Positions 1-64,000 of a stretch of DNA of 64,000 nt are shown here, in pieces. The DNA comes from Desulfuromonadaceae bacterium (GTDB lineage: Bacteria; Desulfobacterota; Desulfuromonadia; Desulfuromonadales; Desulfuromonadaceae): positions 1-64,000 of the forward strand of contig JAFGXV010000049.1 of NCBI GenBank assembly GCA_016936455.1, in the 5' to 3' direction. Position numbers and translations under genes: made by a program. How positions within the stretch are numbered: position 1 is the first letter of the stretch; each line of letters opens with the position of its first letter. The notes beneath the pieces are model-generated. The model had not been told where the DNA came from, did no database searches, and worked only from the letters and a program-made list of their open reading frames with translations.

Positions 1-80
1 AGCCGCCTTTAGGCGGCGCAAGGTTTGAACGACCGCTTTGAGCGGTTCACAAAACAAGCCCCCGGCTTTGCCGGGGGTAC
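1..80. repeat. Three tandem hairpins (GCCGCC-TTTA-GGCGGC; GAAC..CCGC-TTTGA-GCGGTTC; CCCCCGGC-TTT-GCCGGGGG), REP/terminator-like, truncated by window edge
   Basis: Inverted repeats read directly in the sequence. Confidence 0.5.
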
Positions 81-111
81 ATGACTAGAAGGGGAGGTGA
101 GACCGCTGGCT

Positions 112-468
112 TTATGCGCCGAACAGTTTGCTGCGGAAAATAAAAAAGGCGGCGCCAAGTAAGCACAGGCCGGCCCACAGGTAATCCAGGGACAGTTTCT
201 CTTTCAGAAAAAACAGGGAGAAGGGGACGAATACCGACAGGGTAATGACCTCCTGCAAAATTTTCAGCTGACCCACGGACAGAACGCTGTGACCGACGCG
301 GTTGGCCGGCACCTGCAGCAGGTATTCAAACAGGGCAATGCCCCAGCTGACCAGTGCGGCAACGACCCAGGGCCTATGGGCCAGATTACGCAGATGGCCA
401 TACCAGGCAAAGGTCATGAAAACATTGCTGCAGCACAGCAGCAAAACGGTCACCAGCAGACGGTTCAT
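112..468 (-). CDS. DMT-superfamily / DUF486-like small membrane protein
   Basis: MNRLLVTVLLLCCSNVFMTFAWYGHL...; DUF486-like sequence, 4 hydrophobic segments; internal ATG chosen as start. Confidence 0.75.
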   Translation of the reverse strand: MNRLLVTVLLLCCSNVFMTFAWYGHLRNLAHRPWVVAALVSWGIALFEYLLQVPANRVGHSVLSVGQLKILQEVITLSVFVPFSLFFLKEKLSLDYLWAGLCLLGAAFFIFRSKLFGA

Positions 469-620
469 GGGCGTTTCTCCAGACGGGCACAGATGGCGGT
501 GCCAGAGTACTCCCGGTGTCCGGTTTTGACAATCGCAATTCAGGGGGGGCTTTGGCGGTGTCGAGCCGCGGTGAGCTGTTGGCATTTGCCATGGCCCGCT
601 GCTGTCAGGGGTCATCGGGC

Positions 621-1139
621 TTAGTTGATTCGAATCAGGGCATAGCCTTTGCTTTGGTAGCCGATGAGCGAGATAAAGGTATTGGCAACCAGCTGGGTTC
701 CCGCCATCAGATCCTGCGGATCAATCTCCTGAAGTTTGGCGGCAATGGCGCAGATATCAAGACGAAGGCCCTTGCGCTGGAGATCGACCAGCTGCTGTGC
801 CAGGCGCTCTTCCGTTTCAGCCGTGTGCCATTCGCTGCCATGGGTGACGAGGGAGGCGGCGCGTCCCCGGAATGTCAGAACCATGTGCGGAGTCAGCCCA
901 CTCGCGTGCAGCTGGTTCCATGTTGTGTCGATGACGGAGAGAAATTGCGAAAGAACCTGCGGGTCGGGCGTGCTAATGTCAAAGACCACATTGGCCGTGG
1001 TGACGCCGGTCAAGGCCTGCTGGTTGTCGATGCTGTGGAGGGGAGGTGTGTCCTGTGCCGGGCTGGAAACGGGAATCTGAAGTGCGATGGCGAGGGACAA
1101 AACGGCAATGAGGACGCGTCTGCAGGATGTGCATTTCAT
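621..1139 (-). CDS. DsrE-family-like secreted protein
   Basis: Signal peptide plus DsrE/F-like fold pattern. Confidence 0.55.
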   Translation of the reverse strand: MKCTSCRRVLIAVLSLAIALQIPVSSPAQDTPPLHSIDNQQALTGVTTANVVFDISTPDPQVLSQFLSVIDTTWNQLHASGLTPHMVLTFRGRAASLVTHGSEWHTAETEERLAQQLVDLQRKGLRLDICAIAAKLQEIDPQDLMAGTQLVANTFISLIGYQSKGYALIRIN

Positions 1140-1237
1140 GGGAACCTCTCGAAGAAGCGGTTAAGAAGAAAGATCGTTCGATCTTAATTGAGGCCAGCAT
1201 GGTTGTCAACGCGTTCCCGGTCAAAAGGAACAGAGTC

Positions 1238-1843
1238 TCAGTCCCACAGGGTGATGTCTTGGCTGCGCTGGCGTTGTTTTTTGAGCATGTCGCGGCAAAG
1301 GTCACGCTCATGTTCACAGATCATCAGATTGCTGCGGCGGGGGATCTGGCGGACATAGACTTTATAGCTGTCGCTGAGGAAGTAGATCACTCGTCCCTGT
1401 TCGCCGCCGACGGATTCGGCCTCGACCGGGATGCGTTCTTCTTTGAGAAAGCGACGGATAAAGCTGATGTTCAGCGCGCCGACCCCGTTTTCTTCCTTCT
1501 GTCCCAGCAGCGACGAGCCGCCAAAAACTTTGGCCCGCAGATTATTGCGCTGTGCTCCGAGCCTCATCAGTTCGTTGATCAGCAGCTCCATAGCGGCGAC
1601 GCCATAGCGCCCGGCTTCGCTGTGCAGCAGGTTTTCCGGGCGCGTTGCCAAGGGGGCGTTGCACAGCATAAAATGATTCAGACCGCAGATTCGACGCTGG
1701 CGATCGAACAGGCACACCCCGATGCAGGAACCCAGGATGGTCGTGAACAGGGTATGGTCATTGTCCGTTGCACGAAAGTCGCCCGCATGGAGAGTGATTT
1801 TGGTGTATGACGGATCGGTTAGGGCAACAGGAGCTGACGGCAT
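1238..1843 (-). CDS. cheD: Chemoreceptor glutamine deamidase CheD
   Basis: LHAGDFRATDNDHTLFTTILGSCIGVCLFD...GLNHFML motif typical of CheD. Confidence 0.85.
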   Translation of the reverse strand: MPSAPVALTDPSYTKITLHAGDFRATDNDHTLFTTILGSCIGVCLFDRQRRICGLNHFMLCNAPLATRPENLLHSEAGRYGVAAMELLINELMRLGAQRNNLRAKVFGGSSLLGQKEENGVGALNISFIRRFLKEERIPVEAESVGGEQGRVIYFLSDSYKVYVRQIPRRSNLMICEHERDLCRDMLKKQRQRSQDITLWD

Positions 1844-1972
1844 GTGATGGCCCGGGGATTAAGATGATAATCTGTTCATTGTTTTAAGCCTTCACCATAC
1901 ACGAGATCGCAGAAAAAAATCTATGTTCTTTTGTCCTGTCCGATGGGGGGCCTTGTGGGAGATGAGGCACCA

Positions 1973-2015
1973 AAAAAGGAAAGCCGGAATGAGAGCAATT
2001 CCGGCTTTCCTTTTT
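1973..2015 (-). terminator. Rho-independent (bidirectional) terminator
   Basis: AAAAAGGAAAGCCGGAAT-N7-ATTCCGGCTTTCCTTTTT. Confidence 0.85.
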
Positions 2016-2036
2016 CTAAGGGGTCGGCTGACCGGC

Positions 2037-3128
2037 TTAGCGAATCAGGCGGAAGTGAAAACTGACGTAGCTGCCGTAGCGGCTGCGGGCATAGGCGTTG
2101 AGCAGCCAGTCCAATCCTTCGTTCATGGATGAAAAGGTCTTTTTCGGCGTGGCAATAGAGAGCGAAAGTTTGATGTCCGGGCTGATTTCAGCGACAACGC
2201 CTTCCACGGTCTTGCGGACAGTGCCAATAGACTTGTCCGGGGCGTCCTGACAGTAAACCACGTAATGGGTCGCGCTGCCGCCAATGCGGTAGTCCAGCGT
2301 CATCGGTGTGCGCATGCGGTTTTCCTGCAGTTTGCGCAAGGCCATATCGATGCGGGCCCGGGGGACGTCTTCGGCAGCCAGGCGCTCTTCAGCCGTCCCC
2401 TTGGTCCACAGCTTCTGCTGGGTTTTCAGCGCCTCGCGGTACCATTGGATGGCTTTTTCATAGTTGATGGTTTCGCTTTTGCCGTAGAAGAAATAGTCGC
2501 CGAGCATCAGGGCGGGTTTCGCGTCCTTTTCTTTTTCAGCGGCCAGGCGAAGCCATTTCTTGGCCTGCTCGTAGTCGGCCAGATTATGGTAGTACTCGCC
2601 CATTCGGGTCATGGCGGTGTAATTGCCTGCGTCAGCTGCGCGGATAAAACAGGCCTGGGCGTTGACGGCTGGATTGTCAGCTTTGAGTGTCCCGTTTTCG
2701 TAGAGCAGGCCCATGTTGTAAAGCAGAGCCCCATCCGCGACCGGTTGCTGCTGCAGTTGGTCAAATGCCTGATTGAACAGGGTGGTGGCGGCGGCCTGGT
2801 TTTTGCCCAGCAGGCCGGTCAGGCATTGGCTGGCATTCGTGTTGAAGACGGTATAGCCCTTGGGGAGATTGTTGCTGTAGCTTTCGGCCAGCAAGATCTG
2901 TGCAGCAGGCAGCCCACGATCGACGGCCATGTGCAGGAAATCAAGCCCGGTCTGGCGCAGGTCATCATCCTGACGGCAGACAAACTCTTTGCCGCGTTCA
3001 AAATAGTCCTGACTGTCACACTTCCAACAAATCTTGTAGCTGTAATTGTTCAGGATTGCGGCGCTGGCAATGGCAACGCAGCCGATGAAGAACAGGATGT
3101 TGAGAATCAGTCGTTTTCTGGAAGTCAT
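2037..3128 (-). CDS. Sel1/TPR-repeat protein with N-terminal membrane anchor
   Basis: Sel1-type repeats (GDYFFYGKSETINYEKAIQWYREAL), N-terminal TM followed by CWKC. Confidence 0.75.
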   Translation of the reverse strand: MTSRKRLILNILFFIGCVAIASAAILNNYSYKICWKCDSQDYFERGKEFVCRQDDDLRQTGLDFLHMAVDRGLPAAQILLAESYSNNLPKGYTVFNTNASQCLTGLLGKNQAAATTLFNQAFDQLQQQPVADGALLYNMGLLYENGTLKADNPAVNAQACFIRAADAGNYTAMTRMGEYYHNLADYEQAKKWLRLAAEKEKDAKPALMLGDYFFYGKSETINYEKAIQWYREALKTQQKLWTKGTAEERLAAEDVPRARIDMALRKLQENRMRTPMTLDYRIGGSATHYVVYCQDAPDKSIGTVRKTVEGVVAEISPDIKLSLSIATPKKTFSSMNEGLDWLLNAYARSRYGSYVSFHFRLIR

Positions 3129-3146
3129 TACGCCACTCTCACCCTA

Positions 3147-3989
3147 TCAGTTGCCGGGAAGAAGATCATGCGGATTGCCGTGACAGGCCGCGCAGCCAGA
3201 GAAGCCTTTCAGCATTTCCGGGCTGTGGGGGGTGTCGTGACAGTCGGCGCAGGTGGGGACCATGCCATGCTCGTCGGCATGACAGAAGGTGCAGTTGAGC
3301 AGGCTGTGGGCCAGATGCCCCTTTTTAAGCTGCGCCACCTGATCAGAATGGCAACCTTGGCAGCCGTCATTCGGCACGTGCTCGCCGTAGGAGAGCGTAC
3401 TGACATTGTGGACCGGATGGCACAGCATGCAGTTCTGGCTGCTGACAAAGGGGTTGTGGGGCTGCTCGTGGCACTCGGTGCATTTAGGCAGATAGCCGTG
3501 CTTCTGCTGATGGCAGTCACTGCAGGCCAGCTCAGAGTGCGCACTGGGTTTGGCCATGTCCGCGGCGGGTTTTTCGTGGCAGCGTGCGCAGAGCGGTTCA
3601 AGCCGGTCAAGAGGCAGGCTGGCAATGGGGGCGTGCGCGTTGACGTGACAGCTCAGGCAGTCGAGCATGGGGGCCTTGTCGCCGTGTGGGGCATCATGAC
3701 AGTTGGCGCAGGCAGGAACACGCTCCGCCCAGCTCAGGCCGCGCGTAAAATTGTGAAACGTCTCATGACATTCACGGCACTCCATGCGGTGGGCTCCTCC
3801 GATATCTCGCAGGGCATTGAAGACGGCTTCATGACACTGGCCGCACTGAACCGTGGTGAACGGGGGAACATCCTGACTGTAGATATCCTCTTCAGCCTGG
3901 AGATGCTGTGATCCGGCGAGCAGCAGGGCTGATAGGAAGGCGCCGGTTACGGCTATCTGTAGCAACCTGTTTTTCATGGTTATCCTCAT
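3147..3989 (-). CDS. Dodecahaem c-type cytochrome (12 CxxCH), exported
   Basis: 12 CxxCH counted; signal peptide MKNRLLQIAVTGAFLSALLLAGSQHLQA. Confidence 0.9.
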   Translation of the reverse strand: MRITMKNRLLQIAVTGAFLSALLLAGSQHLQAEEDIYSQDVPPFTTVQCGQCHEAVFNALRDIGGAHRMECRECHETFHNFTRGLSWAERVPACANCHDAPHGDKAPMLDCLSCHVNAHAPIASLPLDRLEPLCARCHEKPAADMAKPSAHSELACSDCHQQKHGYLPKCTECHEQPHNPFVSSQNCMLCHPVHNVSTLSYGEHVPNDGCQGCHSDQVAQLKKGHLAHSLLNCTFCHADEHGMVPTCADCHDTPHSPEMLKGFSGCAACHGNPHDLLPGN

Positions 3990-4008
3990 TCAAAAAAACC
4001 GCTATCAA

Positions 4009-5310
4009 CTAATTGCGCAAATCGTGCGGCCCCTGGTGACACCGGCTGCAATCACGGAATTGCTGGTGGATACTGGAATCGTGCGGCTCGCCGTGGCAGT
4101 TGTCGCAGCTCAGAATTACCTTATGAGTGCGGCGGTGGCAGAAAACACAGTCCAGCTTGGCGTGGCGTGTCGTGTTGGAGGACAGGCTGGCCATGGGGGC
4201 CTTGTGGCAACTGGCGCACAGTGTCGATTTGACCTTGCCCTGCTCCAACTGCAGGTAGGTCGGCGAGTGGGGACGGTGGCAGGCCAGGCAGTCGTCATAG
4301 TTCATGCTGGCATTGTGGCCGCTGTGGCAATCGAGGCAGCTCATGGCTTCGCCGTGCTGGGCGTGGCATTCGCTGCAGTCCATGTCAGTGTGGGCGCTGG
4401 TGTGAGCCGTCATCTCACGACCGGGACCAGCATGGCAGGACAGGCACACCGGTTTGACCGGCGAAACCGACGACATGTCAATGGCCAACGGTTTATGCGG
4501 GTTGTGGCAGGCGCTACAGTTGCCGACGCGGTAATGCTCGGCATCGCTTTTGGCATGGCAGTCGTTGCAGCTGGGGATGACGTTTTCCTGCGCTGGCGGA
4601 TGGTTCTGGTGACAGTCGATGCAGGCAATTTCGCTGGCATGGGCGGCACCTTCCTTTTTCAGGTTGGCAACCGGCTCTTCATGGCAGGCCGCGCACCAGT
4701 CGCTCGGCGTGTTGTCGCGCCATTGGTAATCGGTCGGCTGATGCGGATCGTGACAGCCGAGGCAGTCCTGGTAGCTCATGCCGGCTTGATGTGCCTCATG
4801 GCAGTCCAGACAGGTCGAGAACTGACCCGCCGACAGTCCGTGCTGCTGGTGACAGTCGATGCAGTTCTGTTCGGCATGCAGGCTTGGTTTGTCGGCCATG
4901 CGTTGTCCGATTCTGTCGTGGCAGGTCAGGCAGGCCGGTTTGGCCTCAGGCAGCACACTGAGATCGGTAATGCCCGGAGCGTGAGGGGCATGGCAGGACT
5001 GACAGTTTGCCAGGGCGAAATGGTGCCGGTCATCGGGGGCGTGGCAATTGCTGCACTGAGGAATGACAGCCTTGCCGGCAGGAGGGTGCCCCTCGTGACA
5101 GTCAAAGCAGCCGATTTCTGTTTTGTGCGCGCCGCCATTGTCGCGGATCTGCAGCGACGGTGCGCGGTGGCACTTGATGCAGTCGCTGTCTGTCAGCGGG
5201 ATTTCCTGAACGGGATTTTTACTCTGGGCCATGGCGGATGGCTGCAGTCCACTGCTCAAAAGCAGCGCGCAGGTGGCCAGAATGAAAAGAAGTCTGTGAT
5301 GACCGGTCAT
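4009..5310 (-). CDS. 20-haem c-type cytochrome, exported
   Basis: 20 CxxCH counted; signal peptide; internal duplication of an 8-haem module. Confidence 0.9.
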   Translation of the reverse strand: MTGHHRLLFILATCALLLSSGLQPSAMAQSKNPVQEIPLTDSDCIKCHRAPSLQIRDNGGAHKTEIGCFDCHEGHPPAGKAVIPQCSNCHAPDDRHHFALANCQSCHAPHAPGITDLSVLPEAKPACLTCHDRIGQRMADKPSLHAEQNCIDCHQQHGLSAGQFSTCLDCHEAHQAGMSYQDCLGCHDPHQPTDYQWRDNTPSDWCAACHEEPVANLKKEGAAHASEIACIDCHQNHPPAQENVIPSCNDCHAKSDAEHYRVGNCSACHNPHKPLAIDMSSVSPVKPVCLSCHAGPGREMTAHTSAHTDMDCSECHAQHGEAMSCLDCHSGHNASMNYDDCLACHRPHSPTYLQLEQGKVKSTLCASCHKAPMASLSSNTTRHAKLDCVFCHRRTHKVILSCDNCHGEPHDSSIHQQFRDCSRCHQGPHDLRN

Positions 5311-5377
5311 GATCGTAACCTAAAGCGCAAACCTCATGGGGTTTACGTCAAGAATTGGATGGAGGCTCGATAACCAG

Positions 5378-5406
5378 GCCGCCGTGACCCGTGCGGTCAC
5401 GGCGGC
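5378..5406. other. Intercistronic 12-bp perfect hairpin between cytochrome genes
   Basis: GCCGCCGTGACC-CGTGC-GGTCACGGCGGC, no T-tract. Confidence 0.8.
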
Positions 5407-5417
5407 GGCTGATCGAT

Positions 5418-6197
5418 TTATTCCGCCAAGGCGTGCGGATTGAGGTGACAATCAACACAGTTGGGGAATTTCTGGTGCATGGAGCCGTGCGGTTCGTCAT
5501 GGCACTCGCGGCAGCTGGTGATGGCCATATGCTGGCCGCTGTGACATGTGGCACAGTTCAGCTCGTGGTGTTTTTTCTTCGAAGCGCTGAGCATGGCTGC
5601 GATGTCATCATGACAGGGAGCGCACTGGGCCGATGCCAGGTCATCCTTGTAGGCGACTTCTTTCGGGCTGTGCGGTTTGTGACACAGGGTGCAGTCGGCA
5701 ACAGTCTGACTTGCGGCATGGCCTTCATGGCAGTCGAGGCAGTTGAGGTACTGGCCTTTGCCGAGACCATGCGCCAGGTGACAGGCATTGCAGTCCTGCT
5801 CCGAGTGCAGGCTGGGGTGGGCCGCCATTTCTGCGCCCTGATCGGGGTGGCAGGTCAGGCAGGCGGGTTTGACATTGCTTTGGGCGCTGAAGTCGATCTG
5901 AAGTGGATGGTGGGGATAGTGACAGCCGCTGCATTCCGTCAATTTATAGTGGTCATTTTCAGCGGGGTCGTGGCACAGGGAGCACTTGGGGATGACGTCG
6001 GTCCCTGTCGGCGGGTGCTCTGCGTGACAGTCCTGGCAGCCCATGCCCGCATGGGCCTCGCCGTGGGCGGCCACATCCTGAACGGCCTTCACATGGCATT
6101 TAACGCAGTCGGCGTCGAGCAGGTTTTCGCTGTCTGCGGCAAGGGCGGGAGCGGCCAGCAGGGCCATCGCCATGGCAATCGGCAAAAAGAGTTTCAT
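5418..6197 (-). CDS. Dodecahaem c-type cytochrome (12 CxxCH), exported; paralogue of the 20-haem protein
   Basis: 12 CxxCH counted; signal peptide MKLFLPIAMAMALLAAPALA. Confidence 0.9.
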   Translation of the reverse strand: MKLFLPIAMAMALLAAPALAADSENLLDADCVKCHVKAVQDVAAHGEAHAGMGCQDCHAEHPPTGTDVIPKCSLCHDPAENDHYKLTECSGCHYPHHPLQIDFSAQSNVKPACLTCHPDQGAEMAAHPSLHSEQDCNACHLAHGLGKGQYLNCLDCHEGHAASQTVADCTLCHKPHSPKEVAYKDDLASAQCAPCHDDIAAMLSASKKKHHELNCATCHSGQHMAITSCRECHDEPHGSMHQKFPNCVDCHLNPHALAE

Positions 6198-6297
6198 GAT
6201 TCCATTCCTCCTGAAAACAAATTGAAATTAAAAGCACACAGATTTTGTGCGCACAGGCAGTGGTTCCGGCAGCGGTTCTGGTTTGCGTTGTCGCAAA

Positions 6298-6308
6298 CTG
6301 TATACAAT
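6298..6308 (-). promoter_or_regulatory. CTGTATACAAT half-palindrome (candidate regulator site) upstream of cytochrome operon
   Basis: 11-mer identical to those at 20748-20758 and 26257-26267 (opposite orientation). Confidence 0.5.
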
Positions 6309-6552
6309 CGCGAGTCTGCTATGTAATCAGAATTAGCCCGTCAGGTCAAGAATTGACTTAAAATAAAACTCTGTTTTGATCTATTTTGAGTGGATGTCGC
6401 TCAAGGTGGCCGAGAACAGTCTGCGCATGGAGCGAAATAGCCGGAACGCCAGTTTGGCTGTCGACTTTTGTGCCAAAAAGCGTTAGCCTCTGGCCTTGAA
6501 CGGGCTCGACCCTTTTCGGGTTTGAGCCGGTCTGCAGACAAGGAGGCGGAAA

Positions 6553-7833
6553 ATGATTGATCCGAAGTGGAAGCCCGAAACCCTGGCGATCCAGGGCGGC
6601 TATCGCCCCAAGGCGACGCAGCCGCGCATCGTGCCGATTGTCCAGAGCACGACCTACAAGTTTGACAATGCCGATCATGTCGCCAGTCTGTTCGATCTTG
6701 ATTGTGCCGACCATATGTACAGCCGGCTCAGTAACCCGACCTGGGCGGCGTTCGAGGAAAAAGTGGCCCAGATGGAGGGCGGTGTCGGGGCTCTGGTGAC
6801 CTCTTCCGGTCAGGCGGCCATCTCTCTGGCCATTCTCAACATCTGCCGGACCGGTCAGCATGTGCTGGCGGCCTCGACGCTCTATGGCGGCACCTATTCA
6901 CTGTTTCATAACACCCTGCCGAAAATGGGGATTGAGGTTACTTTCGTCGATCCGCGCCGCAGCGCCGAAGAGATCCGGGCCTGCTTTCGCGACGAAACGC
7001 GTCTGCTGTATGCTGAAACCATCGGCAATCCAGGGCTGAACGTGCTCGACTTCGAGAAATTCTCGGCCGTGGCCAAACAGATGCAGGTGCCCCTGGTTAT
7101 TGACAATACCTTTGGCACGCCCTACCTGTGCCGCCCCTTTGAGCATGGTGCGGATATTGTTGTCCACTCGGCCACCAAATACATCGACGGCCATGCCACC
7201 AGCCTTGGCGGGGTGGTGGTGGACAGTGGCCGCTTCGACTGGAACTGTGGCAAGTATCCGGAACTGACGGAACCCGATCCCAGTTATCATGGCCTGCGCT
7301 ATGTGGAGAAATTCGGTCCGCAGGCCTACATTGTCAAGGCGCGGACCCAGTTCATGCGCGATCTCGGCATGTGCGTCGCCCCGTTCAACGCCTTCATGTT
7401 CAACCATGGGATGGAAACCCTGCATTTGCGGATGGAGCGGCACAGCAGCAACGCCCTGGCCGTGGCCCGTCATCTCCAGCAGCACCCCATGGTCAGTTGG
7501 GTCAATTATCCCGGGCTGGAGAATCACCCGACCCATGCCCTGGCGCAGAAATACCTGCCCCGCGGCTGCAGCGGTGTGCTGACCTTCGGCATCAAAGGTG
7601 GGGTGGCCGCGGGCCGGCGCTTCATGGAGTCGACGAAGCTGATTGCCTTGGTGGTCCATGTCGGCGATGTGCGCAGCTGCGTGCTGCATCCCGCCAGCAC
7701 CACCCATCGCCAGCTGACCGAGGCGCAGCAGATTGCCTCGGGGGTCTCCCCGGACCTGATTCGCCTGTCCGTAGGGATTGAGCATATCGAGGACATTCTG
7801 GCCGATATCGACCAGGCTCTCGCTCAGTGCTGA
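6553..7833 (+). CDS. O-acetylhomoserine sulfhydrylase / Cys-Met metabolism PLP enzyme
   Basis: PLP lysine motif VVHSATKYIDGHATSLGG and family-wide similarity; AAGGAGG RBS. Confidence 0.85.
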   Translation: MIDPKWKPETLAIQGGYRPKATQPRIVPIVQSTTYKFDNADHVASLFDLDCADHMYSRLSNPTWAAFEEKVAQMEGGVGALVTSSGQAAISLAILNICRTGQHVLAASTLYGGTYSLFHNTLPKMGIEVTFVDPRRSAEEIRACFRDETRLLYAETIGNPGLNVLDFEKFSAVAKQMQVPLVIDNTFGTPYLCRPFEHGADIVVHSATKYIDGHATSLGGVVVDSGRFDWNCGKYPELTEPDPSYHGLRYVEKFGPQAYIVKARTQFMRDLGMCVAPFNAFMFNHGMETLHLRMERHSSNALAVARHLQQHPMVSWVNYPGLENHPTHALAQKYLPRGCSGVLTFGIKGGVAAGRRFMESTKLIALVVHVGDVRSCVLHPASTTHRQLTEAQQIASGVSPDLIRLSVGIEHIEDILADIDQALAQC

Positions 7834-8042
7834 TTGCCGGGTTGTGACGGCCCTGGATGAGCGCTCCGTTTTGCTTGAATCACCGGTTTGACCGGCGTTA
7901 AATTGACTGCGCCGGCGCTTTTCGACAGACAAGCGCCGCCGAATCCACTATAGTATGCGATTTGTGGAGGGCCTTTTGTCGGTTGCGTCACAGACGGGGC
8001 TGATATTGATGATATGTGTAATTACAATGCAGGAGCAGTGTT

Positions 8043-8828
8043 GTGGCAGAGCAGCAGGAACAACAGACCCAGGCCAAGAGTGATGCGCCGCGCAAGGAGA
8101 CTGCGACCCTCAAGGGAATCGCGGCCTTGTTCGAGCGTGAAGAACTCAAGGATCTGTTCATCAAATATCTTATTCTGATCGGTGTCATTGAAGGGTTTAT
8201 TTTCTTTGTCAGTTTCCTGAGCCAGCTGGGTCCGGAAAATGTGCCCTTTCCTTGGAAATCCTTCTTTTTTGCGGCGTTTATCGTGCCGCTGACCATCACT
8301 TTTTTGCTGGGCGTGATCGTGCTCGGGTTCGATCGCTACCTCTACGGCCACACTCCGGCTGACCATAGCGGTCACACCGGACTTTCAGCCGTGGAGCAGC
8401 AGAGCCGCATCCATAAGTTTCATGCCGTGATGTACGTGATTCGCCAGATTCCGTTTCTGATGGGGCTGCTGTTGCTGGTGGTGCTGTCGGCGGTGGTCTA
8501 CAAGCTTGATGTGATCCTGGCGATCATCGGCCATGTCGGTGAGCAGACCGCTCACTATTTGTCCATCGCGCTGGCGGTGATTCTGGGTGCCGGGTTGATC
8601 ATGGGGCTGGTCTGGATGTTCATGAGCTACAATCTGCGAAAAAAGAGCATGGAATACCAGTATCAGTACAAGAAGGACGTGGTCGAACGGACCGGACTGA
8701 TTTTGCTCGATGACGATCGGGTGATGGATCAAAAGGGTAACCTGTTGACGCGTGATCAGGTGGCGCAGATCCCCCATACGCCGCAGAACAACAAGGATGA
8801 GGACGATGAGGTCATCCTGATCGAATAG
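8043..8828 (+). CDS. Hypothetical membrane protein, 4 predicted TM segments
   Basis: ORF with GTG start; hydrophobic segments. Confidence 0.7.
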   Translation: MAEQQEQQTQAKSDAPRKETATLKGIAALFEREELKDLFIKYLILIGVIEGFIFFVSFLSQLGPENVPFPWKSFFFAAFIVPLTITFLLGVIVLGFDRYLYGHTPADHSGHTGLSAVEQQSRIHKFHAVMYVIRQIPFLMGLLLLVVLSAVVYKLDVILAIIGHVGEQTAHYLSIALAVILGAGLIMGLVWMFMSYNLRKKSMEYQYQYKKDVVERTGLILLDDDRVMDQKGNLLTRDQVAQIPHTPQNNKDEDDEVILIE

Positions 8829-8852
8829 CTCGTCATCACTTTTCGAGGTCGC

Positions 8853-8893
8853 AAAGGCCCCGTTCCTGTCCGTACGGGAGCGGGGCTTTTCTT
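8853..8893 (+). terminator. Rho-independent terminator
   Basis: AAGGCCCCGTTCC...GGAGCGGGGCTTTTCTTTTTTT. Confidence 0.8.
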
Positions 8894-8908
8894 TTTTTGG
8901 AGGATCCC

Positions 8909-11599
8909 ATGTCGCACCAGCCCAGTTCATCGACCCCGCCGCGCACCATTTTCCGCAGTGACTATCAGCCGTTCCCGTGGCGAGTGGAAACCGTTTCCCT
9001 CTGTTTTGAACTCGATGCCCAGGCAACGCGGGTGACCGCGGAGCTGGTTGTTGAGCGCCTTCCCGATGCGGCACCGGGTTGCCCGCTGGTGCTGGATGGC
9101 GGCGAGCAGGTTTTGCTGGAACTGGCCTGCGACGGCGCGCCGCTGGCCGATGAGGTCTGGCGGCGCGATGAGCACGGGCTGACGCTGAAAGGCCTGCCCG
9201 AACGTTGTACCCTGAAACTGGTGTCGCAGATCAATCCCGAAGCCAATGCGTCTTTGGAGGGGCTCTACCTGTCGTCGGGCAATTTCTGCACCCAGTGCGA
9301 GGCCGAGGGTTTCCGCCACATCACCTTTTTCCCTGATCGCCCCGACGTCCTCTCTTGCTACACCACAACCCTGATCGCCGATGCGCAGCGCTTCCCCGTG
9401 CTGCTGTCCAATGGCAATCTGGTGGAGCAGGGTGCCCTGGCGGATGGGCGTCATTTTGCCCGCTGGCAGGATCCCTTTCCCAAGCCGTCCTACCTGTTCG
9501 CCCTGGTGGCCGGCGATCTGGTCTGTCGCGAAGAACCCTACCGCACGGGCTCGGGACGCGATGTCCTGCTGCAGGTCTACGTGGAACCGCGCAACGCCGA
9601 GAAGTGCGCCCATGCCCTGCGCTCCATGCACAAGGCCCTGCGCTGGGACGAGGAACGCTTCGGCCTGGAGTACGATCTCGACCGCTACATGATCGTTGCG
9701 GTGGATGATTTCAACATGGGGGCCATGGAGAACAAGGGGCTCAATGTCTTCAACTCCAAGTATGTGCTGGCCCTGCCCGAAACGGCCACGGACGACGACT
9801 ACCTGAACATCGAGTCGGTGATCGGCCATGAGTACTTTCACAACTGGACCGGCAACCGTATCACCTGTCGCGACTGGTTCCAGCTCAGCCTCAAGGAAGG
9901 GCTGACGGTGTTCCGCGATCAGGAGTTTTCTGCGGATCTGAACTCCGCCGGTGTGAAGCGCATCGAGGACGTACGGCTGCTGAAGAGTCTTCAGTTTGCC
10001 GAGGATGCCGGGCCGACGGCTCATCCGGTGCGGCCTGAATCCTACGTCGAGATCAACAATTTCTACACCATGACCGTCTATAACAAGGGGGCCGAAGTGG
10101 TGCGGCTGTTCAAGACACTGCTGGGGTGGGACGGTTTCCTGAGTGGCATGGATCGTTACGTCGAGCGTCACGATGGCCAGGCCGTCAGCACCGATGATTT
10201 CGTTGCCGCCATGCTCGATGCCAATCCGCAGGCCGACATCGACCGGGATCAGATGACCCGCTGGTACAGCCAGGCCGGCACGCCGCTGGTGGAGGTGGAC
10301 TGGCATCATGATGCGGCAGCCGCGACCCTGACCCTGTGCTGCCGCCAGTCTTGCCCGCCGACGCCGGATCAGGCAGAGAAACTCCCGCTGCTGATCCCGC
10401 TGCGCGTGGCGTTGCTTGATGTGCAGGGTCGTGCCTGTCCGTTGCGACTGGCGGGGGAGCCCGCGTCGTTAACGGCTACGGAGCGGGTTCTGGCGCTGAC
10501 GCGGGCCGAGCAGACTTTTACCTTCGAACAGATCCCGGCGGGGGTGGTGCCGTCGGTGTTACGCGGTTTTTCGGCGCCGGTGAAACTGCGCCTGCCGCTG
10601 ACCTCAGAGCAAAAGGCTTTTCTGATGGCCTGCGACAGCGATGCCTTCAATCGCTGGCAGGCGGCGCAGGATCTGCTGCTGGAGTGTCTGCTGCGCGCAG
10701 TGCGCGGCGAGGTGCCCCCGGAGCAGGCCGCGGATGCGCTGCTGGTCGAGGCCTTTCGTCGTTCCCTGCTCGACGAGCAGGCCGATCCGTCCCTCATCGC
10801 CCTGGCCCTGACCCTGCCGATGGAGAGTTTTATCGCCGATCAGCTTGATGAGGTGGACCCGGAACGGATTCATCAGGCCCGCGAAGGTCTGCGTCGGCAA
10901 TTCGCCGTGGACACGCGGGAGGCCTTGCGCGCGACCTATCAGCGTTGCCAGGATGCGGGCCCCTACCGCCTTGACGGCGCGGCCATCGGCCGGCGGCGGC
11001 TGAAGAACCTGTGTCTGGGCTATCTGGCCGTGCTTAAAGACGAGGAAGCTGACCCGTGGCTGTGGCAGCAGGCGCGCCAGGCCGACAACATGACCGATCA
11101 GAGCGCGGCCCTGGCTCTGCTGTCGGAGCGGTCCGATCCCGAGGCGCAAAAGGAACTCGACGCTTTTTACCAGCGCTGGCAGGCCGATCCGCTGGTGGTC
11201 GATAAGTGGCTTGGCTGGCAGGCGCGCTCCAAACGCATGGATTGTCTCGACCGGGTTCAACAGCTGATGACCGGTCCGGCGTTTTCGCTGAAGAATCCCA
11301 ACAAGGTGCGCGCCCTCATCGGTGCTTTTTGTCAAGGCAACCCGGCCCGCTTTCACGCCCCGGATGGCCGTGGCTACCGTTTTCTGGAGCAGCAGATTGC
11401 GGCGCTGGATGCCTTCAATCCCCAGATCGCCGCCCGGCTGGTGACGCCGCTGCTGCGCTGGCCGCGCTACGAGCCCCGACGGCGCGAGCAGATGCGCGCC
11501 GTGCTGGAGCGTTTGAGCCGTCGCGACAAGATTTCACCCGATCTGTACGAGATGGTGAACAAAAGCCTGCAGCAGGTTGTGGCGGACGAGCAGCCGTGA
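8909..11599 (+). CDS. pepN: Aminopeptidase N (M1 family)
   Basis: GAMENKGLNVFNSKYVLA and HEYFHNWTGNRITCRDWFQLSLKEGLTVFRDQEF zinc-site motifs. Confidence 0.95.
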   Translation: MSHQPSSSTPPRTIFRSDYQPFPWRVETVSLCFELDAQATRVTAELVVERLPDAAPGCPLVLDGGEQVLLELACDGAPLADEVWRRDEHGLTLKGLPERCTLKLVSQINPEANASLEGLYLSSGNFCTQCEAEGFRHITFFPDRPDVLSCYTTTLIADAQRFPVLLSNGNLVEQGALADGRHFARWQDPFPKPSYLFALVAGDLVCREEPYRTGSGRDVLLQVYVEPRNAEKCAHALRSMHKALRWDEERFGLEYDLDRYMIVAVDDFNMGAMENKGLNVFNSKYVLALPETATDDDYLNIESVIGHEYFHNWTGNRITCRDWFQLSLKEGLTVFRDQEFSADLNSAGVKRIEDVRLLKSLQFAEDAGPTAHPVRPESYVEINNFYTMTVYNKGAEVVRLFKTLLGWDGFLSGMDRYVERHDGQAVSTDDFVAAMLDANPQADIDRDQMTRWYSQAGTPLVEVDWHHDAAAATLTLCCRQSCPPTPDQAEKLPLLIPLRVALLDVQGRACPLRLAGEPASLTATERVLALTRAEQTFTFEQIPAGVVPSVLRGFSAPVKLRLPLTSEQKAFLMACDSDAFNRWQAAQDLLLECLLRAVRGEVPPEQAADALLVEAFRRSLLDEQADPSLIALALTLPMESFIADQLDEVDPERIHQAREGLRRQFAVDTREALRATYQRCQDAGPYRLDGAAIGRRRLKNLCLGYLAVLKDEEADPWLWQQARQADNMTDQSAALALLSERSDPEAQKELDAFYQRWQADPLVVDKWLGWQARSKRMDCLDRVQQLMTGPAFSLKNPNKVRALIGAFCQGNPARFHAPDGRGYRFLEQQIAALDAFNPQIAARLVTPLLRWPRYEPRRREQMRAVLERLSRRDKISPDLYEMVNKSLQQVVADEQP

Positions 11600-14500
11600 G
11601 TTCGTCGCGCAACGCCGGTGGTCGCGGCTTCCGTTTCGCCATTGACCGCGGTGGCACCTTCACCGATGTTTATGCCGAGTTGCCCGACGGTCGCACCCGG
11701 GTGCTCAAGCTGCTGTCCGAGGATCCCGGCAACTACGCCGATGCCCCGCGCGAAGGGATCCGCCGGATTCTGGCCGAGGAAGGCTATGCCGAAGAAGAGT
11801 TGAGCGGCGCAGCCATCGCGTCGATCCGCATGGGCACTACGGTGGCGACCAACGCGCTGCTGGAGCGGCGCGGGACCCCGACGTTGCTGGTGATCACGGC
11901 CGGTCTCGGCGATGTGCTGCACATCGGCGACCAGACGCGGCCGGAGCTGTTTGCATTGCAGGTAAAAAAGCCCGTGCCCCTGGCCGAACAGGTGCTGGAG
12001 GTCGCGGAGCGTGTCCGTCCGGCCCAGGCCGGTGAAGCGGGTGATCTGTCGGGTCGTGACGGCCGCTGCTATGTGCGGCTGCAGCCGCCGCAGGAGCAGC
12101 CCGTGCGCGAAGGCTTGCGCGCGGCCCGCGCCCAAGGCTGTGAAAGCGTGGCCGTGGTGTTCGCCCACGCCCATGCCTGTCCCGAGCATGAACTTTGGCT
12201 GGAGCGGCTGGCGCGTGAAGTCGGATTTGAACAGATTTCCCTGTCCCACCGGGTGATGCCCCTGGTCAAGCTGGTGCCGCGCGGTGAGACCTGCGTGGTG
12301 GATGCCTACCTGACGCCCGCGGTGCAGCGCTATGTGCGCAGCTTCCGCCAGGGATTCAGCGATGGCCTTCAGCACACGGACCTGCTGTTCATGGCGTCGG
12401 ACGGCGGTTTGATGGCGGCGGAGGATTTTCATGGCAGCCGTGCATTGCTTTCGGGTCCGGCCGGTGGCGTGGTTGGCTATGCCCGCACCTGCGAAGCGGG
12501 CTTCCCGGGACAGCCGGTCATTGGTTTCGACATGGGCGGCACCTCCACCGATGTGTCGCGTTATGCCGGTCAGTTCGCGTTTGCCGATGAAGCCCGGGTG
12601 GCCGGCGTGCGCCTGCAGGCGCCGCAGCTCGATATCCGCACCGTGGCCGCCGGCGGCGGGTCGCGGCTGTTTTTCCGTCATGGCCTGTTCGAGGTCGGTC
12701 CCGAATCCGCCGGTTCCCATCCCGGCCCGGTCTGCTATCGCAAGAACGGCCATCTGGCCATTACTGACGCCAACCTGCTGCTGGGGCGGCTGCAGCCCGA
12801 CTTCTTCCCCCACATCTTCGGTGCCGATGAAAAACAGCCTCTGGACCGGGATGCCACGGTTGCGGCGTTTGAGGGCCTGACGCGGGAGGTGAATGGCTGG
12901 ATGGAGCAACAGAGCCGCCCGGCCCTGACGGCGGCGCAGGTGGCCGCGGGTTTCATTGATGTGGCGAACGAGGTGATGGCGCGGCCGATTCGCGAGGTGT
13001 CGGTGCAGCGCGGCTATGACCTGGCCGAGCATGTGTTGGCCTGCTTCGGCGGGGCCGGCGGTCAGCACGCTTGTGCCATGGCGCGCAAGCTGGGGATCCG
13101 TCGCATTCACATCCATCGCCATGCCGGTATCTTGTCCGCCTACGGCATGCGCCTGGCCCAGCGTCTGGCCAGTCGGCAGGAAGCGGCGTCCGGCGAACTG
13201 ACATCCGGGCGGTTGTCCGAACTGCTGGCGCGCCTGGCGGCTCTGGAGGATGAGGCGCGAAGAGAACTGGTCGAGCAGGGCAGCGGCGGGGTTGAACTGC
13301 AGGTTGAGCGTTATCTTCAGCTGCGCTATGAGGGAACCGATCAGGGATTGTTGATCGCTGAACCGGAGGATGGGGATTACGCGGCCGCCTTCCAAACGGC
13401 TTACCGCCGCGAGTTCGGTTTCGACCTGCAGCGCCCGGTGATGGTCGATCATCTGCGGGTGCGGGTTAGCAGCCCGCCGCCCGTGCTGACGCTGCCGGCG
13501 GATGACGCAGACCACAATAGCGGCGCTCCCGAGCCACTGGCCCTGTGCGACTGCTTCTTCGACGGGGCGTGGCAGCAGACGCCGGTCTTTGCCTTTGATG
13601 CGCTGCCTCCGGGCCAGCCCCTGACCGGTCCGGCGCTGCTGATCCAGGAGACCGCCACCCTGGTCATCGAACCGGGCTGCGTTGCCTGTCTGCGCGGTGA
13701 TGATCTGGTGATTGAGGTCGAAACGGCAGCCGCTGCAACTGGCACCGCGGGCAGGGAAAACACGCAGCTTGATCCGGTGCAGCTGGCGCTGTTCAGTCAC
13801 CGTTTCATGTCCGTGGCCGAACAGATGGGCCAGACCCTGCGACGAACGGCGGTATCGACCAACATCAAGGAACGCTGTGACTTTTCCTGTGCTCTGTTTG
13901 ATGCTTCCGGTAACTTGGTTGCCAATGCGCCCCACACGCCGGTTCATCTCGGTGCCATGAGCGAGGCGGTCAAGCAGCAGATGGTCCGCTTTGCCGGACA
14001 GCTGGAGCCGGGGGATGTGCTGCTCAGCAACCATCCGCGCCAGGGCGGCAGTCACCTGCCCGACATGACGGTGATCACGCCGCTGTGGCGCGATGACGAG
14101 GTGGTGCTCTATCTGGCCAACCGCGGTCACCATGCCGATATCGGCGGCCTCACTCCGGGCTCGATGCCGCCTTTTTCCTGCACTTTGTCCGAAGAGGGCT
14201 GCGCCATCGCCGGCATGAAGCTGGTGGAGCGCGGTGTTTTCCAGGAAGCGGCGATCCGTGCGCGTTTGGCCACGGGTGGTGTGGATCGCGCGGGCCAGCG
14301 GGTGCCGGGCACGCGGCGACTGGCGGACAATCTGTCCGATCTGCGCGCCCAGGTGGCGGCCAACCAGTGCGGTGCGCGGCTGATGGAGGAGTTGTTTGCG
14401 GGTTTCGGCACGCAGCGGGTCCAGGCTTATCTGGGCTATATCCAGGATCATGCCGAGGCTGCGGTGTGCGCAGCGTTGCGTGATTTGGCTGCGCGACACG

Positions 14501-15390
14501 GCGCGCACGGAACCACGGTACTGCGAGCCCGCGAGCAATTGGATGACGGCACGCCCCTGTGTCTGGCGCTGAGCATTGAACCGAATGGTCGTGCTTGCTT
14601 TGATTTTTCCGGTAGCGGCGCCCAGCAGTGGGGCAACCTCAATGCGCCGCGCGCCGTGACCCTGTCGGCGGTGCTTTACTGCCTGCGCTGTCTGGTGGAA
14701 GAGGCGCTGCCGCTGAACCAGGGCTGTCTAAGGCCGGTGCAGCTGGAGATCCCGGTCGGCTCGGTGCTCGATCCGTGCGCGAAAGCGGCGGTGGTGGGAG
14801 GCAACGTTCTGACCTCGCAGCGGCTGGTGGATCTGATCTTCCGTGCTTTCGGCTGCGTGGCGGCCTCTCAGGGCTGTATGAACAACCTGACTTTCGGCGA
14901 CGAGGATTTCGGCTATTACGAGACCCTCGGCGGCGGTACGGGGGCGGGGCCGGGCTGGGCTGGGGCCGACGGCGTGCACAGTCATATGACCAATACCCGC
15001 ATTACCGATGTCGAGATTCTGGAAAACCGTTATCCGGTACTGGTGCGGACTTTTTCGCTACGTCGGGGCTCGGGAGGGGAAGGTCGCTGGCGCGGTGGGG
15101 ACGGTTTGGTGCGGGAACTGGAGTTTTTGCGTCCGCTGCAGGTGGCGATCCTGTCCGAGCGGCGGGTGTTCGCGCCTTATGGGCTGGAGGGTGGCGCAAA
15201 CGGCCGTGTCGGGTATAATAGCCTGTTACGTGTCGACGGCAGCTGTTTCGCCCTGGGGGGCAAGAACGCCCTGCCGGTGGTGGCCGGTGACCGTATCCGT
15301 ATCGAAACCCCGGGCGGCGGGGGTTACGGCGCGGTGGAACAGCGGCAGAAGAGTGGAGTCAGCCATGCGTCACAGCCAGAGTCTGTTTGA
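11596..15390 (+). CDS. 5-oxoprolinase / hydantoinase A-B fusion
   Basis: [34 protein letters not shown]; HvuB half [34 protein letters not shown] start overlaps pepN stop. Confidence 0.9.
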
Positions 15391-16404
15391 GCGCGTCCGT
15401 GAACAGGAGCAACAGGCGGAGAAGTTTCACCAGGTCGAAAGTCGCATTCTGTCGATCTTGGATTTTGAGGCTTTTTTCGAGACCCTGCTGGCGGAGATCG
15501 CCGCGGTGTTCGATGTGCCTCTGGTCTGGCTCAGTCTGATTGAGGAGAGCGAACTGCTGCGGTTGCGGCGCGAACTGGGCCCGGTGCCTGAAACACCGCA
15601 ACTGGTGGTGCTGAAGCGGGAGCGGCTGCTTGAGCTGATCGGCGACGAGGGTAAACCCCTGCTGGCCAATGACAACATGGCGCGTTACCTGTCATTGCTG
15701 CCCCGCGGCAGCAGCCGGGCCATCCGTTCCATTGCGATGACGCCGATTTATCTCGATGGGTCCTGGTCGGCACCCTGAATCAGGCCGATGTAGAAGCGAA
15801 GCGTTTTGCGCCGGGACTGAATCCGGTGTTGCTTGAACGATTAGCACTGAAGGTCTCTTTGTGTCTGTCCAATGTGACGGCCCATGAGCGGCTGAAGCAG
15901 CTGGCCAATCTGGATCCCCTGACCCGCCTGCTCAACCGGCGCGTGCTGGATGCGGCGTTGCAGCGTGAATTCCAGCGCGCCCGCCGTTACGACACGGCGC
16001 TGTCGGTGGTGTTTATCGACATGAATGATTTCAAGCGGGTGAATGATCGCTATGGCCATGAAACCGGCGACCGCCTGCTGTGCCATGTGGCCATGGCGCT
16101 ACGTGAGGAAAGCCGTGCCACGGACCTGGCGGCACGTTATGCCGGTGACGAGTTCGTGCTGATTTTGCCCGAGACCAGGGAAGGGGAAGCCTGCCAACTG
16201 GTCGAACGCATTCTGTCCCGGTTGGTCGCGCAGCCACTGGTTTTTGAGGATGAAGCGATTGTTGCGTCCCTGTGTTATGGTGTGGCGGCCCTGCCGGCGA
16301 GTGATGCGTCTTCGGCACAGGCCCTGCTTAAACAGGCTGACAGCGCACTCTACCTGCGCAAACGACAATTTCATGACAAGAAAGGCTTTCGCCATGCAGA
16401 TTAG
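15365..16404 (+). pseudogene. DUF484/GAF-GGDEF diguanylate cyclase-like gene interrupted by an apparent 1-nt deletion near 15758-15760
   Basis: Upstream ORF ends ...MTPIYLDGSWSAP*; next frame encodes VLVGTLNQADVEAKRFAPGLNPVLLERLALKVSLCLSN...LTRLLNRR...AGDEF; restoring GGGG rejoins them. Confidence 0.75.
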
Positions 16405-16996
16405 ATCCGCCGAGTTCGTCAAGAGCGGCACCCGTCCTGCCCACTATCCCCCCGCCGATCGACCGGAGATTGCCTTTGCCGGACGCAGCAACGTGGGCAA
16501 GAGTTCGCTGGTCAACGTCCTGCTCCAGCGCAAGAACCTGGTGCGGACCTCCTCGACGCCCGGCCGGACCCAGCTGATCAACTTCTTTGATCTGAATGGC
16601 GAGCTGTCACTGGTGGATCTGCCCGGCTACGGTTTTGCCAAAGTGCCGCTGGCGGTCAAGCAGCAGTGGGGGCCCATGGTCCAGACCTACCTCAAATCGC
16701 GCGAGAATCTGTGTGCCGTGGTGTTGCTGTTCGATGTGCGGCGGGTGCCGGCCGATGAAGACCTGAAACTGCTGGACTGGCTGGAAGAGTACAATGTGCC
16801 GACCATCCCGGTGGTGACCAAGGTCGACAAGGTCAGTCGCAACAAACTTGCGCAGCAGCTGAAACCGATTGCCGAGGCCACCGGGCTGCCGGTGGAGGCT
16901 TTTACGCCCTTCTCTGCCTTGTCCCGTCAGGGACGTGACGAAGTGTGGGAGCGGATCGAGGTGGCCATCGAGGCCGCGGCGGAAGAACTCGAGTAA
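16394..16996 (+). CDS. engB: Ribosome biogenesis GTP-binding protein YihA/YsxC
   Basis: [39 protein letters not shown]. Confidence 0.95.
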
Positions 16997-16999
16997 GAA

Positions 17000-17692
17000 G
17001 TGATCATGCGCGCCCACTACCTGCAGCATGTTGCGTTTGAAGGGTTGGGACAGATTGAGCCCTGGCTGAAAAACCATGGCTACCATATCAGCCGGACCGC
17101 TTTTTTTCAGCAGCAGGGGCTGCCGGATCTGGCCGGGATCGACCTGCTGATTGTGATGGGGGGTCCCATGAGTGTGAACGATGAAACGATCTTCCCTTGG
17201 TTGGCCAGGGAAAAGGCTTTCGTCCGTCAGGCGTTGCAACAGGGGGTGCCCATGCTCGGAATCTGCCTGGGTGCGCAGCTGATGGCTTCCGCCCTTGGTG
17301 CCCGGGTGTTTCCGAATGGGCAGCGCGAGATCGGCTGGTTCCCGGTACAGGGACTGCCGGTTGGTCAGGGCGCTTTTGCTTTTCCTCCGTCCCAGGAGGT
17401 GTTTCACTGGCATGGCGAAACCTTCGAGCTGCCGACCGGAGCGCAACACCTGGCGCGCAGCGCCGCTTGCGAACATCAGGCTTTTCAGGTCGGAGCCCAT
17501 GCCATTGGTCTGCAGTTTCATCTGGAGACCAGCCCGGAAGCAGCGCAATCCCTTGTTCAGCACTGTCGGGAAGAGCTGACGCCGGCGCCCTATGTGCAGT
17601 CGGAAGAACAACTGCTTGATCTGACATCTTGCTATTGGGGGGCAGCGAACGGGCTGCTGGATCAGCTGCTGTGTTTTTTGACCGGCTGCTGA
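17000..17692 (+). CDS. Class I glutamine amidotransferase-like protein
   Basis: VMGGPMSVNDE, GICLGAQLMA, QFHLE motifs. Confidence 0.9.
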   Translation: MIMRAHYLQHVAFEGLGQIEPWLKNHGYHISRTAFFQQQGLPDLAGIDLLIVMGGPMSVNDETIFPWLAREKAFVRQALQQGVPMLGICLGAQLMASALGARVFPNGQREIGWFPVQGLPVGQGAFAFPPSQEVFHWHGETFELPTGAQHLARSAACEHQAFQVGAHAIGLQFHLETSPEAAQSLVQHCREELTPAPYVQSEEQLLDLTSCYWGAANGLLDQLLCFLTGC

Positions 17693-17870
17693 ACGGGTAG
17701 GGCAGGGACGGCCAATGGCGACCGGTACAGGCTGACGGACGATGAAATTTCCCGGCTTTGGCGGACTGCGGCCGATGGGGCTTGACGCTCAATCACGAAA
17801 TCGTTAGTCTGTCTGGTTAGTTGGGTTTGTTTGATACACTACTGAAAAAGAGCGAAAAGGACACGGCGTT

Positions 17871-19094
17871 ATGGATGTGATCTACGTGGTCGGTGCCGGA
17901 ATTGAAGGCCAGGAAGGCTTCAGTCAGCGGGCGTTGAGTCTGGTTCGCAATGCGGATGTCCTCTGTGGCAGTGAAAAATTACTGGCGCTTTTTTCCGATC
18001 TGACGGCGGAGAAGATTGTCCTCACCGCTGAATCGGAATTGCCAGCTCTGTTGCAGCAGCGCAAGGGGAAGGCGGTGGTGCTGACGGCAGGTGACCCGCT
18101 GTTCTTTGGCGTTGGTCGTGAGCTGCTGCGCAATCTGCCGCTGGAAAAGCTGGAATTTGTCCCGAACGTCAGTTCCGTTCAATTTGCTTTTGCCCGCATC
18201 AAGCAGCCGTGGGATGACGCTGTCTTTATCTCGGCGGAAAACCGTTCACTGAAAAATCTCGTTGATCGCATTGTTGCCAACGATAAGGCTGCTGTCCTGA
18301 CGGATGTTCGCCACACCCCGGCACGGATAGCGGATGAGCTTATCCAGCGTGGTCGTGATGGCTATACGGCCTGGCTGTGTGAGAATCTTGGCGGAGCGGA
18401 TGAACGCATCGTTCGCACCAGCGTGCAGGCGTTGCGCAAGCTCGATAGTGCGGCATTAAATGTGCTGATCCTGGTCAAATGCTACGAGGGGACGGCCCAG
18501 CCCCTGCAGCCGACGCTGGGCATTGCCGATCGCGAATTCCACACCATGAAAAAACAGATTACGCCCGAGGAAGTCCGGGTGGTCGCGCTGGCAAAATTAC
18601 AGCTGCGCCAGGGCATGGTGCTGTGGGATGTCGGTGCCGGGAGTGGTTCCGTCAGCATCGAGGCGGATTTTCTGCTGTCCGAAGGGCGTATTTTTGCTAT
18701 CGAACGCAACAGTGAATACGCTGGCTATCTGCGTCAGAATCTGAATAAATTCCATACGCGCAATGTGCGTGTGGTGGGTGGCGAGGCGCCGGGCTGTCTG
18801 GAAGATCTGCCCGATCCGGACCGGGTTTTTATCGGGGGTTCCGGTGGCAATCTGTGGGAACTGCTGGTGGCGGTCGATGATCGCCTGGTCGCTGGAGGGC
18901 GGGTGGTGCTGACGGCGACCACACTGGACACCCTTGTGGCCACGACGGATTTCTTTGAGAATAATGGCTACCAGCTCCAGGTGACCACCCTGAATGTGGC
19001 ACGGACCAGTAACGAGACGGATTACAAGGTGTTTGAAGCGCAGAATCCTGTCTACATCATTGTCGCTGCCAAGGCGGAGAGCGAGCAATATTAA
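17871..19094 (+). CDS. cbiET: Precorrin-6Y C5,15-methyltransferase (CbiE-CbiT fusion, CobL-like)
   Basis: VGAGIEGQEG; VLTAGDPLFFGVG; CbiT half ITPEEVRVVALAKLQL...VGAGSGSVSIEA. Confidence 0.9.
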   Translation: MDVIYVVGAGIEGQEGFSQRALSLVRNADVLCGSEKLLALFSDLTAEKIVLTAESELPALLQQRKGKAVVLTAGDPLFFGVGRELLRNLPLEKLEFVPNVSSVQFAFARIKQPWDDAVFISAENRSLKNLVDRIVANDKAAVLTDVRHTPARIADELIQRGRDGYTAWLCENLGGADERIVRTSVQALRKLDSAALNVLILVKCYEGTAQPLQPTLGIADREFHTMKKQITPEEVRVVALAKLQLRQGMVLWDVGAGSGSVSIEADFLLSEGRIFAIERNSEYAGYLRQNLNKFHTRNVRVVGGEAPGCLEDLPDPDRVFIGGSGGNLWELLVAVDDRLVAGGRVVLTATTLDTLVATTDFFENNGYQLQVTTLNVARTSNETDYKVFEAQNPVYIIVAAKAESEQY

Positions 19095-19208
19095 TCATTG
19101 ACGCGTGGCCCACCTGTGCCAGACTTTAGCAGTGGCTGTTTTGCAGGAGATAGCAGGTGAAATGAACTGCCAGCGGGTTTTCGATTGTCAGGATCGAGGG
19201 AGAAGCCG

Positions 19209-19550
19209 ATGAAGGAACGACGCCAATATCCGCGTTTTGATACGCTGAATTTTGTATTTTTTATTCTCAGCGACAAAGGCGAAGTGCAGTTGCAGGACAT
19301 GGGACGGACGCTCGATGCCAGCGAGCGGGGATTGCTGATTCAGACGGCGGTGCCGCTAGCGGCAGGGATGCACCTCAAACTCAGTATTGCTTTTGCCGAC
19401 CAGTTGTTTGAGGCAACTGGCGATGTGGTACACAGTGTCGAGGATGGGGAAGGGCTGTTTAACTCCGGGGTGTCGTTTGATCCGCTCACGGCAGAGCAGC
19501 AGGTCGTGCTGAACTGTTTTCTTGAGTCATTTCCTGCCGTCTCAGAGTAG
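19209..19550 (+). CDS. PilZ-domain protein
   Basis: ERRQYPRFD...DASERGLLIQT. Confidence 0.8.
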   Translation: MKERRQYPRFDTLNFVFFILSDKGEVQLQDMGRTLDASERGLLIQTAVPLAAGMHLKLSIAFADQLFEATGDVVHSVEDGEGLFNSGVSFDPLTAEQQVVLNCFLESFPAVSE

Positions 19551-20534
19551 TTGGCAGAAATGGGGCGTGTTCTGCCTTGGTCGGAAGACAGCACACCGCT
19601 GATGCTGGCTCCGATGCAGGGCTTGACCAACCGGGCCATGCGGGCTGTCCAGTCGGAGATTGGGCGGCCCGATGTTTTGTTTACCGAGTACGTTCGGGTC
19701 AGTGCTGTTTCCCGCAAGCGCGTCTGTGCCAGCGATCAGCGTGAGTCGCGGCCTGTTGCTGGCCAGCCTCCGCTGGTGGTTCAGTTGATTGGCCACACCC
19801 CTTCAGCGCTGGCCGCGGCCGCGCAGCTGGTTCAGGAGCAGGGCGTCCGGCATGTCAACCTGAATATGGGCTGCCCCTTTGGCCGCTCGGCGTCAGGGGC
19901 GACAGGGGGTGCCATGCTGGCTGCTGCCGAGACGATTCCGCAGTGTTTGCGGGCCATCCGGCAGGTTGTCTCCGGTTCTTTTTCCGTCAAGGTGCGCTCT
20001 GGCTATGAGGATCCGGAGCAGATTTTCAGTTTGCTGCCCGTATTCGAGGAGACGGGGATCGACTTTCTGGTCCTCCATCCGCGGACGGTGGTCCAGAAAT
20101 ATGACGGTGCGGCGGATCATGCCATTACCCGGCGCGTTGTTCAGCAGACAGTGCTTCCTGTTATTGCGAACGGTGATGTGTGGAATGCCGATCAGGGGCG
20201 AACCCTGTTGGCCCGGAGCGGAGCGGCGGGGCTGATGACGGGGCGCGGGGCGATTGCTGACCCCTGGCTGTTTCTGCGGCTGCGCGGGGAATGTCCTGAT
20301 ATGCCATCACCGGGCGAGCGTTGTCGCGAGATCCGCCACTATCTCGGGCAATTAACTCTTGCCTACGATGAACTGTTCTGTGGTGAGCAGCAGGTGCTGG
20401 CCAAGCTGAAAAATGTGGTGGAGTTTTTTCCGGATTCATGCGCGAAAAACTGGTTCAAGGCTCTGCGCAAGTCACGCAGTTTGGCGCAATTTCGGGAGGT
20501 GCTGGCAGATTTCCCCGTGAGAGAAATCGAATGA
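19551..20534 (+). CDS. dus: tRNA-dihydrouridine synthase
   Basis: LAPMQGLTNRAMR, LNMGCPFGR, VKVRSGYED, VIANGDVWN. Confidence 0.9.
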   Translation: MAEMGRVLPWSEDSTPLMLAPMQGLTNRAMRAVQSEIGRPDVLFTEYVRVSAVSRKRVCASDQRESRPVAGQPPLVVQLIGHTPSALAAAAQLVQEQGVRHVNLNMGCPFGRSASGATGGAMLAAAETIPQCLRAIRQVVSGSFSVKVRSGYEDPEQIFSLLPVFEETGIDFLVLHPRTVVQKYDGAADHAITRRVVQQTVLPVIANGDVWNADQGRTLLARSGAAGLMTGRGAIADPWLFLRLRGECPDMPSPGERCREIRHYLGQLTLAYDELFCGEQQVLAKLKNVVEFFPDSCAKNWFKALRKSRSLAQFREVLADFPVREIE

Positions 20535-20705
20535 GGGCGATAAGGCTGTTTGCTTTGCCGCTCATCTGTATTATTGTTCAGGATTCGTAGCTGTTGGTAA
20601 AATGGCGGAGAGATAGCTTGGTCGCGATTGATTGTTCGATCTTCGCGAGTGATCTGAGCACGCTGGCGTGCGCGAAAAGTGAACCGAAATCTCAATCTCT
20701 TTCCG

Positions 20706-20734
20706 TTGACTTTGTTTCTCGACCTGTGTTATGA
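20706..20734 (+). promoter_or_regulatory. Possible sigma70 promoter TTGACT-N17-TTATGA
   Basis: Spacing and hexamer similarity; -10 is weak. Confidence 0.35.
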
Positions 20735-20745
20735 AGCGACGTGTC

Positions 20746-20770
20746 GACTGTATACAATTTATATACAGTC
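20746..20770. promoter_or_regulatory. Perfect 9-bp palindrome GACTGTATA-CAATTTA-TATACAGTC, candidate regulator site of the cbcL-like gene
   Basis: Direct inverted repeat; motif recurs at 26158-26178 and 26247-26267. Confidence 0.8.
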
Positions 20771-20845
20771 TTAATCGAAACAGCCTTTTACGGCGTCCAC
20801 TGTGCAGAGTGACGCTGTTACCTATCGAAAACAAGGAGTATGTAC

Positions 20846-22690
20846 ATGGAGAAAAGCCTGTCACGTTGGTTGTCGCTGGTCTGCCTGACAGCACTGCTGT
20901 GGCTGTGTGTCGGACAGAGCGCCTTTGCCGACACGCAAACCTGCCTGGAGTGTCATGAAGACGCGGTTCAGGCCGGATCCTTTATGGCGTCCGTTCATGG
21001 CGAAAACGGCATTGGCTGTCTTGATTGCCATGCCCTGAACAGTCTTGATGCGCACATGGAGGGCGAAGAGCTGCCCCCGGCAGTGGATTGCGCATCCTGC
21101 CACGATCAGCAGTCGGCTGAGCATGTCGGCAGTGTGCATGCCCAGAATGAACTGCGCTGCGTCGATTGTCACAGCGGTATCCACAACCTGAAGGCAGCTG
21201 AAGGCAAGCAGAGCATCGTCAATGTCTGTAGCAGCTGTCATGACATGGAAGGGTATGCCGAGTCGGCTCATGGCCTGGCTGTTGCGGCGGGTAACGTTGA
21301 TGCGGCTTCCTGTGGCGACTGCCATGGGATCCATGGTGTCCAGAGCCTCTCCAATGCTGATGTGAAAACGGCCCGTACCTTTGGTACGGCGGTCTGTATC
21401 GAGTGCCACGGTGATGAGGAAATGATGGAGCGCAATGAGGTCTATGCCCATGCGGTTCATACCTACCTGAGCAGCTACCACGGTAAGAGCTATCGCCTCG
21501 GTTATCCCGAGCTGACCGCGACCTGTGCCGATTGCCATGGCAGCCACGCCATCTATCCGGAAGAAAATCCGGCATCGAGCCTGAATATCGAAAACCGTGC
21601 GGTCACCTGTGGCAAGTGTCACGAAGGTTCGACGCGCCTGTTCAGCCATTTCTATTCCCATGGCGATCATGCCGATTTTGATAACTACCCGGTGCTGGCC
21701 ATTACCTTCTGGGCGATGACGGCTCTGCTGGTTGGTACCTTCTCCGTTTTCTGGCTCCATTCCATCCTGTGGATGATCCGTGGTCTGGCTGAGAACAAAG
21801 AGAAAAAGGCGGCCCTGGCGCGTGGCGAGGCGCATATTCACATTCCTGACGGACACCGCGTCTACAAACGCTTCAAGCGCCGTCATATCTTCATGCATCT
21901 GCTGGTTATCATCAGCTTCCTGATCTTGTCGTTGACCGGCCTGCCGCTGAAATTCGCCGACCAGCACTGGGCCAAGGTAATGATGGATTTCTATGGTGGA
22001 ACCGCCAACGCGGCCTACGGACACCGCATCGGTGCCTGCATTACCTTCGTCTACTTCGGTATGGCGATCATGCTGAGCATTCACTTCCTGTTTATCCGCA
22101 AGGATATTCCGGGAATCTGGATTCAGCGTCTGTTTGGTCCGGATTCGCTGATGCCGAACTTCCGTGACATTCAGGATGTCTCCAACATGGTGCGCTGGTT
22201 CCTGTGGAAGGGACCGAAGCCGACCTTTGAGCGCTGGAATTACTGGGAGAAATTCGACTTTATCGCCGTCTTCTGGGGTATGTTTGCCATCGGTGGATCG
22301 GGCCTGATGCTGTGGTTCCCCGAGTTCTTCGGGCTGTTCCTGCCGGGCTGGGTGTTCAACGTTGCAACGATTGTCCACTCGGACGAGGCACTGCTGGCGA
22401 CGGGCTTTATCTTCTCGGTTCACTTCTTCAATACGCACCTGCGTCCCGAGAAGTTCCCGATGGATTTCGTTATCTTCAATGGCGAGATGCACAAAGAGGA
22501 ATTTGTTGAAGAGCGTGGCGATCAATGGAAGCGTTATGAGGAGTTGGGCATTACCGAGCAGTTCTTCAAGCCGAAGAACTCAAGCCCACTTTACAACATT
22601 ATCCTGAGAAGCTTTGGCTTCATTGCCGTGGCGATTGGTTTGACCCTGTTTGTCCTGATCGTTATTTCGGTCCTGGGCGGTAGCCACTAG
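20846..22690 (+). CDS. cbcL: CbcL-like inner-membrane menaquinol oxidoreductase: 9 CxxCH c-type domain fused to di-haem cytochrome b domain
   Basis: 9 CxxCH counted; C-terminal b-type membrane domain; AAGGAG 7 nt before second ATG; architecture matches Geobacter CbcL. Confidence 0.85.
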   Translation: MEKSLSRWLSLVCLTALLWLCVGQSAFADTQTCLECHEDAVQAGSFMASVHGENGIGCLDCHALNSLDAHMEGEELPPAVDCASCHDQQSAEHVGSVHAQNELRCVDCHSGIHNLKAAEGKQSIVNVCSSCHDMEGYAESAHGLAVAAGNVDAASCGDCHGIHGVQSLSNADVKTARTFGTAVCIECHGDEEMMERNEVYAHAVHTYLSSYHGKSYRLGYPELTATCADCHGSHAIYPEENPASSLNIENRAVTCGKCHEGSTRLFSHFYSHGDHADFDNYPVLAITFWAMTALLVGTFSVFWLHSILWMIRGLAENKEKKAALARGEAHIHIPDGHRVYKRFKRRHIFMHLLVIISFLILSLTGLPLKFADQHWAKVMMDFYGGTANAAYGHRIGACITFVYFGMAIMLSIHFLFIRKDIPGIWIQRLFGPDSLMPNFRDIQDVSNMVRWFLWKGPKPTFERWNYWEKFDFIAVFWGMFAIGGSGLMLWFPEFFGLFLPGWVFNVATIVHSDEALLATGFIFSVHFFNTHLRPEKFPMDFVIFNGEMHKEEFVEERGDQWKRYEELGITEQFFKPKNSSPLYNIILRSFGFIAVAIGLTLFVLIVISVLGGSH

Positions 22691-22722
22691 ATAACATCCT
22701 TTTTAAGGAAAAGATGTGCTAT

Positions 22723-22760
22723 AAAACGGGGAGCTGCGTATGCGGCTCCCCGTTTTGTTT
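22723..22760 (+). terminator. Rho-independent terminator
   Basis: AAAACGGGGAGC-TGCGTATGCG-GCTCCCCGTTTTGTTTT. Confidence 0.85.
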
Positions 22761-22773
22761 TGATGAGGTGCCT

Positions 22774-22992
22774 ATGTTCCAATGGTCGATGTCAGTGGGC
22801 GTACTCGCCCTGGTCTTCAATCTTCTTGGTGGCGTTTCCGCCTTGTTCGGGATCTATCTGGTTTCATTCAAGGCCGGCGTGGAGATGTTCGGCTGGGGGG
22901 ATGCGCGGACGTTCGGCTACCTGTTTCTGTGTGTCGGTCTGTGCTTTGTTTTTGCCGGCATCCTGATTGCCAGTGCGCTGCGGCAGCGCTGA
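22774..22992 (+). CDS. Small two-TM membrane protein
   Basis: MFQWSMSVGVLALVFNLLGG...; 21 bp upstream of histidine kinase. Confidence 0.65.
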   Translation: MFQWSMSVGVLALVFNLLGGVSALFGIYLVSFKAGVEMFGWGDARTFGYLFLCVGLCFVFAGILIASALRQR

Positions 22993-23013
22993 TCTGGAAG
23001 GGGGATAAGGACT

Positions 23014-24591
23014 GTGCGCTTGTCTTTGCTGGTAAAATTCATGGCGGTTATCAGCGGTGTTCTGCTTGTTACCATGCTGGTGTTCGTTGTTGTCAACGTT
23101 CGTCTCCAGCGGGAAATTACTCTGGAGACCTCGCTCAACGATGCCGATTACCTCAGCGAAACCTTGCTGCGCTCGGTCTACTACCAGATGCTCGATGATA
23201 ATCATCGTGTCCTCTACAAGATGATTGACGAAGTCGGTGCCATGGAGGGTATCCGGCGCATTCGCCTGTTCAACAAGGAGGGGATGATCAATTTTTCCAC
23301 CAACAAACAGGAGATCGGTACCACCCTGGGGTTGGATTCGGAAGGGTGCAGTGGCTGCCATATCGGTGATGGCGCGCCGCTTTCCCAGGCGCCGACGGCA
23401 GCCCGTGGTCGTACTTTTGAGGATGAAAAAGGGGAAAGCTTTCTCGGTGTGACCAAGGCCGTTTACAATGAGCCGAGCTGCTATAATGGGGCCTGCCATT
23501 ACCACACCAGCGATCGTGAGTTGAATGGTATTCTCGATGTCCAGATTTCGCTGAAAAACCGCATGAAGCAGGTCGATATCTTCCGCGATTACTTTATCGT
23601 TCTGACCTGTGTATTGCTGGTGTTGCTGTTTCTGGCGTTGCTGCTGCTCACCAAGCGCTTTATTATCTCGCCGGTGAATATCATTCTGGCGCATCAGCGT
23701 CGGCTGGCCTCCGGCGACCTGACCGGGGAGATTGAGGTTCGTTCCAACGATGAACTGGGTGAACTGGCTCATGGCGCCAATGACATGACGCGCAGCCTCA
23801 AGCAGTCGCAAGATGAGATACGCAATTGGGCGGCAACGCTGGAAAACAAGGTTGAAAAACGCACCAGACAAATTCATGAAATGCAGAGTTCCCTGGCGCG
23901 CACGGAACGGCTGGCCTCATTAGGTAAGCTCGTTGCCGGTATCGCCCATGAGATCAATAACCCGTTGACGGGCATCCTGATGTTTTCCTCGATGGCGGCG
24001 GACACGCCGGGTCTGGACAAGCAGGTCAAGGACGATTTGCACACCATTACCCGCGAAACCAAGCGCTGTGCGGAAATTGTGCGTGGGCTGCTGGATTTCG
24101 GGCGTGAGTCGATCCCGAAGAAGGTGTTTGCTTCGGTCAATGATATTCTCGACAAGACTCTGGCTCTGGTCGAGCATCAGTCCATGTTTCAGGATATTCT
24201 GATTTACCGCAATTATCATGAAGACTTGCCCGAGATTGAGGTGGATCCGAATCAGTTGGAGCAGGTGTTCATGAATATTGTCATCAATGCTGGTCAGGCG
24301 ATGGATACCGGGGGCGTGCTGACGCTGGAAACATGGCAGGATGAGTACGATGTGGTCATCAAGATTTCAGATGTCGGCTGCGGAATTGCATCAGAAGACC
24401 TGGAGCGGATTTTTGACCCCTTCTTTACGACCAAGGATCAGCAGGGGACCGGTTTGGGGCTGTCTGTTTCTTACGGGATTATCAGAAACCATGGCGGAAC
24501 GATTTCAGTGCAGAGTGTGATCAATGTCGGAACCACCTTCACGATCCGCCTGCCGCTCGAGGGGACGACAGAGTTTGAAGTTTTAAGCTGA
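23014..24591 (+). CDS. HAMP sensor histidine kinase with periplasmic sensor carrying CxxCH and CX4CH motifs
   Basis: Two TM; CSGCH, CYNGACH; HAMP; H-box LVAGIAHEINNPLTGI; N/G boxes DPFFTTKDQQGTGLGLS. Confidence 0.9.
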   Translation: MRLSLLVKFMAVISGVLLVTMLVFVVVNVRLQREITLETSLNDADYLSETLLRSVYYQMLDDNHRVLYKMIDEVGAMEGIRRIRLFNKEGMINFSTNKQEIGTTLGLDSEGCSGCHIGDGAPLSQAPTAARGRTFEDEKGESFLGVTKAVYNEPSCYNGACHYHTSDRELNGILDVQISLKNRMKQVDIFRDYFIVLTCVLLVLLFLALLLLTKRFIISPVNIILAHQRRLASGDLTGEIEVRSNDELGELAHGANDMTRSLKQSQDEIRNWAATLENKVEKRTRQIHEMQSSLARTERLASLGKLVAGIAHEINNPLTGILMFSSMAADTPGLDKQVKDDLHTITRETKRCAEIVRGLLDFGRESIPKKVFASVNDILDKTLALVEHQSMFQDILIYRNYHEDLPEIEVDPNQLEQVFMNIVINAGQAMDTGGVLTLETWQDEYDVVIKISDVGCGIASEDLERIFDPFFTTKDQQGTGLGLSVSYGIIRNHGGTISVQSVINVGTTFTIRLPLEGTTEFEVLS

Positions 24592-24622
24592 AGATGTGAC
24601 CTGGGGCAGGAAGCGGCCTTTT

Positions 24623-26029
24623 TTAGTCGAATTTCCGATCACGGGCTGAAATCTGTAATTTTTTCATCAGAGCCTGGAAGTTTGGTCGCAGCATGCCAAC
24701 TTCTTCGGCGGCCCGGGTAATGTTCCAGCTGTTGCGCTTGAGGGCTTCCAGCACGAAACTTTTTTCAATCGGGATGACGGCTTCTTCACGCAGGCGCCGC
24801 TTGACATCTTTCAGTTCGTCAGCCGTCTGGGGGATGTATTCTCCCTTGCTGATCGCTTCTGCGAGCTCGCTGTCGAGAAATCCCAGGTCGGCCGGTGCCA
24901 CCATGTCACCCGCGGCCAAGACCACTGCGCGCTCAATCATGTGTTCCAGTTCCCGCACGTTCCCCGGAAAGTCATACTGTTCGAGCATGGCCATGGCGGC
25001 TGGATTGATGCTTTTGATTTCCTTGCCAATTTCATTGGAAAACTTGCGCAGGAAATGGCCAACGAGTAGTGCCAGATCGCCTTTGCGGTCGCGCAGCGGC
25101 GGCATGTCGATGGGGATGGTATTGAGACGGAAGTAGAGGTCTTCGCGGAACTCTCCCTTGTCCGCCAGTTCGCGCAGGCTTTTGTTGGTGGCGGAGATCA
25201 GGCGGATGTTGATGGGCTGAGGTTTGGTGCCACCAATCGGGGTGACTTCGCGCTCCTGAATGACTCGCAGCAACTTGGCCTGGGAGCTGAGGCTGATGTT
25301 GGAGACCTCGTCCAGAAACAGTGTGCCACCATCGGCAATTTTGAACAGGCCGACCTTGGTGCGCACGGCCCCGGTAAATGATCCCTTTTCGTGGCCGAAA
25401 AGTTCGCTTTCCAGCAGTGTCTCTGCCAGGGCAGTACAGTCGACGGCGACGAAGGGTTTGTCTTTGCGTGAGCTGTTGTCGTGGATGGCACGGGCAACCA
25501 GCTCCTTGCCGGTTCCACTTTCACCGGTAATCAGCACGGTGCTGTCAGTGGGTGCCACCTGCATGATGCGGTTATAGACCTTCTGCATGGCCTGGCTGTT
25601 GCCGATAAACCGGTCAAATCCCTTCTCCTGCTTGCCCGGGTTGCCGTGCTGCTTGGCGATGTTGCTCTGGTCGATCGCTTTGCCGATAAGCTCCCTTACC
25701 TGGTCTGGCGTAAAGGGTTTGGACAGGTAGTCAAAAGCGCCATTCTTGATGGCATCAACCGCTGTTTCAACTGTGGCGTAGCCCGTTATGATAATGACAG
25801 GCACATCCGGCTGCAGAATTTTGATGGATTTCAGGACTTCCATGCCGCTCATGCCGGGCATCTTCAGGTCGCTGATGACGACGGTGAAAGGCTCACTCTG
25901 AACTTTTTCCAGCGCGGCGTGACCGCTGGCGACCGGAAGCACCTCATAGCCTTCGCTTTCAAGGATACGGCGCAGGGCCTCACGAATTACGGCTTCATCG
26001 TCGATCACGAGAATGCGCGGCTGGGACAT
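24623..26029 (-). CDS. NtrC-family sigma54-dependent response regulator (BccR-like)
   Basis: [24 protein letters not shown]; Walker [17 protein letters not shown]-terminal Fis-type HTH. Confidence 0.93.
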
Positions 26030-26078
26030 GTGGGGAGATCCTCCAGAATTGCTCTGTGGGAAGTTGGTAAACCCGTCT

Positions 26079-26107
26079 TTTCTATCTTAACTGAATGGGC
26101 TTGTCAA
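26079..26107 (-). promoter_or_regulatory. sigma70-like promoter TTGACA-N17-TAGAAA for response regulator
   Basis: Hexamers and spacing. Confidence 0.55.
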
Positions 26108-26157
26108 GGCGGGCCCTGTTCGTCTTCTTGGCAGCCGCATTATTTTCAAACACTTAT

Positions 26158-26178
26158 CTGTATAGGAAATATATACAT
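26158..26178. promoter_or_regulatory. Palindromic site CTGTATA-GGAAATA-TATACAT
   Basis: 6/7 arm match to cbcL-upstream palindrome, same spacer. Confidence 0.7.
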
Positions 26179-26246
26179 GTTTCGCGAGGGGCTGTACAGG
26201 GCGTTGACATGATATGTGCTGACCAGATGGTCCATTTTGTTGCTCT

Positions 26247-26267
26247 CTGTATGTATATTGTATACAG
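26247..26267. promoter_or_regulatory. Palindromic site CTGTATG-TATATTG-TATACAG
   Basis: 6/7 arm match, same spacer; contains ATTGTATACAG. Confidence 0.75.
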
Positions 26268-26341
26268 TTCAAAGCTGTCCGGTGGAGGTCGTTTTGCTTT
26301 TTCTACGAAATAACAATAGGTTAGATAATTTTTTTTTACTC

Positions 26342-26357
26342 TGGCCTTCTTGTTGCT
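26342..26357 (+). promoter_or_regulatory. sigma54-type promoter TGGCCTTCTTGTTGCT
   Basis: TGGC...TTGCT with GG-N10-GC spacing, 75-185 bp downstream of the palindromes. Confidence 0.75.
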
Positions 26358-26489
26358 AAACAGTAGTGAGATCAGGCATACTAGCCGCGTAATGGAGTAG
26401 GTGTGCAAAATATTAGGCAGCGCCGGTTTGCCGGCATCGATTCAATGCATTGTTAAGATGGAATTGAGGAAGGAGCGACGGTACAGAAA

Positions 26490-27530
26490 ATGAAGAGAAT
26501 CCTGTTGTGTAGTGCTGTTGTGATGTTTGTGACAGCTTTTACGTTTTCCAGCCTGTGGGCGATGAGCGTGGAAGAGTGTCTGGAATGTCACAGCGATGCC
26601 GAGTTGGTAGGGGATGCAAATCAGATTAACGGCCCGGCGTTTATGGCTACTGATCACGCCGGTGAAGGCTGTGTCGCCTGCCACGAGGTCAGTGACGAGC
26701 ATCCCGATGATGGTGCTGAAGTTGGGAAGGCAGCGGTGTGTGCGGATTGCCATGATGGTGTCGAGGCGACCTACTCTGCCAGTGTCCATGGTGCGAATGC
26801 GACCTGTACGGATTGCCATGATGTGCACAGAGCTCAAGCGCCAGTCAGTTTGTCCGGGATTCAGATGAACCAGTCCTGTCAGGGCTGTCACGACTATGTT
26901 GAGGTCGAGACGTCTCATGGGCGCTGGCTACCTGAGGCAGATATCCATGTGCGTTCGGTGCCCTGTGTTACCTGCCACAGCTCGACCAATCAATTTGTCG
27001 TGACTCTGTATGTCATGGAGCGTGAAGGTGGCCGCGCATATGCTGACTTCAAACTGACTGATTATGCCAAGCTGAAAGAGGAAGTTGGTTCGGATGACGT
27101 GACTCTGCTGCTGGATGTGGATCGTAATGGTGAAATCTCCCTGTCAGAGCTGAACAGTTTTTACGATGGAACGGCTAAGCACGGGATGCGCCTGTGGGCG
27201 ATGATGACGCCGGAAACGGTCGATCATGATTTCAGTACCATGGATAATCGCTGGGACTGCACCTACTGTCATGCCGCGGGTCCTGAGGCCATGAGCAGCA
27301 GTTTTGTGGCGTTCCCGCAGCCTGACGGCACGTATAAGCGCCTGCCGATGCAAGCTGGCGCAACGGTTGACGCGTTGTTTGGTACCCCTGATTTCTACAT
27401 GGTTGGGGCAACCCGCAGTAAAATTTTGAACTATATCGGTTTGTTGATTCTGCTGGGTGGTCTGGCCATGCCGATCGGTCATGGTAGTCTGCGTTTCCTG
27501 ACCCGCAAAAATCGTAGAAAGGATCATTAA
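26490..27530 (+). CDS. cbcA: CbcA-like heptahaem c-type cytochrome with EF-hand-like loop and C-terminal membrane anchor
   Basis: 7 CxxCH counted; DVDRNGEISLSE; C-terminal TM; followed by cytochrome b gene. Confidence 0.8.
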   Translation: MKRILLCSAVVMFVTAFTFSSLWAMSVEECLECHSDAELVGDANQINGPAFMATDHAGEGCVACHEVSDEHPDDGAEVGKAAVCADCHDGVEATYSASVHGANATCTDCHDVHRAQAPVSLSGIQMNQSCQGCHDYVEVETSHGRWLPEADIHVRSVPCVTCHSSTNQFVVTLYVMEREGGRAYADFKLTDYAKLKEEVGSDDVTLLLDVDRNGEISLSELNSFYDGTAKHGMRLWAMMTPETVDHDFSTMDNRWDCTYCHAAGPEAMSSSFVAFPQPDGTYKRLPMQAGATVDALFGTPDFYMVGATRSKILNYIGLLILLGGLAMPIGHGSLRFLTRKNRRKDH

Positions 27531-27535
27531 TTGTC

Positions 27536-28168
27536 ATGCAAGAACGTATTTATCTGACACCGACGCCGGTCCGCATCTGGCACTGGTTGAATGCATTAGG
27601 TATTGTGACCCTGTGTGTGACCGGGGCCCAGATTCGGTTCCCTGAGTATGTAAACTTTTTTGGTACCTATAAGGCGGCCATCCGTCTGCACCATACGGCA
27701 GGTATCGTTGTTGCTCTGTCGTTTATCCTGTGGCTGTTTTACTATGGTGTTGTCGCAAAAATGCTGGTCAAGCTCTACGTTCCGACGGGAGAAGATCTCA
27801 AGGTCGGGGCAATTCGCCAGGCGATTTTCTACTTTTTTTACTATTTCACCGGGACCAAAGAGAATCCTCACCAGGAGTCACCGACCAATAAGTTCAATCC
27901 CATGCAGAAGGGTGCTTACGTCGTCATTATGATGGTTCTTGTTCCCCTGATTATTGTCACGGGTCTCGTTCTGTTGAATCTTGAGCCGCTGCGTGAACTG
28001 TTGCATGTGTTCGGTGGCGTGCGTGTGGTCGCGGGGATTCACTTTCTGGTTGCTTGCGCGCTGTGCGCGTTTCTGCCGACCCATTTTTATCTGGCAACCT
28101 TGGGTCATACACCCTTTGCGCACTTCAAGCCCATGTGGACCGGCTGGGAAGATCATCACGATCATTAA
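27536..28168 (+). CDS. cbcB: CbcB-like di-haem cytochrome b subunit
   Basis: TPVRIWHWLNALGIVTLCVTGAQI, RLHHTAGI, GIHFLVA: cytochrome b561-type TM His motifs. Confidence 0.82.
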   Translation: MQERIYLTPTPVRIWHWLNALGIVTLCVTGAQIRFPEYVNFFGTYKAAIRLHHTAGIVVALSFILWLFYYGVVAKMLVKLYVPTGEDLKVGAIRQAIFYFFYYFTGTKENPHQESPTNKFNPMQKGAYVVIMMVLVPLIIVTGLVLLNLEPLRELLHVFGGVRVVAGIHFLVACALCAFLPTHFYLATLGHTPFAHFKPMWTGWEDHHDH

Positions 28169-28191
28169 CAGCGGGTTGTTATAGAGCGTTG

Positions 28192-28230
28192 AAAATCAGC
28201 GAAGCAGATCTTCTGCTTCGCTGATTTTTT
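28192..28230 (+). terminator. Rho-independent terminator
   Basis: AAATCAGCGAAGCAGA-TCTGCTTCGCTGATTTTTT. Confidence 0.85.
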
Positions 28231-28257
28231 ATCTGCATGCGGCAGCAAAACAGAACA

Positions 28258-28275
28258 TTGGCAGACGGGCTGCTA
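28258..28275 (+). promoter_or_regulatory. sigma54-type promoter TTGGCAGACGGGCTGCTA
   Basis: GG-N10-GC with TTGGCA and TGCTA. Confidence 0.65.
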
Positions 28276-28350
28276 TTCGCTATGATGGTTGGCGTTGCTG
28301 TCCCTTGTGCCGCACTTTAAGGGCATTGAATCCGGATAAAGGAAGGTATC

Positions 28351-29151
28351 ATGTCACGACCACTAGTCCATCGCACCCTTGTTCCCGTTGCACTGATCAT
28401 GGCGGTTTTTGTTACGGTCTGCTTTATCCTGCTCTACAGTTACGTACGCATGGTCATGCAGGATGCTATCGTTGAGCGAGCTGTCTGCATGGCGAAAACC
28501 GTCGCCCGTTCCACCAGCTACGACATGCTGCATCAGGATCATGCCGCGCTGAACTATATGGTGATCAATATCGGTGAGAATCCGGATGTGGCCCATTTGC
28601 GCATTTTCGACAAGAAAGGCGTGATTCGCTTTTCGCGCAACGAAGGGGAGGTCGGCACGCTGGTTGACAGCAAGGCGGAAAGCTGCAATGTCTGTCACAA
28701 TAGCGATTTCCCCCTTGATAGCAGTCTCGATGAGCGGGTTCGTACCTTTACGTCCGGTGAAGGCCAGAATGTTCTTGGAGTGACCTTGCCTATCCCACGT
28801 CAGGATGGTTGCGTAACGGCAGCTTGTCATGCTGGCAGTGGCAATCTGTCACTGTTGGGCACGGTTGATGTTGGCGTGTCGCAGAAGAGTCTTGAGCAGA
28901 ATCTGGCTGCGGTGCGAAAGGGACTGATCGGTTTCTGGGTGATGGTTGTGCTCTTGTCGCTGGGTCTTTTTTCCGTCATAATCCAACGCAATATTTTGCA
29001 GCCCGTGGCTCGATTGGTGCGCTACGCGAAAAATGTTTGCCGCGGGGAATGTCTGGATGAAGAAGAGCCAAATGATTGTCACGAATTCCGGTACCTGGCG
29101 CGTTTGTTCCGGGAGCGCTGCCATAAGTCGAACGATGATTGTGGGCACTGA
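28351..29151 (+). CDS. Orphan haem-motif periplasmic sensor without output domain
   Basis: CNVCH and CVTAACH in the same arrangement as the 23014 kinase; ORF ends after the second TM region. Confidence 0.8.
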   Translation: MSRPLVHRTLVPVALIMAVFVTVCFILLYSYVRMVMQDAIVERAVCMAKTVARSTSYDMLHQDHAALNYMVINIGENPDVAHLRIFDKKGVIRFSRNEGEVGTLVDSKAESCNVCHNSDFPLDSSLDERVRTFTSGEGQNVLGVTLPIPRQDGCVTAACHAGSGNLSLLGTVDVGVSQKSLEQNLAAVRKGLIGFWVMVVLLSLGLFSVIIQRNILQPVARLVRYAKNVCRGECLDEEEPNDCHEFRYLARLFRERCHKSNDDCGH

Positions 29152-29178
29152 TAGAAAAAGAAAACTCAGGAGCTGTAT

Positions 29179-29757
29179 TTGATGCCACACTCCTTAGAGC
29201 CGCAGAAAGACGGAGTGGAAGACCGGTTGCGCCGCCCGGAACAGCGGGTGGCGCGAATTCAGGCCCATATCGATGAATTGCATACCCTGTCTCGCCAGGG
29301 TCTGCTCGGTTTGGCCGTCTTTTTTGTTATTAGTCTGATCGCGGTCTACTTTCAGGATAGCAATATCCTGGCCTACGTCTCGCCGGAAACACGCGATTTG
29401 CTCGGGCGGCCACCCTCACCGCTTATGATCAATATCGCGCTGGCTGTCTATAGTTTCTCGGCGTTGATTCTGACGCTGGCTCGCCTGGCTGATCGTACAG
29501 AGCAGTACAAGGGGTGGTCGCATGTCGGCTATCTGGTTGTCTTTTATATCTTCTATGCGTTTGCCCACGCGTTGCGCGTTAATGTCCTGGCGGTTATCGT
29601 TGCGGGAACCACAATTCTTGGTCTGGAATGGTACAGCCTCTGGAGTTATGCCCGCGAAGCCATAAAGCGTGAGAAAGGTATCCTGCGTAAACTGTTACGT
29701 CAGCGGCCGCAGGGGTCGCAGTCGGATTTTTCCGAGGACGAACCCTCGGGGGAGTGA
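29179..29757 (+). CDS. Hypothetical multi-TM membrane protein
   Basis: Several hydrophobic segments, preceding CAGGAG. Confidence 0.7.
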   Translation: MMPHSLEPQKDGVEDRLRRPEQRVARIQAHIDELHTLSRQGLLGLAVFFVISLIAVYFQDSNILAYVSPETRDLLGRPPSPLMINIALAVYSFSALILTLARLADRTEQYKGWSHVGYLVVFYIFYAFAHALRVNVLAVIVAGTTILGLEWYSLWSYAREAIKREKGILRKLLRQRPQGSQSDFSEDEPSGE

Positions 29758-29839
29758 TTTTTCTGTCGCAGCTGGTCAGCGGATTATCTGGGCACCGTCA
29801 CGATGATGTGGTCTATCTCTTCAGTTTTCCTCTTCTTTT

Positions 29840-30136
29840 TTATCCTTTGAGACCTAAGTTGCAGTGTTGGCAGTGACGTCCCCAGGATGTGGTGACACCG
29901 CGCATGTGGAAAAATTGTCCGCAACGTGGGCAGCGGCTGAAACTGACACCGACGCCGGCGGCTCCCGCCGCGATGAGCCAGAGCACCGCCACAACGGTTG
30001 CCCCCTTGTCGCCACCCATGATCAGGGCAACGGTTACGGCAGGCAGATAGCTGATGAAAACGCTCCAAAGGATCAGGCGTTTGCGGCGGATGACGGCAAG
30101 TTGTTCCTCCATGTTTTTAGCTTCGCTTGTTTCCAT
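29840..30136 (-). CDS. Small membrane protein with zinc-ribbon-like CPRC...CQHC
   Basis: Two TM plus CxxC pairs; AGGAG RBS. Confidence 0.65.
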   Translation of the reverse strand: METSEAKNMEEQLAVIRRKRLILWSVFISYLPAVTVALIMGGDKGATVVAVLWLIAAGAAGVGVSFSRCPRCGQFFHMRGVTTSWGRHCQHCNLGLKG

Positions 30137-30482
30137 GGCACACTCCTGATGTGGGGGGGGGGAGGCTGATTCATTTTTCTAGCCTTCTTGTCCTGTCGGG
30201 AATAAGTTCATTTTATAACACGATTTCACTCTAGCCTAAAAAGCCATCTTCGAGAAGAAAAAGGCAGATGTATACAGAGAAAAATTCCAGTGTATGTTTT
30301 TTTTAGATAACTATTTTCGCTAAAAAAACAGACTGTTACATTGTTGGACGAATTTTGTAGCCAACATCGGCGAGGCCGGAAATATAAAAGAAATATACAG
30401 TTGTGGCGATACCAGAGAGCTTTTTAGTGAGTTTCGAGTTGATGGTTATGTAAATTCAGCTAGTTATAGGTTTCTGTTCACG

Positions 30483-30500
30483 TTGGCACCTTCCTTGTAT
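30483..30500 (+). promoter_or_regulatory. sigma54-type promoter TTGGCACCTTCCTTGTAT
   Basis: TTGGCAC-N5-TTGTA, correct spacing. Confidence 0.7.
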
Positions 30501-30542
30501 ATGAACAGTTACAACAAGATGATTGCTGATAAGGAGTGAGTC

Positions 30543-30749
30543 ATGAAAACCTTTGTTTTGACACTTTTGCTACTGATTGCTGCCGTAAATAGCTGGGCTG
30601 CCCCGTCTGCCAAGGCGGCAGGTGCCGGCTTGCTGGTATGGTTGTTCGTCGGATTTGTCGCGCTGTTTATTGTTTCTCAGTTGATTCCTGCCCTGATTCA
30701 ATGTGGCAGTTTGCTGCGTGAGTTGCTGCAGAAAAAACACGCCGTCTAA
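30543..30749 (+). CDS. Small (68 aa) membrane/exported protein
   Basis: AAGGAG RBS; hydrophobic; dedicated promoter and terminator. Confidence 0.7.
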   Translation: MKTFVLTLLLLIAAVNSWAAPSAKAAGAGLLVWLFVGFVALFIVSQLIPALIQCGSLLRELLQKKHAV

Positions 30750-30783
30750 TTTTCGTACTCTGTATTCAATTGATTGAGATGGC

Positions 30784-30812
30784 AAACGCCGGGCATCCGC
30801 CCGGCGTTTTTT
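30784..30812 (+). terminator. Rho-independent terminator
   Basis: ACGCCGGGC-ATCC-GCCCGGCGTTTTTTT. Confidence 0.9.
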
Positions 30813-30972
30813 TGTTTAAATATTAGATGGTTTTATCACTTTTCCACAGCCTCCTCCATTGGCTTTTAAACAATATATAGTGTATTGAATGTTTTTTGAT
30901 CACCATATCTTGTGTTTACTTTTGCTTTTTCTATGGTAAATTACCTCTCATGTTTTTCGCTGGGAGGTGCAA

Positions 30973-32961
30973 ATGCTGGAATATATTCGAAAGCGGGACG
31001 GGCGACTGGCGCCCTTTGAAGAAAAGAAGATCACTGAGGCGATCAAGAAAGCCGTGCGCGCTGTTGGTGGCCAGGATATGGACAAGGCGCAGCACATCGC
31101 GCAGCAGGTGGTTGGTATCCTGGAGATCATCTATAAAGACAACCGGGTCCCCACCGTCGAGAACGTACAGGACCTGGTTGAAAAACAGCTGATCGAAAGC
31201 GGTCACGCCCGGACAGCGAAGGCCTACATTCTTTATCGCCGCCAGCATGAACAGTTGCGTGAAACCAAATCCTTCATGCAGGAGTCGATTGAGGCTATTG
31301 ATTCCTACCTGACGCAGGAAGACTGGCGTGTCAAAGAAAACGCCAATATGGGTTATTCTCTGCAGGGATTGAACAATCATATTGCATCGAATATCACCAG
31401 CAATTACTGGTTGAACAAGATTTACCCGGAAGCCATTTCCGAGGCCCACAAGCAGGGCGATTTTCATATTCACGATCTCGGTATGTTGTCGGTCTATTGC
31501 TGTGGCTGGGATCTGAAGGACCTGTTGCTCAAGGGGTTTACCGGTGCCTATGGCAAGGTGCAGAGTGCTCCTGCCAAGCATTTTCGCACCGCGCTGGGGC
31601 AGGTGGTGAATTTCTTCTATACCCTGCAGGGCGAGGCCGCCGGAGCGCAGGCGTTTGCCAATTTCGATACCCTGCTGGCCCCCTTTATCCGCTATGACGA
31701 GCTCAGCTATGAAGAGGTCCTGCAGGCCATGCAGGAGTTCATCTTCAACATGAACGTGCCGACGCGGGTCGGCTTCCAGACGCCGTTTACCAATATTACG
31801 CTTGATTTGACTGTGCCGCGGGGTATGGCGCGCGAAGGCGTCATCCGTGGTGGCGGTATCCAGGCGGAGACCTATGGCGATTTTCAGGCGGAGATGGATC
31901 TGTTCAACCGTGCCTTCTGCGAAGTGATGATGCAGGGGGATGCCTCGGGCCGTATTTTCACCTTTCCTATTCCCACCTACAACATCACCTCAGATCTTGA
32001 CTGGGAGAGCGATCGTTTGCGGGCCGTGTGGGAGATGACGGCCAAATACGGTACGCCCTATTTCAGCAACTTCATCAATTCCGACATGGATCCCGAGGAT
32101 GCCCGCTCCATGTGCTGCCGGCTGCGTCTCGACAACCGCGAGCTGCGGAGGCGCGGCGGCGGACTGTTCGGTTCCAATCCTCTGACCGGATCGACGGGCG
32201 TCGTGACTCTCAACCTGCCGCGGGCGGCCTATCTGTCGAGCAGCAAGGAAGAGTTCTTCAGCCGGATTGCGGCGTTGATGCAGCTGGCGGCCGAGTCACT
32301 GGAGATTAAACGCAAACAGCTGGAGCGTTTTACCGCCGAGGGACTTTATCCCTACAGCCGCTACTATCTCGAAGGCATCCATGCCCGCAGCGGCCGTTAC
32401 TGGGACAACCATTTTTCCACCATTGGCCTGATCGGCATGAACGAGGCGGCGCTGAATCTGATCGGCGTCGGCATTGATAGCGCGCAGGGGGTAGCCCTGG
32501 CTGAAGAAACCCTGCTGTTTATGCGTACCCAGCTGGAAGCTTTCCAGGAGCAGAGCGGGCACCTTTACAATTTGGAAGCTACGCCGGCAGAAGGCACGAG
32601 CTTCCGTCTGGCGCAGCGCGACCGCCAGGATTTCGGTGATATCATCACCTCCGGCAGCATCCAGCCCTTTTATACCAATTCGACCCAGCTGGCCGTTGGT
32701 AGCACCGATGATATTTTCCAGGCGCTGCAACATCAGGATCGCCTGCAGACCAAATATACCGGCGGGACCGTGTTCCATGGTTTTCTCGGCGAGCGGCTCG
32801 AAGACTGGCGCAGCGCGCGTCTGCTGGTCCGCCGCATTGCTGAGAATTTCCATCTGCCGTATTTCACGATCAGCCCGACCTTTACCATCTGTCCCGTCCA
32901 CGGTTACATTGCCGGGGAGCACTTCGCCTGCCCACATGAGCAGGAGGAGAAAGCCGCCTGA
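30973..32961 (+). CDS. nrdD: Anaerobic ribonucleoside-triphosphate reductase, catalytic part (ATP-cone plus barrel, ends at Zn-binding Cys)
   Basis: ATP-cone YIRKRDGRLAPFEEKKI; NPLTGSTGVVTLNLPR; ends CPVHGYIAGEHFACPHEQEEKAA. Confidence 0.93.
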   Translation: MLEYIRKRDGRLAPFEEKKITEAIKKAVRAVGGQDMDKAQHIAQQVVGILEIIYKDNRVPTVENVQDLVEKQLIESGHARTAKAYILYRRQHEQLRETKSFMQESIEAIDSYLTQEDWRVKENANMGYSLQGLNNHIASNITSNYWLNKIYPEAISEAHKQGDFHIHDLGMLSVYCCGWDLKDLLLKGFTGAYGKVQSAPAKHFRTALGQVVNFFYTLQGEAAGAQAFANFDTLLAPFIRYDELSYEEVLQAMQEFIFNMNVPTRVGFQTPFTNITLDLTVPRGMAREGVIRGGGIQAETYGDFQAEMDLFNRAFCEVMMQGDASGRIFTFPIPTYNITSDLDWESDRLRAVWEMTAKYGTPYFSNFINSDMDPEDARSMCCRLRLDNRELRRRGGGLFGSNPLTGSTGVVTLNLPRAAYLSSSKEEFFSRIAALMQLAAESLEIKRKQLERFTAEGLYPYSRYYLEGIHARSGRYWDNHFSTIGLIGMNEAALNLIGVGIDSAQGVALAEETLLFMRTQLEAFQEQSGHLYNLEATPAEGTSFRLAQRDRQDFGDIITSGSIQPFYTNSTQLAVGSTDDIFQALQHQDRLQTKYTGGTVFHGFLGERLEDWRSARLLVRRIAENFHLPYFTISPTFTICPVHGYIAGEHFACPHEQEEKAA

Positions 32962-33005
32962 ACGGGCGATTGTCAACCTTTTCTTCACGCTTAAAGGAGA
33001 GAACA

Positions 33006-33152
33006 ATGCCAAAGAGATGTTCACAGCAGACCGAAGTCTATTCACGCGTGTGTGGTTTCTTCCGTCCTGTTCAGCAATGGAATAAAGGCAAGCAGGAGGA
33101 ATTCCAGCAGCGCAAGGAGTATGCGGTCGCTGAGACCGAGAAGAATCGCTAG
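33006..33152 (+). CDS. Separate NrdD C-terminal glycyl-radical finger peptide (48 aa)
   Basis: VYSRVCGFFRPVQQWNKGKQEEFQQRKEY; own AAAGGAG RBS. Confidence 0.88.
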   Translation: MPKRCSQQTEVYSRVCGFFRPVQQWNKGKQEEFQQRKEYAVAETEKNR

Positions 33153-33157
33153 TCGCA

Positions 33158-33856
33158 ATGGCTATAAAAGGCTTTCAGGGCACCAGCCTGCTGGACTATC
33201 CGGGGCGGATCGCCTCGCTGGTTTTTTTTTCCGGCTGCAACCTGCGCTGTCCCTACTGTCATAACCCCTCGCTGGTGCTGACGCCGGAGGAGCATGAGGA
33301 CATTCCCCTTGCTGACGTGGTGGAGATGCTGCGGCAGCGCCGTGCTTTTATCGACGGCCTGGTCGTGTCCGGTGGCGAGCCGACGCTGGATCCGTTGCTT
33401 CGTCCCTTGCTGGAAGCGGTCAAAAAGCTAGGACTGCTGGTGAAGCTCGATACCAATGGGACCCGTCCCACTCTGCTTCAGGAGTTGGTCGAGCGCCAGC
33501 TTGTCGACTTCGTCAGCCTCGACGTCAAGACCGCACCGGGTCGCTATGGAGAGTTGGCTCCCGCCCCGGTTCCGCTTGCCCTTCTTGCGCAGAGCGTGGA
33601 GGTGCTGAAGGCGGCTCCGGTCGAGGTCGAGTTTCGTACCACCTGCATGCCGGGGCTGGTGGAGGAAGAGGATATTGCGGCCATGGGGGCTCTGTTGCGG
33701 GGGGCCTCAACCTGGACGTTGCAGCAGTTCGTGGCCGAGCATGCCCTGTGCGATACCGCCCGACGCACGTCGGCGCACAGCGATGAGCAGATTCGTCTGT
33801 TTGCACAGCAGGCGCGCAACTATGTGGAGCAGGTGCAGGTGCGTGGCCTGGTCTGA
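33158..33856 (+). CDS. nrdG: Anaerobic NTP reductase activating radical SAM enzyme
   Basis: SGCNLRCPYCHNP; VVSGGEPTL. Confidence 0.93.
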   Translation: MAIKGFQGTSLLDYPGRIASLVFFSGCNLRCPYCHNPSLVLTPEEHEDIPLADVVEMLRQRRAFIDGLVVSGGEPTLDPLLRPLLEAVKKLGLLVKLDTNGTRPTLLQELVERQLVDFVSLDVKTAPGRYGELAPAPVPLALLAQSVEVLKAAPVEVEFRTTCMPGLVEEEDIAAMGALLRGASTWTLQQFVAEHALCDTARRTSAHSDEQIRLFAQQARNYVEQVQVRGLV

Positions 33857-33903
33857 ATTTCTGACTCAACAGATAAAAAGGAGAGAATTGTAAACGTTTT
33901 GTT

Positions 33904-34404
33904 TTGATTGCTCTGTTTCTTGCTCTGACCCTTCTGGTCGGCTGTGGCTCGGGGAATAAAGCGGCCGTGAGGGCCGACGGCAGCAAATATCAGGTTGCTT
34001 GCCTGATTGACGACGGTGTCACCGCGGCGATGCTGCCCGATACGGTGAACCAGTACCGCCAGGTCGCCAGCTGGATGGAGAACGATCTGGTCCGCCTGCT
34101 GACGCGTGCCGGCTACCAGGTCCGGCCCATTCAGAGCCGTTCAGACTACGCCGCTGCCCCCGGCAGCTACCTGCTGCAGGCGCGGATTACCAATTACAAT
34201 CCGGGCAGTAAGGCCGCTCGCATGCTGGTCGGGTTTGGCGCTGGCGCCACGAGTCTTGATATCGAGTACCAGATTATCAACGGTCAGGGCCAGCAGCTGT
34301 ACAGCAAGGCGGATGGCATCGGTTCCGGGCGCGACTGGACCTTCTGCTGCCGTGCGCTCAACGAGCGGATGGTTAGCATGCTGGGAACCCAGATCGGCCT
34401 GTAA
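33904..34404 (+). CDS. DUF4410-like lipoprotein; start codon uncertain
   Basis: Lipobox LLVGC; good SD is 20 nt upstream of the first in-frame start. Confidence 0.65.
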   Translation: MIALFLALTLLVGCGSGNKAAVRADGSKYQVACLIDDGVTAAMLPDTVNQYRQVASWMENDLVRLLTRAGYQVRPIQSRSDYAAAPGSYLLQARITNYNPGSKAARMLVGFGAGATSLDIEYQIINGQGQQLYSKADGIGSGRDWTFCCRALNERMVSMLGTQIGL

Positions 34405-34429
34405 TCCCGTCTGGAAAATCGTGAACGCG

Positions 34430-34470
34430 CAAGCCCGGCAACCCTGTTTGTTGCCGGGCTTGTTTTGTTT
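34430..34470 (+). terminator. Rho-independent terminator
   Basis: CAAGCCCGGCAAC-N7-GTTGCCGGGCTTGTTTTGTTT. Confidence 0.85.
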
Positions 34471-34625
34471 CGCCAGAAAAGGCAATCTCTCCTGTGGGCT
34501 GGCAAAGAGAACCAACAGAGTATGAGGCGTTGAATCTTTTTGCAAGGCTATGGTACCTTTATGAGCTTGATTGGTAATCGCTTTTTCGCCGTAAAGAGAT
34601 GCAAAAGATTGAGATGGAGAAGGGT

Positions 34626-34913
34626 ATGAGAATAACGAAAGCGGAGGTCGAAAAGGTCGCCCGTTTATCGCGTTTGGCGCTGGCCGACGAAGAACTGGAA
34701 GCCTTGACGGGTCAGATGGACGCCATTCTGGGTTATGTCGAGCAGTTGAATGAACTGAATACCGACGGGATTGAGCCCATGGCCCATGCCGTGCCCCTGC
34801 AGAATGCATTTCGTGCGGATGAGGTCAGAGCCTCTCTGCCGATGGACAGTGCATTGCAGAATGCGCCTCATCCGGCTGAGGGCTGTTTCGGCGTGCCCAA
34901 GGTTATCGAGTAA
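34626..34913 (+). CDS. gatC: Asp/Glu-tRNA amidotransferase subunit C
   Basis: [12 protein letters not shown]...[25 protein letters not shown]. Confidence 0.95.
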
Positions 34914-34963
34914 CGATCATCTCCCGGCACCTGGCCGGTACGAAAGAGAATGGACAAGCGACA

Positions 34964-36436
34964 ATGGATTTAACCGATCTGACCATCCATGCGATGCAGC
35001 AGCAACTGGCGGATGGCCGCCTCACTTCTGTGGATCTGACCAAAGCGTTTTTGGCGCGCATTCATGCCACCGATGACCAGTTGAATGCCTTTATTACCGT
35101 GTGCGACGAGGAGGCGCTGGTCGCGGCCCGCCAGGCGGACGAACAGCGTGCGACCGGCAACGTTCAGCCGCTGACCGGCATCCCCGTGGCCCTGAAGGAT
35201 ATCTTTGTTACCCGGGGCGTTCGCACCACCTGTGCGTCGAAGATTCTGGGCGATTTCATGTCGCCCTACGACGGCACGGCCGTGCGCAAGCTCAAAGAGC
35301 AGGGCGCGGTGATCTTGGGCAAACTCAATATGGACGAATTCGCCATGGGCAGCTCCAACGAGAACAGCGCCTTCGGCCCGGTGCGTAATCCCTGGAATAC
35401 CGGCTGCGTGCCCGGCGGTTCGTCCGGCGGTTCGGCAGCCAGCGTCGCCGCGCGTCAGACGGCGGCCAGTTTGGGGACCGACACTGGCGGTTCCATCCGC
35501 CAGCCCGCCTCCCACTGTGGCGTGGTCGGGCTCAAACCGACCTATGGCCGGGTGTCGCGCTACGGTGTCATCGCCTATGCCTCCTCCCTCGATCAGGTTG
35601 GCCCGCTGACCCGCGATGTGCGCGACTGCGCCATCCTGCTGGGGGCGATCGCCGGTTATGATCCGGCGGATTCCACCTCCGTGGACACGCCGGTACCCGA
35701 CTATCTGGCCACGCTGGAGGGCGGGGTGGCCGGCAAGAAGATCGGTCTGCCCAAGGAGTATTTTATCGACGGCGTTGATGCCGATGTGAAGCGTGCGGTC
35801 CAGGCCGTGGTAGAAAAATACCGCGAACTGGGGGCCGAGATTGTCGAGGTCAGCCTGCCTCACACCCGCTATGCCGTCGCTTGCTATTATCTGGTGGCCA
35901 CCGCCGAGGCCTCAAGTAATCTGGCCCGCTATGACGGAGTGCGCTATGGCCAGCGGGTGGATAAGGGCCAAGGCCTGATCGATATGTACAGTCAGACGCG
36001 CGCTGCCGGGTTCGGGCCTGAGGTCAAGCGTCGTATCATGCTCGGTACCTATGCCCTGTCGTCCGGTTATTACGACGCCTACTATCTCAAGGCCCAGAAG
36101 GTCCGTGCTCTCATTCGGCAGGATTTTCTCGACGCCTTCGAGCAGGTTGATTGTATCCTCACGCCGGTGGCGCCCAGTGCCGCTTTCGGTCTGGGGGATA
36201 AGACGTCTGATCCGCTGCAGATGTATTTGTCCGATATCTTTACACTGTCGGCCAATCTGGCCGGCATCTGCGGTCTGAGCCTGCCCTGTGGTTTGTCCGG
36301 ACAGGGAGAGGCTGGTGGCGGATTACCCATCGGCGTCCAGCTCCTGGGCAAGCCCTTCGGTGAAGCCGAACTGTTGCAGATCGCCTATGCCTACGAGCAG
36401 GTATCGGGCTGGCAGGGGAAAACGCCGAAGCTGTAA
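34964..36436 (+). CDS. gatA: Asp/Glu-tRNA amidotransferase subunit A
   Basis: [15 protein letters not shown]...[14 protein letters not shown]. Confidence 0.97.
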
Positions 36437-36489
36437 TTTTTTCATCCCTGTCTGGTCTTTGCAGTCCGGACAGAAAGGTTGATCGTCTT

Positions 36490-37935
36490 ATGAGAAAGCA
36501 TTACGAAGTCGTCATCGGACTGGAAGTGCATGTCCAGCTGACCACCCAAACCAAGATCTTCTGCGGCTGCTCCACCGAGTTCGGCAACAGCCCCAATTCC
36601 CAGACCTGTCCGGTCTGCCTCGGCCTGCCCGGTGCTTTGCCCGTGCTCAACCGTCAGGTGGTGGAAAACGCCATCATGGCGGGTCTGGCCACCAACTGCC
36701 GGATTGCTCCACGCTCCATCTTTGCCCGCAAGAACTACTTCTATCCCGATCTGCCCAAGGGCTACCAGATTTCTCAGTTTGAGCTGCCCATCTGTGAGCA
36801 TGGTCACCTGATGATCGAAACCGAGGCAGGAGGCGAGAAGAGGATTGGCATTACCCGCATCCACATGGAAGAAGACGCCGGCAAGCTGCTGCACAGCGAT
36901 GACCCCGGCACGGGCTCCCGCGTCGATCTCAACCGCGCCTGCACGCCGTTGCTGGAGGTGGTATCCGAGCCCGATATGCGCAGCAGTGACGAGGCTATCG
37001 CCTACCTGAAAAAATTGCGTCAGATTGTCATGTACCTCGGCGTGTGTGACGGCAACCTGGAAGAGGGCTCCTTCCGCTGCGATGCCAACGTTTCCGTGCG
37101 CCCTTGGGGACAGCAGGAATTCGGCACCCGCGCCGAGCTGAAAAACATCAACTCCTTCCGTTTTATCAAGGAGGCCATCGAGTACGAGATCGACCGCCAG
37201 ATCGATATTGTCGAAGAGGGGAGCAAGGTAGTGCAGGAAACGCGCTTGTTTGACAGCAATGCGGGAACCACCCGCTCCATGCGCGGCAAGGAAGAGGCCC
37301 ACGACTACCGCTACTTTCCCGATCCCGATCTGGTGCCGCTGGTGATTGATGAGGCTTGGATTGCGCGAGTGCGCGAGGGGTTGCCGGAGTTGCCCGAGGC
37401 CAAGACCCGGCGGTTCGTCGAGGACTTCCGCCTGCCGGCATACGATGCCGAGGTGCTGACTGCCGAGCGTGCCCTGGCCGAGTATTTCGAAGCCTGCGCC
37501 GCGCTGCACAAGGACGCCAAGATGTGTTCCAACTGGATCATGGGGGAAGTGCAGCGCAAGCTCAATGACGATGGCCGCTCCATTGTGGACTGCCCGGTTT
37601 CGCCCCAGCTGCTGTGCGGCGTTTTGACGCGCATCAGCGACAACACCATCTCCAACAAGATCGCCAAGACGGTGTTTGAGGAAATGTGGACCAGCGGCAA
37701 AGACGCCGATACCATCATCGACGAAAAGGGTCTGAAGCAGGTGACGGACACGGGCGCCATCGAGAAGATGGTCGATGACGTCATTGCTGCCAATCCGGCC
37801 CAGGCTCAGGAGTTCAGCGAAGGCAAGGACAAGCTGCTCGGTTTCTTTGTCGGCCAGGTCATGAAGTCGAGCAAGGGCAAGGCCAACCCGGCCATGGTCA
37901 ATGAGCTGTTGTGCAAGAAGTTGCGGGACGCATAG
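36490..37935 (+). CDS. gatB: Asp/Glu-tRNA amidotransferase subunit B
   Basis: [36 protein letters not shown]. Confidence 0.97.
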
Positions 37936-38086
37936 CGCCTTCGGTCGATGAGTGATCTGAGAGGCTGGTTGTAACGATAAAGCCGTTGGGCCGGCGTTGT
38001 TCTTTTCATGGGCAACGTTGGTCTCGGGATCTCGTCTACTGTGAACGTCTCTCCACCGCTTCCCCTTTGACATGGAGGAACCGTCT

Positions 38087-38440
38087 ATGCTCACTCCTGA
38101 GGAGGTTCTGGCTCAGGCCCGTGAAGATGCCCTCAAGCGGCAGGAAAGTTATCGCGAGCAGGCGCTCAAGCTCTTCCCCCATGTCTGTGGGCGCTGTTGC
38201 CGCGAGTTCGAAGGCAAGAAGCTGCGGGAACTGACGGTCCACCATCGCGACCACAATCACGATAACAACCCGTCGGACGGCAGCAACTGGGAGCTGCTGT
38301 GCCTCTACTGCCATGAACAGGAGCATGTCCGCTCCCTCGAGCAACAGCGCGCGGATGACGGCCCCAGCGTTCATCGCAAACCGACGTTGAGCCATTCCCC
38401 TTTCGATGCTCTGTCCGCGCGCTTCAAGCCGCGCCGCTGA
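38087..38440 (+). CDS. YajD-family HNH nuclease
   Basis: CGRCCREF...VHHRDHNHDNNPSDGSNWELLCLYCHEQEH. Confidence 0.85.
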   Translation: MLTPEEVLAQAREDALKRQESYREQALKLFPHVCGRCCREFEGKKLRELTVHHRDHNHDNNPSDGSNWELLCLYCHEQEHVRSLEQQRADDGPSVHRKPTLSHSPFDALSARFKPRR

Positions 38441-38571
38441 CAGGGAAGGTCTCTGTTCTACCCCTTCATTGAGTGGGGCTCTGTGGCGTCTGACGCAATT
38501 TTGCCAGGAATCGCCTGAAATGCTACGCTTTCTTAGCCTCTCTGATTAAAACACCTACCAACGAGGATTTC

Positions 38572-39624
38572 ATGTCCATCAAGCCCATCGTCTACGAGAA
38601 CGGTGTCTGTCGTATGATTGATCAGCGGTTGCTGCCCAGCCAGGAGGTGTGGATCGATTATGACGATTATCAGGGCGTGGCCGAGGCCATTCGCAGCATG
38701 GTGGTGCGGGGGGCGCCGGCTATTGGCGTGGCCGCGGCTTTTGGTGCGGCCTTTGCTGCTCGTGATATTGATGCCGCTGATTTTGAAACCTTTGAGTGCC
38801 GGTTTGCCGACTGCTGCGCCGTGCTCGGCGCGACCCGGCCGACGGCGGTCAATCTGTTTTGGGCGCTGGAACGGATGCAGCGGGTGGCGCGGGAGAATCG
38901 GACCCTGCCGCTGGTCGCACTGAAGCAGCGTTTGCTGGATGAGGCGCTGGACATCGCGGCCGAGGATGAGCGGATCAACCGCGCCATGGGCCAGCATGGC
39001 CAAGTGCTGTTTCCCGAACGGGGCACGATCTTGACCCATTGCAATGCTGGCGCGCTGGCTACGGGCGGATACGGAACCGCGCTGGGGGTGATCCGTGCGG
39101 CGGTGGAAGCTGGCAAGAAGATCGATGTTATTGCCGATGAAACCCGCCCTTTCTGGCAGGGAGCGCGTCTCACCGCATGGGAACTGGCGCAGGATGGCAT
39201 TCCCGTGACCCTGATCTGTGACAACATGGCCGGTTACCTGATGCAGCAGGGCAAGATCAATGCGGTCATTGTCGGGGCGGATCGCATCAGTGCTAATGGC
39301 GATGTGGCCAATAAGATCGGCACCTACAGTGTGGCGGTGCTGGCCAGAGAACATGGCATTCCGTTTTACGTCGCGGCACCGCTGTCGACCATCGATCTGA
39401 CCCTGACCGATGGCAGCCAGATCCCGATTGAGGAGCGTGATCGCCGCGAAGTCACCCACTGTGGCGGCCTGCAGCTGGCCCCTGAAGGCATTCAGGTCTA
39501 CAACCCGGCTTTTGATGTGACGCCGGCGCGTTTGGTGACAGCGATTATTACCGAGCGCGGCGTGGCCAGCGGGGACTATGTCCAGCAGCTGGCGCGGTTG
39601 AAAGCGGTCTCGTTTTCATTCTGA
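38572..39624 (+). CDS. mtnA: S-methyl-5-thioribose-1-phosphate isomerase
   Basis: [50 protein letters not shown]. Confidence 0.95.
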
Positions 39625-39675
39625 TCCCGGCGCATGATCCTCATGCGCCCCGTCATGGCGTGAAAGGTGGGTGAA

Positions 39676-42600
39676 ATGGTGCATCAGCTTCAACAGTTCG
39701 TGACTCTTTTGCAGCAGGCTTCTTCGACGCAGAAGGCGGATCTTCTCAGCGTGGCGGTTGTTCTTGGTTTTTCCGATGGCCGGAAAACAGCGCAGAATTT
39801 GCTGGATCTTCTGGAGATGCTACCGCTGGAGAGCGGACTGCTGACGCAGGTCATTCAGGACGCGTTGGCCAGCGCCGATCCCGATATGGCGATCAATAAT
39901 CTTGAGCGCTGCGTCCATCAGCTTCCGTGCGAAACTCTTAGCGCTGTGTTGCAGGAGCCCTCTTCGCGCCGGGTCCTGCTGACCATGCTTGGGGCATCGA
40001 CCTTTCTGACATCCATTCTGTGCCGGTTCCCGCACTTGGCCCATGAGCTGTTCTGTGGCGGTGATCTGCTCAATACAAAAGACATCAAACAGATGCGGGG
40101 CGAGCTGGAGCAGCGTCTGTCTCCCGATGCCGATCGTGAGCTGTTGAAAAAAGTTTTGCGCCAGTACAAGCACCGTGAAGTGCTGAGGATCGCTGCGCGC
40201 GACCTGAGTGGTCTGGCCGCGCTGCAGGAGGTGACGGCGGAGCTGTCGAGTCTGGCAGCGGCCAGCCTGCAGGTGGCGTGCGAGCACTGCCAGCATCTGT
40301 TGCAGCTGGAGTACGGTCGTCCATTGCTGGATGAACCGGATGAAGAGGGACAGACCGAAGCCCTCTTTACCGTATTGGGCATGGGGAAATTCGGTGGCTG
40401 GGAGCTGAACTTTTCTTCCGACATCGATCTGATTTACTTCTATTCCTCGGCTCAGGGTCGCACCAGAGGTGGCGCTGGGGGCGCGGAAAGCTGCATCGAA
40501 CTGCACAGCTACTTTGTCAAGCTGGCTGAATTGCTGACGCGGACCATCGGGCGGGCAACGGAGGATGGTTTTGTTTTCCGAGTTGATCTCAACCTGAGGC
40601 CCGAAGGACGCAGCGGTGAGCTGGCCTGCTCTTTGGCGGCGGCGGAATCCTATTACGAAAGCTGGGGCCAGAACTGGGAACGCTCCGCCATGATGAAGGC
40701 CCGTCCCGTTGCCGGATCCATTGCGCTGGGGGAAAAAGTGCTGCGTGCACTGGAGCCTTTTATTTATCGTCGCTATCTCGATTACGGCATGGTTGAGGAT
40801 CTCAAGCAGATGAAGCAGAAGATCGACAGCAGCCTGACGCGTGAGCGTGAAAGCGAGAACAATCTCAAACTCGGTCGCGGCGGTATCCGTGAAATTGAAT
40901 TTTTCATTCAGGCGCTGCAGCTGGTGTTCGCGGGTAAAGATCCCCTGGTGCGCGAGCGCAGCTCTCTCAAGGCGTTGCAGCTGCTGGCCAAAGCTGGTCA
41001 TCTGTCGACACGGGATGCACAGACCCTGTCCGACGCCTACGTGTTCCTGCGGACGGTGGAGCACCGTATCCAGGTGGTTCAGGAGCGGCAGACCCACAGC
41101 CTGCCGACCAGTGCCGATGAATTGTTGCGTCTGGCCCGACGCAGTGGCTTTGCTGATCTGGAGACCTTTTCTCACACCCTCGAACAGCATCGCCAGCACG
41201 TGATGCGGATTTATCGTGGACTGTTCTTTGCCGGTGAAGAGGAAATGGGTGAGGAAAACAGCCGCGAAGTACGCTTCATTCTGAATGCCGATGTTGATGC
41301 GCCAGCTGACGCCGATGGTGTCAAGGACCTGCTCGAAGCGGCCGGTTTCCGCGAGGTGGACAAGGCGTTCGACGCGTTCATGCGGCTGCGCGATGGGCGT
41401 TTCGGTCCTCCCATGACTCGTCGCGTCCGGCGCTATTACGACCGCATTGTTCCGACCCTTGTTCAGGAGCTGCTCCATTCGGCGGAGCCCGATATGGCCC
41501 TGCGCCATCTGGAAACGTTCCTGCTCAGTTTGCGTTCGCATGGTAACTTTTATGCTCTGCTGGCGGAGAACCTCAAAATTATTGAGCTGCTGATCTCGCT
41601 GTTCGCTACCAGTACGCTGTTGTCACGCTTTTTTACCCAGCATCCGGAACTGCTTGATTCTCTGGTATCCAGCAGCTATGCCACCTCAACCAAGACCATT
41701 GAGGAGCAGCGAGCTGATCTGCAGCTGCGGCTACAGGGCCATGAAGAAGATTATGAATCTCAGCTGGATATCTTGCGCCGTTTCCGCAATGAGGAGTTTT
41801 TGCGTATTGCCCTGAATGATCTGCAGGGGGCAACACTGCAAGGCAGTGGGACTCTGCAGCTGAGTACTCTGGCGCAGGTGTGTCTGGAAGTCGCGGTTAG
41901 TCTGGCCCAGAAGGAGATGCTGCCCCGCTTCGGCTTGCCTTATGGCGAAGAGGGTGAGGGAGCGCAGGCCCTTGCCGAGTTTGCTGTGTTGGGCATGGGC
42001 AAACTGGGTGGCCGCGAACTCAATTATCACTCGGATCTGGATATCATTTTTATCTACAGTGGGCAGGGACAGACGCGTCCGGGGCCGGGAACCGATCTAC
42101 AACGCTTTAAACCTTTGAGCAATCAGGAGTATTTTTCGCGCCTCGGCCAACGGATTATTTCGGTGTTGACGCTGGTGACGCGGGAGGGGCGTCTCTACGA
42201 AATCGATACCCGCCTGCGTCCTTCAGGCAATCAGGGTCCGCTTGTGACGAGTCTTGATGCCTATGCAAGCTATCATCAAAATCAGGCCCAGCTGTGGGAG
42301 CGACAAGCGCTGACCAAGGCGCGGGTGGTCGTTGGCTCCAGCCTGATGACGCGGCGTATCGAGCGGATCAATGAGGAAATTACTTGGAAAAAACCCCTGC
42401 CGGAAAATCTGGAAGCCGAGATCTACCGATTGCGTGGGCGGATGGAAAAAGAGATCGCCAGAGAGAGTCAGCAGCAGTTCAATATCAAGACCGGTCGCGG
42501 CGGTCTGGTCGATGTCGAGTTTCTGACCCAGTATCTGCAGCTGCGTTACGGAGAGCAGTTTCCCTCAGTTCGCCAAACCAACACCCTCCAGGCTATCCAG

Positions 42601-42888
42601 GCCCTCGGCAAAGAGGTGCTGATTCCTCAGACCATGGTCAACCGCCTGACCACCGGCTACAAGTTTTTACGTCGGCTGGAGAATAAGTTGCGCTTGGTTC
42701 ATGATCAGTCGATCAGTGATATCGCCACGGATCAGGCCAGTCTGGCAAAGCTGGCGCGACTTCTGGGCTATCCGGGAAAATCCAAGCGTCCGGAAGATGA
42801 ATTTTACGATGAGTACCGTCAGGTGACGGAAGGCTTGCGTGCGCTGTTCGATCAATACCTGGGGGAGTCCCAGCGCGCAGAGAACTAA
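39676..42888 (+). CDS. glnE: Glutamine synthetase adenylyltransferase/deadenylylase
   Basis: Two nucleotidyltransferase modules (GMGKFGGWELNFSSDIDLIY; GMGKLGGRELNYHSDLDIIFIY). Confidence 0.95.
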   Translation: MVHQLQQFVTLLQQASSTQKADLLSVAVVLGFSDGRKTAQNLLDLLEMLPLESGLLTQVIQDALASADPDMAINNLERCVHQLPCETLSAVLQEPSSRRVLLTMLGASTFLTSILCRFPHLAHELFCGGDLLNTKDIKQMRGELEQRLSPDADRELLKKVLRQYKHREVLRIAARDLSGLAALQEVTAELSSLAAASLQVACEHCQHLLQLEYGRPLLDEPDEEGQTEALFTVLGMGKFGGWELNFSSDIDLIYFYSSAQGRTRGGAGGAESCIELHSYFVKLAELLTRTIGRATEDGFVFRVDLNLRPEGRSGELACSLAAAESYYESWGQNWERSAMMKARPVAGSIALGEKVLRALEPFIYRRYLDYGMVEDLKQMKQKIDSSLTRERESENNLKLGRGGIREIEFFIQALQLVFAGKDPLVRERSSLKALQLLAKAGHLSTRDAQTLSDAYVFLRTVEHRIQVVQERQTHSLPTSADELLRLARRSGFADLETFSHTLEQHRQHVMRIYRGLFFAGEEEMGEENSREVRFILNADVDAPADADGVKDLLEAAGFREVDKAFDAFMRLRDGRFGPPMTRRVRRYYDRIVPTLVQELLHSAEPDMALRHLETFLLSLRSHGNFYALLAENLKIIELLISLFATSTLLSRFFTQHPELLDSLVSSSYATSTKTIEEQRADLQLRLQGHEEDYESQLDILRRFRNEEFLRIALNDLQGATLQGSGTLQLSTLAQVCLEVAVSLAQKEMLPRFGLPYGEEGEGAQALAEFAVLGMGKLGGRELNYHSDLDIIFIYSGQGQTRPGPGTDLQRFKPLSNQEYFSRLGQRIISVLTLVTREGRLYEIDTRLRPSGNQGPLVTSLDAYASYHQNQAQLWERQALTKARVVVGSSLMTRRIERINEEITWKKPLPENLEAEIYRLRGRMEKEIARESQQQFNIKTGRGGLVDVEFLTQYLQLRYGEQFPSVRQTNTLQAIQALGKEVLIPQTMVNRLTTGYKFLRRLENKLRLVHDQSISDIATDQASLAKLARLLGYPGKSKRPEDEFYDEYRQVTEGLRALFDQYLGESQRAEN

Positions 42889-43742
42889 TCCGGAATCGAT
42901 TGCTGGATGCCCTGCAGGTCCGGCGTGTCACTGAGTTTTGAATCGAGCAGATGGCGCGGCTGTACGTTGCGCAGGGCGTTGAGCAGGCTCTGCTTGATGT
43001 GTGGGATGTCCTTTTGCAGTTGGTGCAACAGGGCCTTCATCTTTTGCCGCTTCTGGTCCTCGCGGGCCTGCTGCGGACAGCCACAGCACACCAGGGGGAT
43101 AGCTGCCTCTGCCATCCAGTTCTCGATCCATTTCTCTTCGACGTAGATCAGCGGTCGAATGACCGTGTGGCGCCCGTTGTCAGCCAGCATCCTCGCACTC
43201 ATGGCCGCCAGGGTTCCAGAATAGAACTGATTCAGCAACAGGGTTTCGATCACATCATCCAGGTGGTGCCCCAGGGCCAGCTTGTTGCAGTTCAGCCGAT
43301 CCGCCGCCCCGTAAAGTGCTCCGCGCCGCAGTCGCGCACAGAAGGCGCAGTAGGAACTGCCGGGACGCAAGTGCTGTTCGATGATTTCCTTTCCCTCGGT
43401 GTATTCGATGTGCAGTGTCAGGCCATGGCGGGCCACTTCGTCGGCAATGGATGTGCAATCAAAATCACCAAATCCCGGATGCACGGTCACCGGGATCAAC
43501 TCATATCGAATCGGCGCCCGCAGGCGCAGTCGGAGCAGGGCATGGAACAGCGCCCAGGAATCCTTGCCGCCGGAGAGCGCGAGCAGGATCCGGTCTCCGT
43601 TGTCAATCAGTCCGAAGTCGCCAATCGCTTTTCCGGTCAGGCGCTGAATGGGCTTGAGAAGGTCCATGGTCTTCCGTCGAGATGGATGGATGGGGACAGG
43701 GTGGGCAGTGCCGATTAAACGGGATCCTGTTTCATCTGTCAA
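42885..43742 (-). CDS. ttcA: tRNA 2-thiocytidine(32) synthetase TtcA-like; likely start 43667
   Basis: PP-loop LALSGGKDSWAL; CAFCARLRRGALYGAA; stop overlaps glnE stop. Confidence 0.88.
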   Translation of the reverse strand: MTDETGSRLIGTAHPVPIHPSRRKTMDLLKPIQRLTGKAIGDFGLIDNGDRILLALSGGKDSWALFHALLRLRLRAPIRYELIPVTVHPGFGDFDCTSIADEVARHGLTLHIEYTEGKEIIEQHLRPGSSYCAFCARLRRGALYGAADRLNCNKLALGHHLDDVIETLLLNQFYSGTLAAMSARMLADNGRHTVIRPLIYVEEKWIENWMAEAAIPLVCCGCPQQAREDQKRQKMKALLHQLQKDIPHIKQSLLNALRNVQPRHLLDSKLSDTPDLQGIQQSIPD

Positions 43743-43773
43743 CTGCAGCAGGGGGTGGGCTGTTTCAGGAAAT

Positions 43774-43805
43774 AAAACGGGCCGGTCATTAGACCGGCCC
43801 GTTTT
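43774..43805. terminator. Bidirectional terminator
   Basis: AAAACGGGCCGGTC-ATTA-GACCGGCCCGTTTT. Confidence 0.9.
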
Positions 43806-43817
43806 GTGGTTACCGCC

Positions 43818-45224
43818 TTATTCCGGGTTGCCGGAAGGATAGGTGGTGGGTTTCGAGCGCTTGTCGAGGCTGACAGTTTCCTGCCATTCACGCCACAGGG
43901 CCGCGCTGGACATGGTGCCGAACGGCTTGTACCAGAGCTGAACCGTAACGGTCATCTCGCGCTCCTCTGCGACTTGCCCGCCATTGTCCAGTTCTTCCAC
44001 CGGGAAGAAGATGTCAAAACGCTCTTCCACTTCCTTGCCAGGGGGCAGGCCGGTGTCTTCGACAATGGAGCTCTTCTCGTAGGGACCGCGTCCCATGTTG
44101 TTGCCGCGTGCCATCAGCTGAGGCGTCGGCATGTAGATAATTTCTTTTTCGAACAATTCGTCATCGTCTTCCGTAGCTGCTTTTACCGACAGAACCAGTC
44201 GGTTAGGGGTCGGTCAGCCGTCGGGAATGGAATGGCCGGATTTGTTCTTCATCTTGACCTTGACCACGGCCTTCGGCTTCAGGGTGCTGCCGTCAAGCCA
44301 CTGAGAGGCATAGGCATCAACCTCGAAGTCCAGCGCCATTTCCTGCATTTTTTCATCGCTGTAGCTCAGGATCTTGTGGCCCAGACCGCTTTTCTTCATG
44401 TGGCATTCCTGACAGGTCTCATGACCGCCTTCGGCCGTGTAGGCCCACATGTAGCTGCCGTACAGGGTGGCGCACTGGGTCGGGTTCTCCAGCTCCAGGT
44501 TCGGACCCATGCCATGGCATTGGCCGCAGAGGATGGACTCGTCCATGATCAGGCTGCGTTTCATCTTGGTGAATTTCGCGTCGTCGTGTTCACCGTCGTT
44601 GAAACCGTAAACCGTGTCGTGCTGCGGATAGCCATCGGTCCATTTGTGGGTGATGGCCATGCGGTTGTGGCACACGAGGCAGTTGATGTTTAGGCTGGTC
44701 AGGGTTTCCTGGTATGCGTCACGCTTGGCTGCGGCCTTTTTGTTGTCGGGGTCTTTCAGGGCCAGCTTGGCATTCTCATACCAGTCCAACAGGGTGTCGG
44801 CCAACTCGACAGCGACCTTGTCCTCCGCGTCAGCAAGCTGTGGCAGGTGGCACTTCATGCACCCCATAAAATGCTCAACCTTGATGTCCTTGGTGGTTTT
44901 GACGCCGGAGTATTCCCACGACATAAAGCCATTTTTCATGGCGGTGATCATGGTTGCCGCGGCACGGCCGGTTCCGTAAATGGAGCGTGCGTGGGGAGAA
45001 GCTTCCCACTGCTCGTGAGCTTCTTCATGACACTCGATACAGGACGAGGAGTCATACATGGCGATCAGCTCCTTGAGGCTGCTCGCCTTGCCGCTTTTTG
45101 CTGCAATGGTGCCGTCACGACCGACGCCGGCACCCAGCTTGGGGCTGGTGGCCGTGACGCAGGAGGTCGTTGCCAGCAGCGTCATGGCAGCGATACTGAT
45201 AACTCTGAGTAATTTCATCGGCAT
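43818..45224 (-). CDS. extKL: ExtKL-like 5-haem lipoprotein cytochrome, predicted selenoprotein (in-frame TGA at 44214-44216)
   Basis: Lipobox LLATTSC; 5 CxxCH; ...GHSIPDG-[TGA]-PTPNRLVLSVKAATEDDDELFEKEIIYMPTPQ... one continuous frame. Confidence 0.8.
44185..44214 (-). promoter_or_regulatory. SECIS-like hairpin starting at the TGA
   Basis: ACCGAC-CCCT-AACC-GACT-GGTT-CT-GTCGGT. Confidence 0.7.
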
Positions 45225-45247
45225 TTCCTATTTGTTACGGTGAAAGT

Positions 45248-45281
45248 AAAGCTCCCGTCAGCAGGCTGACCGGGAGCTTTT
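45248..45281 (-). terminator. Terminator/attenuator hairpin between extJ- and extKL-like genes
   Basis: AAAGCTCCCG...CGGGAGCTTT. Confidence 0.7.
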
Positions 45282-45300
45282 CAGTAGTGCAGAGGTTTTT

Positions 45301-45528
45301 CTAGCAGCCGGTCAGTGCGTCCGCGCCGCCTTTGGCTTTTGATTTTTTAACTTTCATATCAACTTCGGCACCGACATCAATTTTTTTTGCATCTTTACCG
45401 TCAACTTTTACCGAAACGATGTCGCCATCAACGGCGGTAACGGTACCTTCGATTTTGCCTGCAAAGGCTGCGCTGCTGATGCCACCGATGAATGCTGCTG
45501 CTGCGATCAATACGACCAGTTTTTTCAT
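45301..45528 (-). CDS. Small exported protein (75 aa), ExtJ-position
   Basis: Signal peptide; IEGTVTAVDGDIVSVKVDGK. Confidence 0.7.
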   Translation of the reverse strand: MKKLVVLIAAAAFIGGISSAAFAGKIEGTVTAVDGDIVSVKVDGKDAKKIDVGAEVDMKVKKSKAKGGADALTGC

Positions 45529-45609
45529 GATATCTCTCCTTACGTTTGTTGGGTATGCCGGGGCGTTTCAACGATTGAATCGCTCCCGTTCTGTTACAGT
45601 TGTGTTGTT

Positions 45610-47427
45610 CTAGAACCAGGCTTCGATGGTCAGGTAGGCCTGATCCATGCGGTCGATCGGTGCCCAGAACTGTGCGTTGAGCGGATCGTCGAGGTCATCG
45701 ACATCCACCGGTGCGCCCAGCCAGTTGCCGCTGCCGGTGTAATCGTACTCATAGTGCTGGAAGCCAAGGCGCATGAAGGCGGCACACTTGTCGCTGAGCA
45801 GTTCGCCAACGGGCAGATCCCAGATCATGTAGACTTCGCCAACGTGACCGCGGGTGGCCAGCTTGGACTGAGTCATGTCGTCGTGGCCGGGGGTCATGGA
45901 GATCCAGTACTTGGTGCCGTAGTTGTACTCCAGACCGAATTTCAGGCCCAGGTCATCCAGGTCGTAGCGAACGCCAGCGTAGACGCAGTAGCCGTCTTTC
46001 TCGCCCGGATCTTCCCACCAGGAGCCGAGTAGGGTGGAACCCATCTCGTCAACGCCATCCGGATCGGTATGGCTCCAGCCGCCAGACAGGAAGTAGTTGA
46101 GGTCAGCAAATTTGTTCATGTAGACAAACGAGGTGTGGTAGATGTTGCCCAGATTCTCGGTGTCCAGAGTGCCGTTACTAATAGTGTGATCAGGGTCGAT
46201 AGCCAGTTCCAGCGGGTTGTAGAAAGTGACACCGTCGGGAACGTTGACAATGTTGGCGGCCAGGAAACTCTGGACGTTCAGGAACTGATGACCTTGGTCG
46301 ATAACATCCCAGCTGAGCCCGCCGAAGTCCATATCATCCAGGTTATTGGCGTTGTCCAGGGGCCCTGCTTCGAAGCCACGGCCGTAGCAGAAGCGCAGTT
46401 TGCTGTAGCCCAGCTCGTCGCTGAAGATGTTTTTGAAGCGGTAGCCGAGGGAGATGCCGTCAAAGGCATAGTCCATGAAATTGACCGGTGTCGCCATGCG
46501 CTCGTCGCGACCCATGCGCAGGTTGGCAGGCGGGCCATCAGTCGTCGGACGACGACCAACGGAGAACCAGATGGGCAGATCAAATACGTTGGTCCAGTTG
46601 ATGTAGCCACGGTCGACGCGCAGCACGCTGTCGTCCGGCTGACGAGTGGTGGCACCATCCATCTCGGAGAAGGAGTTCATGGTGTAAGGACCAGCGGTCG
46701 TCGGGTTGCTTTGCATACCCCATGCTTTGTACATGGCCAAGCGACCCTTGAATGTTACGTTCTCAGACACCTTTGCATTGACGCCGAGGCGGAAGCGGTT
46801 GGTGTAGAGTAGGTCGTTTTTGTAAGAGTCTTTTGCTGCCATTTCGTAACCAATGGGGCCCATTGTGCTAACATCCCACGCACCGAGTGCTGCTCCGATT
46901 GCAGCAGGAGTTTGTGGGAAACCAGCGGTGGCTAGCGCATTGAAGTTTTCAATCATGAACTTGCGATCTGCTGCAGAAACACCTTGCATCATGGAGACTG
47001 CACCCTGTACTGCCGTTGTCATCATAGCGGACTTTTCGGCAGTTGTTAGGGTGGGATTGGCATTCAGTGCCGACAAATTGAAACCTTGTCCTTGGATCAT
47101 GTTCGATGTGGCATCAGCAATGCTATCTGCTGCCCAATAAGCTTTGGTGTCGGCATCACTGTAGTCGGCGCGGAAACGGTAGTCGCCAGAGAACGATATG
47201 CGGTCGTTGTTGTCCCATTTGGCTGCTTTGCTTTCCAGCAGTTCAACCACGTCGGCGTTGTCATCGGACGTTTCACGGACTTCGTTCAGTTGCTCTTGCA
47301 GAACACTGAGTTGTTCGGTCAGAAGTTGAATCTGACGGGCCAAATCCTCTGTAGTGGGCGCTGCGAAGCTGGCGGCAGGAACCAGCATCAGGGCCGCGAG
47401 AATCAGGCCGAGGGCTTTTTTCACCAT
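45610..47427 (-). CDS. extI: Outer-membrane beta-barrel, DUF3373/ExtI-like channel with N-terminal coiled coil
   Basis: Signal peptide MVKKALGLILAALMLVPAASFA, coiled coil, barrel-like strands, C-terminal Phe (EAWF). Confidence 0.75.
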   Translation of the reverse strand: MVKKALGLILAALMLVPAASFAAPTTEDLARQIQLLTEQLSVLQEQLNEVRETSDDNADVVELLESKAAKWDNNDRISFSGDYRFRADYSDADTKAYWAADSIADATSNMIQGQGFNLSALNANPTLTTAEKSAMMTTAVQGAVSMMQGVSAADRKFMIENFNALATAGFPQTPAAIGAALGAWDVSTMGPIGYEMAAKDSYKNDLLYTNRFRLGVNAKVSENVTFKGRLAMYKAWGMQSNPTTAGPYTMNSFSEMDGATTRQPDDSVLRVDRGYINWTNVFDLPIWFSVGRRPTTDGPPANLRMGRDERMATPVNFMDYAFDGISLGYRFKNIFSDELGYSKLRFCYGRGFEAGPLDNANNLDDMDFGGLSWDVIDQGHQFLNVQSFLAANIVNVPDGVTFYNPLELAIDPDHTISNGTLDTENLGNIYHTSFVYMNKFADLNYFLSGGWSHTDPDGVDEMGSTLLGSWWEDPGEKDGYCVYAGVRYDLDDLGLKFGLEYNYGTKYWISMTPGHDDMTQSKLATRGHVGEVYMIWDLPVGELLSDKCAAFMRLGFQHYEYDYTGSGNWLGAPVDVDDLDDPLNAQFWAPIDRMDQAYLTIEAWF

Positions 47428-47698
47428 GTTTTTGCCTCCTTTGGTGCGTTGTGATGTGATGGAGCCACCGCCTTTTGGCAGTGTTAAGGCGATAACTCCG
47501 GCTTTATTTTTCTTTCCGTGATTTGGCGTTGTCACCGCGATTCAGCCAAATCTCTTTATATGCGTATAACACAATGTGTGCCAGAATTGTAACCGGTTGG
47601 AATGAATAGCCATTCTAAAGGGAGATGTTTTCTGTTGACTGTTTTGCAGCGATATCACGGTTTCTGTTGCGTAAAATCGCTGTGTTAAAGAACGAAAA

Positions 47699-47727
47699 AA
47701 AGCGGGGTGATGTGTTCACCCCGCTTT
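47699..47727 (-). terminator. Rho-independent terminator
   Basis: AAAGCGGGGTGA-N5-TCACCCCGCTTTTTTT (minus strand). Confidence 0.9.
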
Positions 47728-47753
47728 GTGCCGTCTATGGATGTCGTTGGTGA

Positions 47754-50078
47754 TTAGACCACCTGCTCCATGGTCCAGATGCCACAGGGACAGATGCCGG
47801 AGCAGATACCGCAGCCGATGCATAAATGGGCATCGGAAACGTATTCAAAACTGCCGTCTTCCTTCTCAATGCGGCGGATAGCCGCTTCGGGACAGGCTTC
47901 GAGACAGAAGGAACAGTCCCGGCAGGTGCCGCAGGAGATGCAGCGTGTGGTTTCTTCGCGGGCGTCATTGACCTGTAGGCGGCCGCGATTGCGCGGACGG
48001 AACAGTTCCTTGCTCAGACGGTGCTGTGGAATGACTTCCGGCTTTTTGCGTTCGATGATTTCCAGGCCGTTGAGGAAGTCGCTGCAGTAGTCAGCGGCTT
48101 CGTGCCCGTGGCCAATGGCATTGGTCAGCAGGCCGGGCCGGGTGGTGTCGCCGATGGCGAACACGTTGTCGATGCGCTCTTGTCCGGTTTTAATCTGCCA
48201 GCAGCCATTGACATTCATCATGCCGCGGTCGGTCAGCCACTCCGTCGGCACGTAGGACAGGTCCGGACGCTCACCGATGGAGATGATGACGGAGTCCGCT
48301 TCGATCAGCTCGCCGTCCTTGGTGTGCAGACCCTTTTCGCTGATTTTTTCAGTGTAGACCGGCCAACGGATTTCGCCACCCAGGGATTTGACGTGGTCAA
48401 TCTCCTTCTGGTAGGCCGCCGGGCGCTGGACGTCGATGGCAATGACTTTTTTAGCCCCGGCGGTGTAGGCTCCGAGGACCACGTCCATACCGGCATTGCC
48501 GGCGCCAATGACCACGACTCTGTCGCCGATGGCCGGACGTTCGCCAGCGTTGATCTGCTTGAGGAAGTCCAGACCCTTGACCAGCCGCTCGTGACCGGGG
48601 AAGGGGATGACGACCGGGTTGTGCGCACCGGAGGCAATAACCACGGCATCATGCTGCTGACGCAGTTTGTCAAACAGTGCGCGATCGATTTTACAATTCA
48701 GCTCGGCCTTGACCCCGATGCTGAGAATGCGCTCAATCTCTTTTTCCAGGATTTCCGCGGGCAGGCGTTCTGTCGGGATGACCTGCCACAGCTTGCCACC
48801 GAGATGGCGATCGGCTTCGTAGACGGTGACCGCATGGCCCTGCAGACGCAACTGCCAGGCGGCAGACAGACCGCCGGGGCCGCCACCGATGACCGCAACG
48901 GACTTGCCCGTGTCCGCAGCGCAGGCTGGTGCCGGGATGTCGATGGACAGCTTGCCGAGCTGCTTCATGGAAACCGGCGTGTCGAGGAAGCGACGGCTGC
49001 AGGCATCCATACACAGATTCGGGCACACCATGCCGCAGACACTGCCGGGGAAGGGGGAGTAGCGCAGAACCAGCTGCAGGGCCTCGGTTTCTTTGCCCTC
49101 GCGCAGCAGTTTGAGTCGATCCTGTGTCGGGATGAACGACGGACAAGAGGACTGGCACGGAGCGGCGTAGCGCTTTTCCATCCAATGCGGGATTTTCAGC
49201 CGGTCGTCGCCACTGTTGACCAGACAGGCGACATGGTTGTAATCGTCCTTGACGATGTCGCCGAAGATGCCGCCTTCAACCCATTTGTTGAGACGGAATT
49301 CCCGGATGCTGATGCGGTCCTTGGCGTTGCGTTCCTCGTAGGTCTTGGCGACGATTTTCTTCCACTGGCCCATGTCGGACAGGGTGTCCAGCAGTTCGCT
49401 GCGATCGATACGTGTCAGAAACTCAGGCAGGCCGGCCTGCAAAAAAGCCTGGTCGGCCTGATCGAGGTCGACCAGCCAGACGTCGTCGGACAGGCCGTTA
49501 ACCGGACCGCGGACGTAGACGGTGCCGCCGACCATGCCCATGCAAGCGCGATCGCCGAGTACGGAATCGAACTCTTCGCAGTCAACGCCGCAGATCACGG
49601 CCAGACCGCCACCCATGAACTCAAACGAGAACGAGCCGGTTTTACGCAGCACCCACAGTTCGGGCTGGGAAAAGGCGGGGTCGTGTTTCATCAGCGAGCC
49701 GCTGCGGGTGCCGACCTGGCCGGCGACGAAGATTTTGCCGCTGGCTGCGCAGTGTGCTGTGGTGTCGCCACTGTCGCCCTTGATGGTCAGGGTGGCGCCG
49801 GCATTCAGCCAGCCGGCATCAGCCGGTGCGGAGCCTTCGACCAGGATGTCCGTGCCATCGAGACCGAAGGAGCCGACACGTTGGCCGGGGTTCTTGACGG
49901 TGAAGGCCAGAGGGGCGCCATCCGAGGTCCACAGCGGACCACCAATGTCGTGATGGCCCGAGGAGAGAACTTCAAAGGACGTCTCGCCCTGCTCAAGGGC
50001 GGCGTAGATCTGTTGCAGCAGTTTCTGGGTGGAAATCCGCCGCTTGTTATCATCAAATCCGTTTATCTGAACAGCCAT
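47754..50078 (-). CDS. Glutamate synthase: GXGXG (GltB3) domain fused to GltD-like FAD/NAD oxidoreductase plus C-terminal ferredoxin
   Basis: N-terminal GXGXG-like repeats; VIGGGPGGLSAAWQL; VIGAGNAGMDV; CIGCGICSGICPCG. Confidence 0.88.
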   Translation of the reverse strand: MAVQINGFDDNKRRISTQKLLQQIYAALEQGETSFEVLSSGHHDIGGPLWTSDGAPLAFTVKNPGQRVGSFGLDGTDILVEGSAPADAGWLNAGATLTIKGDSGDTTAHCAASGKIFVAGQVGTRSGSLMKHDPAFSQPELWVLRKTGSFSFEFMGGGLAVICGVDCEEFDSVLGDRACMGMVGGTVYVRGPVNGLSDDVWLVDLDQADQAFLQAGLPEFLTRIDRSELLDTLSDMGQWKKIVAKTYEERNAKDRISIREFRLNKWVEGGIFGDIVKDDYNHVACLVNSGDDRLKIPHWMEKRYAAPCQSSCPSFIPTQDRLKLLREGKETEALQLVLRYSPFPGSVCGMVCPNLCMDACSRRFLDTPVSMKQLGKLSIDIPAPACAADTGKSVAVIGGGPGGLSAAWQLRLQGHAVTVYEADRHLGGKLWQVIPTERLPAEILEKEIERILSIGVKAELNCKIDRALFDKLRQQHDAVVIASGAHNPVVIPFPGHERLVKGLDFLKQINAGERPAIGDRVVVIGAGNAGMDVVLGAYTAGAKKVIAIDVQRPAAYQKEIDHVKSLGGEIRWPVYTEKISEKGLHTKDGELIEADSVIISIGERPDLSYVPTEWLTDRGMMNVNGCWQIKTGQERIDNVFAIGDTTRPGLLTNAIGHGHEAADYCSDFLNGLEIIERKKPEVIPQHRLSKELFRPRNRGRLQVNDAREETTRCISCGTCRDCSFCLEACPEAAIRRIEKEDGSFEYVSDAHLCIGCGICSGICPCGIWTMEQVV

Positions 50079-50100
50079 GAATTTATCCTCCTTGGCTTTC

Positions 50101-51744
50101 TTAACACACGTACTGGATTTTCAGGCGATTGGCGACGGCCTGATCCACCGCGACCAGGGCATCTGCACGACCGACAGGCAGTGACGAGTTGCCGATAGGC
50201 GCCATCATCTTCTTCAGTTCCTGGTCCATCGCCAAAAAGTAGTTGACGATGTTTTCCGCGACCCGTTCCGGGTTGAGGCGGTGAGCCAGGGCCGGACTCT
50301 GGGTGGTGATGCCTGCCGGGCACAGGCCGGTGTTGCAGGCATTGCAGCGCCCCATGTCATTGCCGACGCAGCCGGCCATCTGCAGAATCAGCTTGCCGGA
50401 GAATACGCCGTTGGCACCGAGGCAGATCATCTTGAAGGCATCGGCAGCCAGATCGCCGGTTTTGCCGAGACCGCCGGCCGCCCACAGCGGAATCTGACCC
50501 TGGCGGCCCTGCTGGACCGCTGCCAGATAGCAGTCACGCAGCTTGCTGACGATGGGATGTCCGGTGTGGTCGAGGGAGACTTCGTGGGCTGCCGCCGTGC
50601 CGCCATCAATGCCGTCGAGGAAGAAACCGCCGACGATGTTGTACGGATCGCGGACCAGGTTGTTGAATACCGAGACGCTGGTAGCCGAGGCGGCAACCTT
50701 GATGGCCACGGGGACGCGGAACTTGAAGGCGGCGTTGAAGGAGAGGAACATCTTCTGAACGCTCTCTTCGATGGAGTACAGGCCCTGGTGGTTGGGCGGG
50801 CTGAGCAGGTCAGCCTTGGGCACGCCGCGGATAGCCATGATGTGCTCGGCTACCTTCTGCGCCTGCAGCAGGCCACCGTCACCGGGCTTGGCTCCCTGGC
50901 CGATCTTGATCAGGACGCCGGCCGGATCTTCAACCATGTCCGGCATGGCCTTGATGATGCGGTTCCAGCCGAAGTGACCGGAGGCAATCTGCAGAATCAG
51001 ATATTTAAGGTATTTGCTTTTCAGCAGTCGCACCGGCACGCCGCCTTCACCGGAGCACATGCGCACCGGCAGCCCGCATTCCTCGTTAAGGTAGGCCACG
51101 GCCATGGCGACGCCTTCCCACATGCGCCAGGACAGGGCGCCAATGGACATGTCGCCGATGATGACCGGGTAGATCCAGTTGACCGGTGGTGCCTGACCGG
51201 TGGTGGTGAGCTTGCCGTCCGGACCGACAGCCAGCGGCAGATCCTTGGCCGGCAGGATGCGGCCGAAGGGGGCCAGCATATCAAACGTGTGGCGCTGGGC
51301 GTCGAGGCTCGGGTCGGTCATCTGTGAGATGCGGCCAACACGCAGCTGATCCAGGGTGCGCGTGCTGCCGGTGAGGTTTTTGCGTCCGCCACGCTTGATG
51401 GAATCGCCACCGATGCAACGGGTGACGATGGGGTGGCGCGTGTCCGGGTTGCGCACCGGACGGATGGCGTCATTCGGGCAGACCTTTTCACAGATGCCGC
51501 AGCCGCGGCAGTAATTTTTCAGGGAGTTGACCTGCTTGATCACAGGCACGGCGGAAAAACGGGCACGCGGGTCGGGCAGATCCCCTTCGGAAAAGACCAT
51601 GCGCCGTTTTTCGATTTTTGGCTCAATGGCGCGGAACGAACAGGCCGCGACACAGGAGCCACACAGGGTGCAGCGACTGGCGTCGTAGACGATTTTCCAC
51701 GGCAGATCGTTGGGTGTGGTGTCGTGAATTTTTATTGTTTCCAT
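50101..51744 (-). CDS. Glutamate synthase FMN/central subunit with N-terminal 2x[4Fe-4S] ferredoxin
   Basis: CTLCGSCVAACS, CRGCGICEKVCP; GGTAAAHEVSLDHTG; CNACNTGLCPAGI. Confidence 0.9.
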   Translation of the reverse strand: METIKIHDTTPNDLPWKIVYDASRCTLCGSCVAACSFRAIEPKIEKRRMVFSEGDLPDPRARFSAVPVIKQVNSLKNYCRGCGICEKVCPNDAIRPVRNPDTRHPIVTRCIGGDSIKRGGRKNLTGSTRTLDQLRVGRISQMTDPSLDAQRHTFDMLAPFGRILPAKDLPLAVGPDGKLTTTGQAPPVNWIYPVIIGDMSIGALSWRMWEGVAMAVAYLNEECGLPVRMCSGEGGVPVRLLKSKYLKYLILQIASGHFGWNRIIKAMPDMVEDPAGVLIKIGQGAKPGDGGLLQAQKVAEHIMAIRGVPKADLLSPPNHQGLYSIEESVQKMFLSFNAAFKFRVPVAIKVAASATSVSVFNNLVRDPYNIVGGFFLDGIDGGTAAAHEVSLDHTGHPIVSKLRDCYLAAVQQGRQGQIPLWAAGGLGKTGDLAADAFKMICLGANGVFSGKLILQMAGCVGNDMGRCNACNTGLCPAGITTQSPALAHRLNPERVAENIVNYFLAMDQELKKMMAPIGNSSLPVGRADALVAVDQAVANRLKIQYVC

Positions 51745-52838
51745 CGTACAACCTCCAGGCTGTCGTCAATCATCACAATTTCGCGCTCGTTGGGGTAGAT
51801 GTCCGTATTCCATGCGCGATCCGGCAGAATTTCGTTGATCCCGCAGACTTCAGATGAAATGACGACCGTATCATCCGTGCGTCCGACCACGACCGGGCGC
51901 AGTTTCTTGGCATCGCAGCAGGTGAACAGGGTATTGTCCGGCAGGACGCCGATTACGGTGTTCGGACCGTTGAGCTCGAGGTTGGCCAGTGACTGGCGGA
52001 TGGCCCGCAGCTGCTCGGCGTCGTCGCGTTTGCTCAATTCATCAAACGGCAGGGGTGTGACGACGTGTTTGTAGTAGGGCAGCGGCCAGCCCAGTTGGCG
52101 GTGGACGTAGTGCAGGGTGTAGAGGAAGCACTGGGAGTCGGACTCGAAGCCGATGTAGCCGCGGTGCAGCTTGGCCTGTATCTCCTTGTTCTTCTGGTAG
52201 AAGGTGTTTTCACCGTTGGCCAGCGCGGTGTATCCCTGCAGGAAAAAGGGGTGGGCCGCGTAGCGAACGATGTCGTAGTTGGTGTTCTGGCGGCACTGGG
52301 CCGTGATGACCTTGGCGCTGAACTTGCCATCTTCCTGCCACAGGTTGAAAAAGGTGCCGATATCCTTCGGATCGCCAATTTCTTTCAGCGTTACCACATC
52401 GGGCCAGAAAGAGTAGACAAATCCCCTTTCCTCCGGCTCAAGCGCCTTGCGCATTTTTAGGCGCATGTCGAGCAGCAGTTCCTCTTTTTCCTTGACGCTG
52501 GCCTTGTTGTAGCTGCGGGGGTAGGAAAAAGTTTCGAACACGTAGTTGGGCATGGCAATGATGTCCAGATCATTGCTCGGGAAAGTTTCCGGAACCCATT
52601 GCAGAACGCGGCGGAAGCCGGCTTCATGCAGGATGTCCTCCGCGATCTTGAGGCCTTCATCGGTACAGGCCATGGACAGGGTCGGAAGGTCCTTGTAGGC
52701 CTCAAAAATGCCTCCCAGATCCTGCATGACCATGGCAAAGCCGGAGTTGTCGTGGCCTTTCTGTTGGGATTGCATCAACTGCAGGGCTTTGCAGGGGTGT
52801 ATGTAGTTTTTGCTTTTAATCGCTCCGATACGACACAT
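51732..52838 (-). CDS. Glutamate synthase class II glutamine amidotransferase subunit
   Basis: MCRIGAIKSKN...QQKGHDNSGFAMVMQD. Confidence 0.88.
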   Translation of the reverse strand: MCRIGAIKSKNYIHPCKALQLMQSQQKGHDNSGFAMVMQDLGGIFEAYKDLPTLSMACTDEGLKIAEDILHEAGFRRVLQWVPETFPSNDLDIIAMPNYVFETFSYPRSYNKASVKEKEELLLDMRLKMRKALEPEERGFVYSFWPDVVTLKEIGDPKDIGTFFNLWQEDGKFSAKVITAQCRQNTNYDIVRYAAHPFFLQGYTALANGENTFYQKNKEIQAKLHRGYIGFESDSQCFLYTLHYVHRQLGWPLPYYKHVVTPLPFDELSKRDDAEQLRAIRQSLANLELNGPNTVIGVLPDNTLFTCCDAKKLRPVVVGRTDDTVVISSEVCGINEILPDRAWNTDIYPNEREIVMIDDSLEVVRWKQ

Positions 52839-52971
52839 ACGCTTTCCTCCTGAAATATTTTACAGGGATAAAAGCAAATATCGTGCCGATCTCATGATCT
52901 GGTTAAGTGCTTGACTTTGTGGGTGGAATTTGCAGGGGGATGGTGGCTTTAAGCTGTTTGTGAGTAGGGGT

Positions 52972-53005
52972 GAGTACTCAGTTCCGAGGGTGGAACTGAG
53001 TACTC
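52972..53005. other. Perfect 14-bp inverted repeat downstream of ilvE
   Basis: GAGTACTCAGTTCC-GAGGGT-GGAACTGAGTACTC. Confidence 0.85.
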
Positions 53006-53020
53006 TGGCAGCTCGGGGCA

Positions 53021-54085
53021 CTAGAGCAGTTCAACCCAGTTGTGGGCGTCGGGCAGACGACCATACTGAATGCCGGTCAGGGTGTCGTACAGCTTCATGG
53101 TCAACTCGCCGGCCTGGTTGTTGCCGAGCTGGACGGTTCGATCGCGGTAGGTCAGCTGGCCGACGGGTGATACGACGGCGGCAGTCCCGGTGCCGAAGGC
53201 CTCGACCAGGCGGCCGCTCTCGGCACCGTCAAGGATTTCGTCAATGGTCAGCGCCCGCTCTTCAATCTCGTAGCCCATCTCCTTGACCAGGGTCAGGATG
53301 GAGCGACGGGTGATGCCGTTGAGGATGGTTCCCTTCAGGGGAGAGGTGACGATTTTGCCATCGTAGAGGAAACAGATGTTCATGCTGCCGACCTCTTCGA
53401 CGTACTTGCGCTCGATGCCGTCGAGCCACAGCACCTGATCGTACCCCTTGGCCGCTGCCAGCGTGGAGGCGTAAAGGCTGGAAGCATAATTGCCGCCGGT
53501 TTTGGCTTCTCCTGTGCCGCCGGGTGCGACTCGGACGTATTCATCGGAAACCCAGATTTTGACGGGGTTGAGCCCGCCCTTGTAGTAGGCTGCGACCGGC
53601 GACAGAATGATATAGAACAGGTACTGGTCAGCCGGTTTGACGCCGAGAACCGGTTCGGTGGCGATCATGGTCGGACGGATGTAGAGGCTGGTTCCTGCGC
53701 TGTGGGGGACCCATTCCTGCTCCAGCTCGAGCAGTTGGCGCAGAGCCTTGAGACAGAAATCGACATCCAGTTCGGGCATGCACATGCGTGCGGCGCTGCG
53801 GTTGAAACGCTCAAAATTGTCACGTGGCCGGAACAGGGCAATGGATCCATCGGGGCGCCGGAAGGCTTTCAGGCCCTCAAAAATTTCCTGCGCATAATGG
53901 AGAACCAGTGCTGCCGGGTCGAGTTGGAAGGGGCCGTAAGGCTTGATGCAGGGTGAATGCCAGCCTTTCCCCTTGTCATACGTCATGACAAACATGCGGT
54001 TGGTGAATTCTTTACCGAAGACCAGTCCGCTTTCATCGCTGCGGGGTGTTTTCGGCGTTTCAACGGGAAGAACCTGAATTTCCAT
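53021..54085 (-). CDS. ilvE: Branched-chain amino acid aminotransferase
   Basis: LHYAQEIFEGLKAFRR; KTGGNYASSLYA; EEVGSMNICFLYDG. Confidence 0.95.
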   Translation of the reverse strand: MEIQVLPVETPKTPRSDESGLVFGKEFTNRMFVMTYDKGKGWHSPCIKPYGPFQLDPAALVLHYAQEIFEGLKAFRRPDGSIALFRPRDNFERFNRSAARMCMPELDVDFCLKALRQLLELEQEWVPHSAGTSLYIRPTMIATEPVLGVKPADQYLFYIILSPVAAYYKGGLNPVKIWVSDEYVRVAPGGTGEAKTGGNYASSLYASTLAAAKGYDQVLWLDGIERKYVEEVGSMNICFLYDGKIVTSPLKGTILNGITRRSILTLVKEMGYEIEERALTIDEILDGAESGRLVEAFGTGTAAVVSPVGQLTYRDRTVQLGNNQAGELTMKLYDTLTGIQYGRLPDAHNWVELL

Positions 54086-54275
54086 GTCGATTGCTCCTGA
54101 TACAGAAAGGGAAGGCGGGCTGCCCGTGGCACAAAAAATGAGTCACAGGAAACGCGGACTGAATCGGCCGGACGGCCTGGGTCCATCTGCCAGATCAAGT
54201 GAAATTAGCTGGTTTCTAGCATATTTGCACGGGCTCAGGCAAGGAGATTGTCAGGGGTTGACAGCGGGGAGGTGT

Positions 54276-54437
54276 TTACGGCTGTGGGCGCTTTGGCCTG
54301 CCTAGTTCGTAGAGCAGAATTTTCATGTTGAGTGCTTCTTCGTCGCGAGAAAAGCGCAGGGATTCGCGTTTGACGATGGCTTTGCGGGAGGCTTGTTCCA
54401 GTTTGTCCGTGAGTTGGTGCTGGTTGTGATGCGTCAT
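54276..54437 (-). CDS. Small hypothetical protein (53 aa)
   Basis: Short ORF; no recognisable family. Confidence 0.35.
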   Translation of the reverse strand: MTHHNQHQLTDKLEQASRKAIVKRESLRFSRDEEALNMKILLYELGRPKRPQP

Positions 54438-54535
54438 GGCGGTCTCCACAAAACGGGGAAGAGTCTTGTGAAGGTTAGCACGTACGCGATGGCTTTCAAG
54501 GTATAAAATACTAAAAATGGTATCGACCATTAAGG

Positions 54536-55321
54536 TTATGTCGATTCCCGTGGCGCGCGTGCCAGGGAAACCACCAAGACCCTGTGCCCTTGTTGGACGA
54601 GCTGGTTGCTGCAGGCGCGAACGGTTGCCGTGGTGGTAACAATATCATCAACAAGAACGATTCGCCGTGGTGATATGTTGTGCTGAACCGTAAAACAGTG
54701 GCGGAGTACGGCTTCACGCTCGAAAGGTCTCAGATCCTTGAGGGGTGGCGTTGGCCGGTTGCGGAGCAGCAGGGTGGCGCTGATGGGGCAGGTTAATTCT
54801 CGACTGAGAACGCGAGCCAGTTGCAGCGACTGGTTGAAGCCGCGTTTTCGCAGTCGATCAGGATGAAGCGGAACGGGGATGATAGCGTCTGGTTGAAAAT
54901 CCGTCATCGCGGCGAGGCAGCGGGTGGACAGCAGTCGCCCGAGGGGGTGGGCTAGACGTGGCTGGTTGTGATATTTGAACTGTTGAATGGCCTGCTTCAG
55001 GGCTCCCTGGTAGAGACCGGCATAAAGCAGGTTGTCGAATGGGGGCGGATCCTGTTGGCAGCGGGTGCAGCGATGGTTGACAGAACTCGCGGCGCGAAAC
55101 GGTTCACCGCAGTGGATGCACGCGGCAGGTGGTCGAATCTGGCAGTCCGTCAGGCAACGTTGGCACAGGCCGGTTTCTTCTGCGGAAAGGGGGTGATGGC
55201 AGAGAAAGCAGGCCGGGGGAAGAAGGAGATGCAGCGCCCATCGCCATTCCTGTCTCAGCCGGCGGATGAGCGCTGTCGATTGGTGTCGTAGCTGGTGAGA
55301 TAAGCCTGCTGGTTCAGTCAC
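54536..55321 (-). CDS. comF: ComF-family phosphoribosyltransferase
   Basis: Zn finger [45 protein letters not shown]. Confidence 0.92.
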
Positions 55322-56867
55322 GCCGGTGGAGCAGGTTGTGACCCGTCATCTCGTCAGGTTGGGCTAGGTTGAGCAGCCTGAGCAGGGTCGGTGCGATGTC
55401 CGCAAGAATTCCGGAATCCAGTGTCTGACTCTCGACATTGTTGGCCACATAAATCAGTGGTACCGGGTTGGTCGTGTGAGCGGTGTGCGGATTGCCACTT
55501 TCGTCCAGCATCTGCTCGCAGTTGCCGTGGTCGGCGGTAATCAGCAGGCAGCCTCCCCGCTCAAGGACGCATTCAACCACGCGTCTGGCGCATTGATCCA
55601 CCGTTTCCATGGCAGTAATCGCTGCGTTGAGTACGCCGGTATGGCCCACCATGTCGGGGTTGGCAAAGTTGAGAATGACGAGGTCGGGATGACGGTTTTG
55701 AATGTGCTCGATAACCGCGTCGGCGACCAGTGTCGCGCTCATCTGCGGTTTTTTGTCGTAGGTCGCGACGTCTTTTGGAGACGGGATCAGCACCCTCTCT
55801 TCGCCCTGGTACGGTTCCTCGCTGCCACCATTGAAAAAGAAGGTGACGTGGGCGTATTTTTCCGTTTCTGCGATGTGAAGCTGGGTCATGCCGCCCCGGG
55901 CGACAACCTCGGACAAAATGTTGGGATAGCTTTCCGGCGGATAGGCAACGGGAAGGGCCAGTGATTCATCGTATTCCGTCAGACAGACATAGCCCGCCAG
56001 TTTTGGTGCCGCCGGTCGTTCAAAACCTGAAAAGTCGGGTTGGGTGAGGGCACGGGAAATTTCACGGGCGCGGTCAGCGCGGAAGTTGAAGAAGATGACA
56101 CCGTCTCCATCCTCAATGCGGTTGTTTTTATCGCTGATAACGCATGGCTCGACAAATTCATCGGTCTGGGCATTGGTGTAGGCGGTTTCGATGGCCTCAG
56201 CGCTGGTTGCAAACCTGTGTCCTTCGCCCAGCGTCAGCGCCTGGTAGGTTTTTTCAACGCGATCCCAGCGCTGGTCGCGGTCCATGGCGTAGAAACGGCC
56301 GCACAGCGTGGCGATGCGTCCGCTGCCGATGGCGGAAAGCTGTTCTTCCAGTTCCTTCAGGTAGTGGATAGCACTTTGCGGTGGTGTGTCACGACCGTCG
56401 AGGAAGGCGTGAATGCAGATGTCCTCAACCTGCTGTTGCTTGGCCAGTTGAACCAGGGCGTAAAGATGCGTGTTGAGCGAGTGGACGCCACCGTCGGACA
56501 ATAGGCCCATCAGGTGGAGTTTCCCGCCCTGGGCTCTGGTGCGAGCCAGGCAGTCGAGGAGCACCGGGTTGGTGAAGAAATCGCCGTCCTCGATGCTTTT
56601 GGTGATGCGGGTCAGGTCCTGATAGATGACGCGGCCAGCGCCGATGTTCATGTGGCCGACCTCGGAGTTGCCCATTTGGCCTTCGGGTAGCCCGACTGCC
56701 AAGCCGGAAGCCTGCAGCTGACTGTGGGGGTAGTTGGCAAACAGGTGATCAAGGAAGGGGGTCTGAGCCAGGAGAACGGCGTTTCCCTCCCGGCGTGAGC
56801 TGATACCCCAGCCGTCAAGGATGCACAGGACAACCGGACGGCTGGGGGTTGAAAGCGCTGAGGACAT
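55314..56867 (-). CDS. gpmI: 2,3-bisphosphoglycerate-independent phosphoglycerate mutase
   Basis: [45 protein letters not shown]. Confidence 0.97.
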
Positions 56868-56872
56868 GGAGA

Positions 56873-58228
56873 TCAGGCTCCGTGGGGGGCAACTGCCGGA
56901 GTCACGACTTCACGATCCTGAACCAGTTTGCGGAAGGCAATGCTGTAGCTTCCCCATGTGCCGCAGTTGACGCAGCGGCTGGCCCATTCGCGAGAGCTGC
57001 GGCCACATTTGTCGCAGACGTAACCCAAGTTGAGCTGATTGTCGACACCAAGGGCTTTCTGGTACTCGTCGATGGCTTCATCAATGCGGTTGCGGCGACG
57101 GTGTGCTTCGGCCAGCAGGATGTGCAGCTGGGGGAAGTCCGGAGCTGAACTCTCGACAATGTAGATCTGCTCCAGGGCCTCGTCGACCATTTCGAGGCGC
57201 AGGCAGAGCTTGCCGTAGAAGAACCGCGGCACCAGATCGCTGCTGCGGTCATTCAGGGCCTGGGTGTAGAAGGTCAGCAGCGACTGCGGGTCTTCTTTCT
57301 GGATGTAGAGGTCTTCCAGTCGGGAGAGGAAAACACTGCGGCCGAGGCGCTTGTAGCCGTCCTGCCAGACCTTGGCAGCGTCGTCCTCGTCGCCGGCCTG
57401 AGTGTATGCATCGCCGAGGGTAACGCGGGCAGCGACAAAGTCAGGCGCTTCTTTGATGATCTGTTTCAGGGCTGATGCGGCCTGGTCGCACTCCCCGTTA
57501 TCCAGGTTTTGTTTGGCGATCTCGTAGCGTACCGAAAGCATCAGCTGCTTTTCTTCTTCCAGTCGGTTACTGCTTGGGCCGGCTTTCAGCAGGCGCTTCT
57601 GGAGTTCCAGCGCCTCTTCCCAGCGATTATGCTTCATCTGCAGATCGCGCAGGCTGCGAATCGCCTTGCGGTTGTCCTTTTCCAGGACCAGAATCTCTTC
57701 GTATTCCTTGCTGGCGGCATCATCCCGATCCTGCTCTTCGTAGGTGTGTGCCAACTTGAAAAGCACTTCGAGACTCTTGCCGTTAATGCTCTTGGCCTTG
57801 CGCAACAGGCTGATAGCCTCTTCACATTTACCTTCATGGCTGGCCACACTGGCCAAGGCAATGTAGCTTTCGACCTTGCCGGGTTCTTTGTCGATGGCTT
57901 TCTGCAGCAGGTTGCGCGCTTTCTTGATGTCGCCGGAAATGAGGCGGCCAACACCTTCGCGGTAGACCTGATCAATCTCTTTGATCCGCTTTTCGCCGCG
58001 CTCGCGCATGCGGTAGCGCAGCACCGTGCTCAGGATGCCATAGATGTGGACGCCGTAGCCGATGAACAGGCCGACGAGGATGCAGCCGATCACCACTACG
58101 GCGACCGGGTAGGTGACGGACTGGTCCGGCATGAAGAAAATCGTCATTTCCTGAGGATTGATCCCGGAGAAGAAGACGAAAAAAGCCAGAAAAAGAATAA
58201 CAATTAGCAAAAACGACATGAGTGTCAT
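56873..58228 (-). CDS. lapB: LapB (YciM)-like TPR plus rubredoxin metal-binding protein with LapA-like N-terminal region
   Basis: N-terminal 2-[15 protein letters not shown] repeats; [24 protein letters not shown]. Confidence 0.85.
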
Positions 58229-58372
58229 GCGAGCCTCCTGCGGGTAGTAACCCAGGAATCAAATAGATAAGGTCAAACAATCACACTTTATAAAATTGGA
58301 GGGGGTGTTGTAAATATGTAAAACGTTGTTTTGTCAATTAGTAGGCCACCGCCCCATTTTTTTCTTCCGTGA

Positions 58373-58849
58373 TCAGCTGTTGTGGTAGGGCTCATTGCGG
58401 ATAATCGTCAGACTGCGGTAAAGCTGCTCCATTAACAACACGCGGGCCATCTGATGGGTCCAGGTCATTTTCGAGAGCGACAGCACGGTGCGACACTGTT
58501 GGCGCAGGGCATCCGTCAGGCCGTAGGCACCGCCGACAATAAAATACAGCTGTGGGGTACCGTGGATCATGTGGCGTTCAAGATCGCGGGCGAATTCCAC
58601 CGAGCTTTTCTGCTCTCCCGTTTCATCCAGAGCAATGGCCACGGCGCCGGATGGGATGCGGGCGAGGATCTTTTCCGTTTCCGCCTGGCAGATGGCTGCG
58701 ACGTCGGGTTGTTTTCCGCCGCGCTTTTCTTCCTTCAGTTCGATGACGTCAATGGTGGTGTAGCGCCGGATCCGCTTCTCATACTCTCTGGAGGCCTCGG
58801 CCAGAAAGTCGAGGGACAGTTTGCCAATGCAGATCAGGGTGAGTTTCAT
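58373..58849 (-). CDS. rlmH: 23S rRNA (pseudouridine1915-N3)-methyltransferase
   Basis: YFIVGGAYGLTDALR; SLSKMTWTHQMARVLLMEQLYR. Confidence 0.95.
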   Translation of the reverse strand: MKLTLICIGKLSLDFLAEASREYEKRIRRYTTIDVIELKEEKRGGKQPDVAAICQAETEKILARIPSGAVAIALDETGEQKSSVEFARDLERHMIHGTPQLYFIVGGAYGLTDALRQQCRTVLSLSKMTWTHQMARVLLMEQLYRSLTIIRNEPYHNS

Positions 58850-58875
58850 GTGTCGCGTGCGTTCCGTTGCGCTCG

Positions 58876-59235
58876 TCAGGCGGAAGGTTCGTCAGTGACG
58901 GGGCACTCTGCCGCCTCAGCCCATAAGCCTTCCAGGTCGTAGAAACTGCGGATCTGGGGCTGGAAAACATGCACCATCGCATCGCCATAGTCGAGTAGAA
59001 CCCAGCGGCCCTCATTCATGCCTTCAATCGCCAGAGGGGTAATGTCGTGCTGCTCTTTGAGCCCCATGCGGATGTTCTCGGCGATGGCCTGAACCTGGCG
59101 GTCCGAGTTGCCGGTGGCCAGAACCAGATAGTCCGTCAGGGAAGAGAGCCCGGCAACGCGCAGCAGCCGCAGATCCAGTGCTTTTTTATCCAGAGCCAGA
59201 TGGGCGCAGCGTTGGGCCAGTTGTTCAGAATTCAA
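58876..59235 (-). CDS. rsfS: Ribosome silencing factor RsfS
   Basis: TDYLVLATGNSDRQVQAIAENI; WVLLDYGDAMVHVF. Confidence 0.95.
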   Translation of the reverse strand: MNSEQLAQRCAHLALDKKALDLRLLRVAGLSSLTDYLVLATGNSDRQVQAIAENIRMGLKEQHDITPLAIEGMNEGRWVLLDYGDAMVHVFQPQIRSFYDLEGLWAEAAECPVTDEPSA

Positions 59236-59250
59236 AATAGTGCCTTCCCT

Positions 59251-59898
59251 TTAAGTGTTTGAATATAGGTGATACCGCACAATATAGTCCAACACTCCGG
59301 CGGGGATCATATCCGCGACGGAACGGTGCTCTTTCAATCGCTGCCGGACTTCTGTCGAGGAGACCGGGCAGAAGGTTTCTTCAAGAAAAAACAGGCGATT
59401 GCCGCTGGCGTGGCGGTATGCGCCAAGTTGCGAATCGTAGCAGAAATGCGGGGCGAGTGCAACGGGAAGTCGTCCGCTTTGTGGCTCAAAGCTGCTGCCC
59501 GGTCGCAAGGCGACCACCAGATGGCAGAGTGGGAAAAAGTCCGCATAGTTCTTCCAGCTGTCGAAGGCAAGAAAGGAATCCATGCCGATGAGGAGAAAAA
59601 ATTCATCTTCCGGGTGGTGTCGGTGAAGTTGGCGCAGGGTGTCGATGGAATAGCTTTTCCCCTGACGCTGTGCTTCCAGGTCGCTGACGCTGAAGGCAGG
59701 GCAGTCGGCCACGGCGAGGCGCGTCATGGCCAGCCGGTGGTGGAAGGGGGTCAGCTTTTGCCGGGTTTTGTGCGGCGGCGCCGGCGCCGGAATGAAGAGG
59801 ATGCGGTCCAGTTCGCAGGACCGCATCATTTCATGGGCGATGGTGAGGTGACCCCTGTGGATCGGATCAAAGCTGCCGCCGAAGATGCCGGTTCGCAT
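59251..59898 (-). CDS. nadD: Nicotinate-nucleotide adenylyltransferase
   Basis: GIFGGSFDPIHRGHL; LLIGMDSFLAFDSWKNY. Confidence 0.95.
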   Translation of the reverse strand: MRTGIFGGSFDPIHRGHLTIAHEMMRSCELDRILFIPAPAPPHKTRQKLTPFHHRLAMTRLAVADCPAFSVSDLEAQRQGKSYSIDTLRQLHRHHPEDEFFLLIGMDSFLAFDSWKNYADFFPLCHLVVALRPGSSFEPQSGRLPVALAPHFCYDSQLGAYRHASGNRLFFLEETFCPVSSTEVRQRLKEHRSVADMIPAGVLDYIVRYHLYSNT

Positions 59899-59904
59899 GG
59901 CGGA

Positions 59905-61167
59905 TCAGCCGCGAATCTGGCCGTCACCGAAAACGATGAATTTGCGCGTGGTCAGGTCCTCCAGCCCCATGGGACCGAAAGAGTGGAGTTTGGTGGTCGA
60001 GATACCGATCTCCGCGCCCAACCCCAGCTGGTTGCCGTCGGAAAAGCGCGAGGAGGCATTGACCATGGTCACGCTCGAATTGACGGTGCGCGTGAAGTGC
60101 TGGGCATTGCTGTAGTTGTTGGTGACGATGACCTCGGTGTGCAGGGAACCGTGGCGGCGGATGTGGGCGATGGCGGCGTCGATGTCCGCAACCACGCGCA
60201 CGGCCAGGATCAGGTCGAGGTATTCCGCGTCCCAGTCGCTGTCGGTGGCGGCCACGGCCGTGTCCGTCAGCGCACAGGTGGCGGGACAGCCGCGCAGTTC
60301 AACGCCCTCATTCGCCATGGCTGCGGCGATATGGGGAATGAAGCTCGGCGCTATGTCCTGATGGACCAGCAGGGTTTCCATGGCGTTGCACACGCCGGGC
60401 CGCTGGACCTTGGCATTCAGACAGATGCGGGTCGCCATCTCCAGATCCGCTCCGGCATCGATAAAGGTGTGGCAGACCCCCTTGTAGTGTTTGATGACCG
60501 GAATCCGCGAGTACTCACTGACGAAACGGATCAGCCCCTCGCCGCCACGGGGAATGATCAGGTCAATATCGTCTTCGCACTGCAACAGCACGTTGACGGC
60601 TTCGCGCTGCGTGGTCGGCACGACCTGCAGCGCCGCCGCGGGCAGACCCATGGTTTCAAGCTGCTGGCACAGGATGGCACCGATGGCCTGATTGGAGTGG
60701 ATCGCTTCGGAGCCACCGCGCAGGATGACGGCATTGCCGCTTTTCAGGCACAGACCGGCGGCATCCGCCGTCACGTTGGGCCGCGATTCGAAAATGATGC
60801 CGATGACGCCGAGGGGAATGCGCATGCGCCCGACCTGAATCCCATTGGGGCGGCGCCACATGCCGGTGACTTCGCCGACGGGATCGGGCAGGGCGGCGAC
60901 CTCGCGCAGTCCGTCGGCCATGGCCTTGATGCGCTCATCGTTGAGGATCAGGCGATCGACCATGGCGCTGGCCAGGCCGTTCTGGCGCGCCGCCTGAACA
61001 TCTTTGTCGTTTTCCTGCTGCAGCGATGCGCGGTGGGTTTCCAGCGCGTCGGCCATGCGTTCAAGCAGGCTGTTTTTAACCGCCGACGACAGGCCGGCCA
61101 TGATGTTTGAGGCTTGACGGGCGTCTTTGGCCAGCTGTTGAATCTGGGTCGCAATGGTTTCAGGCAT
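59905..61167 (-). CDS. proA: Glutamate-5-semialdehyde dehydrogenase
   Basis: [41 protein letters not shown]. Confidence 0.96.
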
Positions 61168-61214
61168 TGTCGTTCTCCTTTTGCGGCGGCGGGCGCTGTC
61201 CGGTTGGCAGCTGG

Positions 61215-62354
61215 TCAATCGTCTTCGGACTGCTCAGACAGAACCAGATTGTTGCGGTGGACCACTTCGTCGCCGTATTTGTAACCGAGGATGGTGGTGA
61301 TTTCCGAGGTGTTTTTGCCCATGATCTGCAGCAGTTCCGTCAGGGTGTAGTTGGTGACACCGCGGGCCAGTTCCTTGCCCTGCTGGTCGCACAGACATAC
61401 CGAGTCCCCCCGGTCGAAGGTTCCTTCCACACCGCGGATGCCTGAAGGCAACAGGCTCTTGCCGCTTTGGCTGATAGCGCGGCAGGCCCCGTCGTCGAGG
61501 AACAGCTTGCCGCGGGGCTTCTTGGTGAAGGCAATCCAGTGCTTGCGGCTGGCCAGTCGGGCTGTGGCCGGGATGAAAAAGGTTCCGACATCCTCGCCGT
61601 TGAAAAAATGCAGCAGGTTGTCAGGTGTCAGGCCGTTGATGATGGCGGTCGCCACGCCATTCATGGTGGCGCGCTTGGCCGCTTTGAGCTTGGTGGCCAT
61701 GCCGCCGGTGCCGAGGTCCGTTTCCCGGACTCCGGCCATGGCTTCGATCTCGGGACTGATGCGTTCCACTTCGTGCAGCAGCCGCGCATCGGTGTGGCTG
61801 CGGGGGTCCTTGTCGAACAGGCCGTCGACATCGGACAGGATGATCAGCAGTCCGGCATCGACCAGTGTGCTGACCAAGGACGACAGGTTGTCGTTGTCGC
61901 CGAAGCGAATCTCGTCGACCACGACGGTGTCGTTTTCGTTGATGATTGGCACCACGCCGTATTCCAGCAGTGTCATCAGGGTATTGCGGGCGTTGAGGTA
62001 CCGTCGCCGGTTGGCGAGGTCGTCTCTCGTCAGCAGGACCTGGGCCACGTTTTCGCCGCGCTGGCGAAAGGCACTGCGGTAGCTGCGCATCAGCCGGCTC
62101 TGGCCGATGGCGGCGGCGGCCTGTTTGAGCTGGATGGTTGGGGGGCGCCCCGTGATGCCGAGATCCTTCTTGCCGGCGGCGATGGAGCCGGAGGAGACGA
62201 CCACCACCTCGTAGCCACGCTGGCGCAACTGGCAGATGTTGTCCGACAGCCGGTCCATCTGCTCATTGTTCAGACCGTTTTTGTCCGAGATGACAGCGCT
62301 GCCGATTTTGATAACAACGCGGCGGATCGGAGCAATCAGGGGTTTGCGGGGCAT
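61215..62354 (-). CDS. proB: Glutamate 5-kinase with PUA domain
   Basis: [41 protein letters not shown]. Confidence 0.96.
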
Positions 62355-63379
62355 GATGCGTTCTCTCGCTTGGCGTCGCGTTGTTCATCCAGACGCCGGC
62401 CGATGGTGTTGACCAGTTCTTCCAGGCCGTTGCCAGTGACGGCCGAGATGCAGAATACCGGGTAGCCCTGCGCTTCAAACAGGGGCCGTGCCGTTTCGGC
62501 GCGCTCGCGCACCTCGGTAATGTCGTTTTTGGTCAGCACCACGATCTGTGGCTTGTCGAGCATGGTTGCGTCGTGCCGCTCCAGCTCGGTGTTGATCTGA
62601 CGGAAATCGCGCAGCAGATCGGCCTCGTCGGCCTGGCTCAGGTCGACCAGATGGAGGAAGAAGTCCGTCCGTTCAACGTGGCGCAAAAAGCGGGTGCCCA
62701 GGCCGTGTCCTTCGCTGGCTCCGGCGATCAGTCCGGGGATATCCGCCATGACAAAGCTTTTGAAGCCGTCGTAGCGAACGACACCGAGATTGGGAACCAG
62801 GGTGGTGAAGGGGTAGTCAGCGACCTTCGGCCGGGCTGCGGACACGGCGCGGATGAGGGTGGATTTCCCGGCATTGGGCATGCCCACCAGGCCGACATCG
62901 GCCAGCAGTTTCAGCTCCAGGCGCAGCGTCACCTGTTCGCCCGGTATGCCGGGTTGGGTATGGCGCGGCGCGCGGTTGGTGCTGGTGGCGAAACGGGCAT
63001 TGCCGCGGCCGCCCTGGCCGCCGGCAAGGAGCTTGAAACGCTGATTTTCATGGGTCAGATCGACCAGTAGCTCACCGGTTCCGTTGTCGTAGACCAGGGT
63101 GCCGGCCGGCACGCGAATGGTCAGGGACTCGCCGTTCTTGCCGTGGCAGTTTTTGCCCATGCCTGGCATGCCGTTGCCGGCCTTGTAATGAACATGGTAA
63201 CGGAAGTCGAGCAGGGTGGTGAGGCCGGAGTCCGTCTCCAGGTAGACATCGCCGCCATCGCCGCCATCGCCGCCGTCCGGGCCGCCGTTGGGAATGAATT
63301 TTTCGCGCCGGAAGGACAGGCAGCCGCGGCCGCCGTCACCGGACCGGACATGGATTTTTACTTCATCGACAAAACGCAT
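62336..63379 (-). CDS. obgE: GTPase ObgE/CgtA
   Basis: Gly-rich GGDGGDGGDVYLE; GMPNAGKSTLIRAVSAARPKVADYPFTTLVPNLGVV. Confidence 0.97.
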   Translation of the reverse strand: MRFVDEVKIHVRSGDGGRGCLSFRREKFIPNGGPDGGDGGDGGDVYLETDSGLTTLLDFRYHVHYKAGNGMPGMGKNCHGKNGESLTIRVPAGTLVYDNGTGELLVDLTHENQRFKLLAGGQGGRGNARFATSTNRAPRHTQPGIPGEQVTLRLELKLLADVGLVGMPNAGKSTLIRAVSAARPKVADYPFTTLVPNLGVVRYDGFKSFVMADIPGLIAGASEGHGLGTRFLRHVERTDFFLHLVDLSQADEADLLRDFRQINTELERHDATMLDKPQIVVLTKNDITEVRERAETARPLFEAQGYPVFCISAVTGNGLEELVNTIGRRLDEQRDAKRENASCPANP

Positions 63380-63500
63380 GATGGTGTTGTTTCTGTTTTT
63401 CGTGTTACAGGGATGTTGTTTGCGCGCAGCGACTGGGAGCATAACACAAGTCGCGACGGCGTGCCCGGGCAGATCGGCCGGGTGGTGCGAAATTCCATAA

Positions 63501-63537
63501 AAAAACCCGAAGTTCGTCAGTCTGAACTCCGGGTTTC
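63501..63537 (-). terminator. Terminator downstream of rpmA
   Basis: Minus strand AAACCCGGAGTTC-N8-GAACTTCGGGTTTTTTT. Confidence 0.85.
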
Positions 63538-63559
63538 TCCTGATGTGGTTCAGGAACGG

Positions 63560-63814
63560 CTAGTCGGCGTAAACGCTGATTTTCTGCCGTTTTTTATCCT
63601 TGCGCTCAAACTTGACAACGCCGTCGATCAGAGCGAACAGGGTGTAATCCTTGCCGCAGCCGACATTGTTGCCGGGGTGAAACGTTGTGCCCCGTTGACG
63701 TACCAGAATAGAGCCGGCAGTGACTTCCTGCCCGCCGAAACGCTTGACGCCAAGGCGCTTACCACTACTGTCGCGACCGTTCTTTGAACTGCCGACACCT
63801 TTTTTATGAGCCAT
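63560..63814 (-). CDS. rpmA: 50S ribosomal protein L27
   Basis: [29 protein letters not shown]. Confidence 0.98.
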
Positions 63815-63825
63815 GATTCGCCTCC

Positions 63826-64000
63826 TTAAGCCTCAATGCCCGTAATCCTGAGCCGTGTGATGGGCTGACGGTGTCCATAGGTCTTGCGATACCCTTGACG
63901 GCGCTTGGATTTGAAGACAAGAACCTTCTTGTCTTTTCCCTGCTCAACGATGCGAGCCGTTACCTTTGCGCCAGGCAATAGAGGTGCTCCGATTTTTACC
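63826..64000 (-). CDS. rplU: 50S ribosomal protein L21, C-terminal part (truncated by window)
   Basis: Translated minus strand [57 protein letters not shown]. Confidence 0.93.

Follow-up and report, generated by a model that had tools for sequence, protein, structure and literature searches.

Multihaem cytochromes of a Desulfuromonadaceae operon that probably evolve in length by eight-haem modules

In the window analysed here, a 64,000-nucleotide stretch of a Desulfuromonadaceae genome (contig JAFGXV010000049.1, positions 1 to 64,000), four consecutive genes, A-B-C-D, probably form an operon for exported electron-transfer proteins whose many haems are all predicted to be bis-His-ligated. These proteins are likely periplasmic carriers or wires, and their length appears to evolve by modules of eight haems.

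Results

All four genes lie on the minus strand. Gene A (5418..6197) encodes 259 aa with a signal-peptide-like N-terminus and 12 haems, arranged as an 8-haem module (alpha plus beta, haems 1-8; 5649..6131, minus) and a 4-haem tail (haems 9-12; 5421..5648, minus). Gene B (4009..5310) encodes 433 aa with 20 haems in the order alpha-beta-alpha-beta-tail, made up of a first 8-haem module (4720..5205, minus), a second one (4243..4719, minus) and a 4-haem tail (haems 17-20; 4012..4242, minus). Gene C (3147..3989) encodes 280 aa with 12 haems, a divergent alpha'-beta-tail protein with its divergent 8-haem module at 3387..3869 (minus) and its 4-haem tail at 3150..3386 (minus). The count of 12 + 20 + 12 motifs agrees with the 44 CxxCH motifs that the original prediction had placed in three consecutive genes at these positions. 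Its range, 2037-6197, does hold the three cytochrome genes, but it also takes in a fourth, haem-free gene, D (2037..3128; 363 aa), which has no haem motif in the window sequence. The D protein has one N-terminal hydrophobic helix, a CxxC right behind the helix and Sel1/TPR repeats; by its sequence it appears to be a membrane-anchored Sel1/TPR protein, and D is conserved as the operon's fourth gene. The gap between A and B holds an intercistronic hairpin with a 12-bp stem (5378..5406, minus), and most relatives also have a hairpin at this position, with an unrelated stem sequence.

The basic building block of A, B and C is a tetrahaem unit, 4 haems per 76-85 residues, which comes in three types, alpha, beta and tail. 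The architecture follows the rule (alpha-beta)n-tail: B has two alpha-beta modules (n=2), A and C one each (n=1). When the modules A(1-8), B(1-8) and B(9-16) are aligned with one another, they score 426-440 at 46-48% identity, and the tail of A aligns with the tail of B at a score of 174 (42% identity). Seven other multihaem proteins served for comparison (three from the window, one from elsewhere in the genome and three from a relative); against their best-scoring stretch, the A and B modules reach at most 192 and the tails at most 88. The reading of the 20-haem protein as 8+8+4 and of the 5418-6197 protein as 8+4 is borne out by these alignments; the outcome that would have spoken against it, copies no closer to one another than to unrelated multihaem proteins, was looked for and not found. 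The alignment score also peaks at a shift of eight haems. In a control in which every CxxCH was kept in place and the remaining residues were shuffled, unit pairs of the same type in A and B (A1-B1-B3, A2-B2-B4, A3-B5) stand 7.3 to 12.2 sd above the shuffles. The remaining pairs are mostly below 5 sd, and the highest of them, C2-B2 at 7.5 sd, is also beta against beta. The shuffles and the comparison with other multihaem proteins rule out chance or composition as the source of the module similarity.

Profiles of the unit types, trained on 20 relatives of B, bear on gene C, which had been taken for three repeats of the tail type. The profiles instead read the 3147-3989 protein as alpha-beta-tail, with best-type scores of 40, 56 and 69 bits. 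The first unit is weakly typed (40 bits for alpha vs 39 for beta), and alpha is the best type for this unit in 17/17 C-type proteins listed. Profiles built from B alone retrieve alpha-beta-tail in both A and C, and the same reading is obtained in 82/82 twelve-haem proteins of the fetched loci, which were fetched by similarity. Together, the readings in C and in these proteins exclude three tails for gene C. In the module tree, where the supports are modest and of the SH-aLRT kind only (85 and 91), the first B module lies closer to A and the second closer to the modules of giant homologues described below. Since the two B modules have different nearest kin, the tree speaks against B being a simple recent doubling of A. 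The broader claim of an origin by module duplication is supported by the module scores, the shuffle control, the unit-type profiles and the tree.

Relatives provide the predicted ladder of lengths, with proteins of 12, 20, 49, 53, 57, 65, 72, 73 and 77 haems. Across them, the haem number of gene B lies between 12 and 77, and most of the steps are of eight haems. Giants of 49, 53, 57 (three genomes), 65, 72, 73 and 77 (three genomes) haems occur in 12 of 277 genomes of the class, one of the 12 having the gene split over two frames, and every complete giant terminates in a common block, a5-b-a-b-a-b-t. Segmentation merged two units in G094, G108 and G115, where the boundary gap is 19-20 residues, leaving the haem totals unchanged. 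Two cases point to how the steps arise. The congeners G113 and G109 are 88% identical in DNA and differ by the exact in-frame absence of eight haems; the switch point is a stretch of CxxCH codons, and G109 has no exact self-repeat longer than 11 bp that the assembly could collapse. In the giant of G116, two modules are 79% identical, and each shares 54-56% identity with the aligned module of its congener G107, so this pair reads as a recent 8-haem duplication. At the short end, gene B of G608, which occupies the same operon position, has a single module. These sequences show that the length of the middle protein evolves via gain and loss of 8-haem alpha-beta modules by in-frame recombination between homologous modules. 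A search of a plasmid collection gave one weak match only. Separately, G014, G020 and G023 have a 20-haem protein of the architecture alpha-beta-beta-beta-tail, a different route to 20 haems.

The haem ligands are strongly conserved. Of the A-type proteins found, 39 of 42 were aligned, and of the C-type ones 32 of 40; both alignments have 12 invariant non-motif His for 12 haems. B has 21 invariant non-motif His for 20 haems over 21 rows of the same architecture, a count from which the three alpha-beta-beta-beta-tail proteins were dropped and which falls to 18 with them. In the giants, distal-His ligand positions are kept in 244/244, 306/312 and 50/50 cases, counted over 4-haem units, with units of 3, 5 or 8 haems omitted and the near-copies G018 and G135 both included. 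As each haem has its own conserved second His, all haems of A, B and C are predicted to be bis-His wiring haems. This conservation bears on whether the proteins form a multihaem reductase complex, an enzyme and not a wire. In its favour, profiles show a remote resemblance to NrfH and to octahaem reductases, but a conserved distal His at every haem leaves no coordination position evidently free for substrate binding, and we consider a reductase highly improbable. AlphaFold2 models of A (pLDDT 85, pTM 0.71) and B (pLDDT 76, pTM 0.47) include no haems, and the haem packing of A, B and C is a presumed one. Foldseek against the PDB returned nothing at E <0.001 for either model. In a second fold comparison the matches had Z of 2.0-4.5: NrfH aligned with the tail at Z 3.7-4.5, and STC and MccA matched once each; a new fold for A and B is not read from such weak matches. 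Signal-peptide-like N-termini and the missing lipobox suggest a periplasmic location for the three proteins.

The order A-B-C-D is conserved, and a complete gene B follows A in 13/14 genomes of the window's family. In the giant loci, gene A is absent upstream, and gene D was not found in 5 of the 10 loci scored. In the relatives G003, G009, L035 and L036, two further multihaem genes, with 10 and 10-13 motifs, follow the operon on its own strand. In L060 (G003) and L036 the order is D, a barrel-like protein, a 10-haem protein and a 13-haem lipoprotein; Pfam, run on L060, gives no match for the barrel-like protein there. In these close relatives the operon sits directly before a porin-cytochrome-like cluster. 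In the window, no conduit adjoins the operon, the contig beginning just downstream.

Discussion

Because of the conserved ligands, the signal-peptide-like N-termini and the operon context, we favour a role as periplasmic carriers or wires. Tetrahaem units alpha, beta and tail would be assembled as exported (alpha-beta)n-tail cytochromes, with D most likely, though on slender grounds, aiding the membrane-side assembly of such haem-rich chains. In extracellular respiration, A, B and C would then most likely carry electrons, or keep them in reserve, between oxidoreductases of the inner membrane and a porin-cytochrome conduit in the outer one. OmcS rises roughly 8 Å per haem. At this value a chain of 77 haems would be longer than the periplasm, so not all members could be straight trans-periplasmic wires. 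The best reading is that the reach or the capacity of these proteins evolves by 8-haem modules. A bolder version, to which we give somewhat less than an even chance, is an electron-wire family of quantised, evolvable length: recombination between 8-haem modules, at haem-motif DNA, would add or remove them singly, and selection would adjust the length of the middle protein, between 12 and 77 haems, lineage by lineage to envelope geometry or charge capacity, the downstream 12-haem partner staying constant.

The excess of the giants over a straight span at this rise would also suit storage instead of transport, with haem capacitors holding charge while no acceptor can be reached and the number of modules setting the capacity. 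A density of about one haem per 20 residues and the retention of nearly all ligands fit this idea, and charge storage is mentioned for an 86-motif cytochrome of D. acetexigens in the part of that account consulted (PMC12133095). Yet the operon of close relatives precedes a conduit-like gene cluster, and wires hold charge too, so that sequence cannot tell the two apart; we regard storage as unlikely. Extracellular polymer subunits akin to OmcS, OmcE or OmcZ filaments seem less likely still. The tandem haem repeats are regular, and a D. soudanensis cytochrome with 69 motifs, DSOUD_0664, is predicted to be extracellular in the consulted portion of its description (PMC4914508). The match of the A profile to OmcS, however, is marginal (E 0.0044 over 30 positions), and no PPIase or secretion genes lie beside the window operon, though a PPIase adjoins the paralogous A'C' pairs of relatives.

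The effect of haem-chain length on conduction or charge storage is usually studied with unrelated proteins. Here one unit fold occurs in a natural length series, mostly in 8-haem steps and at the same operon position, and it includes a close-relative pair that differs by exactly one module, making chain length testable as a single variable. The giants of gene B would be explained as one module reused and not as new folds. Across this sediment bacterium and its relatives, nature appears to have built a length series of one molecular wire.

The best NCBIfam match of B is the DmsE/MtrA decahaem family (TIGR03508), whose cut-off of 192.2 bits is not reached by B (69.1), C (29.9) or A (29.6); for the GSU2203 decahaem family (NF041028; cut-off 325 bits) B scores 28 bits, also below the cut-off, and A and C are not listed. 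The best PDB match of the A profile is 3ov0 (E 4.7e-10), which we take to be GSU1996, a tandem c7 dodecahaem protein built of repeats that hold 12 haems in all. A c7 repeat has 3 haems, whereas the repeat of A, B and C has 4, all with a conserved distal His, which sets them outside the tandem c7 proteins.

Giant Desulfuromonas cytochromes have already been published, and the (alpha-beta)n-tail grammar was not found in those parts of the literature that were searched. The 69- and 86-motif proteins resemble our giants by description, in broad lineage by name, in very many haems and in a link to extracellular respiration; the parts of their accounts covered describe no module structure. One of these two published proteins is expressed on electrodes. 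In relatives, the A'C' pairs, made up of homologues of A and C, adjoin a barrel, a PPIase and a 26-haem gene, a block equated by gene order only with the Oet-type conduit (OetABI; PMC10553843, as far as covered) and with GSU2493-2500. Nothing of this kind lies alongside the operon of the window. A and C are also similar, by description, to ExtA and ExtG, the periplasmic dodecahaem cytochromes of Geobacter conduits, with 12 haems each and a similar haem density (PMC6148476, in the part consulted). Unlike in the ExtA/ExtG conduit clusters, A homologues from other families of the class, in five genomes, have no barrel neighbours. A cluster of the ExtA/ExtG kind, with a barrel and an outer-surface cytochrome, might correspond to the gene order of L060 and L036, and G009 and L035 also have the two extra multihaem genes; the window shows no such order, its contig starting just downstream of the operon.

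Results

The operon consists of four minus-strand genes, A (5418-6197, 12 CxxCH motifs), B (4009-5310, 20 motifs), C (3147-3989, 12 motifs) and D (2037-3128, no CxxCH, Sel1/TPR by Pfam). They are separated by gaps of 107 bp (A-B), 19 bp (B-C) and 18 bp (C-D). Pfam matches of A, B and C are generic only (cytochrome c3/c7, doubled-CXXCH and similar domains), and the only NCBIfam cut-off reached among the three is that of a generic doubled-CXXCH domain in B. The assembly is incomplete (79% complete, 64 contigs). Among named records, the closest are MAGs that carry the names Desulfuromonas, Desulfuromonadaceae or Desulfuromonadales, with 62-70% identity in A.

The CxxCH spacings of A, B and C have a four-haem period, and comparison of unit against unit separates three types of tetrahaem unit, alpha, beta and tail. 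With unit-type profiles trained on units from 20 relatives of B, excluding A and C, the reading is alpha-beta-tail for A, alpha-beta-alpha-beta-tail for B and alpha'-beta-tail for C, where alpha' is a divergent alpha. The same B-trained profiles give alpha-beta-tail in every one of the 82 twelve-haem proteins from the fetched loci. The original prediction held that these genes arose by module duplication, and would have failed if the copies aligned no better with each other than with unrelated multihaem proteins. It survives this test: the 8-haem modules score higher with one another than with seven other multihaem proteins. The margin is clear for the A and B modules (426-440 among themselves, at most 192 against the other proteins) and smaller for the C module (195-253 against A and B, at most 150 against the others). 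Three loci (L023, L024, L025) hold a second type of 20-haem protein, alpha-beta-beta-beta-tail, which is a different route to 20 haems.

In a tree of 94 modules, with SH-aLRT as the only support value, the C modules form a single clade (100) and the first modules of B a separate one (97). The operon A modules join the first modules of B at 85, and the second modules of B group with most modules of the giants, the many-haem forms of the middle gene, at 91.

A complete 20-haem B with A immediately upstream occurs in 13 of the 14 genomes of the window's family; in the remaining one (G004), merely a 166-residue frame matching B lies beside A. A also lies upstream of B in twelve named records, whose labels are Desulfuromonadales, Desulfobulbales and Deltaproteobacteria; one of them has a run of N after B. 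C mostly has 12 haems in these loci (8 in four records), and D follows C at every A-B locus with enough room. An A-like match is found in 169 of 277 class genomes. In two loci of another family of the class (L148, L149), a solitary 12-haem A homologue adjoins genes that resemble pilMNOPQ.

The class-wide giant search matched 16 genomes, four of them through their 20-haem gene, leaving a giant middle gene in 12 of 277. The giants have 49 (G094), 53 (G032), 57 (G107, G108, G115), 65 (G051), 72 (G116), 73 (G057) or 77 haems (G018, G038, G135), and that of G134 is a split gene (54+16). The counts 49, 57, 65 and 73 rise in steps of eight, and 53 and 77 are 24 apart. All complete giants share one C-terminal block, including one pentahaem alpha unit. 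A C homologue follows every giant; among the 10 giant loci scored, D was found at five and A is upstream at none. A phylum sample of 395 genomes gave 11 matches at E <= 1e-50 and no giant frame outside the order.

Length variants, which the original prediction proposed to look for, occur in relatives, from a 12-haem B in G113 and a one-module B in G608 to giants of 49 to 77 haems. G608, from another class, has A, B, C and D in a row, and its B is closest to the first module plus tail of B. G113 belongs to the same genus as G109, which has a 20-haem B, and as G107, G108, G115 and G116. The G113 and G109 genes are 88% identical in DNA; an in-frame stretch of exactly eight haems is missing from that of G113, the switch falling at the third CxxCH. 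An assembly artefact from collapsed repeats could produce such a difference, but is unlikely because the longest exact self-repeat in the G109 gene is just 11 bp. The modules of G107, G108 and G115 are co-linear (53-67% identity along the diagonal, 31-47% elsewhere). Of the additional modules in G116, two share 79% identity, and the aligned G107 module is 54-56% identical to each of them. Within one genus, two species (L084, L118) have a B near that of the window (61-63% identity) and four (L079, L080, L105, L106) have giants, a distribution that suggests replacement by transfer.

Invariant non-motif His residues number 12 per 12 haems in both A (39 aligned rows) and C (32 rows). B has 21 per 20 haems across 21 rows of one architecture, or 18 once three rows with a different architecture are counted in. 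In giants, 244/244 alpha, 306/312 beta and 50/50 tail ligand positions are kept, counting 4-haem units. From these alignments, bis-His, electron-transfer haems are predicted throughout A, B, C and the giants. The AlphaFold2 models have pLDDT 75.9 and pTM 0.47 (B) and pLDDT 85.2 and pTM 0.71 (A). PDB structure matches are weak, the best of them aligning NrfH with the tail (76 residues, Z 4.5); sequence-profile searches matched 3ov0 (E 4.7e-10, A profile) and other multihaem chains.

A hairpin lies in the A-B gap at 5378-5406 (minus strand) and at the same place in relatives. Its stem has at least nine pairs in 18 of 20 gaps, with folding z <= -4.9 in 12 of 20. The stems are of unrelated sequence, often with a T-rich stretch 3' of the hairpin. 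The hairpin may act in partial termination or mRNA stabilisation, setting A apart from B-D.

Discussion

In G003, G009, L035 and L036, two extra multihaem genes (10 and 10-13 motifs) lie downstream of the operon on the same strand. In L060 (the G003 locus) and L036, the two loci examined at gene level, the order past D is a barrel-like protein, a 10-haem protein and a 13-haem lipoprotein, the last with MtrC/MtrF-like Pfam domains in L060. The barrel-like protein was called by its signal and C-terminal Phe, and has no Pfam match in L060. Elsewhere, paralogous A'C' pairs precede a barrel, lipoproteins, a PPIase and a 26-haem lipoprotein. A lipobox-like Cys is frequent in the C' proteins and absent from the C proteins of the window's family. 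The CxxC immediately after the single N-terminal helix of D is kept in 19 of 21 relatives of full length. With its Sel1/TPR repeats, D presumably resembles CcmH/CcmI-type assembly factors, which makes it a candidate dedicated cytochrome assembly factor. This context suggests that the operon probably encodes a periplasmic relay or wire set serving extracellular respiration, with D as a putative assembly helper.

Multihaem genes also occur at other loci of the window. At 44214-47535 (minus strand), a five-haem protein adjoins a DUF3373 protein (641 aa), possibly a further porin-cytochrome pair. At 26490-28168 (plus strand), a seven-haem protein is followed directly by a cytochrome b561-type membrane protein, likely a quinone-linked module.

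By gene order, the A'C' block is like the published Oet or GSU2493-2500 block (PMC10553843, PMC12977616). A 69-motif cytochrome has been published for D. soudanensis (PMC4914508), and D. acetexigens expresses high-mass cytochromes of up to 86 motifs on electrodes and iron oxides (PMC12133095). Giant Desulfuromonas cytochromes are known already. For the 8-haem steps, the alpha-beta-tail grammar and a conserved operon of the 12-20-12-D type, we found no account in the literature searched.

Follow-up and report, generated by a model that had tools for sequence, protein, structure and literature searches.

Genes and features of the locus

The window, a stretch of 64,000 nucleotides from a Desulfuromonadaceae bacterium, contains a compact minus-strand group consisting of a DUF3373 barrel gene, extJ and extKL (Table 1), an arrangement that recurs in relatives of the same family. 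The frame of extKL is open apart from a single TGA and terminates in TAA. Standard ORF calling broke the frame at the TGA into a 336-aa product and, 3' of it, a 112-aa remnant; as had been predicted originally, these are parts of one gene whose frame continues to the stop at 43818. We counted five CxxCH haem sites in the joined product (CIECH, CMKCH, CLVCH, CGQCH and CQECH), the number that the prediction had given.

Table 1. Coordinates of the extKL gene, its recoding signals and the adjoining genes in the window.
Feature	Positions	Strand	Evidence
Barrel-like outer-membrane protein (DUF3373), gene upstream of extJ; called at 641 aa, start uncertain	45610..47535	-	PF11853, 427 bits
extJ, located upstream of extKL; small protein (75 aa) whose N terminus is signal-like	45301..45528	-	NF040942 ExtJ, 66.8 bits (cut-off 52.5)
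extKL, pentahaem c-type cytochrome, predicted selenoprotein, 468 aa, Sec337	43818..45224	-	NF040886, 596 bits; PDB MccSep, 597 bits; alignments
In-frame TGA, predicted selenocysteine residue 337, GHSIPDG-U-PTPNR	44214..44216	-	Column conservation; Cys in four paralogues
Favoured candidate SECIS hairpin, +11 to +29 after the TGA: ACCGAC / loop UGGUUCU (44197-44191) / GUCGGU	44185..44203	-	Pairing in 40 sequences; codon constraint
Alternative longer candidate fold, A of the TGA to +29, same 3' arm	44185..44214	-	Single-sequence minimum-energy fold

The joined 468-aa protein matched the NCBIfam model NF040886, 'multiheme c-type cytochrome (seleno)protein ExtKL', with 596.3 bits over residues 23-453 (curated cut-off 250 bits), and matched PDB entries 9wt8/9wt9, deposited as 'multiheme cytochrome c selenoprotein (MccSep)' and its U325A mutant, with 597 bits (about 1e-178). 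The proposal that ExtKL proteins are selenoproteins dates from 2007 (PMC1914089); it was repeated in 2018 (PMC5877670; PMC6148476), and a selenoproteome review of 2026 includes the family (PMC13188914). Selenium in an ExtKL-type cytochrome is thus already published and not new, and the family has solved structures, although a literature search for MccSep found no relevant paper. The additions made here are modest: a split cluster, Cys paralogues and a corrected hairpin.

Conservation of the in-frame TGA

Among the 147 relatives surveyed, TGA was present in every match that spans the site and exceeds the family cut-off, and a motif scan placed it at the GHxIPDG column; most matches in 396 genomes of the phylum likewise contain one TGA. 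In the best 80 named-genome loci, which span several phyla (Nitrospirae, Acidobacteria, Krumholzibacteriia and other bins), TGA occupied the GHxIPDG column in 80 of 80. The column that follows GHxIPDG is invariantly Sec or Cys in 45 aligned members, Cys being encoded by TGT in four paralogues (L077, L078, L080 and L081) whose genomes also carry a Sec copy. An alignment of homologues, to ask whether the column holds Cys or Sec, was a check that the original prediction had proposed: TGA is near-universal in close homologues and Cys appears in the four paralogues. In cytochromes that are more distantly related, the column holds Thr, Val or Ser and the motif reads GHKIPTG or GHSVPTG.

Four genomes of one genus (G003, G005, G007 and G009) each carry two full-length copies of Sec-type extKL; in G005, DUF3373 precedes one copy and extJ the other. 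Another ExtKL copy (L022, G116:C82) contains an extra in-frame TAG beyond the Sec site.

The source is a draft genome in 64 contigs (79% complete), a circumstance that could favour reading the TGA as a pseudogene lesion or a sequencing error. Such an origin has next to no probability, as the same TGA is found in independent genomes of many lineages, and practically all close homologues, the 80 named loci among them, carry it at the same column. Moreover, amino-acid constraint in the extKL alignment persists beyond the TGA, indicating purifying selection on both sides.

If the TGA were instead a true stop, a 336-aa ExtK with five haems and a separate ExtL would be made, in keeping with the split introduced by gene callers and with the separate names extK and extL given to the G. 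sulfurreducens genes (PMC6148476). This is very improbable, given that TGA rather than TAA or TAG stands at the column across the family, that the Cys paralogues read straight through, that codons directly after the TGA are constrained at the level of a hairpin, and that solved family members are deposited as a single chain with Sec. A restart would also have to do without a convincing ribosome-binding site: by eye, none precedes the in-frame starts 3' of the TGA (TTG at +58 and ATG at +82), consistent with the predicted lack of a second Shine-Dalgarno sequence at the junction. We reject the pseudogene, sequencing-error and split-gene readings, the first two of which are already refuted by conservation.

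The host genome contains selA, selB, selD and a tRNA-Sec gene (anticodon tca), all on contig C10, so that the selA, selB, selC and selD genes that had been suggested as a further check are present. The selD gene (L101, L039; contig C10) has an in-frame TGA of its own within an AGUAAK motif, and SelD is probably itself a selenoprotein.

The family match, the conserved TGA column, the Cys paralogues and the sel genes agree with the predicted ExtKL-like selenocysteine cytochrome, and from sequence comparison the gene is almost certainly the extKL (MccSep) selenoprotein gene. We infer selenocysteine insertion in the Desulfuromonadaceae host from gene structure, family, TGA conservation, Cys replacement, the hairpin and the sel genes.

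Choice between two candidate SECIS hairpins

Two candidate folds, which have the 3' arm GUCGGU in common, follow the TGA. The fold beginning at the A of the TGA, which was the hairpin described in the original prediction, is present and is the single-sequence minimum-energy structure (-11.5 kcal/mol, z -2.1). Among 40 distinct sequences, however, five lose pairing in its lower stem at +3 and four in its upper stem at +10/+21, whereas the hairpin from +11 to +29 retained 240 of 240 pair cells, including two changes from A-U to G-U; because these sequences were grouped into a SECIS type by their 3' arm, the grouping itself accounts in part for the invariant arm, and it is the 5' side that discriminates.

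Codon use points to the same segment. Among 24 full-length Desulfuromonadales-type sequences, a single codon was used at 8 of 130 invariant degenerate columns, of which six are the consecutive residues N341-S346 over the hairpin and one more is G336, which directly precedes Sec; the invariant codon block coincides with +10 to +29 past the TGA. Since this block hardly varies, few informative changes bear on the choice of hairpin.

In the E. coli fdhF sequence, the identity of which was checked, GGU lies at +19-21 after the UGA; in this bacterial SECIS these are loop bases. The shorter fold, a conserved hairpin 3' of the UGA with a G in its apical loop, puts its GGU at +18-20 and fits this position, which the GACU loop of the longer fold, at 14-17, does not. 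In other lineages the hairpin is displaced by several bases (+17-21 pairing with +30-34), with a loop that is mostly CUGGANGU. Pairing is lost in the Cys paralogues L077, L078 and L080; L081 retains 4 of 5 pairs, and its reading frame is truncated by TAA, so that it may be degraded.

These comparisons make the +11 to +29 hairpin the more likely functional SECIS, and the exact fold originally described lacks their support. That the longer hairpin from the A of the UGA serves instead, perhaps refolding into the shorter one once the ribosome has opened the 5' arm, is unlikely on the broken stems and the loop position just described, even though it is the most stable single-sequence fold and +3 is G in 35 of the 40 distinct sequences; at issue here is which hairpin serves, not whether Sec is inserted. 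Rfam gave no match at gathering score in the window and chance matches only when the TGA region was scanned permissively, and its SECIS_1 model (RF00031) matched in none of the genomes, controls included, and is therefore uninformative.

Genomic neighbourhood and localisation

The gene had been described as lying downstream of a barrel gene, matching the extHIJKL conduit. A barrel gene does lie upstream of extKL, but it encodes a DUF3373 protein (PF11853), which is distinct from the Porin_O_P-type porin ExtI, and extI is on another contig. There, on contig C20 (L102), extI and extM are adjacent, with extH, extN, extP and extS around them (the ExtP match is below its curated cut-off, and extO is graded probable only); extJ-extKL is not on this contig. 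In Geobacter-type relatives extKL stands within a complete ext cluster. The position between extI and extM that membership in an extHIJKLMNOPQS cluster would imply is not found in the host, where the window holds only extJ-extKL and DUF3373. The separation from the contig with extH-I-M-N-P-S, unlike the Geobacter-type order, indicates that the ext cluster is split, or extJ-extKL relocated, in this bacterial family, and a partnership with ExtI/ExtM is consequently not guaranteed.

Four relatives of the same family have a DUF3373 gene beside extKL, and in two of these extJ lies in between. It is conceivable, although we hold this only tentatively, that in the Desulfuromonas-like family of the host extJ-extKL left the ext cluster and became coupled to the DUF3373 barrel, in which case the selenocytochrome may serve an outer-membrane partner and a substrate other than those in Geobacter.

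A lipobox and a place at the cell surface had also been predicted. Residues 19-22 of the extKL product are TTSC, which departs from the canonical [LVI][ASTVI][GAS]C, and none of the 27 homologues examined has a canonical lipobox. The G. sulfurreducens ExtKL has been called periplasmic (PMC6148476), and ExtKL has been cited as abundant in fractions of both the outer and the cytoplasmic membrane (PMC5877670). With a lipobox that is neither canonical nor conserved, and a periplasmic assignment in the literature, the cell-surface location is unsupported.

Predicted structure and a possible role for selenocysteine

An AlphaFold2 model of good quality (pLDDT 88, pTM 0.83) has a helical haem domain and, C-terminal to it, a beta domain; Sec lies in a loop ahead of strand 342-350. 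In a fold search with this model, 5ze8 was the top and only convincing hit, the remainder of the 50 matches listed having low TM-scores; the 9wt entries are not among these 50, probably because they were released after the April 2026 date of the fold library.

SelB with Sec-tRNA(Sec) would recognise the short mRNA hairpin 11-29 nt past the UGA, and selenocysteine would be inserted at residue 337, yielding one five-haem periplasmic cytochrome rather than a truncated product. Sec would then sit in the GHxIPDG-U motif, where the C-terminal beta domain begins, beside the haem domain. The invariant GH..PDG-U and the replacement by Cys argue, at the level of the alignment, for a redox selenol or thiol in this place, and we somewhat favour a redox-active-site role for Sec. 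Most likely, electrons would pass from the haems to a selenol active site, where a small substrate, of oxyanion type or a sulfur/selenium compound, would be reduced; this step may belong to the Ext pathway, which is linked to the reduction of selenite and tellurite in Geobacter. There, loss of ExtI impairs selenite and tellurite reduction, and the functional role rests on the extI mutant and 'preliminary' extKL data (PMC5877670). Localisation, substrate and electron route in the present organism are inferred.

The locus illustrates that standard ORF calling splits an ExtKL selenoprotein, and the survey adds named loci for the Sec site. The four Cys paralogues offer natural controls for asking what a multihaem cytochrome gains from selenium, and the two SECIS placements, together with the split cluster, make the hairpin used by SelB and the outer-membrane partner concretely testable.

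Comparison with known systems

The pentahaem cytochrome c552 of Thermochromatium tepidum (PDB 5ze8) resembles the extKL product in fold (TM 0.51 by query), while in sequence the two are only weakly similar (E 0.00085 over 40 residues). Cable-bacterium pentahaem cytochromes (sPHC/lPHC) have been proposed to belong to the same pentahaem family as ExtKL (PMC11976967), in a paper that does not discuss Sec. MccSep (PDB 9wt8, 9wt9, 9wta, 9wtb and 9wtc) is close across residues 14-457 and has Sec at the aligned position (U325), but comes from another organism. The G. sulfurreducens ExtKL (GSU2937-GSU2936) shares with the gene described here five CxxCH haems, the GHSIPDG-U-PTPNR site, a single TGA and a preceding extJ, whereas in the host extKL adjoins a DUF3373 barrel and extH-I-M-N-P-S (with extO probable) are on another contig.
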